In this document: positions 1 through 64,000 of the stretch, piece by piece
Position numbering within the stretch: position 1 is the first letter of the stretch
Layout: the number at the start of each line of letters is the position of its first letter
Program-made: the position numbers and the translations under genes
Source: Schizochytrium sp. TIO01
Taxonomy: Eukaryota > Sar > Bigyra > Thraustochytrida > Thraustochytriidae
Reading direction: 5' to 3'
Assembly: GCA_004764695.1 (NCBI GenBank)
Contig: SMSO01000031.1
Coordinates: 9,211,761-9,275,760 of the forward strand
Length of the DNA stretch: 64,000 nucleotides
Notes under the pieces: generated by a model
What the model was told of the DNA's origin: nothing
The model's input: only the letters and a program-made list of their open reading frames with translations
The model's database searches: none

Positions 1-47
1 GCCTCGCTTGGAGGAGGGAGTGGAACTCACTCACTCATGAGTGGATA

Positions 48-228
48 TGCAGTGCGATGCAGTGCAATGCAATGGATGCAATGCTGTGAGTGCAATGCAA
101 TGAATGCAATGAATGCAATGCAATGCAACGAACGCAATGAATGCAACGAACGCAATGAATGCAACGAACGCAATGAATGCAATGCAATGCAATGCAATGC
201 AATGCAATGGGCGCAATGCAAAGAAAGC
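48..228. repeat. AATGC / GAATGCAACGAACGCAAT satellite-like array
   Basis: The block is made of the pentamer AATGC, which in its middle becomes a higher-order unit alternating AATGAATGC with AACGAACGC three times before reverting to plain AATGC. It gives open reading in several frames on both strands (repeating Cys-Asn-Ala-Met-type peptides), an artefact of the repeat rather than coding. Confidence 0.85.
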
Positions 229-434
229 TCTGCGAGTTCGCTCGAGGACGAAAACTGTAACCACGAGAGAACTGAAGGCCAACGATGGAACGGAGGGAGG
301 CAAAGAAGAGAACAGGGCAGCAGAACAACCACCAAGTGCGTAGGGGGCACATAGGGGGCGGTAGGAGGGGTGAGTGACGCAGTGATAAGAACGGGAAGGG
401 TTCAAAAACATCTAGTTGATTCTGATAGGGATGA

Positions 435-490
435 GTTAGTTAGTTAATTAATTAATTAATTCATTCATTCATTCATTCATTCATTCATTC
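435..490. repeat. TTAG/TTAA/ATTC tetranucleotide microsatellite
   Basis: A compound microsatellite: TTAG units pass into TTAA units and then about nine ATTC units. It lies about 230 bp upstream of the first gene's ATG. Confidence 0.85.
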
Positions 491-723
491 AAAAGTAGTC
501 TGGGAGAAAGAGAGAGAGAGAGAGAACAAAGAGTGAAAGAATTGAGTAAACGAAAGAATTGAGTAAACGAAAGAACGAAAGAATGAAAGAACGAAAGAAT
601 GAATGAATGAATGAATGAAAGAAAGAGCGAAAGAATGAAAGAAAGCATAACCAGAAGAGACCCTCTTCGTTCGCAGACACAGACAGACGGAGCTCGTTGA
701 CCGCAGAGGCCCTTGCTCGCCCA

Positions 724-3700
724 ATGCACGCGTCCTGCACCCACGGGGCGGTCGGCGACGCCTCCACAGACGCCGAGGATGCTTCTGACGCGGTCTTGTC
801 TCTGCCCAGACCTCCTCTGAGACCCATGTGGCGTGGTCCCTCAAGCCGTCAGCAGCAGCAGCAGCAGCATCGCGGCCGGTGCCAGCACCAGGTGCGCTCG
901 CGGACCTCGTCTGCCAGTTCCGACGGCGAGCTCCTCGACCTCCAGCGCAAGGCCTCCCGCCACGGCCTCAAGCGGGCTCGGCCTGGCCTCCCGCCCGGCC
1001 CCTCCCGCCGCAAGCGTGCTCTCTCCCTGTCCGAAGGTCTCTTCGTGCGTGGAGGGACCGCCTCGTCCTCCTCTTCTTCTCCTTCGTCTCCTAGTTCTCA
1101 TTCTCACGCTCGTTCTCATTCCCAGCCTCTTCGCTCTTCTTCTCCCTCCATCACCAGCAGACTCGCAGTGGCTCTGGCGCTCGAGCAGGCGGAGAGCGCC
1201 TCCTCCTCCTCCGCCTCCTCCTCCTCTGCCGCAGCGCAGCGTAGTCTGCGCTTCCCGTCAAAGCTGCATCGCCTGAGCAGACCTCCTTCAACTTCTTCTC
1301 CTTCTTCTCCTCTGTCTCCTTTTTCCTCCCATTCTCAGTCTCATTCTCAGTCTCATTCGCATTCTCAGTCTCATTCGCATTCTTATTCGCATTCTCATTC
1401 TTATTCGCATTGGCATTGGCATTCTCCCCGTTCCTACCGGCCGCCTAGCCGAATCTCTAGCACCCGCGAGGCCCCCCATAGGAGCGCCAACAATGCCGCA
1501 TCGAGTAGCACCCCACGTAGCGGAAACGGTAGGGACGACGCCGAGACTACGGCGAACCCTGTGGGGGACGCGTGCGGAGAGTCCCAAGGGACTAAGGAGG
1601 TGTCAGGTGCCCCCTGGGGGGATGGAGGGAGTTGTTCGCTGCCCCCGTACTTTCGGGTGAATGTGGAGGCGACTTCTGTGTATAGGGGGCAGGCAGGGAC
1701 GAGCCTGGGGGGTGCGGTGGGATTTTGGCGCCCTCTGCACGCGCAGACCGAGGAGCCCTCAGCACCGCCCTCGAGGGGGGAGTCCTATGGGGCGCTTAGT
1801 GGAAACTGTAGGCCACCCTTGGGGTCGCGGCAACTTCGACTTCGGAGGGTGGGTACTTCTCCTAGGAGTAGCGCCTATGAGGGCGCTAGGAGTGCCACAG
1901 ATACTCTGCGTGCGAGTGGCACTGGGGCTGCTAGCGAATACGGTAGGGATGCCTACCAGGGCCCAACGACGAGACAGGGCGCTAGTGGCCCTAAGGGCGG
2001 GGCTAGGAGCGGGGTTAGTGGAGGTCCTAGGATGGAGACGGGGGCTCCTAGTCGAACCAGTAGCAGGGTGACTAGTGGTGCTTGGAAGGACAAGAACGAG
2101 GCTGAGATTATGGCTACGGCGATGATGGTAATGCAACAGCAAGAACAACGTGGAGAACAGCAGCAAGAGCAGCTTCGAGGCCAGCAACGGCAGCGAAAGC
2201 AAGAGCGACTGCAGCATCGAGAAGAGGAAGAGGAAGAGGAGGAAGAGGAGGAGCAGGAGGAGCCAGAAGAAGCGGAAGTGGACTCCTGCTTCCTCCAAAA
2301 CCACTTGTGCCTCCAGCGACGACTGCAAGTACAACAACAAAAGCACAGTCAGACCAGCAGCAGAAGCAGAATAGGCGCAGCGGAAGAGGACGCGGAAGAG
2401 GACTCAGGGGAGGACTCAGAAGAGCAGGACTCAGACGATTCAGAGGAGGAGGAGGAGGAGGAGGAGGAGTACTGCTTTGTGGAGGTAGCAGAAGTCAGGG
2501 TGCTTGGAGAGACGCCGGAAGAGGCCAGAGAAAGAAGACGAACAGAACGCAAGAACCACCGCAAGCTGCAGTTGCAAATACAAAAGCAGCTCGTTCAAGA
2601 GAGACGTCACAAAGCGCCGGTAGAACACCTTCGCGACGCGGATGATCTCATGGTGATGGCAGCTATCGCCGGAGCATTTCAGCCCCAAGATGATCAGGAT
2701 GGGCAGCAACGACGATCGCCAAGGGGAAGGAAACGCACTCCAGGACATACGCCAGCAATTGCTGGGCAAGTTGAGCATAGAAACGATGACCTTCACGTCG
2801 GAAGTGGCTTCGACGGAAGCGATCCGCACCGCACTAAAAGTAGGAACTGTCGGAAAGCCTTAGATGACGGTAGCGTGGCCCGCCGTCGCCGCCGACGCCA
2901 CCATAACAACAACAACAACAACAACAACAACCACCAGCACCAGCAGCAACAAGAGCAAGGTCAACAACACCAACAACAACTGCGAACCGAATTCATGTAC
3001 GGCGAGGAAAACAATAATGAAGAAACTCTATCGGAAGTGCTGCATGAGCAAAAAGCTAAAATTACATGCAATAGTCACGAAGAAAGCAAAGATGGAGGAC
3101 AAGCTAACTCTTCAACTCAAGGAAAGTGGGGGCACTCCGTCGAACGCGCTGCGGCCGTAATTCATGGACTCATGCAGACGAATGAACCGTCCACAGAATG
3201 CCAGCAAACGCAATTGTCTCAGCAAGAGGATCCCGAAGAGGAGGAAGATGACTCCGACACAGAGAACGGCGCCCAGAGGCGACAAAAAATCCTTATTGGA
3301 AGGCGTACACCCTCACCATCATCTTCGCTGTCCGCGTCAGCCGGCCCTTGGGAGCCGCAGCACGACAGTAACAGCAAAAACCTACATGATAATAATCGTG
3401 GCCTCAAAGATGCTACTCAGCCGCAACTTAACAATGATTGGTACCCTCAACCTCAAGGAGAACCCGAAGAAGATGGAGTCGATGGGGGTGATGATGATGA
3501 TGATGAAGACTTGACCGATGACATTTCGTCTACCTCGATCCCAACACCAGATCCGGTACCATCATCAACTAGAAGAGGCAATAGCACCGTGGCATCTGGC
3601 GTTGCTCTTCTCGGTAAGGTTGCAGAGGAGGCCCGTACGAAACTCGCTCTGGAGGAGGTCCTAGACGCTGTTGCCAAAGTCCAGCAGAGGATCGAAGACC

Positions 3701-4629
3701 AAGACGATGATGCAGGTAACATGAGCAAACTTCACAGCATTCTCTTGTCCAATGTCACGAGCGCAAAGGATCTCATTGCGCTTTCTGAAAACTACTCCTC
3801 ATCTCTGATTGCCTACCTTGTGCGTTCTGTATATGAACAAAGACGTCAGCTTTCTCAAGGTAGCTGCGGCGGATCTGATGGAGAGTCAGACGATATGATT
3901 GGAAGCATGCCCGAGATGGAATTGGTCTCGCTGATGCTTGATCGCCTACCCAACACAGGTTTTGGCTTCCTTAGTGCTATTCGTGCCTGTTTGTGCGAAT
4001 ATGTCGTGAGTTCTTTGCCTTATGAGGCCAAAAGCTCAAATGCGGCGTCTTTTGCCCAGTGCGCCTTCTGTGCAATTCTTCGGGCGTACCTACAAGTCCT
4101 CCGCTCTCCTAGATCCGGCTGTGCTCCCGCAGATCTTGCTGATACCTTTCTTATGCTTCTTAACAAGGCGCGCAACATTTACACAGTTGGTCTTCCAGGT
4201 GCCGCTTCAACACTTCTCAACAGCTGCATGGCAGAACTTACCAAACGGTACCCACTTGAGGTCAGCGGCCGTGTTATGGTTCGCATGACTCGTTCATGGC
4301 CTCGCAACGGTGCTGCCATCCTCTACCTTGAGCTTGTTGATACGTTCCTGCACTTGTGCAGTAACGATCTCTTGATGCGGAGCCCAGCAGCTGAATTACT
4401 CTTTCGTCGTCTTTGTACTCAACTCAAATCAACCAGTGCACAACAGGTGCGTAGAACACTTGATATTCTCGGGGCTCCCCATGTCATTCTCAACTTTGTG
4501 GCAGCGTCTCCAGCTACCCACAAGGCCGCTAGTGAGGCCTTATACAATTCATCCCGTACGCACTGGTGTGGCGGCGTTCGGGATCTATGCGAAGAGCTTT
4601 TTGATTCCTTTCTTGACTTTGCAGCTTGA
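724..4629 (+). CDS. Large low-complexity acidic, Ser/Gln/Asn-rich protein, function unknown
   Basis: I do not recognise the family. The frame is open for about 1,301 residues from the ATG at 724; the frame also extends upstream only to a TTG, so 724 is the first ATG. The N-terminal three quarters are disordered: Ser-rich tracts, a His-Ser-Gln/Tyr repeat (about residues 203-235), Gln and Glu runs (about 470-520 and 575-585), a basic patch followed by a run of nine Asn and many Gln (about 725-755), and further acidic clusters. From about residue 956 to the end the composition becomes ordinary, with predicted helix-like amphipathic segments and many Leu, Ala and Cys, which looks like a folded helical domain. 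Alternating Arg/Lys and acidic tracts suggest a nuclear protein (inference). The low-complexity part is also GC-richer than the C-terminal part. The true start could be downstream, for example the ATG at 826, and small introns cannot be excluded. Confidence 0.7.
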   Translation: MHASCTHGAVGDASTDAEDASDAVLSLPRPPLRPMWRGPSSRQQQQQQHRGRCQHQVRSRTSSASSDGELLDLQRKASRHGLKRARPGLPPGPSRRKRALSLSEGLFVRGGTASSSSSSPSSPSSHSHARSHSQPLRSSSPSITSRLAVALALEQAESASSSSASSSSAAAQRSLRFPSKLHRLSRPPSTSSPSSPLSPFSSHSQSHSQSHSHSQSHSHSYSHSHSYSHWHWHSPRSYRPPSRISSTREAPHRSANNAASSSTPRSGNGRDDAETTANPVGDACGESQGTKEVSGAPWGDGGSCSLPPYFRVNVEATSVYRGQAGTSLGGAVGFWRPLHAQTEEPSAPPSRGESYGALSGNCRPPLGSRQLRLRRVGTSPRSSAYEGARSATDTLRASGTGAASEYGRDAYQGPTTRQGASGPKGGARSGVSGGPRMETGAPSRTSSRVTSGAWKDKNEAEIMATAMMVMQQQEQRGEQQQEQLRGQQRQRKQERLQHREEEEEEEEEEEQEEPEEAEVDSCFLQNHLCLQRRLQVQQQKHSQTSSRSRIGAAEEDAEEDSGEDSEEQDSDDSEEEEEEEEEYCFVEVAEVRVLGETPEEARERRRTERKNHRKLQLQIQKQLVQERRHKAPVEHLRDADDLMVMAAIAGAFQPQDDQDGQQRRSPRGRKRTPGHTPAIAGQVEHRNDDLHVGSGFDGSDPHRTKSRNCRKALDDGSVARRRRRRHHNNNNNNNNNHQHQQQQEQGQQHQQQLRTEFMYGEENNNEETLSEVLHEQKAKITCNSHEESKDGGQANSSTQGKWGHSVERAAAVIHGLMQTNEPSTECQQTQLSQQEDPEEEEDDSDTENGAQRRQKILIGRRTPSPSSSLSASAGPWEPQHDSNSKNLHDNNRGLKDATQPQLNNDWYPQPQGEPEEDGVDGGDDDDDEDLTDDISSTSIPTPDPVPSSTRRGNSTVASGVALLGKVAEEARTKLALEEVLDAVAKVQQRIEDQDDDAGNMSKLHSILLSNVTSAKDLIALSENYSSSLIAYLVRSVYEQRRQLSQGSCGGSDGESDDMIGSMPEMELVSLMLDRLPNTGFGFLSAIRACLCEYVVSSLPYEAKSSNAASFAQCAFCAILRAYLQVLRSPRSGCAPADLADTFLMLLNKARNIYTVGLPGAASTLLNSCMAELTKRYPLEVSGRVMVRMTRSWPRNGAAILYLELVDTFLHLCSNDLLMRSPAAELLFRRLCTQLKSTSAQQVRRTLDILGAPHVILNFVAASPATHKAASEALYNSSRTHWCGGVRDLCEELFDSFLDFAA

Positions 4630-7600
4630 AAGGGCTCCGTTCGCAGAAGTCCGTTTAGTTGTGGGCGCTAACTGATCTACCTGTTGTCAGCAACAGGTAA
4701 AACACCACCAATATTTTGTGAGTTTTTTCTCAAGTCATGTACTCTGGACGGGAATATGCTTGTATTGTGGCAGTATACGAATGTGTTATGCTGTTGTTGT
4801 TGACTAGTTTCAAAATATTAGTGACTACAAATTGTTCATTAGTAATTGCTTAGCTCATATCGACTTTTTAACGTGCAATCCCTCTAAGACTTTGGTGTCA
4901 ATAGGGGTAAATTGCACCGTGAATAAGTACTATTAAGTCACAGGCTTTCGAAAGTATGAATTTATCTTTTCGCATGTTGAGGGGTGTGTAAAGTTCCGTT
5001 CAAAAGAACTTCAACGATGAGCGTGGGTCATTCGCTCTTTTCAACCATACATTCCCTTTTGAACATTTTCCCTCCTGGGATGTTGGTTTATGAGTTTTCC
5101 AAAGTTTCCAAAGTTTCAGCCTGTTTATGAGTTATTCATTTCTTCTGTTTTTATTTCATTGTTGACTCTTGTTTATCCAGAGCCTATATTCATCACTTCT
5201 TTATAAAAAAATATTGTTGATGTCGATGTTTGCCTGCTTTCTGTCTCTTTGTAATTTGTCTTTCTAAGTCTTTATACAAAGTTTCTCTGTGCAGTTATCT
5301 TGAAGTTAACTCAATTAGGTCGATCGTCTTTCTCTTCTTTCTGTTCTTTAAAGTAGAAAGATGTCATTGGTTCGAATTGGGACTGTTCCATCAGATTCAT
5401 GACAGTGTCTGTGTTAACGGCCTTACGTTTTTGCATAATCGAAAGCTGGAGATTTTACTACGCAAAATCATATCTGATTTTATGTAAATACTGTTATGGG
5501 ATGGGTTAAAATGGCTGTATTGGTATAGTTTGATCGACTCAATACAGTCAATTGGGTCGAATATATGTTTTCCTTCTTGATGGGAAACTGCCAAACAATG
5601 ATCAAATATTTGGTATGCCAAGTCTACGAATAGCAATTACAACAATTGTTCACTCTTCATTTTGTTTTTGAGCACATGCTCTCTTCATTTTGTAAGGACG
5701 ATGCAGCAATAATTATTGCGGCTATTTTGTTGATAATGTGTGAGTATATCCTGCTTGCAAATGATACTGGTATCAGCATGATGGAAAGACTTTGTACATG
5801 TCGAATATTATGAATATATATTTCGGATAATCAATCTGAGGTCGCATGTTCTTGCCAGCTAGGCAGGGATTCAAAGCTCGTTTTTGTAAAAAGTTGAAAG
5901 AAAACACAAAAAGACATTCATGTTTTACAGGTGACGGTCATGTGATGCTTTTATATAGAATTATTTACTGACATATATATATATATATATATAACTAGAA
6001 GATGTGATGATATGAAGGTTAAGAATATAGCAAGTCATTAAGGATGGAAAGATGTTCGAGTTGCAGACAGCATATCCACTCTATCCATACATACGGTAAT
6101 AGAACTGAGCAGGGTATGTAGGAACTGCTGAGTAGAATTTGGTGAGGCACGAAAGCACCTGAGCCTCTCACATCTTCCTATAACTGATCTGATTCAAGTA
6201 ACTAACACACAGCCAGTGCATGATTGATTTCAGTCTTATTTAACTCTCATTTGTTCTTCACATTCGCAACGTCTCCGCTTGATTTGTCGTGCACTTTCTG
6301 CTGTGTCTCTTTAGTGAATAATACCTAAAATCCTCGGATTGCGGTATTTTGGTAGAACAGATGTCTTGAGCTTCTCATCAGCATTTGGTACAAATGTGAG
6401 CTTACTGCCATGGTTTTCTTCGCACAACCATGGGTTCTGTTATATTGGGTTATGGACAGTTGAGAGCTGTGGATCAGGAAGGAGACTTAAAAACGCCACC
6501 ACAGTATGCCCCCCCCAAAACGTATTCATGACTCTTTAGATAGCTTCTTCTCCGGAAGAACAAGAGGCTTGGTTGATTTCAAATTGATATTTTTAATCTT
6601 AGCAAACCACTCCAGAGGCCAGAGGAAAGTAAAATCCAGTGCTCAACCGAAGAGCCTTGTTCATGTGCAGTCGCCACTTCAAAACTTCAAGTGGTTCGGT
6701 GTTCCCGCACGACGGACGAAACGTGGGGCCATTTGATCGGGTTATATTATGGCGAAGCTGCAAATGTGCGATCTTATCAAATATGGGGGGGGGGGTCATA
6801 TTTCTCTTTTAAACGCCCATTAGCTCGTCGAATTAAAAAAGCGAAAGGCCCCAAGAGCAAAAGGAAACCCAAAGCAAGGCTATGTGCGTATCGGTACCAT
6901 GGCTTATTGCTGCACGGGTGTATGAGCATAGTTGATTGCTCGATTGCTTAATTCTAACGCGAGTATTCTCATTCAGAAAATAGTTTATAAAATAAAAGCT
7001 GTACGGCTTGCAAGGACAGATTTGAATATTTATTAATTATTTGCGACGTTCCTGTTTTTGTTCTTTTTTGTTCTTTTTCTTCTTAAGCATTAAAACATTA
7101 TAAAATTAAAATTAAAATTAAAAAAACCCTACACTAAAACCAAGTAAATTGTAAAATAAACAACAGTGTTATGGTGGTAGTTCATTTATCTCGAAATGGC
7201 TAAAAAAATAAACTTTATAAGAATTAGATGAGAAAAGCGAAAGAAGCACAAACAGGATAAGAGACTTTAAATAATTATTATTTAGAAACGAAAAGAAAGA
7301 AAAAGAACAATTAAAATTAAACGGCAGCCAACTTTTGAAGGGGTGCTTGGGTACAGCCTGATGGGATAGACAAGGATACCACAGCAACTGCGTCAGGTGT
7401 CCGATGCCCTACAACATATTTCATTACGGTTATCCGCAAGAGCAAAAATCAATCCACACTGCTGTTAGTCAGACAGTAACAAGAGCAAATCTCGTGTTAT
7501 GTCGTGGCCTTTCCAGAAATTACCTCATGAGGGGTGCCAACAGTGCGGTTCTTTCAAAGTCCAAGCTTAAACCTAATATGAAATATTTTGTCTTGCCAAC

Positions 7601-8490
7601 GGTTGCTTGCTGTGCTTATGAAGGTACTGTTTACTGGTTACTGTTTACCTTTTTTGGGGGTTTTGTTGATGTAAAAAACCAAGAACAAGGAAAGAAAAAA
7701 AGATGGCTCCTTCGACACAGTCGATGTCAGTGGCGTCTTAGTTTGCTTTCGCCGATGTTGTCTATTGACAAAGCAATCGAGCACCTATAAAGATTCGAGG
7801 GCATAATAGACAGGTTCAAAGCAAAACATGCATGCATACCTAGCTACAGGTTAGAGAGACTTCTAGAGGTACTTACTCTTGCCTGTTTTTTCCCAATCCA
7901 TGCATCACATAACTAAACTGCTGCGTTCCCCAAGAGCATAACGTACGATGTATGTATGGTGGTCTCACCAACCAGAAGCTAGCTAGCCACTCAACTTGAA
8001 CGCAGCGACCATCCATCAGGACATCGAAGGCAAGCAAGCAGACAGACAGGCAGCCGTTAGCCAATCAGATTTCGCGAACCTGCACTCGCGAGTCGGGAAG
8101 CATTTGCAGCGACGAGTGACCCCAACGCATGCAGTCTATGAATGAAGAGCCTGGGCGATTGCGCCTCCCGGGGCCGCCTGTAAAGTAATGCAAACAAGAA
8201 GCACAGTGAAAACCAGTCAATGCCGCGCAAGGATCTCTTCTTCGTGCCCATCGTGAAGTTAGGAGCCCAACGGAATGCCTCTCGTATTGGTCCTCAAGGA
8301 GCTGCACCTTGTGCCACGGTCGAACATCGCCCCCCTGTTTATGCATACAGAGTCTCTCTCGCGAGGTTTCTCAAGAGCAGCGCCGCCAGGGACTGGGAAA
8401 GTCCTCAAGCGAGGCGAGGAAAACGGACGAATCGGCGCTCTGGCAAGTTTGCGTTTGCGTTTTGTGATAGATACTCGAATAAATGCGGCC
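4630..8490. other. Intergenic, AT-rich, no supported gene
   Basis: Nothing recognisable is encoded. It holds an (AT)n run at about 5972-5993, a G homopolymer of 11 at about 6785-6795, a C run near 6512, and AT-rich filler around 7020-7320. Short open frames at 6339-6951 and 7404-7790 have no recognisable motif. The first few hundred bases after 4629 should contain the 3' UTR and polyadenylation site of the preceding gene, but no clear signal was identified. Confidence 0.6.
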
Positions 8491-8733
8491 CAAACAAACA
8501 AACAAACAAACAAACAAACAAACAAACAAACAAACAAACAAACAAACAAACAAACAAACAAACAAACAAACAAACAAACAAACAAACAAACAAACAAACA
8601 AACAAACAAACAAACAAACAAACAAACAAACAAACAAACAAACAAACAAACAAACAAACAAACAAACAAACAAACAAACAAACAAACAAACAAACAAACA
8701 AACAAACAAACAAACAAACAAACAAACAAACAA
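8491..8733. repeat. (AAAC)n microsatellite, about 60 units
   Basis: An essentially perfect CAAA/AAAC tetranucleotide array of 243 bp. Because the unit is 4 bp and lacks stop codons, it is open in most frames and produces spurious open frames encoding Asn-Lys-Gln-Thr on the plus strand and Phe-Val-Cys-Leu on the minus strand. Confidence 0.95.
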
Positions 8734-10098
8734 GTGAGGACTTCTTGAAAATGTGCCTCGCGCGTTATTGCAAAGCATCAGCGCGTTGAATCGCATCGCT
8801 TGTTGCATGCAATTCACATGGCACAAGCCTGCTAAGTAAGGTGCTGTGTGGTCTGACTAAAAAGAGCTCCTCGAGAAAGCAAGAATTGCCATGGTGAAGC
8901 AATCTGCAGCAAGTCTAGCTCTGAGGAAGGAATGCCTGCGTAGGTGGCATGGGTTCGTCTCGAGCGCAAGCAAGCTGTATTTCCTAAGGTAATGATAATA
9001 AATCGTGGATTTTTCATTGCATTTCGCTGCATCACTCAAGCGATAACCTGAGCGCTTGTAGAAACATATGCAGGTTTGCAAAAAATAATTCTGACTTAAC
9101 CAGGCGCTTCTTGTTAAAAATGCTGGCTTGGGGTTGAAGAGATGATACGACTGGCGAGTTTGCAAGTCATTTTGCAACGGACGGCGACTCTGACCCTCCT
9201 CCGTGATCGTGCTGCCTCGAGTCCTCGAGTTCTCGAACTCGTGGCCGTGACTGGCTTTGCTGCAAAAGCTCTCCGTCATGATCATCAGCCAACCAGCCAG
9301 TCAGTTTCATTCATTTGATGTTAAATTGAATGAATGAATGAATCAATCAATCAACCAATTTTACATCATATGAATGAATGAATCTTATTTAGATCAAATG
9401 AACGAATGGATGAATGAATGGATGAATGAATGAATGAAGCTATCAACTTTAGATCAAATGAAAGAATGAATGAAAGAATGAAAAATCGAATTAATCAATC
9501 CATGCATGCATGTATCCATCAATCAACTTTATAAAAAAAAAAAGCAAACAAAGTTAAACTGGCGGGCTCCTCCGTCCGCTTATTTATTATAATAAGCACA
9601 GCCGCACATTTTGCACCTTTTGCATATATATATATATACATGTGTGTATATATGTATGTATCTCTTTCGGTCAGGGCCGATTGCTTCTTCCTCCATTCCT
9701 CAGTCTTCTTCCAACCGTTAGCACCAGCGTGTCTTTCATCTCAAAAAGGTGGTTAAAATGCCAGTTCGGTAGTTAAGTGGTTAGGTTCTCGTGCTGGTCG
9801 AAGGGAAACAAAAAGCTCATCCTTTCCTCCTTCTGGGAAATCAATCATCGGAATCGATAGACTGCCGAGGGAGACGCAGTGACTCACTCGGCGGAGGCGT
9901 GTTTGGCTGTCGGCCTGCCTCTCTGGTTGGGCCATCTTGCGCGAAGAGTCTCCATCGAAGACCCGAAAGAGCTGCCAGGGCGCAGCTTTTCCTTCAAAAC
10001 GCAATCGTGGACAGACATACATATAAAACAAGATGAGATTTCGCAAGAGGCAAAACGAGTCTTTCCTCTCTCTCTCTCTCTCTCACTGCCCATCTCGT

Positions 10099-10215
10099 TC
10101 CCATTTGTTTATTTTATTCCCTTTTGTTTATTTATTCCCTTTTGTTTATTCCCATTAATTCATTCCCATTTGTTCATTCCCATTTGTTTATTCCCATTTG
10201 TTTATTCCCATTTCG
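10099..10215 (+). repeat. CCCATTTGTTTATT minisatellite
   Basis: About eight imperfect tandem copies of a 14-bp unit, with variants CCCTTTTGTTTATT and CCCATTTGTTCATT. It follows a TC dinucleotide run at about 10068-10084. Confidence 0.8.
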
Positions 10216-12296
10216 CAGATTGTGGCGAATGGATCTGCGCATTCTATGAAAATCAGTCCATGTGGGCCGTCGTCGAGGCCACTTTGCCTTAGCAGTGCCG
10301 GGGTTCGTGCCGTCCCATCCCATAGACATGGATGGCTTTGGCACCTTGGGCAAGTGAGTGAGTGAGTTGCTTCTCCAAGGCGGAGAGATGAGAGACGATG
10401 CCCCGTGGTTCGTTAGATGCCTTGCTTGCTTGAAGGTGCTCTTGAAAGACATACCTGCTGCTACTCTCTGTAGCTAGAGCTAGAGAGGTATCGTTTGCCT
10501 AGACGGGGGAAGAAGATCGGAAACCAAACCAAAGCAAGAATAACTTACTCTTGTGTGCAAAACCATGAAGGCCAAGTTGAGCCGTGCTGACAAGTTTTCT
10601 GCTAGAGCCTACAAACCAGCGAGTGCAAGCTAAACACTCTTGCGAAATCATCCTCTGTAGCCCTCCGGTCGGTCTACTCGGACTGCGTCGCAGGCGTCGT
10701 TGTGGACATCACTCTTAATTTGCTTAAGCTGCCTTTTTTGCTTTTTTTGCTTTTTTGCTTTTTTGCTTTAAAATAAAATTGTAATTTTTGATATGATATG
10801 ATATATATATCATATGTACGTATTGATTAAAAATAAAATAAATTATAAAAATATTGTTTCTTAAAAAATAAATTAATACATAAAATATAAACCATTTCCT
10901 AACAAAACAAACCAACAAGTACAGAGGCCCCTTTCGTAAGTAGTAGGTATTACTATTTATCGATTGAAGGATCTTTGTTAAACCAAACAAATAGACTACT
11001 GAAAAGCCTAAAATGCGAACCAACTTTCCTGAAGCATCCTTTCCCTGGATAAGTTGTTGATGCCATTGCTTTCTGGCTGTCCAAACTCCGGCAGTGGCGT
11101 TCTTCTGAATATCCATCCATCCATCCATTCATTCCTTTGCCCACTGCGAGACAGATGCTTAGTGCCAATGATCAGCGTCTCTGTCAGCCTAACGAGCGTG
11201 TCTGCGTTGGCACTGGCCAACGGAGAGCGCTTCAGACAGCCCCAAGAACCCATCGACGTCCATGGAAGGAGTGCAATGCGTGCATGTCTTTCCTCCGTTC
11301 ACATTGAGAGAACGAGGAGGATCTTCTGATCCTGTTGGAGTACTGCATCTCTTTCTCCACGTTTGCCGCGGCGGTCAAGGTGCACAATAAGCGGGTCCCG
11401 GAACGAGCGAACTCGGCTGCTCTGCAGTTGCTCGATTGGTTGCTCCTTTCGTTGCATCTCATCTCATCTCCGCTGCCACCCAAGAGCCACGCCACCTCCT
11501 CGAGCACCAAACAGAAGCGATCCGTGAAAGACACTCCGCCAGGAACGAGCACCGCTCGGAGCGCTGCGTTTTTCAGGAGGTCTTCGCGCATCCAGAGCAG
11601 CTTTTGGCCATCGTGAGCGGAAAGCTTCGAGGCGCTGCCTCCCTCTGCCGGAGCACGAAGATGGCGGTCCACGGGTCCACGAGGCGAGGCGAGTCGCACG
11701 GACACAGCGGTGGCCTCAGGCAGCGAAGGGTTCGAGCTTGCTTTGCGAGAGTCAGAGTATCGGCGGCGAGAAACCTTGGAGGCCCAGCTCAGACAGACGG
11801 CCATGAGACAGAGAACGCAAGCAAGCAGAGCAGACAGAGCAAAGCAAAGCAAAGCAAACGAGCCAAGCAAGCAAGGAAGACAAGCTGCCCTGCCAGAAGA
11901 GGCCTCGCCAGAGGACGAGCATCCTGTCAGAAGAAAGACAGCTTGCCAGCTAAGTGGTCTAGTTCCTCAGCTCGGTCGAAGCAGGGCGGCTGTGAAGGCC
12001 TGGGCGTGACCCCAAAGCTATGGACTCCAAGGGCACAGAGGCATCCTTTCCTGTCGTCTCTTTCAGTTCTTGTTCCTGCTACCACTTGTCTTCTTGTCAT
12101 TGAGCTGAGTTTAGCGTTATACTCCCTTCTTTCCTCTGACTCTTCTGTTGTCTCCTCAGGCCGTATCTTCGTCTCAAGATATTTCTTATATATTTTATCT
12201 TTATTTTAAAATAAAAGCAATAAATTATAATTTATTCATTTGTTATCATTAAAATCAACAAGTTTAATCAGAGAATGATGTTTTCACTTTAATTTT

Positions 12297-12358
12297 AATA
12301 AATAAATAAATAAATAAAACAATAAATAAATAAGTAAATAAATAAATAAATAAAACAA
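12297..12358. repeat. AAAT tetranucleotide microsatellite
   Basis: Interrupted (AATA)n array with single-base variants (AACA, AGTA), in an AT-rich pocket that starts about 12180. Confidence 0.8.
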
Positions 12359-13182
12359 ACAATCTACTGTTGCGGACTAGCTACAGATACTACTGCTAGC
12401 GAAGTAAAGAGGGAGAGGCAGCAAAAAGCGAAGAAGGTTAAAGCAAGAACGCAAGAACAGGAAGCAGAAAGTTTGAATTTCCAACAGTCAGAGAACGGCG
12501 AGAACAGCACTTCAAGTTAGGCTTGTACGTATTTATGTATATACACATACTTTAAGGGAACGTAAGTAGTAGCTAGCGCGCCAAAGACGAGCAGTATGCT
12601 CGTGACGTGGCAGACGGAACGACGAGCTTTTGCCTTTTTGCTTTGTCATTTCCTGTGCTCTTTCTCTTCAGCTTACGTTCTCATCTTCAGTCTGAGTTAT
12701 CGAGTCGCCTTCTCATTGTCTGAGCGTCCTCTGCGCCGTTTCTTTGAGCGTGGAGCAATCCCACGACGAAGCTCTCAGACTGACTGACTGCTTTTCAACA
12801 TCATAATCAACGTCATAGTCATCACAGCATCGAATGAGATCTTGCTTTGAGAACAGCTCAGCTCAGCTCAGCTCAGAGGATCCACGGAAGCCCAGGACTC
12901 CCAAGGCCGACGACAGCGAGGATCGACTCGTGTGGTCCCGTGGACGACAGAAAGCGCTGCCTGAGTCGCTCTTGCTCTGTGCTCGCATCGATGCTCGAGG
13001 AGAGAGAAGCGCGCAAGCAGAGGCAGAAAGGCAGAGAGGCAGGCCCCTCGTAGGGGTGACTAGGAGGCTGCTAGCAGAGGGGCCAGTCAGTTGGGTCGTC
13101 TTGCAGAGATCGTTGAGACTGTGTCTTGATTTACTTTTGTGAGTTGGAGCGATGGAAGGAGGAGGGAGTCTTTAGACCGAGG

Positions 13183-13227
<45 letters not shown>

Positions 13228-13409
13228 GCCTTTGAAGGGGCCCTTTGAAGAGGCCCTTCGCGGCCTCGTGGAAGAACGAACACCTCGGCCGTCCGTTCCC
13301 TCTTTCTTATCCGCGTAGAGCACGGGCAATTAGTTTTTATTCGTTCCTTTCCTTCATCTCATCAACGGCATCTTGAATCGGTGTAATAATGTACATACAT
13401 TTGAAGAAA

Positions 13410-13506
<97 letters not shown>

Positions 13507-13590
13507 CAACAACAACAACAGCAACAAAAGAACAACAACAGCAACAAAAGAACAACAACAGCAACAACAGCAACAACAGCAACAACACAA
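13410..13590. repeat. (AAGC)n array joined to a CAACAG trinucleotide array
   Basis: About 24 perfect AAGC units (13410-13506) pass directly into AAC/AGC trinucleotide repeats with a repeated AAAAGAAC interruption (13507-13590). The two arrays read as poly-(Ser-Lys-Gln-Ala) and Asn/Gln runs, which explains the open frames here; no real protein is supported. Confidence 0.9.
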
Positions 13591-15026
13591 GAACGGGAGC
13601 AAGGAGAACAAGAGAAAAACAAACATTTTTGAAAACTTTCCAGCGCAAGTGTGCTCGATACTTTATTTTATTTTAACCGTGTCGGAGGAAATGGTCAAAG
13701 TTAGAAAAAAAAAAGCGGAGGTTTCTCCGTCACTGAAAACATATTGTAAACAGGAATACTAATCAGTGAAATAAACTTTTTATTTATTTATTTTTACTGA
13801 AAAAAAGAAAAGAAAAGAAAAGAAAAGAAAAGGGAAAACTAACGAAAGCGCAGGCCCACAAAGCCGTTAATGCTTCTTGTGAAGAGTCGTTGCAGAGGGC
13901 GCAGGAGGCTTTTCAGGTAGTAGTGAGGGAGGCGAAAGTCAAGATTTAGTCTGTGTAGACAGTAATACACTGGAAATGTGTAGTCGCAGTGGCGTGAGGG
14001 AGAGAGCGGCCCAATTTGTGCACATAATTTACGTATCTTGATGGTGCTTCCTTCACGTGAGGGACACCGAGAGAGAGAGAGAGAGAGAGACAGACAGGGG
14101 GAGAGGGGAGAGTTTTTTAACGATAGATGATAGATAATAAATTGTACTACAATGATTCAAGGGCAGAATTAGAAAGAGACGGCGGAGCAAGTATTTCCAA
14201 CTTAGCAATGTCGGCCTTTCTTTTTCATTAAAATAAATAATAAAAGTTAATAAAAGTAAAGCAGGAAGAAAGACACGCACACAAATCGATGACCTTTACA
14301 CATCTTCAATAAGTAGGCTGTCAGCGATTGCTTGTGATGCCTTGTTCTGAGAGCAAAAGTGAACAGCACACGCAGGCTAATCCATCAGCAGCAACCCAAG
14401 GTCAACGTAGTGCTAAGCCAGCGAGGAAAGTCAAGAGCGCAACTCTCGTGAATGAGCAGCAGAAAGAGAAACTCGTGGAATGTATCTATCTACTAGCCAC
14501 ATCAATCTACCTTTCTGTGGGGTTCTCGCTCGGATGAAAGCAACCATGTGCAAATCATCTTTTCGAAGAGATGCCGATCTTTAAGTTGAGATTGCGAATA
14601 GATTTGCACGTAGGTACCAGATTGAAGCGTGTCCCCCTTCGAGTTTGGAAAGGCTCGGAGCCAGAACTCTTGATTAAGCTTTATACTCTTGAAATTTGGA
14701 GGCTTCGAGTCTGGGCTCTTCGCGACCTGAGCAGAGCATAACTTCATAACACTTGGTGGTTTAGCATTACTCAGAGCCCATGCATAGTCCTGTGAAAGGA
14801 GTGCAGCAGTTAAGAGTCAGTTGCTTTGTTTTTACAAAACAAGTTCGAAGTCAAATTGATCAAACATGGTGCTCTTTCTACCACCTTTGACGTTGATGAA
14901 CGCGCTGCCAAAGAGCCTTTCCAACTCACAAATCAGTTTTCAAGAGTGGTAAGTAGGAGGCACCTGCCTACCTAGTATAATGGGAGTGAGTAGGTAGGTA
15001 TGCGTATGTATGTCCTAAGGTAGTGA
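13591..15026. other. Intergenic, no supported gene
   Basis: Contains an AAAAG pentamer array at 13801-13832, a GA run at about 14070-14090 and several CTACCTA/TAGGTA words near 14.96-15.0 kb. A short open stretch near 14840-14955 that ends at a GTAAGT could be a decayed exon, but nothing supports it beyond that. Confidence 0.5.
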
Positions 15027-15236
15027 TTATTACCATCACATGGATTGGAAGTCAGAATACCTTTTATCGACATGCCATTTCTACTGCAGTTTGCAAAAAA
15101 GTGGCGATTAAAACATCAAGATTCGTTGCAAATAAATAACGATGAGGCGATTTGCAAAACCTTTGCTTTTACTATCCTTCGAACGATCATGAAGATGAAG
15201 GAACTAACCAAATTCAGTCGTATCAACTCCTAAATA
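15027..15236 (+). pseudogene. Possible asparagine-synthetase C-domain relic
   Basis: A frame open from a stop at 15024 to the stop ending at 15233-15236 encodes, near its start, HGLEVRIPFID. This closely matches the HGLE(V/L)R(V/I)PFLD signature found after the ATP-binding core of asparagine synthetases (AsnB/ASNS). The following residues resemble the family only loosely, and there is no ATG, no upstream PP-loop motif and no downstream remainder in frame. It is best read as a decayed fragment or an isolated exon. A chance match cannot be excluded. Confidence 0.3.
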
Positions 15237-16380
15237 TTATTTTACTATCGCAGGTAGGCAGTAGTCCCTTCTCTTTCGAAAAGACAAAGTCCAATAGTTC
15301 CAACACAACTTAATATTGTGTCCAGACTATCCAGTGTGATTGATCCTACATATAGTCCGCAGAAGTTGGTCTTCTTTCGAAAGATTTACTCTCAGTCGCA
15401 TCGGATGATTCAAAGCATGACTTCGCAAAAGTGGAGATACAGAGCAATCGTTCGCAGAGACACACCATCTGTAGTAGTCATTTGTCTAGGTCAATGTCAG
15501 GAAGCCCCATTTTCTGTGCTTCATCTCAAATGAAAATGACCTCCATGAAGCTGCACACTATCATTGTAAATTATGACCATTATCCTCAAGAAGATCAACT
15601 TGACCATGTTCACTTTGCCTTTAGTGTTGTGGGTAGGTATGGATACAGGGCATATGCTAATTCGTGATGGTCGGAGTCTTTTTACTAGCAGCTAGAAACC
15701 GCATTGGATCATATGACGACATATTTGAAGATCAGCTCCCTTCGACTACTAGACAAATCATTCGATTCGGCCCAACCTGTGTTTATATCTCTTTTTTGGT
15801 GATGAGAGTCTCAACAGACTCAGAACAAAATATTGAGGATCCTTGCTTTTGCCCATAAGACATCACTTCCTGCCTGTCTCTTTTGCAGCAGCTTCAGAAA
15901 AGATCCGTCCGTGATCTTAGAAGTTTGTTAGGTCCTTTTGAAAGTGCTTGTAAAACACCTGTTTGGCTGGCCTCTAGAGGCATAGATAGGGGCCACGAGC
16001 AAGTCACCCTGGTTCGTTCTCAGGTGCTGTAAAACCAACAACTCTGTATGTATCTGTCACGGTGTTTGTCGCATATTCTGAAAAGAACAACAATCAAGTT
16101 CTTCTCAATTGACTTCTTAAGTTTATGTTGTATTTTTGTATCATTGTTGGAGTATTTATTTACCTGAGGCTCTGGGTTTTCTACCTTCTTCTTTTTTAGT
16201 CTGTCGGCACTACGTAGGAACATACGTACTTAATGATGTACGTGTAAGGAAGCAGCAGCCGAGGCAGCCTTGGCGAGGCGCAGAACACTTCTTTTCGTTG
16301 AGAAAGCTCTTTACTCTGGGAAGAAGTTGTTTAGGAACCGAGCACAACAACTCACGGCTTGTAATAATAGTAAGTAACAC

Positions 16381-16383
<3 letters not shown>
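15237..16383. other. Intergenic, possibly decayed coding sequence
   Basis: Short open frames in different phases (about 15318-15533, 15431-15667 and 15664-15858) follow the asparagine-synthetase-like fragment. They show no motif I recognise. They could be the rest of a degraded gene or chance. Confidence 0.35.

Positions 16384-16418
<35 letters not shown>
16384..16418 (+). repeat. A35 homopolymer
   Basis: An uninterrupted run of about 35 A on the plus strand, followed by GGATATATAA. The length is compatible with either a slippage-grown homopolymer or the tail of a retroposed transcript. Confidence 0.9.
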
Positions 16419-16422
<4 letters not shown>

Positions 16423-19400
16423 ATATAATTTTATGAATTGAAAAAGCAGGGTACACAATCATAGTAAATGAATGCAGTGCCGATCATTGATGAAGGATAT
16501 CTCTTCTTGACTCGGTGTAGTACCTAATCAATTCATTGACACACTGGACATGTTCTTCGTGGCTAAGTTCTTCGAAGAAGGGGAGTCAGCATTCCGCGGG
16601 GTTCTCAGACCCTTCGCACAAACTAGGCAAGAGTCCACTGATGCAGAGTCTGCAACTGTCAATGGTTTGCAGTTTGCACTGTCAATGACGATCTTGCAAT
16701 ATACGCCTTCGGGCGAATACTGAAGATTCCTTTCCTCCACTTCTGCGGCGATTGGAACACAGAGCAGAGAGAGAGAGAGAGAGAGATCAAGACTGATCGA
16801 GACACACCTATTCCAGGCTCCCGAGAATATGCCTCCTGCACTGCTCTAGCTAGAGACGTTGCTCTAAAGATACCTTCGTTGACCTCAGCATTCTTCAAGG
16901 TTTCGACTTACGAGTTGGGGCGCCTTGGTCGACGGTCGCTCGCTCAAGCTGAGCACCCAATGGAACTGTGCCAGATTCTCAGAGTTTGCACGATCTCTCG
17001 ACTCTTTCTTGAGGTGGCGGGATGGCATTGAGCACTTTGTGCAAATTATTCACCTTCTCCGACAACCCTCTTTCCAATGAAAAGCGAAAAGCGCAGGTCT
17101 GAAGTGCAGTGTTTCCTGGAGATCACGATGAGCACGCCTGTAGAAGGCATGTGCGCGATGATTGTGAATGCGCAGTCTGCGAAGTCTTGAGTGCCACGAT
17201 TCATTTTGGGTGTGTAAACGTAAACTTGACTGCATTGTTTTCACAGAGAGAAAGAGTCGTCACGTTTACTCTTCTATAATAATAATAATACTAAATAAAT
17301 AAATAAAAGAAAAAAAGAGAAACTACCTACATTCTAGAAAACTACCTTGAAACAACTTGTACACGCATCTACTAGGTGCATATCAATTACCTACTTTGTA
17401 TAGGTACACCAGCTATGGTTTCATATAAGAGTATGACACAGCATTGAAAAAGAGAGTGTTTCTTTTTAGGTAAAACAACTTTCCATATTTTGTTTAAAAC
17501 CTTTTCAAATAAAAAGAACATCAGTGCTTCACAAGACGTGATGTAAAATTAAAATATTGTTATTAAAAAAAAAGTAAAAAAAAAAAAAGTATTTGTTTAT
17601 CATATATGATGTACTGTGTATTTATTATTTAAAACCACAAGGTTTTCACTTAAACGTTTACAGGTGTGCAGCGCACACGCCAGACACACGCTCGCACGAG
17701 CCCTCGAAACGACCTTTCGCAATAGACTTTAACAATAGCCGTCATCATGCCAGCACACAGAGATAAATCACTTTCGCTCTGGCCCTACTCCTGGCTCCTT
17801 TCAGCATGGGACCCAACGCTCAGAGCCATCTGCATCTCGAAATTGTGGTACTCTTTCTCCGTAGCTGGAGAGCGAGTGCCACGGCTTTGCGAGTATATGT
17901 GCGTGCTCCTCCGAAAACCCAGTCCGACATGGCTTCTGCCTATGGAATGCATACATACATACATACTACATCCCCATGGTATGGAATAAAGGTTCCCAAG
18001 ACGAAGGTTTCTGCGGGGCTGAAGAAGGATCCCTCAGAGACCATGGTAGATAAGTGCTGCACTCTCAATCAGCGAACATCAATCAAAGCAGGTTCTGGAC
18101 AGGCTTCTTCTTCAAGCTCTAGAGAAGATTCAGGTAAGGCGGGTGTAGTGAATTGCATGACCTGGGGCGCACAGAAGAATGTTCTCAATGAACGGCATCT
18201 TCGATTGCAGATTCGCTGTTCAAGCGGAGAGGGCCAATTCCAGTGGAATCATTTGCAGCACTCCCAAAGGACGATGCGGAGAGATAAGTTCGACTGTGTT
18301 GGCCCTGGCAAGGGAAGTCTAACTCAACACACACACACACACAAAAGAGAGAGAGAGAGTGAGAGAGGTCCTGCGTGTTGGAGCATAACTTTTGTCTTTC
18401 GCGCATCGGGAATTAATTAGAAATGAGTTGAACTGGCTAGAGGGCACAAACAAGGTTTGCAGGGAAGAAAATAAAATAAGGTTGTGCAGATAGATATAGT
18501 CTCGTTGGGTGTTGGAGAAGCAGAGATGCCTGGTCTCAACTATACTCCATCGGTACCTCAGAGCTACTGCATGCTTTCAGACAGACTTTGCATTCGAAAA
18601 GAGACCGTGGGTTTGCCTGAAGCGAGCCCCAGCTGGAATGGATTTGGTTCTGGACAATGGTTGACACGCTTTTGTCTTGGACCGCCACTATAGAACACAA
18701 GAAGTTTTGAGCCACAATTACAGCAGCTCGATCACAGGTACCTCCTTCCCACTAAGGGCGCGCTTAGGCCTCTGCTAAAGCGAAATCTGCCTGCCCCGTT
18801 TGAATGCCGCAGTAATCCCCTCAGCACATGGAGTCCGACGCTTTCTGATCTCTCACAGGTACATCATCGTTGCAGCCTCAGGCGGTTCTTTTCACTCCCT
18901 TGACGAATGGATCTATCCTAACTAAGCTTTGCAGTCAAAGATGATCTCGATACACTGTGTCTTGATGACTGCAAGTGGACTTTGGCATCCCGCTGTAGCT
19001 AGAACGTCTGCAGAATGTCTGCCTAGGTAGGTCTAATATGCGCTGCCAGTGGGTGCATGCGTGTGCGCGAGTTTGAAAAAAGATATTTCTGCAACAGGCA
19101 GCAGAAGCGGCATCGACTTTTGTTCATGCTCAAATTTAGGTAGTAGCGACCCTAAGTAGTGCTAGCTAGTGTACTTTCTTTCCTTTGCATGTCTTTGTCT
19201 TTATTTATTTTCTAAACTAATAACTTCGTTTTAATTTTAAAACAAGTTGAAAGAGAGTTTTAAAGGTCGAATTTTATTTTAGGATAAAAGAAATAAACAG
19301 TACAGAAGGCCTCCGAGTCCTTCGTAAATCAATCGAAACAGAGTTAGTTGTTGATGACATCATCCGGTCGGTCCCATACGCGATGTGCGTCTTCTGCTGC

Positions 19401-21444
19401 GTTCTCGCGCATTGCACAGCATCTGAGACGCAGAGGTAACCTCCGTTGTTCGCTTATGCTGGTCTTCTGAAGGAAACTGCCGCCTGACCCTGCGATTGCA
19501 AGGTTCTCAGCCCACGGACTGCGATGCAGCGAAGGTCTCGTCCGCAGAGGCGAGCCCGACCGCAAAACTGAGCGACGGTCGTATAACAATTATAGATGCG
19601 AAAGAAAGAGCAGAAAGAAAAGGTGAATGGAAATGCTCTTTTCCAAATGAAGGAGACGATTCTCGCGTGATGAGTCTCAGAGCTTTCGCTAACAAATTCT
19701 AGGTGGTGGGCGTCTTCTTTTGTTTCCTTAAAGTTATAGTACTTTTTTTAAAAAATTATAATTTCAATACTTAGTAAAAATAAAATAAAATGAAAATATG
19801 AAAATATGGAAATATCGCCTTTAGTTTATTTTTAATTTTTTAATAGCAACCAGTTGTAGAAATTGAAGGTAGGCACAGCAGTAGTACAAATGCTGTATCT
19901 CTTTCAGAACAATGAAGTTGCTATCTTGAAACAATAGATGTTACCGGTGCTATCGACAAGAGATGGCTGAGTCTGCTCGTTTCCCCATATTTAAAGCTAA
20001 GAAAGCGGGCTTTTCTTTAACTATGCAGGGACTCAATCATATAAGGAGTAGTAAATATATATATATATGAAGGTGCGTGTAAAATCATTGTAAGATCAAT
20101 AAAACAAAACTACAATAAATCGACCCATCATCTAGGTCTATCTATACATGAAGGCATATAAAAGAAGAAAAAAAAAGATACAAATGGATACTATTATTCC
20201 CAAATACGCGAAGAAGCGCCAGAAACAGCCCGAAAACATACAGCATCGCTATTGATGAGACTAGCTGGTTCACCGGTTCGCTTCCTTGAAAACTACCAGG
20301 TAAGACTGTGCTCTCTGCTGGCTCTGTCTCGCTCCAGGAAAGAAAGGAGCTCCCCTTCTTCTTCTCTGTCTTTGTTCTTATCTTAGTTTAATTTTTAAAG
20401 AATCATCCCATCGATCTTAATGAAGGGAACAAGAGCACACGCAACTCGTTTGTGCCGTAGCAGCACTGCTACTCGAATGAAGAAGGGATACATACGATGT
20501 CTTCTCTAGAAGGTTCATACGTCGTCGGTGTCGAATGAGCCTGCGCGAAAGGCGATTCAACTGCGTTCAAAATGAGCACACCCTAATGGTCATTAGCCAT
20601 GAAGCGTTCTGTAGAAATAGTATGCGCGCGTTGCTCTGTATAGGACGCTAAAGACTTGGTGGGTCTCGCTTCATCAGATAGCTACGAGTTACAAACGTCT
20701 CATCGCAGCCTTTTTCTTTACGTTCGGGCCAAAGCTGAGTGAGGGAAGAAAGCACAGCACAGCAGAGACACCGAAATGGTAAAACGGAGATGCACTAGAA
20801 CAGGTGACAATCAATTGTTGCATAGACCCTCGAGAAGTCATATCTTGGCGCTCACGACATGTTCTCCGGGTTATGTAAGAAAGGTTTTGACATTTAAAAT
20901 CTCTTGAGGGCGGATTGCGAACCGCCGCTCTGAAACATTCATTGCGAGCCTGCTTTACTTGACTTGACAGAGCTGCAAACAGGAGTGAGGTGAGACAGGA
21001 ACGCAAAGTCAGGGATGGATGCAGTTCCCACAGTATCTGACTTTTTGTTGCCGCATTGATGAAAGGAGAAACAGATAACTGAAGGAACAGGTGAAGAGTA
21101 AGGCATTGGAACTAAGAACGGTCTCCAACTTTGAAAGAAAGGTATCCAAGTCAACAAAATCCAAGGTCACAGTATGACGAACACATTATTTGATAAAAGA
21201 CAAGCCCTCTCGATTCCGCTAAAAGAGGATTCTCGGCTCACAAGAGCTCTGCCGGAGGTCTTCAGAAATAGAGATGATTGATTACACAGTGCTCAACATT
21301 TTAGATAGACCTTCCCAATCTTTGGGATCACCGTAGCACCGATGGATGCACTTGCGATGGTGCAGACCACAGACTCTGTTGTCAAAGACCATTAGATACA
21401 TACTCCAGACCGCTGTTCCATTCTCACCTCAGAGGACCTCTAGC

Positions 21445-21445
<1 letters not shown>

Positions 21446-21474
<29 letters not shown>
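21446..21474. repeat. (GA)n microsatellite
   Basis: About 14 GA units preceded by a TAGC/CTAGAG palindrome-like stretch and followed by AGTAGGTAGGTAGTAGG. Confidence 0.85.
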
Positions 21475-21476
<2 letters not shown>

Positions 21477-21557
21477 CTGTTAGGCAGTCAGTAGGTAGGT
21501 AGTAGGCATTAGGCTCTTCTATCGCATCGTAAACGGTGTAGCAACACAGTCGATGGA

Positions 21558-21575
21558 TGATTGATTGATTGTCTC

Positions 21576-21623
<48 letters not shown>
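21558..21623. repeat. (GATT)n microsatellite
   Basis: About 14 GATT units with one interruption (GTCTCATT). Confidence 0.85.
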
Positions 21624-24040
21624 CCTACAAAAGAAGTCCCTCTCCCTCATCGAAGGAGTGACGCTTCTGCTGCAGCAGTGCGATCGATGCCTATCCATGC
21701 GGCGGTCAAAGGGAATGAGAGGGTTCGGTCTGTCTGAGAGGCTGTCTTTCCCTGAGTTTCATGTTGAGGAGGAGGCGCGAAAGGGGGTTGGGATCGGTGA
21801 AATGAGAAAACCGCACCGTCCCTCGTTCCCTCTCATGATGGGCAGATAGATAGACAGACCGACGGAGCTTTTTGTTGGTTTGTCTTTCAAGTGGAAATAA
21901 AATCTCTCACAAACTTGAAGTAAGATAAAACATCACGTTTTCAAGTCTCCAATTTTGAATCGTTTGTAATATAAATAAAAGCTTCATAAAGGAATGCAGT
22001 AAAATCGAACAGTCAGCAAATCAATTGCCGGATAAAACGCAGATCGAGGAGGCTGTCACAGACGCTCAGACAGATGGAGCGACACAGGCGCGGACAAAGA
22101 CGCGGCTTTCGGGCCCTCTTCAGAACGACCTGAAGGCAACGCGGCAAAATCAGTCTGACAAAACATTATTGTTCTAGTGTTTGTACTTTCAATTTTCAAA
22201 AAGTTAGTGAAAGCAAGCTTGCCACTTTAATTAATTCTTTTTCCTTTTTCTTTTTTTTTTAACCTAATAACAAAAACCAACTAACTATACGTGCCTAAAA
22301 CAGTCTCTTCACTCGCTCCAAAAACTTGCACTGTCTACAAATCAATCAAAGCGTCACTACACAGCGTCAAACTCCATCGATCTGTCAACTCCCTCGATCT
22401 GTCAACTCCATCGATCTGTCATTGCGAGTACTGTGCGGAGTATGGTCAGCTCTTCCACGCCATAGCAGCGACTTCTTGAAGAAGAGAGCCCCTCCCTACC
22501 TCGAGCAACTAGCTAGCTAGCTAGCTAGCAGAGGTAGTAGAGGTAGTAGAGGGGTAACAGTACCTACCTAGCACCCTTGAATTCAAGTTTGCAGTAAGTA
22601 CGTACGCACCTACACGCTGTATCTAGCTCAGCTCTGATTCCTTTCCTTCTTCTTTCCCAGAGTGCTATTTTAATTGAAAAGGAAAGAAGAAGGAAGGTGT
22701 TCTAGTTGAGGAGGTGCGCAATTCGAAATCGTCACGATTTCTTTTTTCCATCTCTAAAGAAGATCTTTCCGCACTTCTTCTTTCCTCAGCTCTTTCTTTC
22801 CTGCCGCAGCAGTGCTAACTAACCAACGCAGGTGCTAAAGTAGGCAGAGAGAGCATGGACTCTCGGAGAAACACGTTGACGCGGCTCTCTCCTCTCGGAT
22901 GCAGTCAGTCAGTGTTTATTAGCTGCTTATTAGATTAATAATTAGACAGACCCTCGAAACCTTGAGACTTTTGGCCTATTTCGTTCTTTCAGTCCTTTCT
23001 CTCCTGCGCATCGTCGCATCTTCTGCCGCATTACAGCTGTCACAAGTACGGAGGGAGTCGCTACGAGCTAGACCACTGAGGTCTCCTGATGCCACGCTTT
23101 GTTGCATGCAACACGCAGACACAGATACACAGATACACAGACACAGACACGGACTGACTGACTGACTGACTGACTGATTGATTGACAGACTGACTGACTG
23201 ACTGATTGATTGATGGAATGATTGATTGATGAGCTGTTTGTAATATGAGAAGAAGTAAACGCAGGCCTCCTTCTCCAACCTGAGGTGAGTTATTTGAACT
23301 GGGCCGCCACCAATGCAGTCGTTCGCACTTCTAACTTCAAGGTACCTACAACTCCGAAAGTATGTTTTCATCTATCTTCTTCTTCGAGCTGCTTCGGGCT
23401 TCTTCGAACTGCTTCGAAGCCGTCGGTCTCGCTCATGTCATGGCTGCCCTCTCAGTTGCTCTGTTTTCGCTCAATAAACAGTAGTTAGAACTAGGTGCCT
23501 AGGAGGGAAATGTTGAACTGTGTCTCTTCTTGTTCTAGCTCTAGAGGTAGTTCTTACATTCCCAGGGTTATGAGTCTATAGGTCTATAGGTCTATAAGTC
23601 TGTCTGTCTGTCTGTCTACCTACTCAGCACCTATTAGCAGGGCTGTAGCTCCATACGTACTGTCTTTCCATCAAAGTTCTCTGCGCCTCCATAAAATTTG
23701 CACTCGCCTCTTCCATCATGTCTCTCCTCTTTTTCTAAACATTTATGTCTTTTCAAAGAATGAAACAGAGACGTTCTTGTTGAAACCTAATAGCGAACCC
23801 ACTCTGTCGAAGTTCTTCTTTCCTTCTTTACATTTAGCTACCTAGAGATCCTCAGGCTGACCTCAGTTAGCTTAATTAGCTAAATATCTCTCTCTCTCGA
23901 AACAGAGCAGAGTGAGTGAAAAGCGAATATAGATGCTTTTTGCTTCCTTCGCTCTTTCTCTTCTCGTTCAGGCTTCCTCCAGCAAATATAAACGCTAAAT
24001 ACCATCTCCAAGTTTTTCCGACATTACATCAGCGGGTGTC

Positions 24041-24070
24041 TTTTTTCTTTTTCTTTTTCTTTTTCTTTTT
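24041..24070. repeat. CTTTTT hexamer microsatellite
   Basis: Four to five tandem CTTTTT units starting in a T run. Confidence 0.8.
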
Positions 24071-24718
24071 GGTTAAAAGTTTCAGTGTGTCTGTCTGCCT
24101 TCTTTTCTCGTTGCTTGCGCGTTCTTTTTTTAATCTCGACAAGCAGAGCCTTTACAGGAAAGGATACAGGCGCCTCCCTTTTTTAGATAATAATAACATT
24201 TAGTTATTTGAAGAAAAAAGAAAAAAAAGAAAAGAAAAAGTATTCAAAGCAGCGTTGAAAAGTCCACCCGTCCCTCACTTCATAATATGCGTATTTACAA
24301 AATAATCTCTTCATTCTCCTTTCCTTCCTTTTTAGCTATAGACGACTGTGTGATTCGATCTGTGCTTGTCTACCGCACTGTAGCAAACTTGTTCTAAAGT
24401 ATACAAAGCAGCTATTAAACTGATGAAAAGCAACGCAGTGCACTATCACTAACTCTTCTACTAACTAACTGAAAAAGAGTTGCCTGACTTTCGGGTGACT
24501 GTTCTCTTTTTATTCATGCTCTATTTGTTTCACCAAAATATATGTTGTTCCGAGGGGCATCCGGAAATTGCAGTTGTTATTATTTATTATATGTCAACTA
24601 TAAAGCTAAACATGATATATATGTAGGCTCACAACGAGAAAAAATAAAATAAAATGTTTTTAATTGACAAAATATTTGTTTTTACCTTTTTACACTTTTA
24701 CTCTTTTACTTTCCTTCC

Positions 24719-24729
24719 TCTCTCTGCAT

Positions 24730-24763
<34 letters not shown>

Positions 24764-24890
24764 GTCCTTCTCTCTCTCTCTCTGTCTCTCTCTGTCTCCC
24801 GCTCTCTCTGCCCCCCTCTGCCTCTGTCTCTCTCTCTGTCTCCCGCTCTCTCTCCCCCTGTCCCCCTCTCATTGTTTCTCTCCCTCTGTT
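24719..24890. repeat. CT-rich pyrimidine tract
   Basis: About 170 bp composed almost entirely of TCTC, TGTCTC and CCCC elements. Both strands are open for long distances here (Ser/Leu on plus, Arg/Glu on minus), an artefact of the composition. Confidence 0.85.
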
Positions 24891-25529
24891 CATCTCTTCA
24901 TTTTCGCTGCTCACTTCTCTTTCACGTTCTCTTTCAATACTTACTTACTTACTTTTTCTTTTCTTTTTCTTTTTCCCTTTATTTTCTTTCTTTCCCATCC
25001 TCGTTCCAGCACCAAAAGCAGACCTTGAAAGCGAGCACCGCCATTTCTAATTGCACCAAACCTTGTTTGTTCTCAAGCACACGGCATCACGCCCACCTAG
25101 TCTGCAGCACAGATAGCATAGAGTTGCTGCCACCGCAGCCGCATCGGAAGCACCACTCGTATCCCTCACGAAGCGAGGCGCTTTCCGTCCTTCGTACTTG
25201 CTCTTAAGCTTAACAAGTCCCGCTTGTGCTTTTGCCAACCCAAAAGTAGAGCAGTCGCTCATTCATTCATTCGTTCGCTCACTCAACTCCTTACGTGTAG
25301 CGACATTATTTAGTCCTTCGTCGAGCGTTAATCTTATCTGCACACGGCCAGGACAGGAGCGCAGAAGCAGCGACAGCAGTAGCAATAGCGGCAATAGCAA
25401 CAGCAACAGAGGGCGAGACTTACCTTTTCTTCACACAGCTGACCGGCCTTTAAAGCTACCTTCATTAGTTAATATCGTGGCGTGATCATCACTGCCAGCA
25501 TCTCAAATCTATTACATACGCAGAACAAG

Positions 25530-26435
25530 ATGACCAGCGTGGAACACCCTTGCGAGGCCGCGGCAGAAGCGGCTCGCGCATTATTTTTCTTGCACTCATC
25601 GCCAGCACTTATGCCAATGAGCTCAAAGACATTTATGCAAGCACCTGCGTTCCAGCTCGAAGATGGCGAGAGCTCCCGTGTGCTCTTCTCGCAAGTCAAA
25701 ATCTCAGACAAGGATGAAGAGGAAAAGACTGCGGCAGGATCTCCGCTCATGCAGACCCGTTCTCGATCAAAGAAAGCAGCAGCGGCGGCGGCATCAACGC
25801 CAATGGTCGACGCCAATAATAGCAGTGGCCTGCCCCCGCTTCGCCCTCGCAGCCGTCGTATCATGCTTAGACAGTCCCAAGCTGCAGAATCCTCTTCTTC
25901 TGAAGATGAAGAAGAGGAGGAGATGAAGGAGCAAGACGATGACGATGAGGAAATGTCAGGAGAAGATGACTGCGCTGCAGCAGAGACCCAGTCAGAGCCT
26001 GCAGAACTGCCTTCAAGTGCTGTCCCTGGCACTGCTCTTGCCGCTCTTTTGCACTTGAACCGCGCAATTACAGCTGTCAAACCCGCTGCTCGTGATGATG
26101 GCCACATGGAAAGCCTTCTCCAGGGAGCAACGCTCTTGGCGGATGTGGGCAAATTTGCTGCTCGTCGGGAACGATCAAGCTCTGTAGCTGTTGTCGAGAA
26201 GCGCTTCACTCGGGAGGCCATGCCAATGCAGACCAAGGTCGGGGCCTATTCTATTGACGAAAGAAAAAAGCTCATTGATAAGTTCCTCCGCAAGCGGGAG
26301 AAGCGCATCTGGCGTAAGCGCGTCAAGTACAACGTGCGCAAGAACTTTGCCGACAGTCGTCTTCGTGTCAAGGGACGTTTTGTCCGTAAAGAAGATGAAG
26401 AGCAACTTCGTGAGCTCCTGGTGCTTTCCTTTTAA
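25530..26435 (+). CDS. CCT-motif (CONSTANS/CO-like/TOC1) domain protein
   Basis: The protein has 301 residues from the ATG at 25530; the frame runs upstream only to a GTG. The C-terminus (about residues 246-288) carries a CCT motif: a basic stretch beginning RKKLIDKFLRKREKR, then WRKRVKYNVRKNFADSRLRV and ending KGRFVRK. This matches the CCT consensus of repeated R/K, a Y-x-x-R-K-x-x-A-x-x-R core and a final G-R-F. CCT domains mediate nuclear import and protein contacts, including NF-Y-type DNA-binding assemblies, and occur in plant and algal clock and flowering regulators. No B-box zinc finger, receiver or GATA finger is present. The middle is an acidic Ser/Glu/Asp tract (about 121-155) that could act as an activation region (inference). 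A nuclear transcriptional regulator is likely; its target is unknown. Confidence 0.85.
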   Translation: MTSVEHPCEAAAEAARALFFLHSSPALMPMSSKTFMQAPAFQLEDGESSRVLFSQVKISDKDEEEKTAAGSPLMQTRSRSKKAAAAAASTPMVDANNSSGLPPLRPRSRRIMLRQSQAAESSSSEDEEEEEMKEQDDDDEEMSGEDDCAAAETQSEPAELPSSAVPGTALAALLHLNRAITAVKPAARDDGHMESLLQGATLLADVGKFAARRERSSSVAVVEKRFTREAMPMQTKVGAYSIDERKKLIDKFLRKREKRIWRKRVKYNVRKNFADSRLRVKGRFVRKEDEEQLRELLVLSF

Positions 26436-27742
26436 GGGCGTATGCTCATAGGATCACTTGACCCGTGGTGCTTTACCCTAAGTATGTGCCATGAATTCTT
26501 TTTTCAGACGAGCGACGTGCAAGTAATCTGGTTGCTTGCTTGCTTGCTTGCTCTCGCACATAATCACCCCCTGCACATATAGTCTTCTTTTTTTGCCTGC
26601 TTGGCTGCGCCTACCTAGCCAGATCGCAGCCTCGTCTCGCAACACCAGTCACCTCTTCGAGACAATCAATGTCTCAAGAGTTTCCTCTTTCGACATTTTA
26701 TTTCCTTTCTCCCTGTGCTTCATAATCTGCTGTATAGCGTACGAAATGCTGTCAACCATCCATGCTTTGTAGGTGTTGCACGTTTTAAACTACCACTAAC
26801 CCTATTCAGGGAAGTTTCGAATGTACAAGACCAGCAAGAGCGCAAAGGAACAGTGAGTCAACGATCAAGAGTCCCGCTCAACTTTATTGCACTAGTTGTG
26901 AATGTACCTACTTCCCCCTCTCACCACCAGTTTGATCTTGACATCATTTGCTCTAGTTCATTTGTAGATTTTTGGTTTTTTCTAACCAAGAAAGTTCGCC
27001 TTCGTTGACATTGCAGACGCCGTGGATTCGGCACTCCACATTTGCCGGCATTCCAAATTTGACATAAATTATTTCAGCATCCACACCCATCAACAACAAA
27101 CACACATGAAGTTTTGATTTTAACCTGATGAACAGCAGAAACCCATCTCTCTGTAGGCCCTGTGTATGTGCCTTGTGATTGGGCTGCCGATCGGGTACCG
27201 ATAGTCACCGTGTTTATCGCGGATTCACATCAGCAACACGGGGCCGGCAACAATTTGTTTTGTGTCGCCCTTGTCGAACTTGATTGAGGTTTAGCTAGTA
27301 TGTATATATTTTTAAGATTAAACTTTTCTTCCTCACTCTAGACTCCTGTACTCCCTTTCTATTTAAGGAAACAATTGAATAAATTTTTGTAGGTTTCAAA
27401 AGGGGACGGCCATCAGCAGTCCTTTCTTCGCTGGCCACCCTATCAGTTTCTCATGGCTTAGAACTACGCAGCTTTGATTGTTTCTACAATATACAAACTA
27501 TCATCAATAAGATGAATCTATCATCTCTCATGGGCATGATTTGCGGGGTCTTTAATGTTTTAAAGGTTTATCATAGAAAATTGTGCTGACACTCATCATA
27601 TAACACTTGCCGGTCGAACTAAATCGAAGTTTAAATGTTTTGTTCAAGAGTTCACCACTCAGCAACTTTTTTCATGAGACAAGTTTTTGCAGAAGATGAA
27701 CCAATACAAAACGTGGAACTCTTTTTTCATCTAGTTTAATAT
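26436..27742. other. Intergenic, no supported gene
   Basis: Contains a short TTGC microsatellite (about 26531-26551) soon after the CCT gene's stop, then unremarkable AT-rich sequence. The first part should include the 3' UTR of the CCT gene. No other feature is seen. Confidence 0.5.
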
Positions 27743-28379
27743 TCAAGCATCAAAAACAATGACCAGATGGCCACTAAAAGCCATGCGCCCATTGGTTTTC
27801 CTACGGTAGGTAATCCTGGCTTCCTGGACGTAGTAGGTACGATCCGAATGGCACCCGCAGCAGTCGACCAAGATTTGGCCTAGGCTTTTGTCTTCTTCAC
27901 TTCGAATTGCACACAGTGCCTCAAAAAACTTCTCTTGCTTGAATCCAGGAGAAACAGGGCTTCTTGCACCCTCGAGAGTGAATCTCGTGAGGCCTGGGCC
28001 CATGACCGGTTCAACGAGGTTAATGCAGACCTCATTCCGGTACTTGTCTCTTGAGACAACCCGAGTTCCGAGTTTGTGAATGCAATCTTGAACTTGAGCC
28101 TTGGCAGTCGCCGTAAAAGGTGACATCTTGATTAAGCCGGAAAGCAAAGGTGAATCCCGTCACTTCAGCAAGGGAGACTTGCTCAATTAAGTATTGAGTT
28201 CGAACTCTCTTTCTGGAGTTTCGGGATTGCTGGCAGCCTGCCCAAGGGCACCAAGTCATCTTCGTCAGGCAGCCTTGCTCGTATAAGGAACACTTCAAGA
28301 ACGTTAGTGAAACGTGCTTCTCAGAACGTTTGCGGTACGGTCTGGTTTGGTTCTTTCTGAACAAGTTATGTAATAGCAC
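27743..28379 (-). pseudogene. Frameshifted hypothetical coding relic
   Basis: Two overlapping minus-strand frames, 28379 down to 28032 and about 28147 down to 27743, look like one protein broken by a single-base frameshift near a T run at about 28113-28117. The first frame reads convincingly up to that run, after which the second continues to the TGA at 27743. I do not recognise the family; the downstream part is Cys-containing and ends with beta-rich segments. It begins about 25 bp from the right end of IS607-like copy 1 and is on the same strand, so it may be flanking host sequence. An intron or two chance frames are the alternatives. Confidence 0.3.
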
Positions 28380-28403
28380 CTACCTACCTGTCTACAATAC
28401 ATA

Positions 28404-29142
28404 GATACTCACATACTAGTTCACTTAGAGATTAACCTATAAAATTTGCGACTGGCATTTCCTATGGTGGCATGGGGCTGATAAGGTCTAATTGCGGGTT
28501 GATGTTTTTGAAGTACAATTTCCTCAGCAAATAACAAGTTTAAACCAGAAGAAAAGCTTGGCTTTGTGAATGAGCGCTTGTCTAAGCCAACAAATGACAC
28601 ATCATTCGAGCCGTCTTGATTTTGATCCATCTTGTTAACTTATTGAGTTCTCAAATTTAGGCAAAGGAATAACACGGTAGTTTTCACTGAACCAAAGTGC
28701 AAGCTTGTGGTGAATCTCAATAGTCCAGCAGGGCGCACAAGCCTGGCCTTTCGAGATTGGCCCCTCTACGGATGATTTGTAGATACTCTGGTGTATCTAA
28801 GATAGTGGTGTGGTCAGTTCTGCGTTGCTCGCAGCCGCCAGAACAAACCCCAGCCATATGTGCGTTCAAAGTCGTCAGCTAGGTACATGCGATTGCCTCC
28901 GGGGAACTTCCCAAAGGAAACTTGCTGAGACGCCAGACCTCTGGTTGAAGTACTTTGATAATCTGCATGCACGTTTGCTTCCACTTGTCGTGTTTGGAGC
29001 TTGCGGTTCCTTGACTATGCCATTTTCTTACCTAGCATAAACTTCTTAAATAATTATAATATATCATAGATCTTCTGATATGGAATAGACACTACCATTT
29101 GAAGCTTATACAGGTTTTAACGTTCTCATAGGTACTGCATTC
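28404..29142 (-). mobile_element. Decayed non-autonomous IS607-like element, copy 1
   Basis: On the minus strand this stretch aligns, with gaps, to 60154-61110 along its whole length. The order is a 5' non-coding segment, then remains of the TnpA serine recombinase, with the helix-turn-helix and PGG(K/N)R(M/L)Y region (reading PGGNRMY) around 28885-28920. Next come a short GRGAN-type block and the C-terminal part of a TnpB/Fanzor nuclease, then a non-coding right end (28404-28475). The resolvase core and the zinc ribbon present in the other copy are deleted here. Stops and frameshifts break every part, so no product is possible. Boundaries are where alignment to the other copy fades, so true ends may lie slightly outside. 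IS607 elements normally leave no target-site duplication. Confidence 0.75.
28645..28712 (-). pseudogene. TnpB/Fanzor C-terminal fragment in copy 1
   Basis: In one minus-strand frame this reads HHKLALWFSENYRVIPLPKF followed by ENS. It matches the conserved TnpB/Fanzor segment in which a histidine/lysine helix is followed by a hydrophobic strand and P-x-F just before the Arg-rich RuvC helix. A stop follows, and the continuation (an Arg-Met-Met helix) lies in another frame at about 28590-28640. The first part of the nuclease, with the REC and WED regions and the first catalytic Asp, is absent. Confidence 0.7.
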
Positions 29143-30077
29143 GTTACTGCATTTATGAGCGACGCAGCTTTGGCTGAATCATTGTTTACTCCAGTGTCCT
29201 CCGACAAGCAAAAACATGATTTCAAATGCACTATTCCTACCTAGGTACACATAACCATTGCTTCAATGATCAGAATAATCAACTGATAGCAGTATAATCA
29301 TTCTATCGTACAAGAAAGGGCTAGCAATGCAGATCTTTGGCACTCAAGTTAGCCAAAAGCTCTCTAAAGTATTCTTTGAGTATAGGAGGATGGAACTCAA
29401 AAATAGCGGTAAATTTGTTTTCTTGTAGGTTCTGGTTTAGGTGCTTAGTACAAAACTAAATCAACACACAGCCCCACCCTGCTCAAAAGGAATTTAAGAG
29501 AGACGAAAATACCAACGAAAGGTCTCTCTACAGGCCGATACAATATTGATCGCCAAGTAAATTTAGATAATCATTTTTATTTGTTTTCCAATTACACAAC
29601 TCTATCATAGAAGAACCATTCAAAATTACGAACTCTATTTGTGTAGAAATACACGAATGATGAACAACAAACATATGAAACAAGATCCGTATCAGGGCTG
29701 CTAAGAAAACACCAATTGATTTGTTCAGATAAAGGGCGCAAAACCCTAATGAATGGACACACTAACAAAAAAAGAATTAAAAGGAGCAAACAGGAAATGA
29801 AAATAGTTCCAAAGCACAAAAGTTGTGTGCAAGGACTGTGAGTAGATGCTAGAATGTTCAAGTAAGAATCACGCGTATAGTACATCATCATGTCTGGATA
29901 ATGTAAAAAATATATAGGCATGTAAGATTTCACAGAGTCTCACAGAAAATCGATGAAGTCTAACGACAGTTGTGCTGGTAAAAATTGCCAATCAAACTAC
30001 AGACAAATTGGAGTTAAAACAAAAATAAAAGTTCAGAGTTTACAGACTTCTGATAAGTCTAAACCCTGCGCAAGATA
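29143..30077. other. Intergenic, no supported gene
   Basis: AT-rich sequence between the IS607-like copy and the 3' end of the WW-SH3 gene, including that gene's probable 3' UTR on the minus strand. A 113-codon minus-strand frame at 29592-29933 has no recognisable motif and is probably chance. Confidence 0.5.
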
Positions 30078-32963
30078 TTATGCAGGTGTTAAGTAGCTTG
30101 TTGGTACCAGGCCAAATCGTTCATCCTGAAACTTCACCTGACACCAGCCGTCCGAGCCTTGTTGAATAACTTGGCAAACCTCACCAGCACTAGCCCCTAC
30201 CTCATCAGGGTTTGCGCCAGAAGGTGCATAATCATATGTGACATAAGCATATATGGCAGCTTGAGCAGTTTGCGCCGGGGGGGCAGCTTGCCGTTGTTTT
30301 TTAGAGGATCGGCGTTTAGCCTTTTTACCTTGACCAGGATCTGTCCATGTTGATTCTCCTGTTTCTGTGTTGTAATAATAATTCACTTGGTACTCTTCAG
30401 AAAACATGGTAACCCATGGTGATACTTCCTCTTCTTCAGACGGAGGTGGGCCCATGGGCAAGGGGGGTGTTTGGGCAACCCGGGCTTGCAGCATAGGAGC
30501 TCCATTTCCATAGCCACCACCGTTGCCATAGCCGCCATTGCCGTAGCCGCCACCACCGCTATTGCCGTAGCCGCCGCCGTTGCCATTGCCGTAGCCGCCG
30601 TTGCCATTGCCGTAGCCGCCGCCGCCGTTGCCGTAGCCGCCGCCGCCGTTGCCGTAGCCGCCGCCGCCGTTGCCGTAGCCGCCGCCGCCGTTGCCGTAGC
30701 CGCCATTGCCATTGCCATTGCCATTGCCATTGCCGTAGCCACCGCCATTGCCATTGCCGTAGCCACCGCCATTGCCATTGCCGAAGCCACCACCATTGCC
30801 ATTGCCGAAGCCACCGCCATTGCCATTGCCGAAGCCACCGCCATTGCCATTGCCGAAGCCACCGCCATTGCCATTGCCATTGCCGTAGCCACCGCCATTG
30901 CCGTAGCCACCGCCATTGCCGTAGCCACCGCCATTGCCATTGCCATTGCCATTGCCGTAGCCACCGCCATTGCCATTGCCATTGCCACTGCCATTGCCGA
31001 AGCCGCCGCCACCATTATCGTTTCCATTTCCGCCACCACCATTGCCAAAGCCGTTGCCATTATTCTGTTGTGCCACTTGCATTACAGCGATAGGCCTTTG
31101 CTGACCAAACCCGGCATAATCTGCTGGTGATGCAGGTGCGCTGCTGCCATCCGTAGCCACAGTTGGCCATTTCTTAGCTGCTGGTTTGCTAGATGCAGGT
31201 TGCTGGTTTCCTCCACCACCGCCACCCATGCCACCTCCACCACCGCCAAAAAGTCCTGCTAAAGCTGCTTGACGAGACGCAATTCCACCAGCAACTTTGA
31301 CAGGTTCTGCTTTATGAACAGGCTGAGGGGGTGGCGTTGCTTCTACAGCGCCTCCAAAGATCCCAGCGAGGGCGGCTTGTCTTGCCTTAATTCCACTAGC
31401 AACAACATGTTTTCCAGCATCTGCATCTGGAGAAGGAGAAGAGGCAGCAGGAGCTGGTTCAGGCTTATTACCACCAAACATTCCTGCAATAGCTCGGAAG
31501 GATTTACGAACAGCAGCAGATGCAGAGTTTCGCTTCACTGGTTGCGGAACTGCTGCTGGTTTCGGAGAAGGTGCTGCTGGTTTCGGAGAAGGTGCTGCTG
31601 GTTTCGCAGGAGCCGCGGGCTTCAAAAATCCGGGCCCTGGAGGTTTAGGCAAGCCCCCGAACCCACCGCCGCCTCCACCGCCGCCGCCAAACTTAGGGGG
31701 GGGTGATGGTTTGCTCGCAGAAGCTACCTTGCTGCCTCCACCGCCACCGCCGACATGAGGAGCCGGGTCCACGGTCATGACATCATCTCCAAATACTGAC
31801 GAAGGGTGCACTCCATCTCGTACCATGGAGTTCTCAATGGCGCCTTGCGGGAGACCCGCCTTCTGCATCCGGGAATACTTGCCTAAATCAGGGTGGTCCG
31901 AAGGCAAGTACTCGAGCCCATCGATTATGCTTCCATCGCCACCGCCCCCTCCTTCACCGCTGTTGTGACCCTCTTCTTCGTGCTCCTCTTCTTCTTCCTC
32001 CTCTTCATGGCGAGCAGGAGGAGGGCTAGGTTTAGAAAATGCAGGCTTGGATGGAGGAGCTGGTTTACTAGAAAACGAAGGCTTAGGTGGAGGTGTGGGC
32101 TTAGAAGGAAGCGAGAGTTTCTTTGCAGGAATGCTTGGTGGTGAAGGTTTCTTGGGCACAGGAGCTGGTCCATCACTGCCCACGCCTGGTGCTGGTGACA
32201 TCGTTACAGTGTCCTGACCGAAAACTGAAGAGGGGTGAATACCATCACGAACCATTGAATTCTCTACAGCACCCTGTGGTAGTCCCGCATTCTTCATACG
32301 CTCGTATTTGCCAAGATCAGGATGGCTACAGTCCAACACCTCAAGACCATCGACGATGGTTCCTGCCCCGCCTCCAGAACTGCCAGCACCGCCATTGTCA
32401 TCTTCAATATCTTCATCGTCGGGTTCCTCGACGGGCTCTGGTTCTGAAGGAGGTAATACAGGAGGAGGAGGTTTGGCAGCCGGAGGTGGAGGTTTGGTGC
32501 CTCGAGGAGGTGGTTTTGGTTTCCCTTTAGGTGGTGCAGGAGGAGGAACAATGCGTGTGGAAGGGGTCCTTGCACGAGGAGGAACAGGGGGTTTGGCAGA
32601 AACAGGAGGCAACGCAGGAATTTCTCTTTGCGAAAGTCGGACCTCCTCCAAGGCTACTTGCTTCATCGACTCGATTCGTTCACGAGAAGCCCCCTTAGGC
32701 GGAGCTGGAGGCACAGGTCTTGCTAGGGAGAGTTTGGGCTTACTCAACGATCGAGTGAGTTTATTGCCCTTTTTGCTACGACTTCCAGTTCCAGACCTTG
32801 GCATGGGCCAACCTTCTGGCACCCGCCCATATTTGCGAAAGACAGCTTCTGATATCTCCGAAAGGGTCCATCGCTCAAAGAGAGGTTGCACATTTTTCAC
32901 ACGAGCAGGATCTACTTCTTCATAGAAAGCCTGTAGCTGAGAGATGAGCTCTGCGCTGCTCAT
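30078..32963 (-). CDS. WW-SH3 scaffold with WASHC3-like motifs and Gly-Asn repeats
   Basis: A 961-residue single-exon gene with ATG at 32963. Domains in order: a short conserved-looking N-terminal module (about residues 5-55, with FYEEVDP and a W-x-x-x-E-I core); Pro-rich stretches; two copies (about 214-250 and 357-393) of HPDLGKY-x-RM-x-x-AGLPQGA-x-ENSMVRDG-x-HPSSVFG; three short repeats of the type RQAALAG-(I/L)-FGG (about 485-573); and about 200 residues of Gly-Asn-Gly-Gly-Tyr/Phe repeat (about 635-832). A WW domain follows (Trp850 and Trp873, with YYYN between) and a C-terminal SH3 domain (about 907-961, YDY, DGWCQV and VPTSYL). The duplicated motif resembles the K-Y-x-x-M-x-x-x-G-x-P-x-x-A-x-x-x-K-M-x-x-x-G-x-x-P block of WASHC3/CCDC53 and related actin regulators. 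Pro-rich, WW and SH3 elements suggest a cytoskeletal or endocytic adaptor (inference). The Gly-Asn region is a coding minisatellite whose length may vary between alleles. Confidence 0.85.
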   Translation of the reverse strand: MSSAELISQLQAFYEEVDPARVKNVQPLFERWTLSEISEAVFRKYGRVPEGWPMPRSGTGSRSKKGNKLTRSLSKPKLSLARPVPPAPPKGASRERIESMKQVALEEVRLSQREIPALPPVSAKPPVPPRARTPSTRIVPPPAPPKGKPKPPPRGTKPPPPAAKPPPPVLPPSEPEPVEEPDDEDIEDDNGGAGSSGGGAGTIVDGLEVLDCSHPDLGKYERMKNAGLPQGAVENSMVRDGIHPSSVFGQDTVTMSPAPGVGSDGPAPVPKKPSPPSIPAKKLSLPSKPTPPPKPSFSSKPAPPSKPAFSKPSPPPARHEEEEEEEEHEEEGHNSGEGGGGGDGSIIDGLEYLPSDHPDLGKYSRMQKAGLPQGAIENSMVRDGVHPSSVFGDDVMTVDPAPHVGGGGGGSKVASASKPSPPPKFGGGGGGGGGFGGLPKPPGPGFLKPAAPAKPAAPSPKPAAPSPKPAAVPQPVKRNSASAAVRKSFRAIAGMFGGNKPEPAPAASSPSPDADAGKHVVASGIKARQAALAGIFGGAVEATPPPQPVHKAEPVKVAGGIASRQAALAGLFGGGGGGMGGGGGGNQQPASSKPAAKKWPTVATDGSSAPASPADYAGFGQQRPIAVMQVAQQNNGNGFGNGGGGNGNDNGGGGFGNGSGNGNGNGGGYGNGNGNGNGGGYGNGGGYGNGGGYGNGNGNGGGFGNGNGGGFGNGNGGGFGNGNGGGFGNGNGGGYGNGNGGGYGNGNGNGNGNGGYGNGGGGYGNGGGGYGNGGGGYGNGGGGYGNGNGGYGNGNGGGYGNSGGGGYGNGGYGNGGGYGNGAPMLQARVAQTPPLPMGPPPSEEEEVSPWVTMFSEEYQVNYYYNTETGESTWTDPGQGKKAKRRSSKKQRQAAPPAQTAQAAIYAYVTYDYAPSGANPDEVGASAGEVCQVIQQGSDGWCQVKFQDERFGLVPTSYLTPA
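30489..31060 (-). repeat. Coding Gly-Asn-Gly-Gly-Tyr/Phe minisatellite
   Basis: Within the WW-SH3 gene, GGCAAT/GGCAACGG-type units on the coding strand repeat with about 6-15 bp periodicity, giving GNGNGGGYGNG-like peptides. Tyr dominates the C-terminal part and Phe a central block, so two sub-arrays have expanded separately. Non-coding frames across it remain open (Ala-rich), an artefact. Confidence 0.85.
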
Positions 32964-35495
32964 GATGAGTGCAGCAGGGAAATCTTATTTCAAGGTAAAA
33001 CGATTTGCCAGCAGCCTTTATAGGCAACCTTTATAGGCAGCAACCTTTCCAGGCAACCTTTACAACAAAGGCTACGGATGACCCCTATGGGCACACAGAT
33101 TTAAAGACTTGAGATCACTAAGCAAAGAGAGGAGAAGAAGAAAGCCCAGAGTTCTTGAGAATTAGAGTGGAAGTATGTCAGACTCTCTAACGCAGCGTAC
33201 GAGTTGCGCCGTATATTGAAATATATTGAAGTCCAACGAATGTAAAGGTACTGAAAACAAAGGACTCTTGATCGGTTTAGGCAAAGCCTCGTTTACACTG
33301 GAGATACAGGAGTGCCAAGAGTAGGTCCGTCTTTACAAGGCTAAGGAAATCCCGTGGACCAAAATGGCAATGCGAGGAGGGAAGGGAGAGGACAAGGTCT
33401 CGTTTCTTGGTGGACCCAAAGAACAGATGCGGGAGTTAAATGAACACGTGCAGCGATGAGAATGGAGCGATGAGAATGGAGAGGAAGAGGGAAACTGATG
33501 AGGAGAGGAAATACAAGGCACCTGTGCACGCTTGTCTATCCAAAGATCCACCTGTCTCCTTGGCTGCCTGTCTGCCTGCCTACTCCCTTGCGAGTAGATC
33601 AAGCTACAAGAAGCTCGTGTGTGTAAAGCGATTGCTTTTCAATATTCTTCTTTCTTCTCATTCTTTTTCTATTTATTTTTCAATTCCTCGTCATCATCAT
33701 GATCAACTTTTCAAAGAAAAATTGGCAAGTGCCATACTACTATTGTTTATGTTATATAAACCTTTAGCTGTCCTATTTATTCTGCAAATAATATTATCAG
33801 CCTGCCTATGATTCACCATAGTCCTAGAGGCAGAAGTAAGTACCTATAGAATATTGTCTAGGGACCACATAAAAAGAAGTTGTTATTGGGGTGTGTAACA
33901 ACAAAATAGTACTTCTATTGTAAATGATAGGTGATTAATAGTAATAAAAAAGGAATAAAGGGCATGTGCTGGGTAGCAGCGAGCACGTGCACATCTACTA
34001 TCGCACACTCACTTCACTCACTCGCTTCACTCACTCAATCACTAACTCACATACTTCTAGTAGTAAGTAAGTACGAAAACCCACTGGCTCATTTGCTCAC
34101 GTACTCTCTATTCAATAGATCACAGTAACCAATTTGCACATCTTCATCATTCACTCACTGGATACCTACATAGCAAGCCCGACGAGGTAAAGAAACTTCA
34201 ACAGCCTGCCAAGCCACTTCCTAATAGTAGCAATACTAAGAAGGGCTCGTGTCCATAGCACCTCATTCGCAACACCCGTGGCTCATGCAGCGCTTAATCA
34301 TAGAAGAAGACTAATTGGAACCTGGATTACGAAAGTTCCTGCTTGAAGGTAGTAATTTTCTGTTTGGTAAATAGGAGGCTGTAAGTCAAATACTCTGCGG
34401 TGTGTAACCTTCGTTCTGGTGATGGCTTGAGACTTTCACAAAACCTATTGTAGCCATGCTAGCTAGGTACGCCACGCGGCCCAAAAGGAATTTATAAGGA
34501 AAGGCTAGGTAGTTGAACACACGGATGTCAATCAGTCGCTTATCATGCCACGTAGTAAGTGCAAGACTAAACAATCCAGGATTCTTTTAATTCAATTAGA
34601 ATCAATGAAAAGGTGCTTCCCTAAAGTCTCCATCATAATTATGCCTAGTACCGTAGGTATATAGATAAGATCTTTTTATCCACTGCGACTATGATCATAA
34701 TGGTCCATTAACAACACACAGGTTGAATCTACAGAAAGTTGTAAGTGCCTCGAATTCTTCATAAACTTTTGAGAGTTGTTCATTTGATAAACTTAATTAC
34801 GAAAATTTAATAAATACGAAGTTGAGCTTAAAAGGAGTACCAAGGCAGTATATGAAGTGATTAACATACTAGTACTAGTAGAAGCAATAATGTCGGCGCT
34901 CAAGCGTAATCTATAGCGGTTCGAATTTGTCGGAAACGAATGATATTTGGAATGGGAAAATTAACAGCGGCTCTACAAAGTAAAGACTTTATAGAAGAGA
35001 GAGAACTCTTACCCTGTATGTTGCAAAACTCTTAATCAGGAATACGGGGAAACCAAGTGCTCAATAGTTTTCCAAATATTTCTGGGTTTACGACGCGTGT
35101 GGAGAGAGGAAAGGAATGGGTAATTATGTATAAAGAGCAGACCATACCTTGCTCAAATTTTCAAGCCAATATCGCAATTTGTGTCCTTTTTTTAAGATTT
35201 CATGCACATTAGAAACCATCAGTAGTTAGAAATGAAGTTTTGTAGTTCGAAGACATTTAGACGAAAATATTTGCCAAATTAAAGCTAGGTTTTCCAAAAC
35301 TCTATTTCACACGTGTCTAAGCAAGCTCCAAGGATCGCACGGCGTATCCGTTTACAACAAGGAACACTAACAGTATTAAAAAGTTTTGATATTCTTTTTA
35401 AGGATAAAAAAACATCCAGGAAGTAGCATTGTGCCACATGCAAAAAGGAATAATACTCTCTCAGCCTGTGATGCCGCTGTGAAAAAGCAAGGAGG
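32964..35495. other. Intergenic, no supported gene
   Basis: Holds the promoter side of the WW-SH3 gene (just above 32963, where a CAACCTTTATAGGCAG-like unit repeats at about 33010-33065) and the 3' side of the P-ATPase gene. The rest is AT-rich with CACTCACTCACTT-type short repeats near 34000-34050. No coding signal was recognised. Confidence 0.5.
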
Positions 35496-38264
35496 TCAAA
35501 CAAGAAGAGCTTCTGCGGATGATATGTCCACTTCCGATATTAAGCTGCCTGACGAATAAGATCGCGCATCCACGGACTTAGGTTTGGGAGGCTGCATAAG
35601 CAAGAGTTTGTCTGATACACAACATGTAAGGAGCATGCGAGTAATCAGTAGATAAGATATGATGATCAAAGCTAAATAAAGCCAATAAACATTCGGTAGC
35701 TGAACGAAACCGAATAGATCCCTAATGGCAGGAACTATTGTCATTGCAACTGCCGTGCAGCAAACAAATAGCGACAGTAGAATCAATGTTCGGCTTGGTG
35801 GAGCGCTGACTGTAGAACGTTTGGATATACGAGATTTAGAAGGTCGTGGTAACAGACGCGAGAAGAAGGATTGCTGATCATCTTCGTTCAGTCTTAACAC
35901 AAATACCACCAAGGTCTGAGAGACCAAGCCTTCAACGAACCAGCCAGTATGGAAAAGATCCTGTTGCGATTCATCTGCTCCGAGCATTAAGTACAACATT
36001 CCAAATGTGATGCTATCAAAAACACTGCTGATTAGGCCCACGAGCACAATAAAGCGGAAAAGGTAGGACATATTTAGGCGAAGAGGACGCGACAATTGAG
36101 CCTGATCGACTGCATCTGATGGAATTCCTAACTGCGCAATATCATAGAGAAAATTTGATGTAACTACCTGGATTGGAAGCATTGGGATAAATGGAATCAG
36201 TAGACTGGCACTAAGCACTGACCACATGTTACCAAAGTTGCTAGAGGCTGCCATTTTAATATACTTAACCATGTTCAAGAAAACTCTACGCCCCATCAAG
36301 GTCGCAGGCTGGAAAATGCGTAGCGATTTTCGTGTGAGAAGTACATCCGCTGCAGCACGCGCAGCGTCACAGGCAGAATCAACAGATATGCCAACGTCAG
36401 ACACCTGAAGCGCCGCCACATCATTCACCCCATCACCAACAAATCCCACCGAGTGGCCAAGTGCTTGTAGTTCTGTCACAATTATACGCTTATGATTTGG
36501 CGTTAGTCGTGCAAATACATTACAAGATTGCACAATCCCGCGTAACGAGTCTGCAGGCGCCAAATCGAGAGTTTCACCATCAATCACATGATGAGGATTG
36601 CGAATGCCAACTTGCGCTGCAACATGACTGGCAACGCTAGCAGTGTCACCAGTCAGCATACGCACTGAAACCCCAAGGGACTCCATTGCTTGAATTGCTG
36701 GTCCTGCTGAGGGTTTGGGAGGATCTGTAAAGCTCACAAAGCCAACCAACACCAATTCCCCTGTAGAGGCAGAAGATGCTGCAATTGCCAGTAACCGCTC
36801 TCCAGATGTGCGGAGTTTTTGCACCACCTGCTGGTCTTTTAAAATAGCCACGTCTCTAATCCGATTGTGGTCATGGACGCCAACAAAGCCTTTGCACAGA
36901 GCCATTACCTCTTCTACAGCACCTTTGTAGATAGAAAGCTTAGATCCCTCAGATGCTAGACCGGCGCGAACGATCATCGAAGCTAAAGGGTCTGTTTCAA
37001 GAGTAGACCATTGGAGCATGACTCGCGAAAAACGTTGCTCGTAATCAAACGGATCCTCATCCAGGAGTGAGAAATGCTCAGCACAAATGTCAAACTCAGG
37101 GAGTGGAGACCCAGAAATTGCACGTTCTACAGCATTGTTTACGGCACCTTGAAAATGGGCACTAAGTTTACAAAGAAGCAAGGGGAGCTGGGATAGTGCA
37201 CTGTCTGTGCTACCCAGAGCATCCATAGATCGATTCACGGACAGAGAATCTTGCGTTAAAGTGCCTGTTTTATCCGTGCAAAGAACATCCATTGCGCCAA
37301 ATGCTTGCAACGCGTTAACTCGTTTCACTATACACTTTTCCTTGCGTGCAAGCTCAGTGGCACCATAAATGAGGCAGTACGTGAGAATCATAGGTAACAT
37401 CTCTGGGGCAAGCCCGACAGAAACTGCTGCAGCATAAAGCAGCGCATCGAGGTAGTCGTTCTGCCGTAACACTTGCAAAATGAATACTGATGGTGCCATG
37501 AAAATTATGAATCGGATCATTAGCATTGTAAATGAATCCATGTCTTGGTCGAAGCCTGAGCGTGGGCGGACGTCTCTCAAAGATTGGAAGGTCTTGCCCA
37601 TTTCGCTATTGTCACCTGTATGAGTTATACGTACAGTGCCATGGCCAGCTACGACGATAGCCCCAGTGAGCACCGCACATGACGAACTAAGAGAGACACG
37701 TTCCAGGACTCTTGCGTCTTCAAGGGGATCCGTGCTAGCTGGAATTTTCTCAACAGGAAGACTTTCACCTGTAAGTTGGGCTTGATTAACACGCAGATGC
37801 GAACAAGAGAGAATAATGCCATCAGCAGGGACAAGGTCACCTGCAGAAAGGAGAAGAAGGTCGCCTGGCACTACATCACGGGCTTGAACCTCGGTAGGAA
37901 GGCTTCCCTCTGATCCACGACAAACGCGACAGTGCGTCCGAAGTTGCGCACGTAGTGCATTTGCTGCTTGTTCGCCTCTAAATTCCTGCAAAGTTTGCAT
38001 TCCAACAGCCAAGAGGCCCATGGCCCAGATAACCATTCCCGTCTCTGCATCCCCACTGAGATATGCCAAAGCTCCCAATACCGCAAGTAGAAGAATCAGA
38101 GGGTTCCTGGCCAAAGGAGCAACATGTGCAAGCACCGTCTCCAAGACTGAGGCCTGAGTCGGCTCGTTGGGACCAAACCGAGCTAATCTTTGGGCAGCGT
38201 CGTAGTCACTAAGTCCTCGCACTTGCTTAAGGTCATTGTGAGTAGAGCTTGAACTGCTATCCAT
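35496..38264 (-). CDS. P-type ATPase, type IIIB (MgtA/MgtB/PH1-like Mg2+ transporter)
   Basis: A 922-residue uninterrupted gene starting at the ATG at 38264; bacterial MgtA is about 900. It has the full P-type set: TGES at residues 165-168 (actuator), PEML at about 287-290 in the M4 helix, phosphorylation site DKTGT with Asp331, and hinge GDGVND at 610-615. The hinge continues into the long, MgtA-typical segment with SSNFGNMWS and IPFIPMLPIQ. The N-terminus (cation-ATPase-type, GLSDYDAAQRL and FGPNE) and about ten hydrophobic helices agree. P3B pumps import Mg2+ in bacteria; the plant homologue Petunia PH1 acts in the vacuolar membrane with a P3A proton pump. Substrate and membrane are therefore inferred. 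All catalytic residues are intact, so the pump is probably active. A divergent alpha/beta hydrolase gene begins 790 bp away. Confidence 0.93.
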   Translation of the reverse strand: MDSSSSSTHNDLKQVRGLSDYDAAQRLARFGPNEPTQASVLETVLAHVAPLARNPLILLLAVLGALAYLSGDAETGMVIWAMGLLAVGMQTLQEFRGEQAANALRAQLRTHCRVCRGSEGSLPTEVQARDVVPGDLLLLSAGDLVPADGIILSCSHLRVNQAQLTGESLPVEKIPASTDPLEDARVLERVSLSSSCAVLTGAIVVAGHGTVRITHTGDNSEMGKTFQSLRDVRPRSGFDQDMDSFTMLMIRFIIFMAPSVFILQVLRQNDYLDALLYAAAVSVGLAPEMLPMILTYCLIYGATELARKEKCIVKRVNALQAFGAMDVLCTDKTGTLTQDSLSVNRSMDALGSTDSALSQLPLLLCKLSAHFQGAVNNAVERAISGSPLPEFDICAEHFSLLDEDPFDYEQRFSRVMLQWSTLETDPLASMIVRAGLASEGSKLSIYKGAVEEVMALCKGFVGVHDHNRIRDVAILKDQQVVQKLRTSGERLLAIAASSASTGELVLVGFVSFTDPPKPSAGPAIQAMESLGVSVRMLTGDTASVASHVAAQVGIRNPHHVIDGETLDLAPADSLRGIVQSCNVFARLTPNHKRIIVTELQALGHSVGFVGDGVNDVAALQVSDVGISVDSACDAARAAADVLLTRKSLRIFQPATLMGRRVFLNMVKYIKMAASSNFGNMWSVLSASLLIPFIPMLPIQVVTSNFLYDIAQLGIPSDAVDQAQLSRPLRLNMSYLFRFIVLVGLISSVFDSITFGMLYLMLGADESQQDLFHTGWFVEGLVSQTLVVFVLRLNEDDQQSFFSRLLPRPSKSRISKRSTVSAPPSRTLILLSLFVCCTAVAMTIVPAIRDLFGFVQLPNVYWLYLALIIISYLLITRMLLTCCVSDKLLLMQPPKPKSVDARSYSSGSLISEVDISSAEALLV

Positions 38265-39054
38265 CTCTGGGATGTGTCAAGCAACTGTTGATCTTTGTAT
38301 GTTATGAGATTGGCAGCGCCTACCCATGGAGCAACCGCTTGACAATCCGTCATTACAAACAAAGAACAACAACTAATACATACTATAACGCAATTACCTT
38401 TAAGAGAAGCTTTGAAATATATATATATATAATATATGTGTATATGTATGGCTCGAGCTCTCGCACCATACGTTCGACAATTTGGCAAGGCAAGAGTTTC
38501 CAAGAACCATGATTGCAAGACAACAAACTAAACAAGGAATTAATTTTAGTCGTCAAAAGCGCACAGAACCAGGCTTCAGAAGAAGGTTGTCAGTAACATA
38601 GCGAATTTGAATCTCACCGTGACTTAGAAGTCTTTTATAAATGTTTCAACAAGCAAGCTGATAGTATTTAGAGTTTGCAAAAGCAATCATTTATTGCAAT
38701 CGATACCGGGGGATCACCAATACGAATACATGGATTTCATTAATCACAAACTAGCCACAGCAAGAGCCTTTTAACCAGTGATTGTTTGGGTTTGAGTTTT
38801 GACCTGAGCTAAGAGATTTACTTATTCTTATTATTTTTAAAAGTACTCTAATTTAATTAATTAATTAATTATAAACAAATTACCTCTGACTACATCTAGC
38901 ACCTTCTCTCTACCAAACTAACTAGTATTGTATAGAATTACTAAATAGCAAACCAAGATCTCTCAGCTCACAAACCTTGAACTCTATCCAGAGACGCCTT
39001 GCACGAGGGTCACTTGAAGACAGTCGAACAAGACAAAGGGAAGGAGGCTCTAAA
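38265..39054. promoter_or_regulatory. Shared intergenic region between two divergent genes
   Basis: The 790 bp between the ATGs of the P-ATPase (minus) and the alpha/beta hydrolase (plus) must hold both promoters. A TATATATATATATAATATATG run lies at about 38417-38440, 150-180 bp upstream of the ATPase start, and a TTAATTAATTAATTAATTA stretch lies at about 38853-38872, 180 bp upstream of the hydrolase start. Either could be a core-promoter element; none is proven. The part at 38773-38815 is related to 56444-56482. Confidence 0.45.
38773..38815 (+). repeat. Dispersed repeat, member A
   Basis: AGTGATTGTTTGGG(T/C)TTGAGTTTT-A-CC, about 27 matching positions, is shared with 56444-56482 in the same orientation, with similarity fading on both sides. 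It may be the core of a short interspersed element or a chance remnant of duplication. Confidence 0.55.
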
Positions 39055-40089
39055 ATGATTGATTTAGATGAATGGTTCATTGGTCTTGTGCGAGTGACCC
39101 TTGTACTCGTGGGATATCTTTTATGGCGTCGTGCTGGGCGACATGTTTACAGTGCCCGCGCGGGAAGCGAAGCTCGGCAGAGCACATCCCAGCCACCAGA
39201 AGGAGGTAAAGTGATCGAATTGACACGCGGCTTGTGCCACTATCGCATTGATGGAGCTGAAAACAAAGGTAAACTTGTGGTCATGGTTCATGGCTTGATA
39301 GGTTGCCACTTAGATTTCCAGCCTCTTGTCAAAGTGCTTGTAGAGGAACAGCACCGGCGAGTTCTGAGGTTTGACCTTTATGGCCGTGGATGGAGCTCGG
39401 CACCACTAATGGCTACTGATTCACTTCCCGAACTGTATGCAGGGCAGCTTGTAGAGTTACTGTACTCTCTTGGTGAAGATCAGCCCATCGACTTAATTGG
39501 CAACTCCATGGGTGGGCCTATTGCTGCCTGCTTTGCAGCTCGTTTCGGCCGTGCCCATGTAGCCTCCTTAACCCTTACTGTCCCAGCCGGTATGCCATCC
39601 ATGGAAAAACGATTACCTACATGGACAAAGAGGCTTGTAGATGTTGTTGCGGAGCTTCCCTTAGCGATGCATCTCTTGAAAGGATTTGCCAAGTCTCGCG
39701 TCCTAACCCTGGCTGACAATACTAAGGTTCATTGGACTACCAAAGATAATAAATCCGTACAAAATTGGTACTTGGAGTATCAAGGACGCCGCCTGCAGCG
39801 CGAGCATAATTTGGCGGGCAGTTTTATCGAAAGCGTGAGTCTTTTCCCCTTTGCTCAAAGTCAAGGTTTATACGAAGCAGTTGCAGAGAATGAGGTTCCC
39901 ACGCTGGTTTTCTGGGGCAAATCCGACCGTAAAATTCCTTTTGAATGTGCCGCAGAGATGCGTTTAGTTTTTGATAAGGCCCGAGCCCTGTTAGAGGAGC
40001 AGGTGGTGGACGAAAGTGGTCACCTGCTTGTTATCGAGCGGGCTGACTTTGTGGCTAAAAACTTTGGTCCTTTCTCCAGGAAGAACTAG
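39055..40089 (+). CDS. Membrane-anchored alpha/beta hydrolase
   Basis: 344 residues from the ATG at 39055; the frame extends upstream only to a TTG at 38977. A hydrophobic segment at about residues 7-24 followed by WRRAGRH looks like an N-terminal signal anchor, with the catalytic domain following. The hydrolase signature is complete: oxyanion HG (79-80, in VVMVHGLIG), nucleophile elbow GNSMGG with Ser151, acid Asp291 in FWGKSD and base His323 in SGHLL. The FDLYGRGWS segment (about 106-114) is typical of the family. Members include esterases, lipases, epoxide hydrolases and monoacylglycerol lipase-like enzymes, and the substrate cannot be read from this sequence. Its ATG is about 790 bp from that of the divergently oriented P-ATPase. 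Confidence 0.88.
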   Translation: MIDLDEWFIGLVRVTLVLVGYLLWRRAGRHVYSARAGSEARQSTSQPPEGGKVIELTRGLCHYRIDGAENKGKLVVMVHGLIGCHLDFQPLVKVLVEEQHRRVLRFDLYGRGWSSAPLMATDSLPELYAGQLVELLYSLGEDQPIDLIGNSMGGPIAACFAARFGRAHVASLTLTVPAGMPSMEKRLPTWTKRLVDVVAELPLAMHLLKGFAKSRVLTLADNTKVHWTTKDNKSVQNWYLEYQGRRLQREHNLAGSFIESVSLFPFAQSQGLYEAVAENEVPTLVFWGKSDRKIPFECAAEMRLVFDKARALLEEQVVDESGHLLVIERADFVAKNFGPFSRKN

Positions 40090-42600
40090 ACATCAATTTT
40101 CTATACGAGCAGGCCGATATGAGATTGTAAGTTTATCTTTTCTCAGTGTGGGGGGGCGGGGGGGTTCCTTTTATGTGGATATACCGTTTCATAAGTCGTG
40201 CCTCAACTATTTGTATACCATCCGCACCAAAACAAAATTGTTTTTCCGTGATAGGCTACACCAGGGGTACTGTGAGTAGAAAAAAAAATATAATAAAAGA
40301 ACCGACCTGGTGGTTTACATAAAATAAATTCTGTTTTCGCATCCCATAAACACAATTTAAGTCCTTTCTATATTAAGTATATAGAACTCCGAGCTTTTGA
40401 GCTTGAGATTGTTGATTTTCTTTGGCAATCCTTAATGCTACAGCATTTGCTTTCGATGTGATGTGGTGAACACTTAGTGACCATAGCGAAAAGTAACAGA
40501 TCTTCAGACGGATTCAAACTAGCTGGAAAATGACTTCAAAGAAAAATACCTTCAAGAATCTATGTGAGAAGCTCGATACTGTTGTCGATACCAGTTAATT
40601 GCCTGATGACCTTGGAATGTAGATTGAACTGCACTTTTTTTGTGTTAAACTAGATGACTTCATTTGTTTCATCAAGACGTGCTGAAACGTTATTTTCTGG
40701 CAATCAGCACTGATCAATCCAGATGTTTGGGTTTTGTAGTCTTGCAGATATTGCCGCTAAGACCCGTCGTATAAACCTGAAGCATGTCATCCAGCTACCG
40801 GGGTTGTAAAAATGCTTTATACGTAGTGTGTATTGCCTTATTTAGATTTGCTAGGACAAAGAAATATGATGTTTTAAAAATAATCGATAACAGCTGCATG
40901 CGTCGCAAACGATAAGAACAAAAGGTTAGTTAAGCATATTCTTATCCTTAGTCAATGTGAATAAATCATATCCATGCTTTCTATTCATATTTTACTTCCT
41001 CCCTTCGATCCTTCGTTCAATCTTTCACACCACTGGTCCTGTGCAATTTCAATGTATAATTTGTTCTGCTCAAAGCTACTGATACACCAGCTGCTTAACT
41101 AGCTCTCAATTACTCTTTCTCCCCGTAAAAACTTATGTTCTTGTATATCCTTTAATATGACACTCTAATATAAGCACAAAGGAGGACTGTTGAGCTTTAC
41201 AAGTTTGTTAGTTCTCTATTTATACTTTTGATTCAATAGCCGGGTAGAAATAAAATGTGTCATAGACATATGCACTAGTACCTGCTTTCATGCAAACATA
41301 CTTTTGAAGGGAAAACATCGTCGTTATCTAAGGTTATTGTTCGATTGTTAAAGGTAATGTAAATGTATTTACCCTTTAATTTAACCAGGCATGCGTGGTA
41401 CATACAATACGTTTTTGGTTCCATTCAAATTAGGTAGGTAGCGTACTCTAACATGTGGGCGACTTTTGCCGAATGCTAAGTAACTTCTGCAGACTGCTAT
41501 CATGATCGTCAGATTGACGGACCTTGGTGATCTTATACCGATCCGAAGGCACACGGTAAATCGAATCAGGCTAGCACAGTCTGCAACCTTCTCTAGTCAA
41601 AGCTAACTATTTATTTTTCATTAGGTTGGAATTTCGTTTCGCAAGCAAGCCAAAACAATCACTCATTGATGATTTAACCTCCTGGGTGCCTGCCTACCTA
41701 GATATTACTTATTCTTTTTGGTAAGTTTACTTACTTACCTAAGTAGCATAGCAAGCAAAGTATTACCTCTATAGTAGGCACTACTACTGTGATGGTCGTA
41801 TGACAGAGCGCTCTTGAGGTTCCTAGGGATTGCTTTTCTTTTAGTTAGTTCATTTAGTTGTACTACGAAGGACGTAGTTCTGGGCTGAGAACCTAAGTAG
41901 GTACCTCCTAGCTTCCTTATCTATCTATCATCCTCATCCTCATCATCATCATGTCGGTACTAAGTCTGAAGTAGTAGGTATTACCATAGTTGCCTCTACC
42001 TCTCTACTAAGTGCCTCGCAACACTAGCTAGCTCCGGGGTAGTAGTACTGCTACCAGTGCACGAGGTCCTTCGTGAAAGAATCATTCCAGTGGTAGTTAG
42101 TAGTTATCTTTGATTGATACTTGAGCTATCTATAGTTAGGTTGCGATTCCCACTCAGCGCATACTATGTTATATTTTTACTGAGGTCTAGGCTGCTAGTA
42201 TTTTCATAGAGAATTTTGTTTTCTTTTGTTTTGCTTTTTGCAAAGAGAAGTCCGAGTGAGTGAGAGCCTGAGTGAGCTATTCTTGTATTCCTGCTTTCGG
42301 AGGCTTTCTTGACAGCCCAGCCCTTCCCTCCTTACCTCGCGAGTCTGGGTCTCTGCTTGACCAGCTGGCGCGGCGGAGGAGGCCTGCGTTTCCGTCTTCA
42401 ATCTTTGCTTCGTCGTGGCTGCAAACAAGAAACATAGAAGAAAGAACGTGAAGGGAAAAGAAAAAGGCCTTCAGAACAGATCGTCGTTTGATCAGATCAA
42501 ATCAGCCAACCAGAACAACCAAACCAGAACAGCTAAGTCAGAGCAGACAAGCTAGAGCAGAGAGATTCCTTAGTCTCTGGCCGCCTTAGAGGAGACCCCT
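40090..42600. other. Intergenic, no supported gene
   Basis: Includes the 3' UTR of the hydrolase gene, with G runs at about 40150-40164 separated by a C. The 1.2 kb before the SNF2 gene is dense in CTAGCTA, TAGGTA and TACCTA words (about 41430-42010) and in ATC/TCA short repeats. A purine-rich leader (42430-42600) ends at the SNF2 ATG. No coding signal was recognised. Confidence 0.5.
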
Positions 42601-45600
42601 ATGGCTGAGGCAGATAAGTTCCTCGAGGAAGAGGAACAAGAGGGTCTACTTATGGACTTCGATGCAAGCGACAAGAACAGCGATAGCAATGATACCGCTA
42701 TAAACGAAGAAAGACCCCGCGCACGAAGTCTCCGCGGAGCTAAGGAGGAGGAGGAGGAGGAGGGGTCGACATTTGCGAAAGGCAACAAATACGTAAAAGA
42801 AGGTCAAGCAATGGGAGCCGCAGCAGGTCAAGGAGAAGAAGAGCAAGACAAAGAATCCATCGTTGACGACAATGGCGACTTCTTTGACGCTGAAAATGGC
42901 AATGTGAGTGATCAAGAACGTGGTGATGATGATGACGACGGTGATTCTGATTTCGAGGAGGAGTATGAGAATGACATAGAAGGGAAGAGAAACAAAAACA
43001 AGAATAGGAGAAAAAGCTCAGTAAAGAGCAAAGGCAAAAGCAAAAGAAAGAGCGAAGGCAAAAGCAAAAGCAAGAGCGAAGCAAGGGACGCGGGCGAAGG
43101 AACGAATCAACCATCCGCTGCTGAGGCAACAGAGCGGTTTCTTAGTGGAGATGCAGACGGAGTTGCAGACAAGAAAACACAGCACTTGAAACGTAAAGTG
43201 GACGAATCAAAATCTGCTCTAGACGCCCAAATGCTCAAGAAGGTCAGGCACAATAAAGCACAGGGCACGCAATGGGTTATTGAGGACATCTCAGACGAGG
43301 ATCGAGAACTTGGCATTCCACTCTGGGAAGTAAAATCTGAGGAGGAGGAAGAGGGGTCAAAGAAGAGCGCATCAGAGCAGAAGAGGAAAAAGGCTGAAGC
43401 CAAACTCGACGCAAAGTCAAAGCGTACTGTTGAGCCTCTTCAAAGCAACCAAGTCCGCCTTGATCCAATTTTCTCGAAGGTGCTGAAACCACATCAAGCG
43501 GTCGGAGTAAGATTTCTCTGGAGCCATGTCCAATCTGCACGTCACGGAGGGTGTGTTTTAGCTGATTATATGGGTCTTGGTAAGACCCTCCAAAACATCT
43601 CTCTCATGCATACATTTTTGAAAAATCATAAAGATGAGAAAAACCCTCATCGCAAAACAACCGTTCTCATTGTTGCTCCAACATCCGTGATCCTTAACTG
43701 GAAGCGAGAAATCCACAAATGGCTTGATGAATCAATTCTGGAACAGAGGAGGGCGTTGGAACTGTTCAATGTCAAGGTTCTTGATACAAAGACTGGTTCA
43801 CGATTAGACCAACGCATTCCCGTTCTCAAAGCTTGGCAACGTGAGGGCGGTGTACTTATTACTGGATATGAAATGTTTCGCTCTCTGGCCCAAGAACCCA
43901 AGGATGGTAACGACACAAATGATCATCAGAAGGCCCGTGACCTTCTCGTATACGGCCCTGGGCCTTCCATGGTTATTGTAGACGAAGGCCATCGCCTACG
44001 GCACGCGAAGTCACAAATTGTTAAGGCGATGTCAAAGCTGAAAACCCGCCGCCGTGTGGTTCTCACAGGTTACCCTCTTCAAAACCATTTGGAAGAATAC
44101 TGGTGCATGGTGAACTTTGCACGTCCTGGTTTTTTACGAAGTAGTGAAGTGTTCAAGCACCAATTCAAGATTCCGATTGAAAACGGCCAGGCCCTTGACT
44201 CTGCTCCGCAGGATGTGGCCTTGGCACGCTCTCGTACAATGGTGCTAAACGATCTTTTGCGCAGCATCATCCTTCGACGTGATTCACAGCATCTCGCCCG
44301 TGAGCTTCCGCCAAAATATGAGTGGGTTTTACGATGCCGCCTTACTCCAAAACAGGCTGAACTTTACCGTGCTTTTGCCCGGAACAGGGTAGACCAAGCC
44401 AAGGAGCGGGAGATGAACGGGGGTTCGTCACAACAGAATGGTGGCATTATTGCAGCGTATCACCACTCCTTGTCCATCGTAAACCATCCGGATATCCTGT
44501 GCGCCAAATATCGAGAAAATACCAGCTCTGGGGAGGGGCTCGGATCTCGTGACAACTCATATGCAATAATGACTATTGTTGTGCCAAATTCATTGGACTC
44601 ACTCGGAATCCAGATACACCAGTGCATGCTTGCAAGTTCTCGTGTAGACCCCACGGAGACTGTCGCAGCATTTGTTTCGAAAATTTCTAATGATAACCGT
44701 TCAGATCCTAAGGCCTCATGGTTTGAGCTATTCGATGAGATTATCGCTGTGAACAATGACCCTTGCGGGCAAGAAGCATTCAAAGAAACGTATATTCGAG
44801 CTCAGAGTGAGGCCCGGGCCGAGGGGCAGCCACTATATTTTACTGTCCATCGCTGGCATGTAGCTTCTTGGCGAAGAGCCCAGTTCCTTGGTAAAGTGAA
44901 CAGTTGCGACCCCGTGGATGTGACTCTAGGGAAAGATGAACTCCACGAGGCAGACCTTAGTGTTGAGCGCTGGAAGGAAATCGAGTCGAATCGCAAACTA
45001 GCAGAGATGGAAGATGACGATGGAATTGTTGCTGTAGAGGAATCCAATAATGAACCAGAACACTCCCTCTCGTGGGCACGGCTTATACTGAAAAGTTATG
45101 CTCCTGGAGCCCGTTTGTCAGACTCGGGTAAGATGATTGTGTTGTTTTCGATCCTAAGAAATGCTCGTCAACAGAACGATAAAGTCATTGTATTCTCCCA
45201 AAGTGTTCAAACTCTCAATATGATTCAGGTCATTATTGAGGCTCACAATGCCCATGTTCGAGACCAAGCTAGAGCCATCGATTATGAATCCGACTCCGAT
45301 TCTGATGATAATCTTGATAATTCTGAAGAATATGCTGAAGCCAAAGCGCGCCAGCGTGAATCAATTACTCCTGGAACAGATGCATGTCCATATGTTCCTG
45401 GTGTAACATTAGGGTTTTCACGCCTTGATGGATCAACACCACAAGCCGTTCGTAACGCACTTGTTGATGCTTTTAATGGTGCCCCGATCAGGGAGAAATG
45501 TGTATTTCTAGCTAGCACACGGGCTGCAGGTGAAGGATTGAACCTTCAATCTGCTAACAGGGTAGTCATGTTTGATGCATGTTGGAACCCTTGCTTAGAT

Positions 45601-47187
45601 CACGAGGCAATGTGTCGTGCTTATCGATTTGGTCAAACTAAACCTGTCTATGTGTATCGGCTTGTTGCAGCTGGTACAATGGAGAGAACCATTTTTGACC
45701 AACAAACCAAGAAAGAGTCTCTCACGTCGCGTGTTGTAGATGCACGTGCAACAAAGCGCACTGTTCTAGCTGCCGACTTGCGGAACTTTTTCAATCTCAA
45801 ACGCTTCAATCAATTGCAACAGCAAAGTGTGAATGCACATAAGCTCCTCGAAGATCTGTCTGATGCGGAAGAAGCGGAGGGCGAACAGGAACAGGAACAG
45901 GAACAGAAAGACAACGGCAAAGAAGAGACCAGCAAACTTGACAAGGAGAAGAGCTCTTCGCCAAAGGACGAAGCAAAAGACCCAGAAAAGGATGACATAG
46001 AGGTTATAGATGACCCACATGTAACAGAAAAGGCTATGCAGCAGAAGCGAGCTCTTCGCAGTGACCTTGCGCTGCAAGCAGTGCTTCGTAATGAATCCTC
46101 CGGTGGCTCATATATTACTGAGTTCTGCCTTGAAGATCTTTTATTAAACGAAGATGAGGCTGAAAGGCAAACTGAGGAAGCACGTGCGCAAGCCATGGCT
46201 GAATTTCGAGAGGTGCAGCGTATTGAGCAAGAACTCATTAAGAGTGGCCAAGCGAACGAAAACAGTGCTGCAGCAATGGCTGCATCAATTTACGCGCATA
46301 ACATGGGCGGAAACAAGATGCGCGCTCGTGGAATTCAGGCTCCTGCGCAGAATAACGTCCGACATCAAACCTCGTATATGGGCAATTCGCATGCAGTCTT
46401 GCAAGGTCTGCACGCTTACAACCAAATGGTAAATAGTTCAAACCAGACACTGCCGTATCAAGAAATGCAAACATCTGGTCAGACCATGAGGAATATGGCA
46501 CAGTTCCAACATCACCAGCAACAAGTTCAGCTACAATATCAGCACCAGCTACAACAGCAATTACAGCAACTTCAGCACCAGCAGCAGCAGCAACAGCACC
46601 AGCCTCTGCAGCAACAGCAGCAACAAGGTCAACAAGATCAAAGCTTTCCAAACCGCCAGCCAGCTCAAGTAAAGTTCATTACATTCAAACATCTCGATGC
46701 TCAGTATCAATCGCGACTAGACACATTTTATATCTCAAAACGGCGTCCTGTTTTACCAGACTGTTCTAACCTCTTTGAAGGACTTACTATTTTAGTAATT
46801 AGAAAACGCATGCCAGTGGCTGAAGAAATAATGGAAGAGCTTCAAAAATATGGAGCGAAACCGACTACTGATACCAACATTTCGTGCCAATTTGTAATCT
46901 CTACTTTACGGCGTCAAAAGCTAAGCAAGCTTTGTGCAGAATGGCAGCTGAAGTCGGACGAACATGCCCGTGCTTCAAACACCCCGCAGCAGGCAATTCG
47001 AAGTGTCTTCAAGAAACCAGAATGGGTTTCTGCATGTATTCATGAGAAGCGATTGTTGCCAGGCTACCAACCTGAGGAAAGTGAGCTTAGCCTAGATCAT
47101 GCACCGTCTTCGAGTCATTTCTCAAAGCCTGGTGTTCCTGTTTTAACTGGTGCCTCAACTGAGACTATTGAATTGCTAGATGATTAG
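42601..47187 (+). CDS. ATRX/ARIP4-like SNF2 chromatin-remodelling ATPase with PDZ-like insert and BRCT-like end
   Basis: A 1,528-residue uninterrupted frame with ATG at 42601. Residues 1-290 are a charged Glu/Asp/Lys tail with basic repeats resembling nuclear-localisation signals. The ATPase lobe 1 has Walker A MGLGKT (Lys328), the Ia region APTS..LNWKREI and Walker B DEGH (461-464, in place of the usual DEAH). Lobe 2 has motif VI around CRAYRFGQ (about 1005-1012), with AGEGLNLQ before it. The spacing and the YRFGQ-K-P-V-YVYRL-AGTME-IF-Q signature match the ATRX/ARIP4/Rad54-like group. Residues about 655-752 between the lobes resemble a PDZ domain. Residues about 1300-1345 are Gln-rich, and about 1390-1485 resemble a BRCT domain ending in WVSAC and LLPGY. 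The protein probably slides or evicts nucleosomes in the nucleus. Whether it is a true ATRX orthologue is open because no ADD finger is seen. Confidence 0.9.
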   Translation: MAEADKFLEEEEQEGLLMDFDASDKNSDSNDTAINEERPRARSLRGAKEEEEEEGSTFAKGNKYVKEGQAMGAAAGQGEEEQDKESIVDDNGDFFDAENGNVSDQERGDDDDDGDSDFEEEYENDIEGKRNKNKNRRKSSVKSKGKSKRKSEGKSKSKSEARDAGEGTNQPSAAEATERFLSGDADGVADKKTQHLKRKVDESKSALDAQMLKKVRHNKAQGTQWVIEDISDEDRELGIPLWEVKSEEEEEGSKKSASEQKRKKAEAKLDAKSKRTVEPLQSNQVRLDPIFSKVLKPHQAVGVRFLWSHVQSARHGGCVLADYMGLGKTLQNISLMHTFLKNHKDEKNPHRKTTVLIVAPTSVILNWKREIHKWLDESILEQRRALELFNVKVLDTKTGSRLDQRIPVLKAWQREGGVLITGYEMFRSLAQEPKDGNDTNDHQKARDLLVYGPGPSMVIVDEGHRLRHAKSQIVKAMSKLKTRRRVVLTGYPLQNHLEEYWCMVNFARPGFLRSSEVFKHQFKIPIENGQALDSAPQDVALARSRTMVLNDLLRSIILRRDSQHLARELPPKYEWVLRCRLTPKQAELYRAFARNRVDQAKEREMNGGSSQQNGGIIAAYHHSLSIVNHPDILCAKYRENTSSGEGLGSRDNSYAIMTIVVPNSLDSLGIQIHQCMLASSRVDPTETVAAFVSKISNDNRSDPKASWFELFDEIIAVNNDPCGQEAFKETYIRAQSEARAEGQPLYFTVHRWHVASWRRAQFLGKVNSCDPVDVTLGKDELHEADLSVERWKEIESNRKLAEMEDDDGIVAVEESNNEPEHSLSWARLILKSYAPGARLSDSGKMIVLFSILRNARQQNDKVIVFSQSVQTLNMIQVIIEAHNAHVRDQARAIDYESDSDSDDNLDNSEEYAEAKARQRESITPGTDACPYVPGVTLGFSRLDGSTPQAVRNALVDAFNGAPIREKCVFLASTRAAGEGLNLQSANRVVMFDACWNPCLDHEAMCRAYRFGQTKPVYVYRLVAAGTMERTIFDQQTKKESLTSRVVDARATKRTVLAADLRNFFNLKRFNQLQQQSVNAHKLLEDLSDAEEAEGEQEQEQEQKDNGKEETSKLDKEKSSSPKDEAKDPEKDDIEVIDDPHVTEKAMQQKRALRSDLALQAVLRNESSGGSYITEFCLEDLLLNEDEAERQTEEARAQAMAEFREVQRIEQELIKSGQANENSAAAMAASIYAHNMGGNKMRARGIQAPAQNNVRHQTSYMGNSHAVLQGLHAYNQMVNSSNQTLPYQEMQTSGQTMRNMAQFQHHQQQVQLQYQHQLQQQLQQLQHQQQQQQHQPLQQQQQQGQQDQSFPNRQPAQVKFITFKHLDAQYQSRLDTFYISKRRPVLPDCSNLFEGLTILVIRKRMPVAEEIMEELQKYGAKPTTDTNISCQFVISTLRRQKLSKLCAEWQLKSDEHARASNTPQQAIRSVFKKPEWVSACIHEKRLLPGYQPEESELSLDHAPSSSHFSKPGVPVLTGASTETIELLDD

Positions 47188-47987
47188 TCACGCAATTGTT
47201 TACCGAATGAAATGATCTTGTTTTTGGTCTCATACTGCAAACCAATTAACTTTGATCACTTTTCTATGAGCGTTCCTCGCAGGAACTGCTAGCTATTTTA
47301 TGTTGCCCCTTTTGAAACTAGGCGCTATTTTATGTTTTCGCTATAAAAATGAGATAGCGAAATGTCATTCTTAATTTGAGTGCTTTTAGCTTTACATGAG
47401 AAGGGAATTTAGCCTGATTAGATCAAATAAACAGATGGGTCTTTATTTGTTTCTATTAGTGCGCATCTGTGATCTTATAATTAGACCATTTATTCGCCCT
47501 TTTTCAAAGAAAATAATGTTTACATTAAATGTAATTGTGTTAAATGATCTCAGGAACGTCAAATATTGCTCACAGAGGTCTTCAACATCACCCCTATTGT
47601 TTAAACGCAACTAAAAATAACAGAATAAACATCAACAAAGTTTTAATAGAAAATACAGAATCTTATTTGTGCTGAAAGTAAAAAAATAAAATGAAATAGA
47701 AACATTCAAATGGATGAATCTTATTCGAAAGATATCCATTTTGAGATGCAAAGGTGTTCTGTGGTTGTTCCACAAGTTTTGCTTAAATTTTCAAAACAAA
47801 TCTCGATCTGGTAAAAATTGATTATAGACGCTTTCACTAATTCATATTTTACTTTTAATCCATTGATCTTTCTTCGTTTCCAGAATTCTGAATAAAAACA
47901 GTGCCTCTTTTAGAAACTTGTCTTGCTTCTTTCTTAGAGAGATTTCTGTATGTAGTAACGTTCACTTTATGGAAATTATTTCCTGCA
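47188..47987. other. Convergent 3' intergenic region
   Basis: The 800 bp between the ends of the SNF2 gene (plus) and the glycosyltransferase gene (minus) must hold both 3' UTRs. It is AT-rich with many A/T runs. Nothing else is seen. Confidence 0.5.
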
Positions 47988-49667
47988 TTAGTCTACACTT
48001 GCTCCATATTCTCCACGAGAGATACCTCGACGGAACTCCTTATTCACAGGAATTGGTCCGAATCTTTCGTGGGAATAGTGCAAAATCTCAAGCGTTTTTG
48101 TACTTTGAAAGTCTGCATCCGGAGGCACTGGCCAGGGAATAACGGTACTTGCCGTGTTGTTACACTTGCACCAAACTTGCTGGCCAAAACGGCTGAAGCT
48201 CTTACCTTCAGTATGAGCCCAGCGTTGTGCAGGGGTGTAAGATACTGGAAACCAAGCTCGACCAACATGAAGCATAGATACTTCCTGTAGTTTTTCCTTT
48301 CGATGCTCCGAGTCAACGTCACGCACTTGAATACGTGGAATGACTTTATGCTTAACCCCAGCATGAGCTGCTGCAAAATTGTATCCAAACATTTCCGATG
48401 CCCAAGCAAGATCTAGATGCCCGTATTTATCTTTGAACTCTTTATCTGAGTCTACCCGATCCTTAATCATGATTGTGTACTCGCGCCAGAGAGGGGCGAT
48501 TCGAGCGAGATCGTCCCTGTGCACAATATATGGAACACCAACAAGGTCTACATCAGCCTCACAATTGTTTTTACAAACTTCTTTCCAAAGCCTCTGCGCA
48601 CTACGGCTTCCATGATAGTAAGCAGGTTCTCCAAGAGCGTTTCCTGGAGTGACTTGATCCACATATTGACTAATATCCTTGAGCAACCAGTTATCTGGAT
48701 CGATTACAACAATCACCTCCTCTTTGGGACGATCAACTGAGGCAAACCATTTTGCAATAACATCAGGCTTATTGATTGGTGAATAACGTCGAGAAAAAAG
48801 GGTTCGCTTAGCCTGAAAAGTTGCGAGGCCCTTGACTTGTTCCGATAGATCATCACGCTTACCAGCTGTGAGCAAACGAGTCCAAGAAGCCGACTTTTGG
48901 CCACTTGTAAGGTATCCATAGTAGTTTGCCCAAACTTGATATCCAAAATATTCGGAGGATTCTGCTGAAAAGACGATGCGTGCTTTCGCAGGTTCCCCTG
49001 GGGATTTGACAGGCTTGTGGTCTTGTAATGCCCATTGGGTATCTAGTAAACTGTCTGATATTTGCTTTATAGTAAGTGAAGAAGTCCATCGAAAGCGAAA
49101 CGATTTAGCGGAAGGATAGTTGTAGCGCTTTACACAGCCTTCAGACGCAAAGAGAGAGCCCACATAATATCTGTCGTGTTGGCAGCTCGAGTAGAAGTCA
49201 GCCTCAGGGCCACCAACTAGCTTCATGGAACCTGCCTGATATTCGCAGATCCCGTGCAGGTCATTCTGAAGAGCCTTCATAGGCCGGATCTCCCCAATTA
49301 CCGCCCCTTGGCACCTATCATCTTTGTAGAGATACAAAACCGGATCGAGGTTCCCAGATGGCAGGCTTGTGCTGTCGAAGCCATTACTCCCTGATGTAGA
49401 TAATGATAGGTGTGAAAGACTCCCGTACTCTCCATGGCCACTCGCTGGAGCGTTCTTTAACTTTGCAGTAGCTTGTCGGAGTGCTTGACTTCCTTCCCGT
49501 ACCGATCTCTGCAAATCTCCAGTAACGCTGAAGAAATAGTACAACCAGCCGGCGATAGCCAAAACTACCGTTGACGCCAAAACGAAGAACAGACATCTGT
49601 GGAGAAGACGAGGTCGATGGCCTCCAAGCTCGCGTCGCCTGGCCTCGAATTCTCGAGCCCCGCGCAT
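47988..49667 (-). CDS. Type II membrane glycosyltransferase, peptidyl-serine alpha-galactosyltransferase/HPAT-like
   Basis: 559 residues, ATG at 49667. An Arg-rich cytoplasmic tail and one hydrophobic anchor (about residues 26-46) give the type II topology of a Golgi enzyme. The catalytic half resembles the peptidyl-Ser alpha-galactosyltransferase/hydroxyproline arabinosyltransferase group (GT96/GT95). Family landmarks are FGYQVWANYYGYL with a following WTRLL (about 241-265), SPINKP (296-301), a DPD metal-binding-type motif in VVIDPDN (about 321-326), GVPYIVHRDDL (377-387) and SEMFGYNFAAAH (424-435). Between the anchor and this domain lies about 200 residues, including a Cys-rich section (about 108-190). 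Likely donor and acceptor are UDP-sugar and a serine or hydroxyproline on a secreted protein, by analogy. Which sugar is transferred cannot be told. Confidence 0.78.
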   Translation of the reverse strand: MRGAREFEARRRELGGHRPRLLHRCLFFVLASTVVLAIAGWLYYFFSVTGDLQRSVREGSQALRQATAKLKNAPASGHGEYGSLSHLSLSTSGSNGFDSTSLPSGNLDPVLYLYKDDRCQGAVIGEIRPMKALQNDLHGICEYQAGSMKLVGGPEADFYSSCQHDRYYVGSLFASEGCVKRYNYPSAKSFRFRWTSSLTIKQISDSLLDTQWALQDHKPVKSPGEPAKARIVFSAESSEYFGYQVWANYYGYLTSGQKSASWTRLLTAGKRDDLSEQVKGLATFQAKRTLFSRRYSPINKPDVIAKWFASVDRPKEEVIVVIDPDNWLLKDISQYVDQVTPGNALGEPAYYHGSRSAQRLWKEVCKNNCEADVDLVGVPYIVHRDDLARIAPLWREYTIMIKDRVDSDKEFKDKYGHLDLAWASEMFGYNFAAAHAGVKHKVIPRIQVRDVDSEHRKEKLQEVSMLHVGRAWFPVSYTPAQRWAHTEGKSFSRFGQQVWCKCNNTASTVIPWPVPPDADFQSTKTLEILHYSHERFGPIPVNKEFRRGISRGEYGASVD

Positions 49668-52600
49668 TCTGGGTGCGGGCCAGTTGTGTGGCCAGTTGCG
49701 TTTTACTTTGACAACGGTGAGTAAATACCTGCGCGTGGGGTAAGATAATTTTGAAGTCCTAGTAGCAGCAATATAATAATGGTAGTTCTACAAGTTATGT
49801 ACTACTACTAATACGAACACCTCCCTTCCTGGGCACATCTGCCATGCTGACGTGAACAACTCACAGACGGGGAGAGAACATAGGAGAGAACAGGCGAAAA
49901 TATGGGGGTAGATTCTTCTTCTCCTCACAAAAACATTGTGTTGGCGAATTTTCTGATATGCATTTTATAAGATAAATGGTTTTTACTGTGGGACCTGATA
50001 TGACATTTAGCTTTTAATCTAAAAATATTTATGAATTTTGTTACTGGTTTTATCAAGAACACACAGTGGGGACTCTCCTTTGTCTCCACTGAGAATAATT
50101 AAGTCTACTGCCACTGGGTCTCCTCACAAGGTATATACAATAGAGCTTTACAGTTGCACAATAACAATCATTGTATTTGTATATTTAAATCATACAGAAA
50201 CTAATACCAGACTATTCTCAACAATTGCGAACCTTGGCAAAGCGACCCAGGTTTCTGCGCTTGGACAATCAAAATGACGCGATATTAGACAAGTGAATGA
50301 AAGGCATTTAGGATAGAGAAGTATTTCCTGGTTTTGAGATATTGATTTAAAGACTTAATTACTTCATAAATGAATCATCAATCCAGGAAAGCAAGCAATT
50401 TTGAGCATATTCTCAAAACTTTCGGGATGAAGTAGGAGAAATGGTCTCAAGTTTAGAGGTACTCGATAACAACTAGTGCAAAACATCCACTCAACCCATC
50501 CAAACAGATTATTTGAGGTTCTTGCTTTATTTGCTTTACTGCTTTTAAGCATTTTGACAAAGGAACACACTTCAAGTTACTGATTCCTCTATAAATGGCC
50601 AGGTGATTCACAGCAGCTTCTGAACTTCAGTTGATATGAATATAATGTAGTCTCGGCCTCATTTTTATCTTATCTGTCATCCAAGTAGCTGGAGTATCAC
50701 TAGTATAGATTCTCGCATAAAGAGTTCGGAAGATGAAAGATCATACTAAGAAAACATGAAAATGACATGAACTGAGGCTCCTCGACGATTAGCAGCTGAA
50801 TGATATGCACGTGTTTGTGAGGAGGGATTCAAACTTGACACAATTAGCTTAACAGAATCGTCTAAAACACCCTTAGCTTGTTTTGAATAGTGCGATCATT
50901 ATGTCAGAAGGATAATATCTCACATGTGAAGAATGGCTTGAACCATTGGACTTCAAACTTGATAACCCATATCATGTTTCACTCTCAAAGCATACTATCA
51001 GTGCACCTCTAGCCTAGGCTGTGAGGTATGACTTTCAGACTGATCACGAAACCCAGAAGAAAGTAAAGTATGAATCATGGTAGAGTTTGAGAAAAGAGCT
51101 TTTCGTGAACCCGTGCGCGTTGGCTTCAACAAAACTAAGCTGGAGGATCTTCGCAACCAATAGTTTACTGGAGGGGATTGCGACTGCAATGGTGCAATTT
51201 AACGTAGGTGTGCTGCAGAGATCTTTGTGTGTTGGTTTTGCTGCAAACATTCACCTTAGCCAATGGTTTCACTTTCGTCCACGATTTCTTTTAGTTATTT
51301 TTGGTGAGCCAACCCACCTGAGACCACTTACACTTTGCTGAAATATATACCAACACACACGGGAACTGTATCAACCCTAAGGGTCCTACTTCCGAGCTTG
51401 GCGAGCTGTGCATAGAAACTCCCTGAAATCCATCAGCTATAAGCGAATATTATAGAGCATATAGGTTCTGTGACAACTTCGATCTGGATGTGTGACTGGT
51501 TGAACTATTTAAACCCGATGATTTAAGCGTTTATTACAGAAGCAAAATAGTGACTCACAGGAGCCACCCATCTGTTTGTGAGATCATGACAATTATTGCA
51601 CCAAAAATAAATGTTTTGTCTTTCTTTTCTTTTCATTTTTTTTTAAATCAATGTGATAGCACCAATAGCTATCATAGGAATAATCCCTTTTTCATTAAAA
51701 TAATGTGATGTACGTAGCTTTCCCACTCTCTCAAACTCAAAGACACTCTCGCTAGCTAATGGTTCTCCTATAATCCTGTTAATCCTGGGTAAGAACACAA
51801 GTCAAAGCATATATTATCTTAGTAGAAGGCTCACTATTTGGCCAAGGTACCTAGGGACTAAGTGCGACTGCAATCAAATTAAGATTTACTCTTTATTTAT
51901 TTGGTGTTATGATCATGATATTCAACCTTGAAAGAAAAAAAAAAAAAAGAGGTTTTTGCCAGAATATTAGAGGATTAAGTCATTAGTGCCAGCATATCAT
52001 CCGCTGTGAGTAGGTACTGTCGTCGTCATCGTGTAACACGGAAGAAATGTGGATGCTGCATAGAAAATCGATACACATGTCCACCCGTCGTTTATAAGGA
52101 AAGCAACTGTGGCCAGACTATATACCAATGCAGTGATTTTCCTTTATGAAGACCTAAAACCACTCAGGATTAGTATGTTGTTGAAATTAATATTAAATTG
52201 AAAAAATAAATAAAGATTTTAGAGTTTATAAATGAATATAATTATATATATTGTATAGAAGCAAACAACTCATACTGGGAAAGAATGCGTCTGCTGTTGG
52301 TATTGAAACGCAAAATTCTGCTCACTTGTCCGAGGTATTCCTACTTGGGAAACAACAGAACAGCTTCAAGGTTTGCAAAGTTTAATTCTTTAATTCACTC
52401 TAAAGGGAGTCGGAGGTGAAGTGATGAAACAAACAGAGGACTCTGAGAAGCGAGAATAATGACGTGAAACTAAGAATTGTTTACCCTGACACCAAACATC
52501 CAGTGCTTCCGAGACCTTGATCAACAGGAACAATAAACCTTACTATCTTAGACAGCAAACTAATATAGGCTTGCTATATATTTTCTGATCTAAAAGTTTC

Positions 52601-55035
52601 CGAAACTAGCTTATGATAGATCTGCGGCGTTGCCGGTAATCTATTTGAGAGCTAAAGGGAGAATTCTCTGAGATACTTACCAGAACAAAACTATAAAAGG
52701 ATCAACGTCGCTGTTATCGACTCCGACTTTTGCTAATAGCATGTTCATGATAAATGTCGAGATAGCTTGAAGTTTTTTGCAAAGCTTTTCTGGGATCAAG
52801 CAGTTTTTTAATCAATTTTTGCTATATCATGGGTAGGTAGGTAGTTGGTAAAGAGCAGGGCCTTACTCAATTAACTCTAGGCAAAACAATTAACTGGGCA
52901 ACTCATATCTTGAACCCTTTGACTTGGGTAGAAATCTAAGCCAAGCCAAAGTAATTGTCTGCAAATACCATGTAGGCGCCTTGGCTTTGCCATGAGATGA
53001 AATATTGATACCCAACCAAACTCTTCATGATCCTCACTCAGTAAGACTGATGATCCTCGCTCACTGACCTCAGCTTTGTCCGAAGTCAGAAGGCCGACAC
53101 GTTCTGCACCTTCCAAATTCACTCAGAAAACCTACTGGCTGGAAAGAAAGAACAAAGGTCTGAAGAGTTTGAATGAAAGATTCTTGGAACGGGCGGTCAT
53201 TGGTAGAAAAAAATAGTAGGTATCATTAGTGCATAGGCCCGTAGTACAGACCTACCATATAGACACCTTTAGTTTTTTTTAAAACAGTTTTTATTGTTAT
53301 TAATTTTATATACTTTTTAATTAAACTAATAACATATTGTCGCATATAATTACATTATATTCTTTAAAAGGCCTAGTCAAAAAGAAGGAGAAAAACTACC
53401 TTGGCAACTACTACCTAACTTGTGCTTTTCCTCTTTTCCTGACATAATGATTCTCTCATACATCATGTACTCTGTTCTATGTAGGTATGTTTAATACCAT
53501 AAGCAGTCGTTTTGAGCGTTTAGGTACCTATACATAGGGTACATATCGTTTCTGATAGTGTTTACCTATAGTACGTAGAGGTTTTCGTGCATAGTGAGTG
53601 CCTATGAATTCAGCCTGCTCCGGTACGTAGGTAGCAGTAGGCTTTCACTAACCTGCATTACTTTCCTCCTCTACTATTCTAAATCAGACATAGGATTATA
53701 CGTACTGGGTGCCTACTATTGTTGATCCTGGTAACTTGTATTCAGCAAAGGTAGTTGGCTTTCGGTTTGCTGGTGGACTATCTTAGTACATGCACAAAGC
53801 TTTCAAAAGTGATTGATTCAGCCTAAGCCACGCAAATTTACACTCTGTCCTCCTTACCTCCAGCTTGGTACCTATCCAAGTTGAACTTTCTACTCTCTGT
53901 AGCCCTGGAGTTGCAAGATAGATGGGCCTCAAGGTCAAACAACTTCAATAGTCACAGTGGTATGTACGTACCTAGGTCTGTATTTGTTTTAAAATCTTCG
54001 AACGACTTACCCACCATTGGCTCAAGCCAACCTCAACCCTCCGGGCTTTCTCGGCTCCATGGCCATCACAAATTTAATTCCTGATGATTGGCTCTTATCC
54101 TCTTATCTTACCTGAGACTTTCTCCTCTTCCTCTTACAAGTCTTCAACTTGGAAGGTTTTTACAACAGTATAGTTGCGCTCTTTCTCTTTTTTAAATCTT
54201 CTTTAAAGCTTTTTTCCTTTTCTTAGATGAAGTAGCCTTATAAAAATATATAGGCCTGTGTCTATAGAAATACATTTTATATTTTTTTAATACCAACGTA
54301 CCTAATACGTAGGTAGTAACTAGGAAGTACAAATATTGTATTTAAAAACTGCAGGTTTTCTCTCACCTGAGCCATGTTAAAAAATTAATTTGTCACCGTT
54401 CGGGCAACAAGACTTCAGGATATTTCCATGTTTGGGTAAGCTGCATGTGCTTCACACCTCTGCGTCAGACAAAAATCCAGCATTTCATCCTCTGGAGCGA
54501 TAAAAATGATAGAGATTTAAAGCTCTTCAATTATCTCAAAAGTGTGAGTAAGATAAAGTACCTGCTTCGAAGAGCACGAATTTGGACATTCTCTAAAAGA
54601 CACTGGCTGATAGATCCTCCGTAAAACCTGCGCATGTTCCGAGGCAATCCGATTATTCGCCCGGCAAACCCAAAGTCGAGGAATGTTTGAAATCGAAAAC
54701 GTTTATCCGAAAGAATGCTAAAACTTAGGCATGCCATAATAATAAAACATAATAGTATTTCTTTCTTTATAAAAATAAATAAATAAAAAAATAAAAAATA
54801 CAAACACAGATGCAAATGAAAAAAGGAAAAGAACATGAACATGAAAAGAAGCTAAAACCTAGGCTTGGAATAAGAGGACATTCACAAAGATCAATAGGAT
54901 GACTCAGCCTGAGCAAATAAAGAGCAAATATGTTTCTTTGATTGTGAAGTTTGTTTCCTGAAGCTTTAGAACCACTACATTGTATAATCTGAACGGCTAG
55001 GTACGATTACTAGTCGAAGTGACTTGAGCAATCAC

Positions 55036-55080
55036 CCAAATGATACCTTTTATTCATGATATAAATGAGATATTATAGTT
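55036..55080 (+). repeat. Fragment related to the left part of the IS607-like element
   Basis: CCCAAATGATACCTTTTATT, then CATGATATAAAT and ATATTAT, match 60188-60242 in the left non-coding part of IS607-like copy 2; an extra 7 bp (CCAGCCA) is found only in copy 2. The flanking bases do not continue the match convincingly, so this is a small isolated fragment or a solo end. Confidence 0.5.
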
Positions 55081-56443
55081 TTCAAGGATAAAATAAATGC
55101 GTCATTATCGATCAACCAAGGATTTGAAAAGACAAACAAGCAACAAGATTCCGCCATTTCCGAATTCAGATTACCCGGCATCATCTTATCCTAATTACCT
55201 CCGTTCGTTACGATCGTTTAGATGGAGACTCTTGATTTGGCATGGCAGATGTTACATTCATTCTGAAGCAATGTCAACGAGGACCGAAAGGTGCTGCGCA
55301 TACATTCAATTCAAGTCATACTTACAAAGAGAAACAAATGGTACTCAGGGGCGATCAACATATTTCATGAGTCATGAATCCGTGGTGCACAAGAACTATC
55401 AATTTGAGATTATTTAGATTATGGTGGGACGGAGAATTGGTAATAATACCACGCTTTTCTCATCGTTCTCGTCTTCTATCTGAGCCACGGTAAATTAACT
55501 TTTGAGCTCATTTTTTTGCTTTTTTTTTTTTAATTCGATGAAAAATATATGTATTAAATATTTATCCCTGTTACATAGTAGCTCTCAGAGACGATGATGT
55601 AGATGTTAGTACCGACTATGATAGTTGTAAGTTTTTCTCTCTTTCTTTTTTAAAATTAAATCTTTTCACTAGTTTTTAAATTTGAAGGCATCAAAAGGGA
55701 AGCTTTTCTTTTCTTTTCTTTTTAACAATAAAACATGATACCAGGTCGGTTGCTGGCATTTCATCGATTAAGAAACTGCAAGGTCTAGGGGGGTTAGCCC
55801 GAATTGCGCGCCAATGAATGCAGTCGGCGTTCGGAGAGGTGCAGCTCATGCTTTTCTCTGTATTTAGGCATACCGTGACTCTTTGTAGCTTTGGGTCACT
55901 TGGAAATCCGCAGTTTAGTATTCACTTTACATGGAAATGATGGCCACGTGCTCCAAGAGCTGGTTTCGTAGGTGCCTCTAGGTACCTAATAGGATAAGAA
56001 AGAAAAAAAACCAAAAGAAAAGAAGAAACTCCGAATAGACTCACAAACCTTCACATTCTAGCGTTCCAAGTTTGAAGCTTTCTTCTTCAAAGAGGAGGCA
56101 ATAAAACGTGGCAAACTCTATCGTTGTTGAGATAAGCAAGTAAGCCCTCTAGACGTGTTTTCTTGATAAACAGTTGAATTTGATGGTGGTTATGAACACA
56201 GCCTACCTAGGTACGATCAGTGATACCTCGTGTATTTGAGACAACCAGGTATCTCTTGCGCTACCTATGTAGAATCGATTCCAGGCTTGGTCCTACTGAG
56301 AATGCCAGAGCTGGACATTGGTGCCTGTGGTCAGGTTATCAATCTAGAGACAATTTGTACATGCATCATAACTGATGTAGTAGTGAACGAAGTCTAAGGC
56401 GCCACATAAATGAACCAAGTCTGTGGCTATGGCGCGCAGCCGT

Positions 56444-56482
56444 AATAAGTGATTGTTTGGGCTTGAGTTTTTACCCAACTTG
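56444..56482 (+). repeat. Dispersed repeat, member B
   Basis: Related to 38773-38815, sharing AGTGATTGTTTGGG(C/T)TTGAGTTTT followed by ACC. Confidence 0.55.
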
Positions 56483-56573
56483 CTGAAAGGTTTTAGCTTA
56501 TTACTTGTGCGAGTGGCGTGAAAAAGCGGAGTGCCAGGAATGTGCTACACTCTGAAATGCAAGTTGCAGTAAT

Positions 56574-56620
56574 AAGGTAGGTAGGTAGTAGGTAGGTAGG
56601 TAGGTAGGAGGTAGGCACTA
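56574..56620. repeat. (GTAG)n microsatellite with TAGGTAGG words
   Basis: About ten GTAG units interrupted by GTAGTAG and GGAGGTAGG. It is the longest run of the TAGGTA word that is scattered through the intergenic DNA. Confidence 0.8.
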
Positions 56621-57994
56621 AGTAGATATTTGACATCATGATGTAAAATCTGGTCTTTGTTATTACTATCTAAATAGTTGAGTTGTTTGCGAGTCTCTTC
56701 AGAGGCCAGTCTAAGAGTCATATTGGATTGGCCCTAGCCCTTCCAGAACTGAAGGGATAAATAATTCTATTAGTTGGCCTATGTAACTTAGACCAAAATA
56801 AACGATTTATTTTAGAGAGCATGAATCGCGTGGCATCGCTCATTCAGAACCATTAAAAAATCTTTCAAAGGAAAAGAGAAAGAGATGAAGAAAGGGAGAA
56901 GCGGAAAAAGGAGAATTAAAAGGCGCAGTTGCATCCCCGAACGAAGAACTTTGAAATTAATTCCACATCAGATTAATAAATATGTGGAAAAGTAGACTTT
57001 TACAGTGGGACTGGGCAGCATAATTGTGGAGCGTGCTCAATTGAAGCAGCAAATGCCATCTGCTTAATGATCCTGTATTTTGGTATAACCTAGTCGCCAG
57101 GGTTTGCTGAAAGCATTCTTTCGTATCGATGCATGCACAGCCTTTCGCAGACAATAATTTATGAGCAAGGTGTTTTTATTTCGTGCCGTTCAATTTTCCT
57201 AGGTTTACTTCTCTCTTTGTAAAAATGTATATAATGAAAATATTTTTTGTTTATTTTACTATTGAAGAATGACACGCGACCCCAAATAAACACATTTTCT
57301 CCAGGCACGGGCCATCTCTTCTCCTTCTTCAAAACAAAAAAAGATTTAAATGTATTTGCTTGCTTTGCAGTCAACTCTCGGTGCGGCCTCTTCTGCCAGG
57401 TCCTACACAGATGGGTAAGGGCAACTTGATTGAGGCAGCTTGTTGGGAATATTTCATAGACAAATACAAGCTCATAGACTCGCACTAAAAAATAATAGCT
57501 TTTAAACGACTGGTTGCTCACGGTATCTATTATTTATGATTTTATATATATGATAAGAAATAAACCTTTTCTATGTTGCAGTATCATATCATAAGACTGA
57601 TATTTTATATTCTTGCCACCTATTCTTGCTTAGAGGTAAAACCACTATACTTCAAAAAGCGACCTTTTCTTTATTTTTTCTTTCATTTTTCATTGTTTTA
57701 ATTTAATAAATAAAGAACTTTAATTAATAAATCTTGCAGTTGACTCAGGCAAGGATTTTTACTTTAAAAAATAATAATAAAATATTTAGATCGTGATTGG
57801 TACAAGTAGATAGTATTACATATATTCTTTTGCTCCACCAAACCATCTACCCCATATAGAAACATCAAAATTTTCTTCTGCGCATTTTTGCAATCCTTCG
57901 CAGGTAAGCAAACCCGCAACACCAATTTGCGCCCATTCAAATTGTCTAATACTATCAGTATTAGTGCTTCAAGTCAAGAACGATCGCTGGGACA

Positions 57995-58945
57995 ATGATT
58001 CAGCGTGGAGCCACCATCCTTCTGGTGCTCAGTGCGATACTTGCAAGCAGCCCAGTGTATGCTGAGGAATCAACTTGCAAGACTTTTGCTGACCTCTACG
58101 GCAATGGTCGCAACCTTTGCGAGAACCTTTTCAGTGGTGCCTTCAAGTATGTTCCCAAGAGCGACCCCGCCCACAAGTATGCCTACACCATGTGGTTCTT
58201 CGACACTGAAAACCCGAACGACAATGTGACAGCACTTCGTATTGAAGCTGGTCTCCACGACTCAGAATATGATGACACTGATGTATGCCACCTTCAGTAT
58301 GAAGACAATAGCCATGATGTTCCTCAGGCCAATCGCCAGCTCCCCGAGTGCAGTCCCTGGAACAGCAACTCATGCTGCACTCCGGATATTGTTCAGAGTC
58401 CCGAATACATGCGCGAAGCCTATGGTGCTGAGTTCAACTGGAACCGTTGTGGCACTCTGAGCCAGCAGTGTGAACGTTTCTTCGTTCAGGAGTACTGCCT
58501 TTACGAATGCGATGTGAACGCTGGTCTTTTTCGCAAGTATGCTCCGCACCTGAACTACACCAACAACCCAGATGCTAATGCCTGGGAGATGGAGGGTATG
58601 CCTATCAAGGGTGAATATTGCGATGCCTGGTACGAGGCTTGCCAGAACGACTACTTCATTTCTTGTAGCGACTCTGACAACGGCGACTGGTTTGCTTGCC
58701 CTTCTATTACCCCCGCAACCGAGGATGAGGAGGATCGTAGAATCTCCAAGGCATCTCTCGCTGTCATCATTGTCCTTGCGGTGCTTGCCTCTGGTGCTTG
58801 CTGCTGGACCTGCATGCTGATTCGCCGCGAGCGTATGGGCCAGCCGGTCTTTGCTCCTGAGAACTTTGATAAGATTGGCGAGAACAACAACCGCCCCTCC
58901 AACTCGGGTGAGGAATCTTCCCGCGGAAGCATCGCCATGACCTAA
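57995..58945 (+). CDS. Folate-receptor-like type I membrane protein
   Basis: 316 residues, ATG at 57995 with A at -3 (GACAATG). The protein has a signal peptide (about residues 1-23), an ectodomain (24-250), one transmembrane helix (about 254-277) and a short Arg-rich tail, so it is type I rather than GPI-anchored. The ectodomain carries the Folate_rec pattern: CSPWNSNSCCT (119-129), FNWNRCG...C..FF.QE.CLYEC (147-172), then P-x-x-x-x-YCDAWYEAC (203-216). These match the cysteine spacing of vertebrate FOLR proteins and their relatives, with additional Cys upstream. N-glycosylation sequons are seen at Asn77 and Asn187. Whether it binds folate is unknown; some family members do not. Its codons end in C or G more often than in the flanking genes, consistent with high expression. 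Confidence 0.85.
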   Translation: MIQRGATILLVLSAILASSPVYAEESTCKTFADLYGNGRNLCENLFSGAFKYVPKSDPAHKYAYTMWFFDTENPNDNVTALRIEAGLHDSEYDDTDVCHLQYEDNSHDVPQANRQLPECSPWNSNSCCTPDIVQSPEYMREAYGAEFNWNRCGTLSQQCERFFVQEYCLYECDVNAGLFRKYAPHLNYTNNPDANAWEMEGMPIKGEYCDAWYEACQNDYFISCSDSDNGDWFACPSITPATEDEEDRRISKASLAVIIVLAVLASGACCWTCMLIRRERMGQPVFAPENFDKIGENNNRPSNSGEESSRGSIAMT

Positions 58946-60153
58946 ATCACCGCCTTGAAGTCCTCTCTTTTCTCCGAATCACGCTTTTCTTCGCGTGAAT
59001 GCCTCACAATCAGTTCTGTGACAGGCCATCAGTCAACATTCATTTTGCACGAACAACATTCGTGATGTTACATACATATATATACATACACCTACATTTT
59101 ATTTCGAATTGATCTCCAGATCGGAAATCAAGAGGTCGGGGGTGCGTCCATGCGTCGCTGAGATCATACCCTTTGAACCTGAACAGTCGTTAGTACCTGC
59201 GGAGGGAGAAGGTCGAATTTGTTAGGCTTTATAATACATGTCATTAGCTCGTGTATTATTGCTGGTAATTCAGCTAAGCTTGCACTTACAAATTCTGCCA
59301 CCTCTTGTGCTCTAATCTCGATAGTCATTACGAAGTAAATTCCTTTTCCATATTAACATTCCTGCCTACGCAATCCTTCTGCTCTAAACCATCTTCGCAG
59401 AAGGCATAATTGTTAGCGGCAAGATGAATGAATAAAAATCTTCAATGTCATCTCCAATTGCTGCCCAGTTTTTTTTCCAAATGCATAGTTTGAAATTACT
59501 CACGTACTTCTGTGCCATTAATCTTCTTGTATGCCGTCTTATCCATTTAATTGTTAAGACTTGAGTATTGATAAACTGCAAGCACTTTGCAGTCACTATT
59601 AAGTGAAGATCTCTCCAACCAGATGCCGTACAGAATTTGAAACCGTCCTACCGGAGGCCTTTTCTTTGTCGCGACAAAACAAGTGAATATTTTAGCTTGA
59701 GTTATTAAACAAAAGATTTCCAAATAAGTAAATAATGAGCCACCTCTAACTGGAGGATGTCACCGAGCGATAGAGTAGTAGCGAGAAATCCTGGTAACCT
59801 TGTGGGAGCTTGTGGGAGTTTGATTTCACTCTACTTGAATAGAAAAGGCATTCTTAATGTTCAACTTTCGGGAGGTTCGTGTTGTGCAACAGAATTCTAT
59901 TTTTTGTCTTACAGCTATGTTTTCAAATACGATTTTTCTAATGAAAATGTCCTAAACTGTGATTTCTTGAACTAAGAATTGGTGAAACATGTCATTGTCA
60001 ATCCCTTGTCTACAGCCTTGGACATGCTACCAATACTCGATACTCTGCCGTACTCCGTTATTTTACATATGAAAACTACTTGAGTCTTTACGATCTTTGC
60101 AAAACTCAAATTATACGAGACCATAAAAGTAGACTGCAGAACTCATCACCGCG
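58946..60153. other. Intergenic, no supported gene
   Basis: Contains the 3' UTR of the folate-receptor-like gene, an (AT)n/CATA run at about 59072-59092 and unremarkable AT-rich sequence up to the IS607-like copy. Short frames at 59384-59596 (-) and 59757-59975 (+) have no recognisable motif. Confidence 0.5.
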
Positions 60154-60485
60154 GGATTCTGCACTTATGAAAACGTTAGAACTTAAAACCCCCAAATGAT
60201 ACCTTTTATTCCAGCCATCATGATATAAATTAAATATTATATTTTTGTTAGGTCTTTGTGGTCTTTGTTAAGAGGTATGAAAATGGCACAGCCCAGGAAC
60301 CACCAAGCTTGAAACACTACAAGTGAAGCAAACCTTTAATTCAAATTATCAACCACAAGTTTGGCATCTCAGCAAGTGCCCTTCAGGTGCGTCCCCAGAG
60401 GCAAGTGCATATACGCAAGTGACGTTGTTGAGCGCATCTTTGGCTACTGTTCCGGAAGCCGCAAGAAACGCAGCATCCTACCATT

Positions 60486-60632
60486 ATCTACGCTAGAGTC
60501 TCCTCCGTCAAGCAAAAAGAGAATCTCAAATGCCAGATTCGAGCCTACCCAGACACCTCCGCCGTCTACAAAGATATCGGTAGAGGGGCCAACTTCAACA
60601 CGCTGGGCTTGCGCGCCCTACTGGACTGCTGA
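60486..60632 (+). pseudogene. IS607 TnpA serine-recombinase fragment
   Basis: In the frame ending at the TGA at 60630-60632 this reads IYARVSSVKQKENL, then a Q-I-R-A segment, DIGRGANFN and LGLRALLDC. This is the catalytic N-terminal resolvase motif, with the active-site Ser in YARVSS and the D-I-G-x-G-x-N-x-x-x-x-G-L-x-x-L-L segment of IS607-type recombinases. A helix-turn-helix residue cluster and a PGGKRLY-like motif (seen as VPRGKCIYASDV at about 60393-60428 in a different frame) lie upstream as expected. The C-terminal part is deleted, so the fragment cannot recombine. Confidence 0.75.
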
Positions 60633-60700
60633 AATCACCGCAAGCTTGCACTTTGGCTCCCGGCCGTGAAAACTAACGTGTTATAAATTTGAAACCTCCG

Positions 60701-61006
60701 ATGGTCAACAACTTAACAGGATGGATCAAAAGCAAGACAGTTCGAATGATGTGTTATTGGGGTCGTTTTAGCTTCCGTCAGGCGCTCATTCACAAAGCCG
60801 AACATTTAGCACGCCAGTGGCGAAAACTGGTTATTCTCCGAGAGGATTGTATTCCTAAATCATGCAATGAATGTGGTAGAATCCGCGACAAACTCGAAAC
60901 ATCGGAGGTTTTCAAATGGCCTTAAAACTGCAAACACGTAGTTAATCGTAATATCCACGCCGTCAAAGGCATCCATCTACACTACCTTTCCAAGGACACG
61001 ATTTAA
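60701..61006 (+). pseudogene. TnpB/Fanzor C-terminal fragment with degenerate zinc ribbon and RuvC-III
   Basis: The frame opens at an ATG (60701) and reads an RMMCYWGRFSFRQALIHKAE helix, then a hydrophobic strand and LREDCIPKSCNECGRIRDKL. This is the TnpB/Fanzor arrangement: RuvC helix, catalytic Glu and the first Cys pair of the zinc ribbon. The second Cys pair is disrupted: FKWP, where FKCP is expected, is followed by a TAA at 60923-60925. In the same frame after the stop, NC and VVNRNIHAVKGI correspond to the RuvC-III D-R-D-x-N-A-A-R-N-I block, with the catalytic Asp changed to Asn. A further stop at 61004-61006 may be the original end. The first catalytic Asp lies in the deleted part. Inactive; it preserves the family signature only. 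Confidence 0.72.
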
Positions 61007-61110
61007 GAATTTTGTTTGAGTCACAGGTTAGCTTTCGCGATTGGGCCTTGTCACCATTGGAAATGCAAAATTTGATAGGTTAATTTCTAAGTGACTACTA
61101 ACAGTATAAG

Positions 61111-62801
61111 CCTACTAGGATTGAATCCAGAAGCTGGATCAATTTTAATGCTTTTATTTGATAAACAACCCTGATGTCATGAAGGATCCCTGAGTAGTTC
61201 TTCCACCAAATCATCGGTTTGAAGTTCACGTTTACTAAATACGTGTAGTCCTATCGTCATTAAGAAGTAAGAAGAGAAGGGGCAAGAGCGATAAATTATG
61301 GAGAGGGTATTTATATACTATCAGGTAAATATGGAGTTAAATGGGAGTGTCTTTCGACAGTGTGCACATGTGTAAATGTTGGTTTTCATTAAGATCTCTG
61401 TTGCTGGATATGAAACACTCTATCATGCAATTTCGGTAGTTCGTGGACTTCATTCGATGCGTAAGTTTTATTTCCTCGAGTCAAATTCTTCGCGCGGACT
61501 CGAAGCAAACCCATCAATAAGACTGTCTCAACCATTGGACCGCTCTAACTCAACTATGAAGATCAGACATAGTGCTGATGCAAGTTGATGACACGAATAC
61601 AGTTCAACATTAACTTTGGTTTTGATACGCTCATTAGAATGATTAATTCGTATTTATTGTGAAAACCTTGAAACAAAGATCCAATGGCCGTGCTGCTCGA
61701 TACTGTAGAAGACAGCCTTAGCTCAGTCGCGGCAGTTTAGCAGATTTCATCATCATCAATCGTTTGTTAGATGCTCACCTACTTGCGATCAAGATGAACA
61801 ACAACAATAACCACCGATAAGTCGTTTCAAAATAAATAAATAATTATTATATTTATATAATATGACTATCCAGAATGGCGTGCCAGGTGTTGTCGCCAGC
61901 GAGAAGGTAACACAAGATCAGGCATGAACCACATATGTTCTCCTAACCCTGGAAACTTGCAGCTGTACTAAAGCAGGACTCTGAAGAAACCTTCCCTGCA
62001 AATGCTCATATGCTTTTTTGCCTTTTCAAATCGTTTCTAATTAAAAAAAATGATCTGCAACATATAACAGCAACCTGCTGCCTCAATTTTGCCTTTTTGA
62101 GACACCTTGGTACTCGTACGCAAAGTCACCGTCGTGAATAAATGCTAGGTGCTAGCAGAGCAAAGACAAATGAAAAGAAGCATCGTTTCTTGAGCAAAAT
62201 GCGAAAAATTGTTCCAACTACTACCTACCTGCCCTAGCTACTACTAGGTAGAATATACTCGGGTGTCCGATCAGGGCAAGATAAGTATCGGATATCGACT
62301 GGACCCAGAGGGTTGCGACCATGACAGCTATAGAGATTGCCAACCTGATCAAACCAGGGAAGCAAAGATCCCCAAATACGGGTTTCTGTTTCTTTGTTTT
62401 TTTGTAACAAAGTACCGCGTACCTGGGTCTTTCTATTGGTGTCAAACACAGAAATGCTAGCAACCCCTTTTTGCCCTAGGTTTTTTCCTAACCATGACAA
62501 AAATCACATTTTGGCATTAGTGTATTGCTAGGTTGTTGCAATAAGACTAATTCTTTCTTCTGATCTGATTTCTGCACAAGCATATAGATCGTACGGTACT
62601 TAGTACGAGTACTTACGTAGAAACATCATAGCTTAATTGATGAAAGTCAAGCATCGATCCTCTTTCGTTTAGTAATCGTAGGTAGTACAGCTAGTACCCT
62701 TTTTTTAAAATGAAAAAGCATTTGGCGAAGACCAAAGCGATACAACAACTCGCTCGCGCGCAGCAAGAGGGGAACGAACCCTTCGTGCTCTCACAAGACC
62801 C
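61111..62801. other. Intergenic between the IS607-like copy and the LRR-PAN gene
   Basis: AT-rich with a compact CTACCTACC/TAGGTAG cluster near 62220-62250 and 62675-62700. It must contain the promoter and leader of the gene at the right edge. Short frames at 61376-61588 and 62234-62500 are unrecognised. Confidence 0.5.
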
Positions 62802-64000
62802 ATGGTCCAGGGAAACACAACTCAGAAGCACCTTTGGGACCCTTCACTCCTGGGGTGTGGCACAGAAGTTACTCCTGCCCAACAATATGTGGCGCGGAAT
62901 TGTGCATTGAGGTCTCGCCTTGCGGCACGTGTCCATATTGAATCTGTGCAAAGACAGCAAGTCTGCGAAAGTATACGTAACACTACCCTTTGGAAGAGAT
63001 CAGGAGGCACGCAAAGGCTCCCTCAACATCGCTCTCCACAGAGCCCAGACCTGATCACGTGCTCCTCTGGAGGCAACGTATTGATGTCTTCTTCTCTCTC
63101 TTTCCTTCAAAGTACCCTATCACGTGTTGGTCAAAACAAACTGATACAGATGCAGATACAGTCAAACAAAGACCCTTGGGAACAGCAGCAACAACAGCAC
63201 TCTTCTTTGTTAAGACGGCCATGTGAGGAAACCAATTCTTACTCAAATAGGAGTTCAAATCATCACAAGAGGAGACCACACTATGCTCGTGTTTCGGTCA
63301 TCACAATAATAACTGTAATACTGCTCTTCTGGCACCCAGGTGCGATTTGCGCGTTTACAAACGAAGGTGACCAACGTGCATATGCAAATTTTGTTCTGCA
63401 TATGAGCGCTGGAGGAGAAACCGGTATGTACTTCAATTATTGTAGTGATCAAAACACAGTCAATGATCCATGCTCGTGCAATATAAATGGACGTCAGATT
63501 GTATGTAATGAAGAAGGTAGAATTCAAGAGATCCATTTGCCAGAAAACAGTCTTTATGGAAATCTTTCTCCAGATATCTTGAATATGTTTACTCAACTCC
63601 ATGCTTTAAATCTCTCGTCCCTGACAACAAATTCAGCGCATCGTAATTTGCTGAAAGTTTCTAGCGCAGAGGTGAATTGTACTAACCTTTCCAAGTGCCT
63701 TGATGGTAGTTGGACTTGCGATTTTTCCGGGAGTGATCTACGCATGTGCTCTACTAAGAGTTCGTCTTCAAATCTACCTCAGAATAAAACTAAGGCGTCC
63801 TTTGAATGTGCATACGACGGCTATCTTATTACAGAAAGTACAAATGGAGGCGAGATGCCATTGAACATAAAAGATGTTGCTTCTGCGCAACACTGCTGGA
63901 ATCTCTGCACCAAGTATAGTTTCTGCCTTTTCTTTTCCTTTTCACCGTATGGAAACACAGCCGGTACTTGTCTTCTGCACAGCCGGCTTGGAGACATTCA
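62802..64000 (+). CDS. LRR and PAN/Apple domain surface receptor, 5' part, cut by window end
   Basis: Partial. A frame open from a stop at 62706 runs to the window's right edge. The first ATG is at 62802; later ATGs at 63084 and 63150 are also possible starts, and 63150 would place the hydrophobic segment about 46 residues from the N-terminus. About 160 residues after the first ATG there is a signal-anchor-like stretch (VSVITIITVILLFWHPGA, about 63285-63340), then an LRRNT-like cap with CSDQNTVNDPCSC and an LPENSLYGNL LRR segment. From about 63801 comes an apple/PAN-like region with FECAYDGYL, a C-x-x-L-C pair and FCLFFSFSP, ending in a Cys-rich LLHSRLGDI at the edge. Many Cys suggest an extracellular domain. 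Probably a receptor or adhesin; the remainder, possibly a kinase or further repeats, lies outside the window. Confidence 0.65.
   Translation, partial: MVQGNTTQKHLWDPSLLGCGTEVTPAQQYVARNCALRSRLAARVHIESVQRQQVCESIRNTTLWKRSGGTQRLPQHRSPQSPDLITCSSGGNVLMSSSLSFLQSTLSRVGQNKLIQMQIQSNKDPWEQQQQQHSSLLRRPCEETNSYSNRSSNHHKRRPHYARVSVITIITVILLFWHPGAICAFTNEGDQRAYANFVLHMSAGGETGMYFNYCSDQNTVNDPCSCNINGRQIVCNEEGRIQEIHLPENSLYGNLSPDILNMFTQLHALNLSSLTTNSAHRNLLKVSSAEVNCTNLSKCLDGSWTCDFSGSDLRMCSTKSSSSNLPQNKTKASFECAYDGYLITESTNGGEMPLNIKDVASAQHCWNLCTKYSFCLFFSFSPYGNTAGTCLLHSRLGDI

Follow-up and report, generated by a model that had tools for sequence, protein, structure and literature searches.

The window (the whole 64,000-nt stretch of DNA that was analysed, G000:C30:9211761-9275760, from a eukaryotic assembly of 64.06 Mb in 37 contigs) carries two copies of a short non-autonomous element on opposite strands. 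Copy B lies on the plus strand at 60160-61093, including the end words TG at 60160-60161 and 61092-61093. Its left-end non-coding segment (60162-60282) is followed by a tnpA remnant (60283-60626) that ends in YARVSS...GLRALLD and by a TnpB/Fanzor C-terminal remnant (60627-61006) with the HRKLALW region and the first CxxC of the zinc ribbon. The right-end non-coding segment (61007-61093) is the site of reRNA-like hairpins in the family. Copy A lies on the minus strand at 28422-29136, and its end words, again included, differ: AG on the left (29136-29135) and TG on the right (28423-28422). Read against a full-length copy, its left-end non-coding segment (29024-29134) reaches up to the tnpA ATG (29023-29021), and is followed by a tnpA remnant (28723-29023) from which most of the YARVSS region is gone and by the TnpB C-terminal remnant together with the right end (28422-28722). 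Only gene remnants were found in A and B, with broken reading frames in both.

Comparison of the two copies by BLASTN gave three colinear blocks on opposite strands, of 247 bp (75%, E 3e-40), 327 bp (68%, E 7e-24) and 55 bp (78%, E 4e-8), and the same search of both regions gave no match between the flanks beyond the element. The match proposed in the sequence-only reading is therefore real and includes both ends, but its outer limits had been set slightly too wide. Copy A has also undergone a private second loss, in which 36 nt (28784-28819) occupy the place of B positions 321-411 (91 nt) and with which most of the YARVSS region disappeared. An inverted element fragment just outside copy A (29157-29229, plus strand) matches B positions 344-380; it derives from the recombinase segment that is mostly missing in A, was matched by 14 of the 44 copies used as queries, and represents some local rearrangement. 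Elsewhere in the window, positions 55035-55082 align at 80% over 56 bp with B positions 38-93, which belong to the left end; this may be a fragment or may reflect low complexity.

A common junction in a dispersed family

In both copies the tnpA GLxALLD codons are joined directly to the TnpB EIHRKLALW codons, between 60626 and 60627 in B and between 28723 (tnpA side) and 28722 (TnpB side) in A, so that the joint pointed out in the sequence-only reading was visible in both sequences. Its claim that most of both genes had been lost was also borne out. In fourteen young full-length copies the match to B extended to either side of the joint and was interrupted precisely at B 473/482, and the intervening tnpA and Fanzor coding sequence, measured in six of these young copies and absent from A and B, was 1194 nt in three and 1191 nt in three.

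A 35-nt word across the junction had 24 matches in the genome at up to 3 mismatches, compared with 0 for the reversed control, and the recurrence of the junction is thus not due to chance. An alignment was then made of A, B and 38 further short copies, without the longer copies or relics L073, L075, L078 and L079. All 40 were colinear through the single junction, CTGGAC joined to TACCGAGATTCACC, with scattered decay and no case of a different junction. The joint could be read on both sides in 37 of the 40, a small gap lying over it in L043, L059 and L067; among the 37, GAC was exact in 25 and TACC in 18. Conservation across the 40 copies dropped sharply to background at B positions of about 5 and about 940.

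The genome holds at least 74 distinct related places, at least 65 of which span the junction, distributed over 14 contigs. These places were tallied from DNA searches with A, B and a third short copy (L064) and from one 35-nt pattern search, with the weakest matches of the first search omitted; both counts are lower bounds because each DNA search scored 40 of 217-220 first-look candidates. The recurrence of one junction at many places, expected if a non-autonomous derivative had spread, was thus found. Together with the full-length relatives described below, and with neither differing junctions among the 40 aligned copies nor matching flanks of A and B seen, it upholds that proposal.

Full-length relatives and element ends

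Pfam profile searches of the genome returned 27 places with a resolvase match (PF00239) and 34 with a zinc-ribbon match (PF07282). In 11 of the former no stop interrupted the domain, which extended as far as position 142 or 143; 15 of the latter had an open frame of at least 615 aa (one of the 15 with a partial zinc-ribbon match). The left end, an unbroken resolvase domain and a long Fanzor frame were combined at eight places (C32:2.84M, C33:2.52M, C35:88k, C13:3.96M, C36:678k, C4:1.00M, C13:5.82M and C13:7.08M). Full-length relatives with open tnpA and Fanzor genes, which had been predicted as the source of the recombinase, are therefore present in the same genome. Sixteen right ends were 94-100% identical, every one adjoining a resolvase match, and 14 young copies were 94.5-99.8% identical over about 1.84 kb.

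A representative young copy encodes a tnpA product of 232 aa (PF00239, 5e-20) that overlaps the Fanzor gene. The nearest PDB structures of this protein were IS607-family TnpA (6dgc, E 1e-18; also 3ilx and 6dgb), so that an IS607-type TnpA occurs in the full-length relative and remnants of it alone in the window copies. The Fanzor product matched PF07282 and PF12323 and has the DPG motif (ALDPGVRS) and a displaced glutamate (ESYTSKTCNEC), the latter six residues before the zinc-finger CxxC, as in the definition of Fanzor given in the available text of PMC10711439. The second cysteine pair is CPNPKC, not CxxC. The nearest PDB chain to this protein, whose gene lies beside that of the IS607 TnpA, was the mimivirus TnpB-like L79 (9b0l, E 3e-19). 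Single-sequence queries of viral and genome contig collections, which detect only close relatives, confirmed no relatives of the Fanzor.

Older full-length relics were also found. In L073 and L079, tnpA and TnpB sequence lies to either side of the joint, with DNA between; in L075 and L078, TnpB sequence persists upstream of it. L073 has its left end in common with the short family (match to B 10-473). L078 (around C36:2019020-2019411) has similar ends but is built differently inside, its matches to B positions 277 and 482 being separated by 154 bp, and is possibly another deletion derivative.

Among the young copies there is a defective class (L014, L015, L017, L019, L116 and L117; C32:1870798, C5:1374200, C36:1883650 and C31:5077397). 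Four of the 14 young copies compared have a TAA in common within tnpA and an open Fanzor frame. An insertion of about 294 bp occurs at one point early in tnpA at five places (C36, C31, C5 and two on C13); its sequence did not differ between the two copies in which it was read through, contains TAACC repeats and is without GT-AG borders. These defective copies look like Fanzor-bearing elements that moved without a recombinase of their own.

Taking anchors that exclude the end word and including the old full-length relics, TG preceded 20 of 34 left-end matches (as CTG in 16) and followed 26 of 41 right-end matches. The flanks were otherwise near background, except for C at -3 (19/34) and A or T as the first letter after the right word (34/41). 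We do not claim the C before the core in the left flank as a footprint of a Fanzor TAM, since in the available text of PMC6188088 the TnpA of bacterial IS607 alone prefers (G)GG. Young copies end in CTAAGAG, and those with intact TnpA use AG, unlike the TG of the short family; by our placement CAG adjoined the element in 7 of the 11 left ends shown. Their ends are similar to those of the short family but diverged, and BLASTN of B against young copies started at B position 120 at the earliest, which indicates that the young and short left ends are too diverged for full-length alignment.

At 38 loci, including the relic L078, no target duplication beyond chance was detected: the shared flank word averaged 1.92, compared with 1.93 for shuffled partners. 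Terminal inverted repeats reaching 10 nt were absent from both A and B, B having one internal 12-nt pair. The same dinucleotide at both ends without duplication or terminal inverted repeat is the signature of IS607, except that TG or AG replaces GG. The end word here is TG in the old family and AG in the young copies, not GG, and this does not exclude membership, since most but not all IS607 members end in GG in the available text of PMC6188088 (Chen et al., 2018).

Folding of the last ~110 nt of young copies gave several strong hairpins. Some short copies (for example L002) take the same fold with different letters, and in others, including A and B, it has decayed. The reRNA of IS607 TnpB is about 150 nt long, lies at the right end and extends past it, according to the available text of PMC10711439. 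For two helices in 31 distinct sequences, 88.1% of cells were paired, compared with 28-43% when the helices were slid and 86.6% in shuffles, a small excess that 11 of 500 shuffles reached. The covariation score was 0.138 compared with 0.124 for shuffles, with 33 of 500 reaching it, and double-sided changes in the helix pairs of the 31 sequences were not above shuffles (3 vs 2.6), for which reason we claim no covariation. A right-end RNA structure in the family is plausible on these folding results. In L011 and L024, both of which carry a young copy, no Rfam family matched at an E of 1 or below.

Age of the family and alternative explanations

The mean K2P distance among the 40 short copies was 0.437 (780 pairs; range 0.289-0.862). 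Pairwise differences among them at codon positions one, two and three were flat in the TnpB part (0.248/0.242/0.238) and in the tnpA part (0.271/0.252/0.264), and were 0.251/0.271/0.272 in the upstream frame that is in phase with TnpB. However, comparison of the short copies with one young full-length copy gave a clear codon-position bias in the TnpB part (0.232/0.214/0.401), and no such clear pattern in the tnpA part (0.289/0.223/0.302), where two frames overlap. Flat differences among the short copies and biased differences from the young element indicate that the short copies are not coding and that the autonomous lineage is, as judged by its Fanzor.

The FastTree phylogeny of the TnpB part was star-like, with internal branches of up to about 0.03, many of them poorly supported, and terminal branches of about 0.10-0.26 for short copies except A (0.45). 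The old full-length relics L073, L075, L078 and L079 were interspersed with the short copies, and a separate branch of about 0.21 substitutions per site led from the burst to the young lineage. We read the tree and the codon data as suggesting one burst with full-length elements present, followed by decay and a later re-amplification of the autonomous lineage. No young short copy was present among the 40 candidates scored for each young end; the unpartnered ends in those lists were a left-end fragment at 89% and a right-end fragment at 91%.

Several short copies lie fairly near each other on C30 (9208787, 9240164, 9271914, 9282791 and 9343930), and the closest pair, L064 and L070 (K2P 0.289), is 11 kb apart on C32, as might occur if A and B were parts of one segmental duplication or if segmental or tandem duplication of host DNA had spread the family. 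That explanation is extremely improbable, given that the flanks of A and B are unrelated, that conservation is at background past both ends and that the junction-spanning places are spread over many contigs; duplicated flanks, which the sequence-only reading had named as evidence against mobility, were absent. It is scarcely more credible that the middle was lost independently in each copy at a hotspot, as could happen when repair joins short repeats. The relic L079 does have GAC at both sides of the break, and a short common word of this kind could favour deletion, but the same joint in the 37 readable copies, the lack of a coding signal and the star-like tree fit one deletion copied many times. 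Moreover, L073 and L079 have DNA between the tnpA and TnpB sides, L075 and L078 retain TnpB upstream of the joint, and no young full-length copy among the candidates scored had lost exactly this segment in place.

In the young copy at L024:1379-3235 the Fanzor frame was open far upstream through the tnpA overlap, giving 618 aa from an ATG. Since 1194 nt is a multiple of three, a deletion of this length preserves the upstream-extended Fanzor frame, and 1191 nt is likewise a multiple of three. The short element might accordingly have been kept for a small protein, with the frame that overlaps tnpA running on into the TnpB C-terminus. We consider this highly unlikely, because differences among the 40 short copies were flat over codon positions in both TnpB frames and neither A nor B has an intact frame. 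Segmental duplication, recurrent deletion and a coding mini-protein were all rejected on the evidence of flanks, junction, tree and codon positions.

Proposed origin and relation to known elements

The features of an internal-deletion element were present in the short family: ends akin to those of autonomous relatives, a common junction, dispersed copies and no coding constraint. A and B are very probably decayed members of a non-autonomous, internally deleted transposon of the IS607 family in a eukaryote. Because neither has a working enzyme, TnpA is presumed to have acted in trans, and we infer that the short copies moved in this way. The ancestor consisted of a left end, the tnpA serine recombinase gene, the Fanzor/TnpB gene and a right end. 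Comparison with full-length copies shows a single loss of about 1.2 kb, from mid-tnpA into the final third of the Fanzor gene, which left an element of ~0.93 kb that retained both recombination ends and is present at 65 or more sites. Excision and insertion would have been carried out by IS607 TnpA from full-length relatives, with a 2-bp exchange at the TG word. After this old burst the short copies decayed free of coding constraint, while the autonomous lineage evolved on under coding constraint and was recently amplified again. The drivers at the time of the burst were probably older full-length copies that are now decayed relics, today's intact relatives being a later lineage.

Eukaryotic IS607/Fanzor2 elements, in the available text of PMC3627910 (Bao and Jurka, 2013) and PMC10711439 (Yoon et al., 2023), likewise have an IS607-type serine recombinase beside Fanzor, the DPG motif and a right-end RNA region; the first CxxC is preceded, at a distance of six residues, by a glutamate, and terminal inverted repeats and target site duplications are lacking. 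However, they are described there as gene-bearing, whereas the window copies belong to a gene-less, internally deleted family of high copy number. For Fanzor1, these texts do describe elements that are non-autonomous or internally deleted, and these belong to other transposon types. Bacterial IS607 (PMC6188088, available text) shares the TnpA family, the identical end dinucleotide and the lack of terminal inverted repeats and target duplication, but has GG where the elements here have TG (old) or AG (young), and differs from them in host and in their non-autonomous character. MITEs and internal-deletion elements, as far as the available text of PMC4495683 and PMC3852290 describes them, are similarly short and gene-less, have ends in common with autonomous elements and exceed these in copy number; MITEs are 100-600 bp long (PMC4495683), in contrast to ~0.93 kb here without terminal inverted repeats and target duplication. 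The inverted repeats and target site duplications by which MITEs are strictly recognised are both lacking from the short elements. The bacterial IS200/IS605 PATEs are also gene-less, are thought to be moved in trans and are said to keep guide-RNA sequence. They are bacterial and rely on a Y1 HUH transposase, in both respects unlike the short IS607/Fanzor elements here. No gene-less IS607/Fanzor2 family in a eukaryote appeared in the available text of the literature surveyed (PMC3627910, PMC10711439, PMC6188088, PMC4495683, PMC3542288 and PMC3852290), drawn mainly from outside subscription journals and repeat databases, and such a family may be described elsewhere.

We also consider, as a speculative and rather unlikely extension, that the short elements were guide-RNA carriers, in which the last third of the Fanzor gene and the right end gave a working reRNA. 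Fanzor from full-length copies would then have been directed to sites left by short copies, restoring them, and the change of the autonomous ends and word from TG to AG would have ended this feeding, so that only old short copies are found. If true, a gene-less element would have borrowed both a recombinase and RNA-guided retention.

Transposition of IS607 outside prokaryotes was still called uncertain in 2015, in the available text of PMC4495683. The old burst of a single derivative and the recent full-length copies, up to 99.8% identical, provide two layers of evidence for it in a eukaryote. The family also offers a natural test of the guide-RNA needs of Fanzor, namely why the end of the nuclease gene that holds the guide RNA was retained in the derivative, and bears on the coevolution of autonomous elements and their gene-less parasites.
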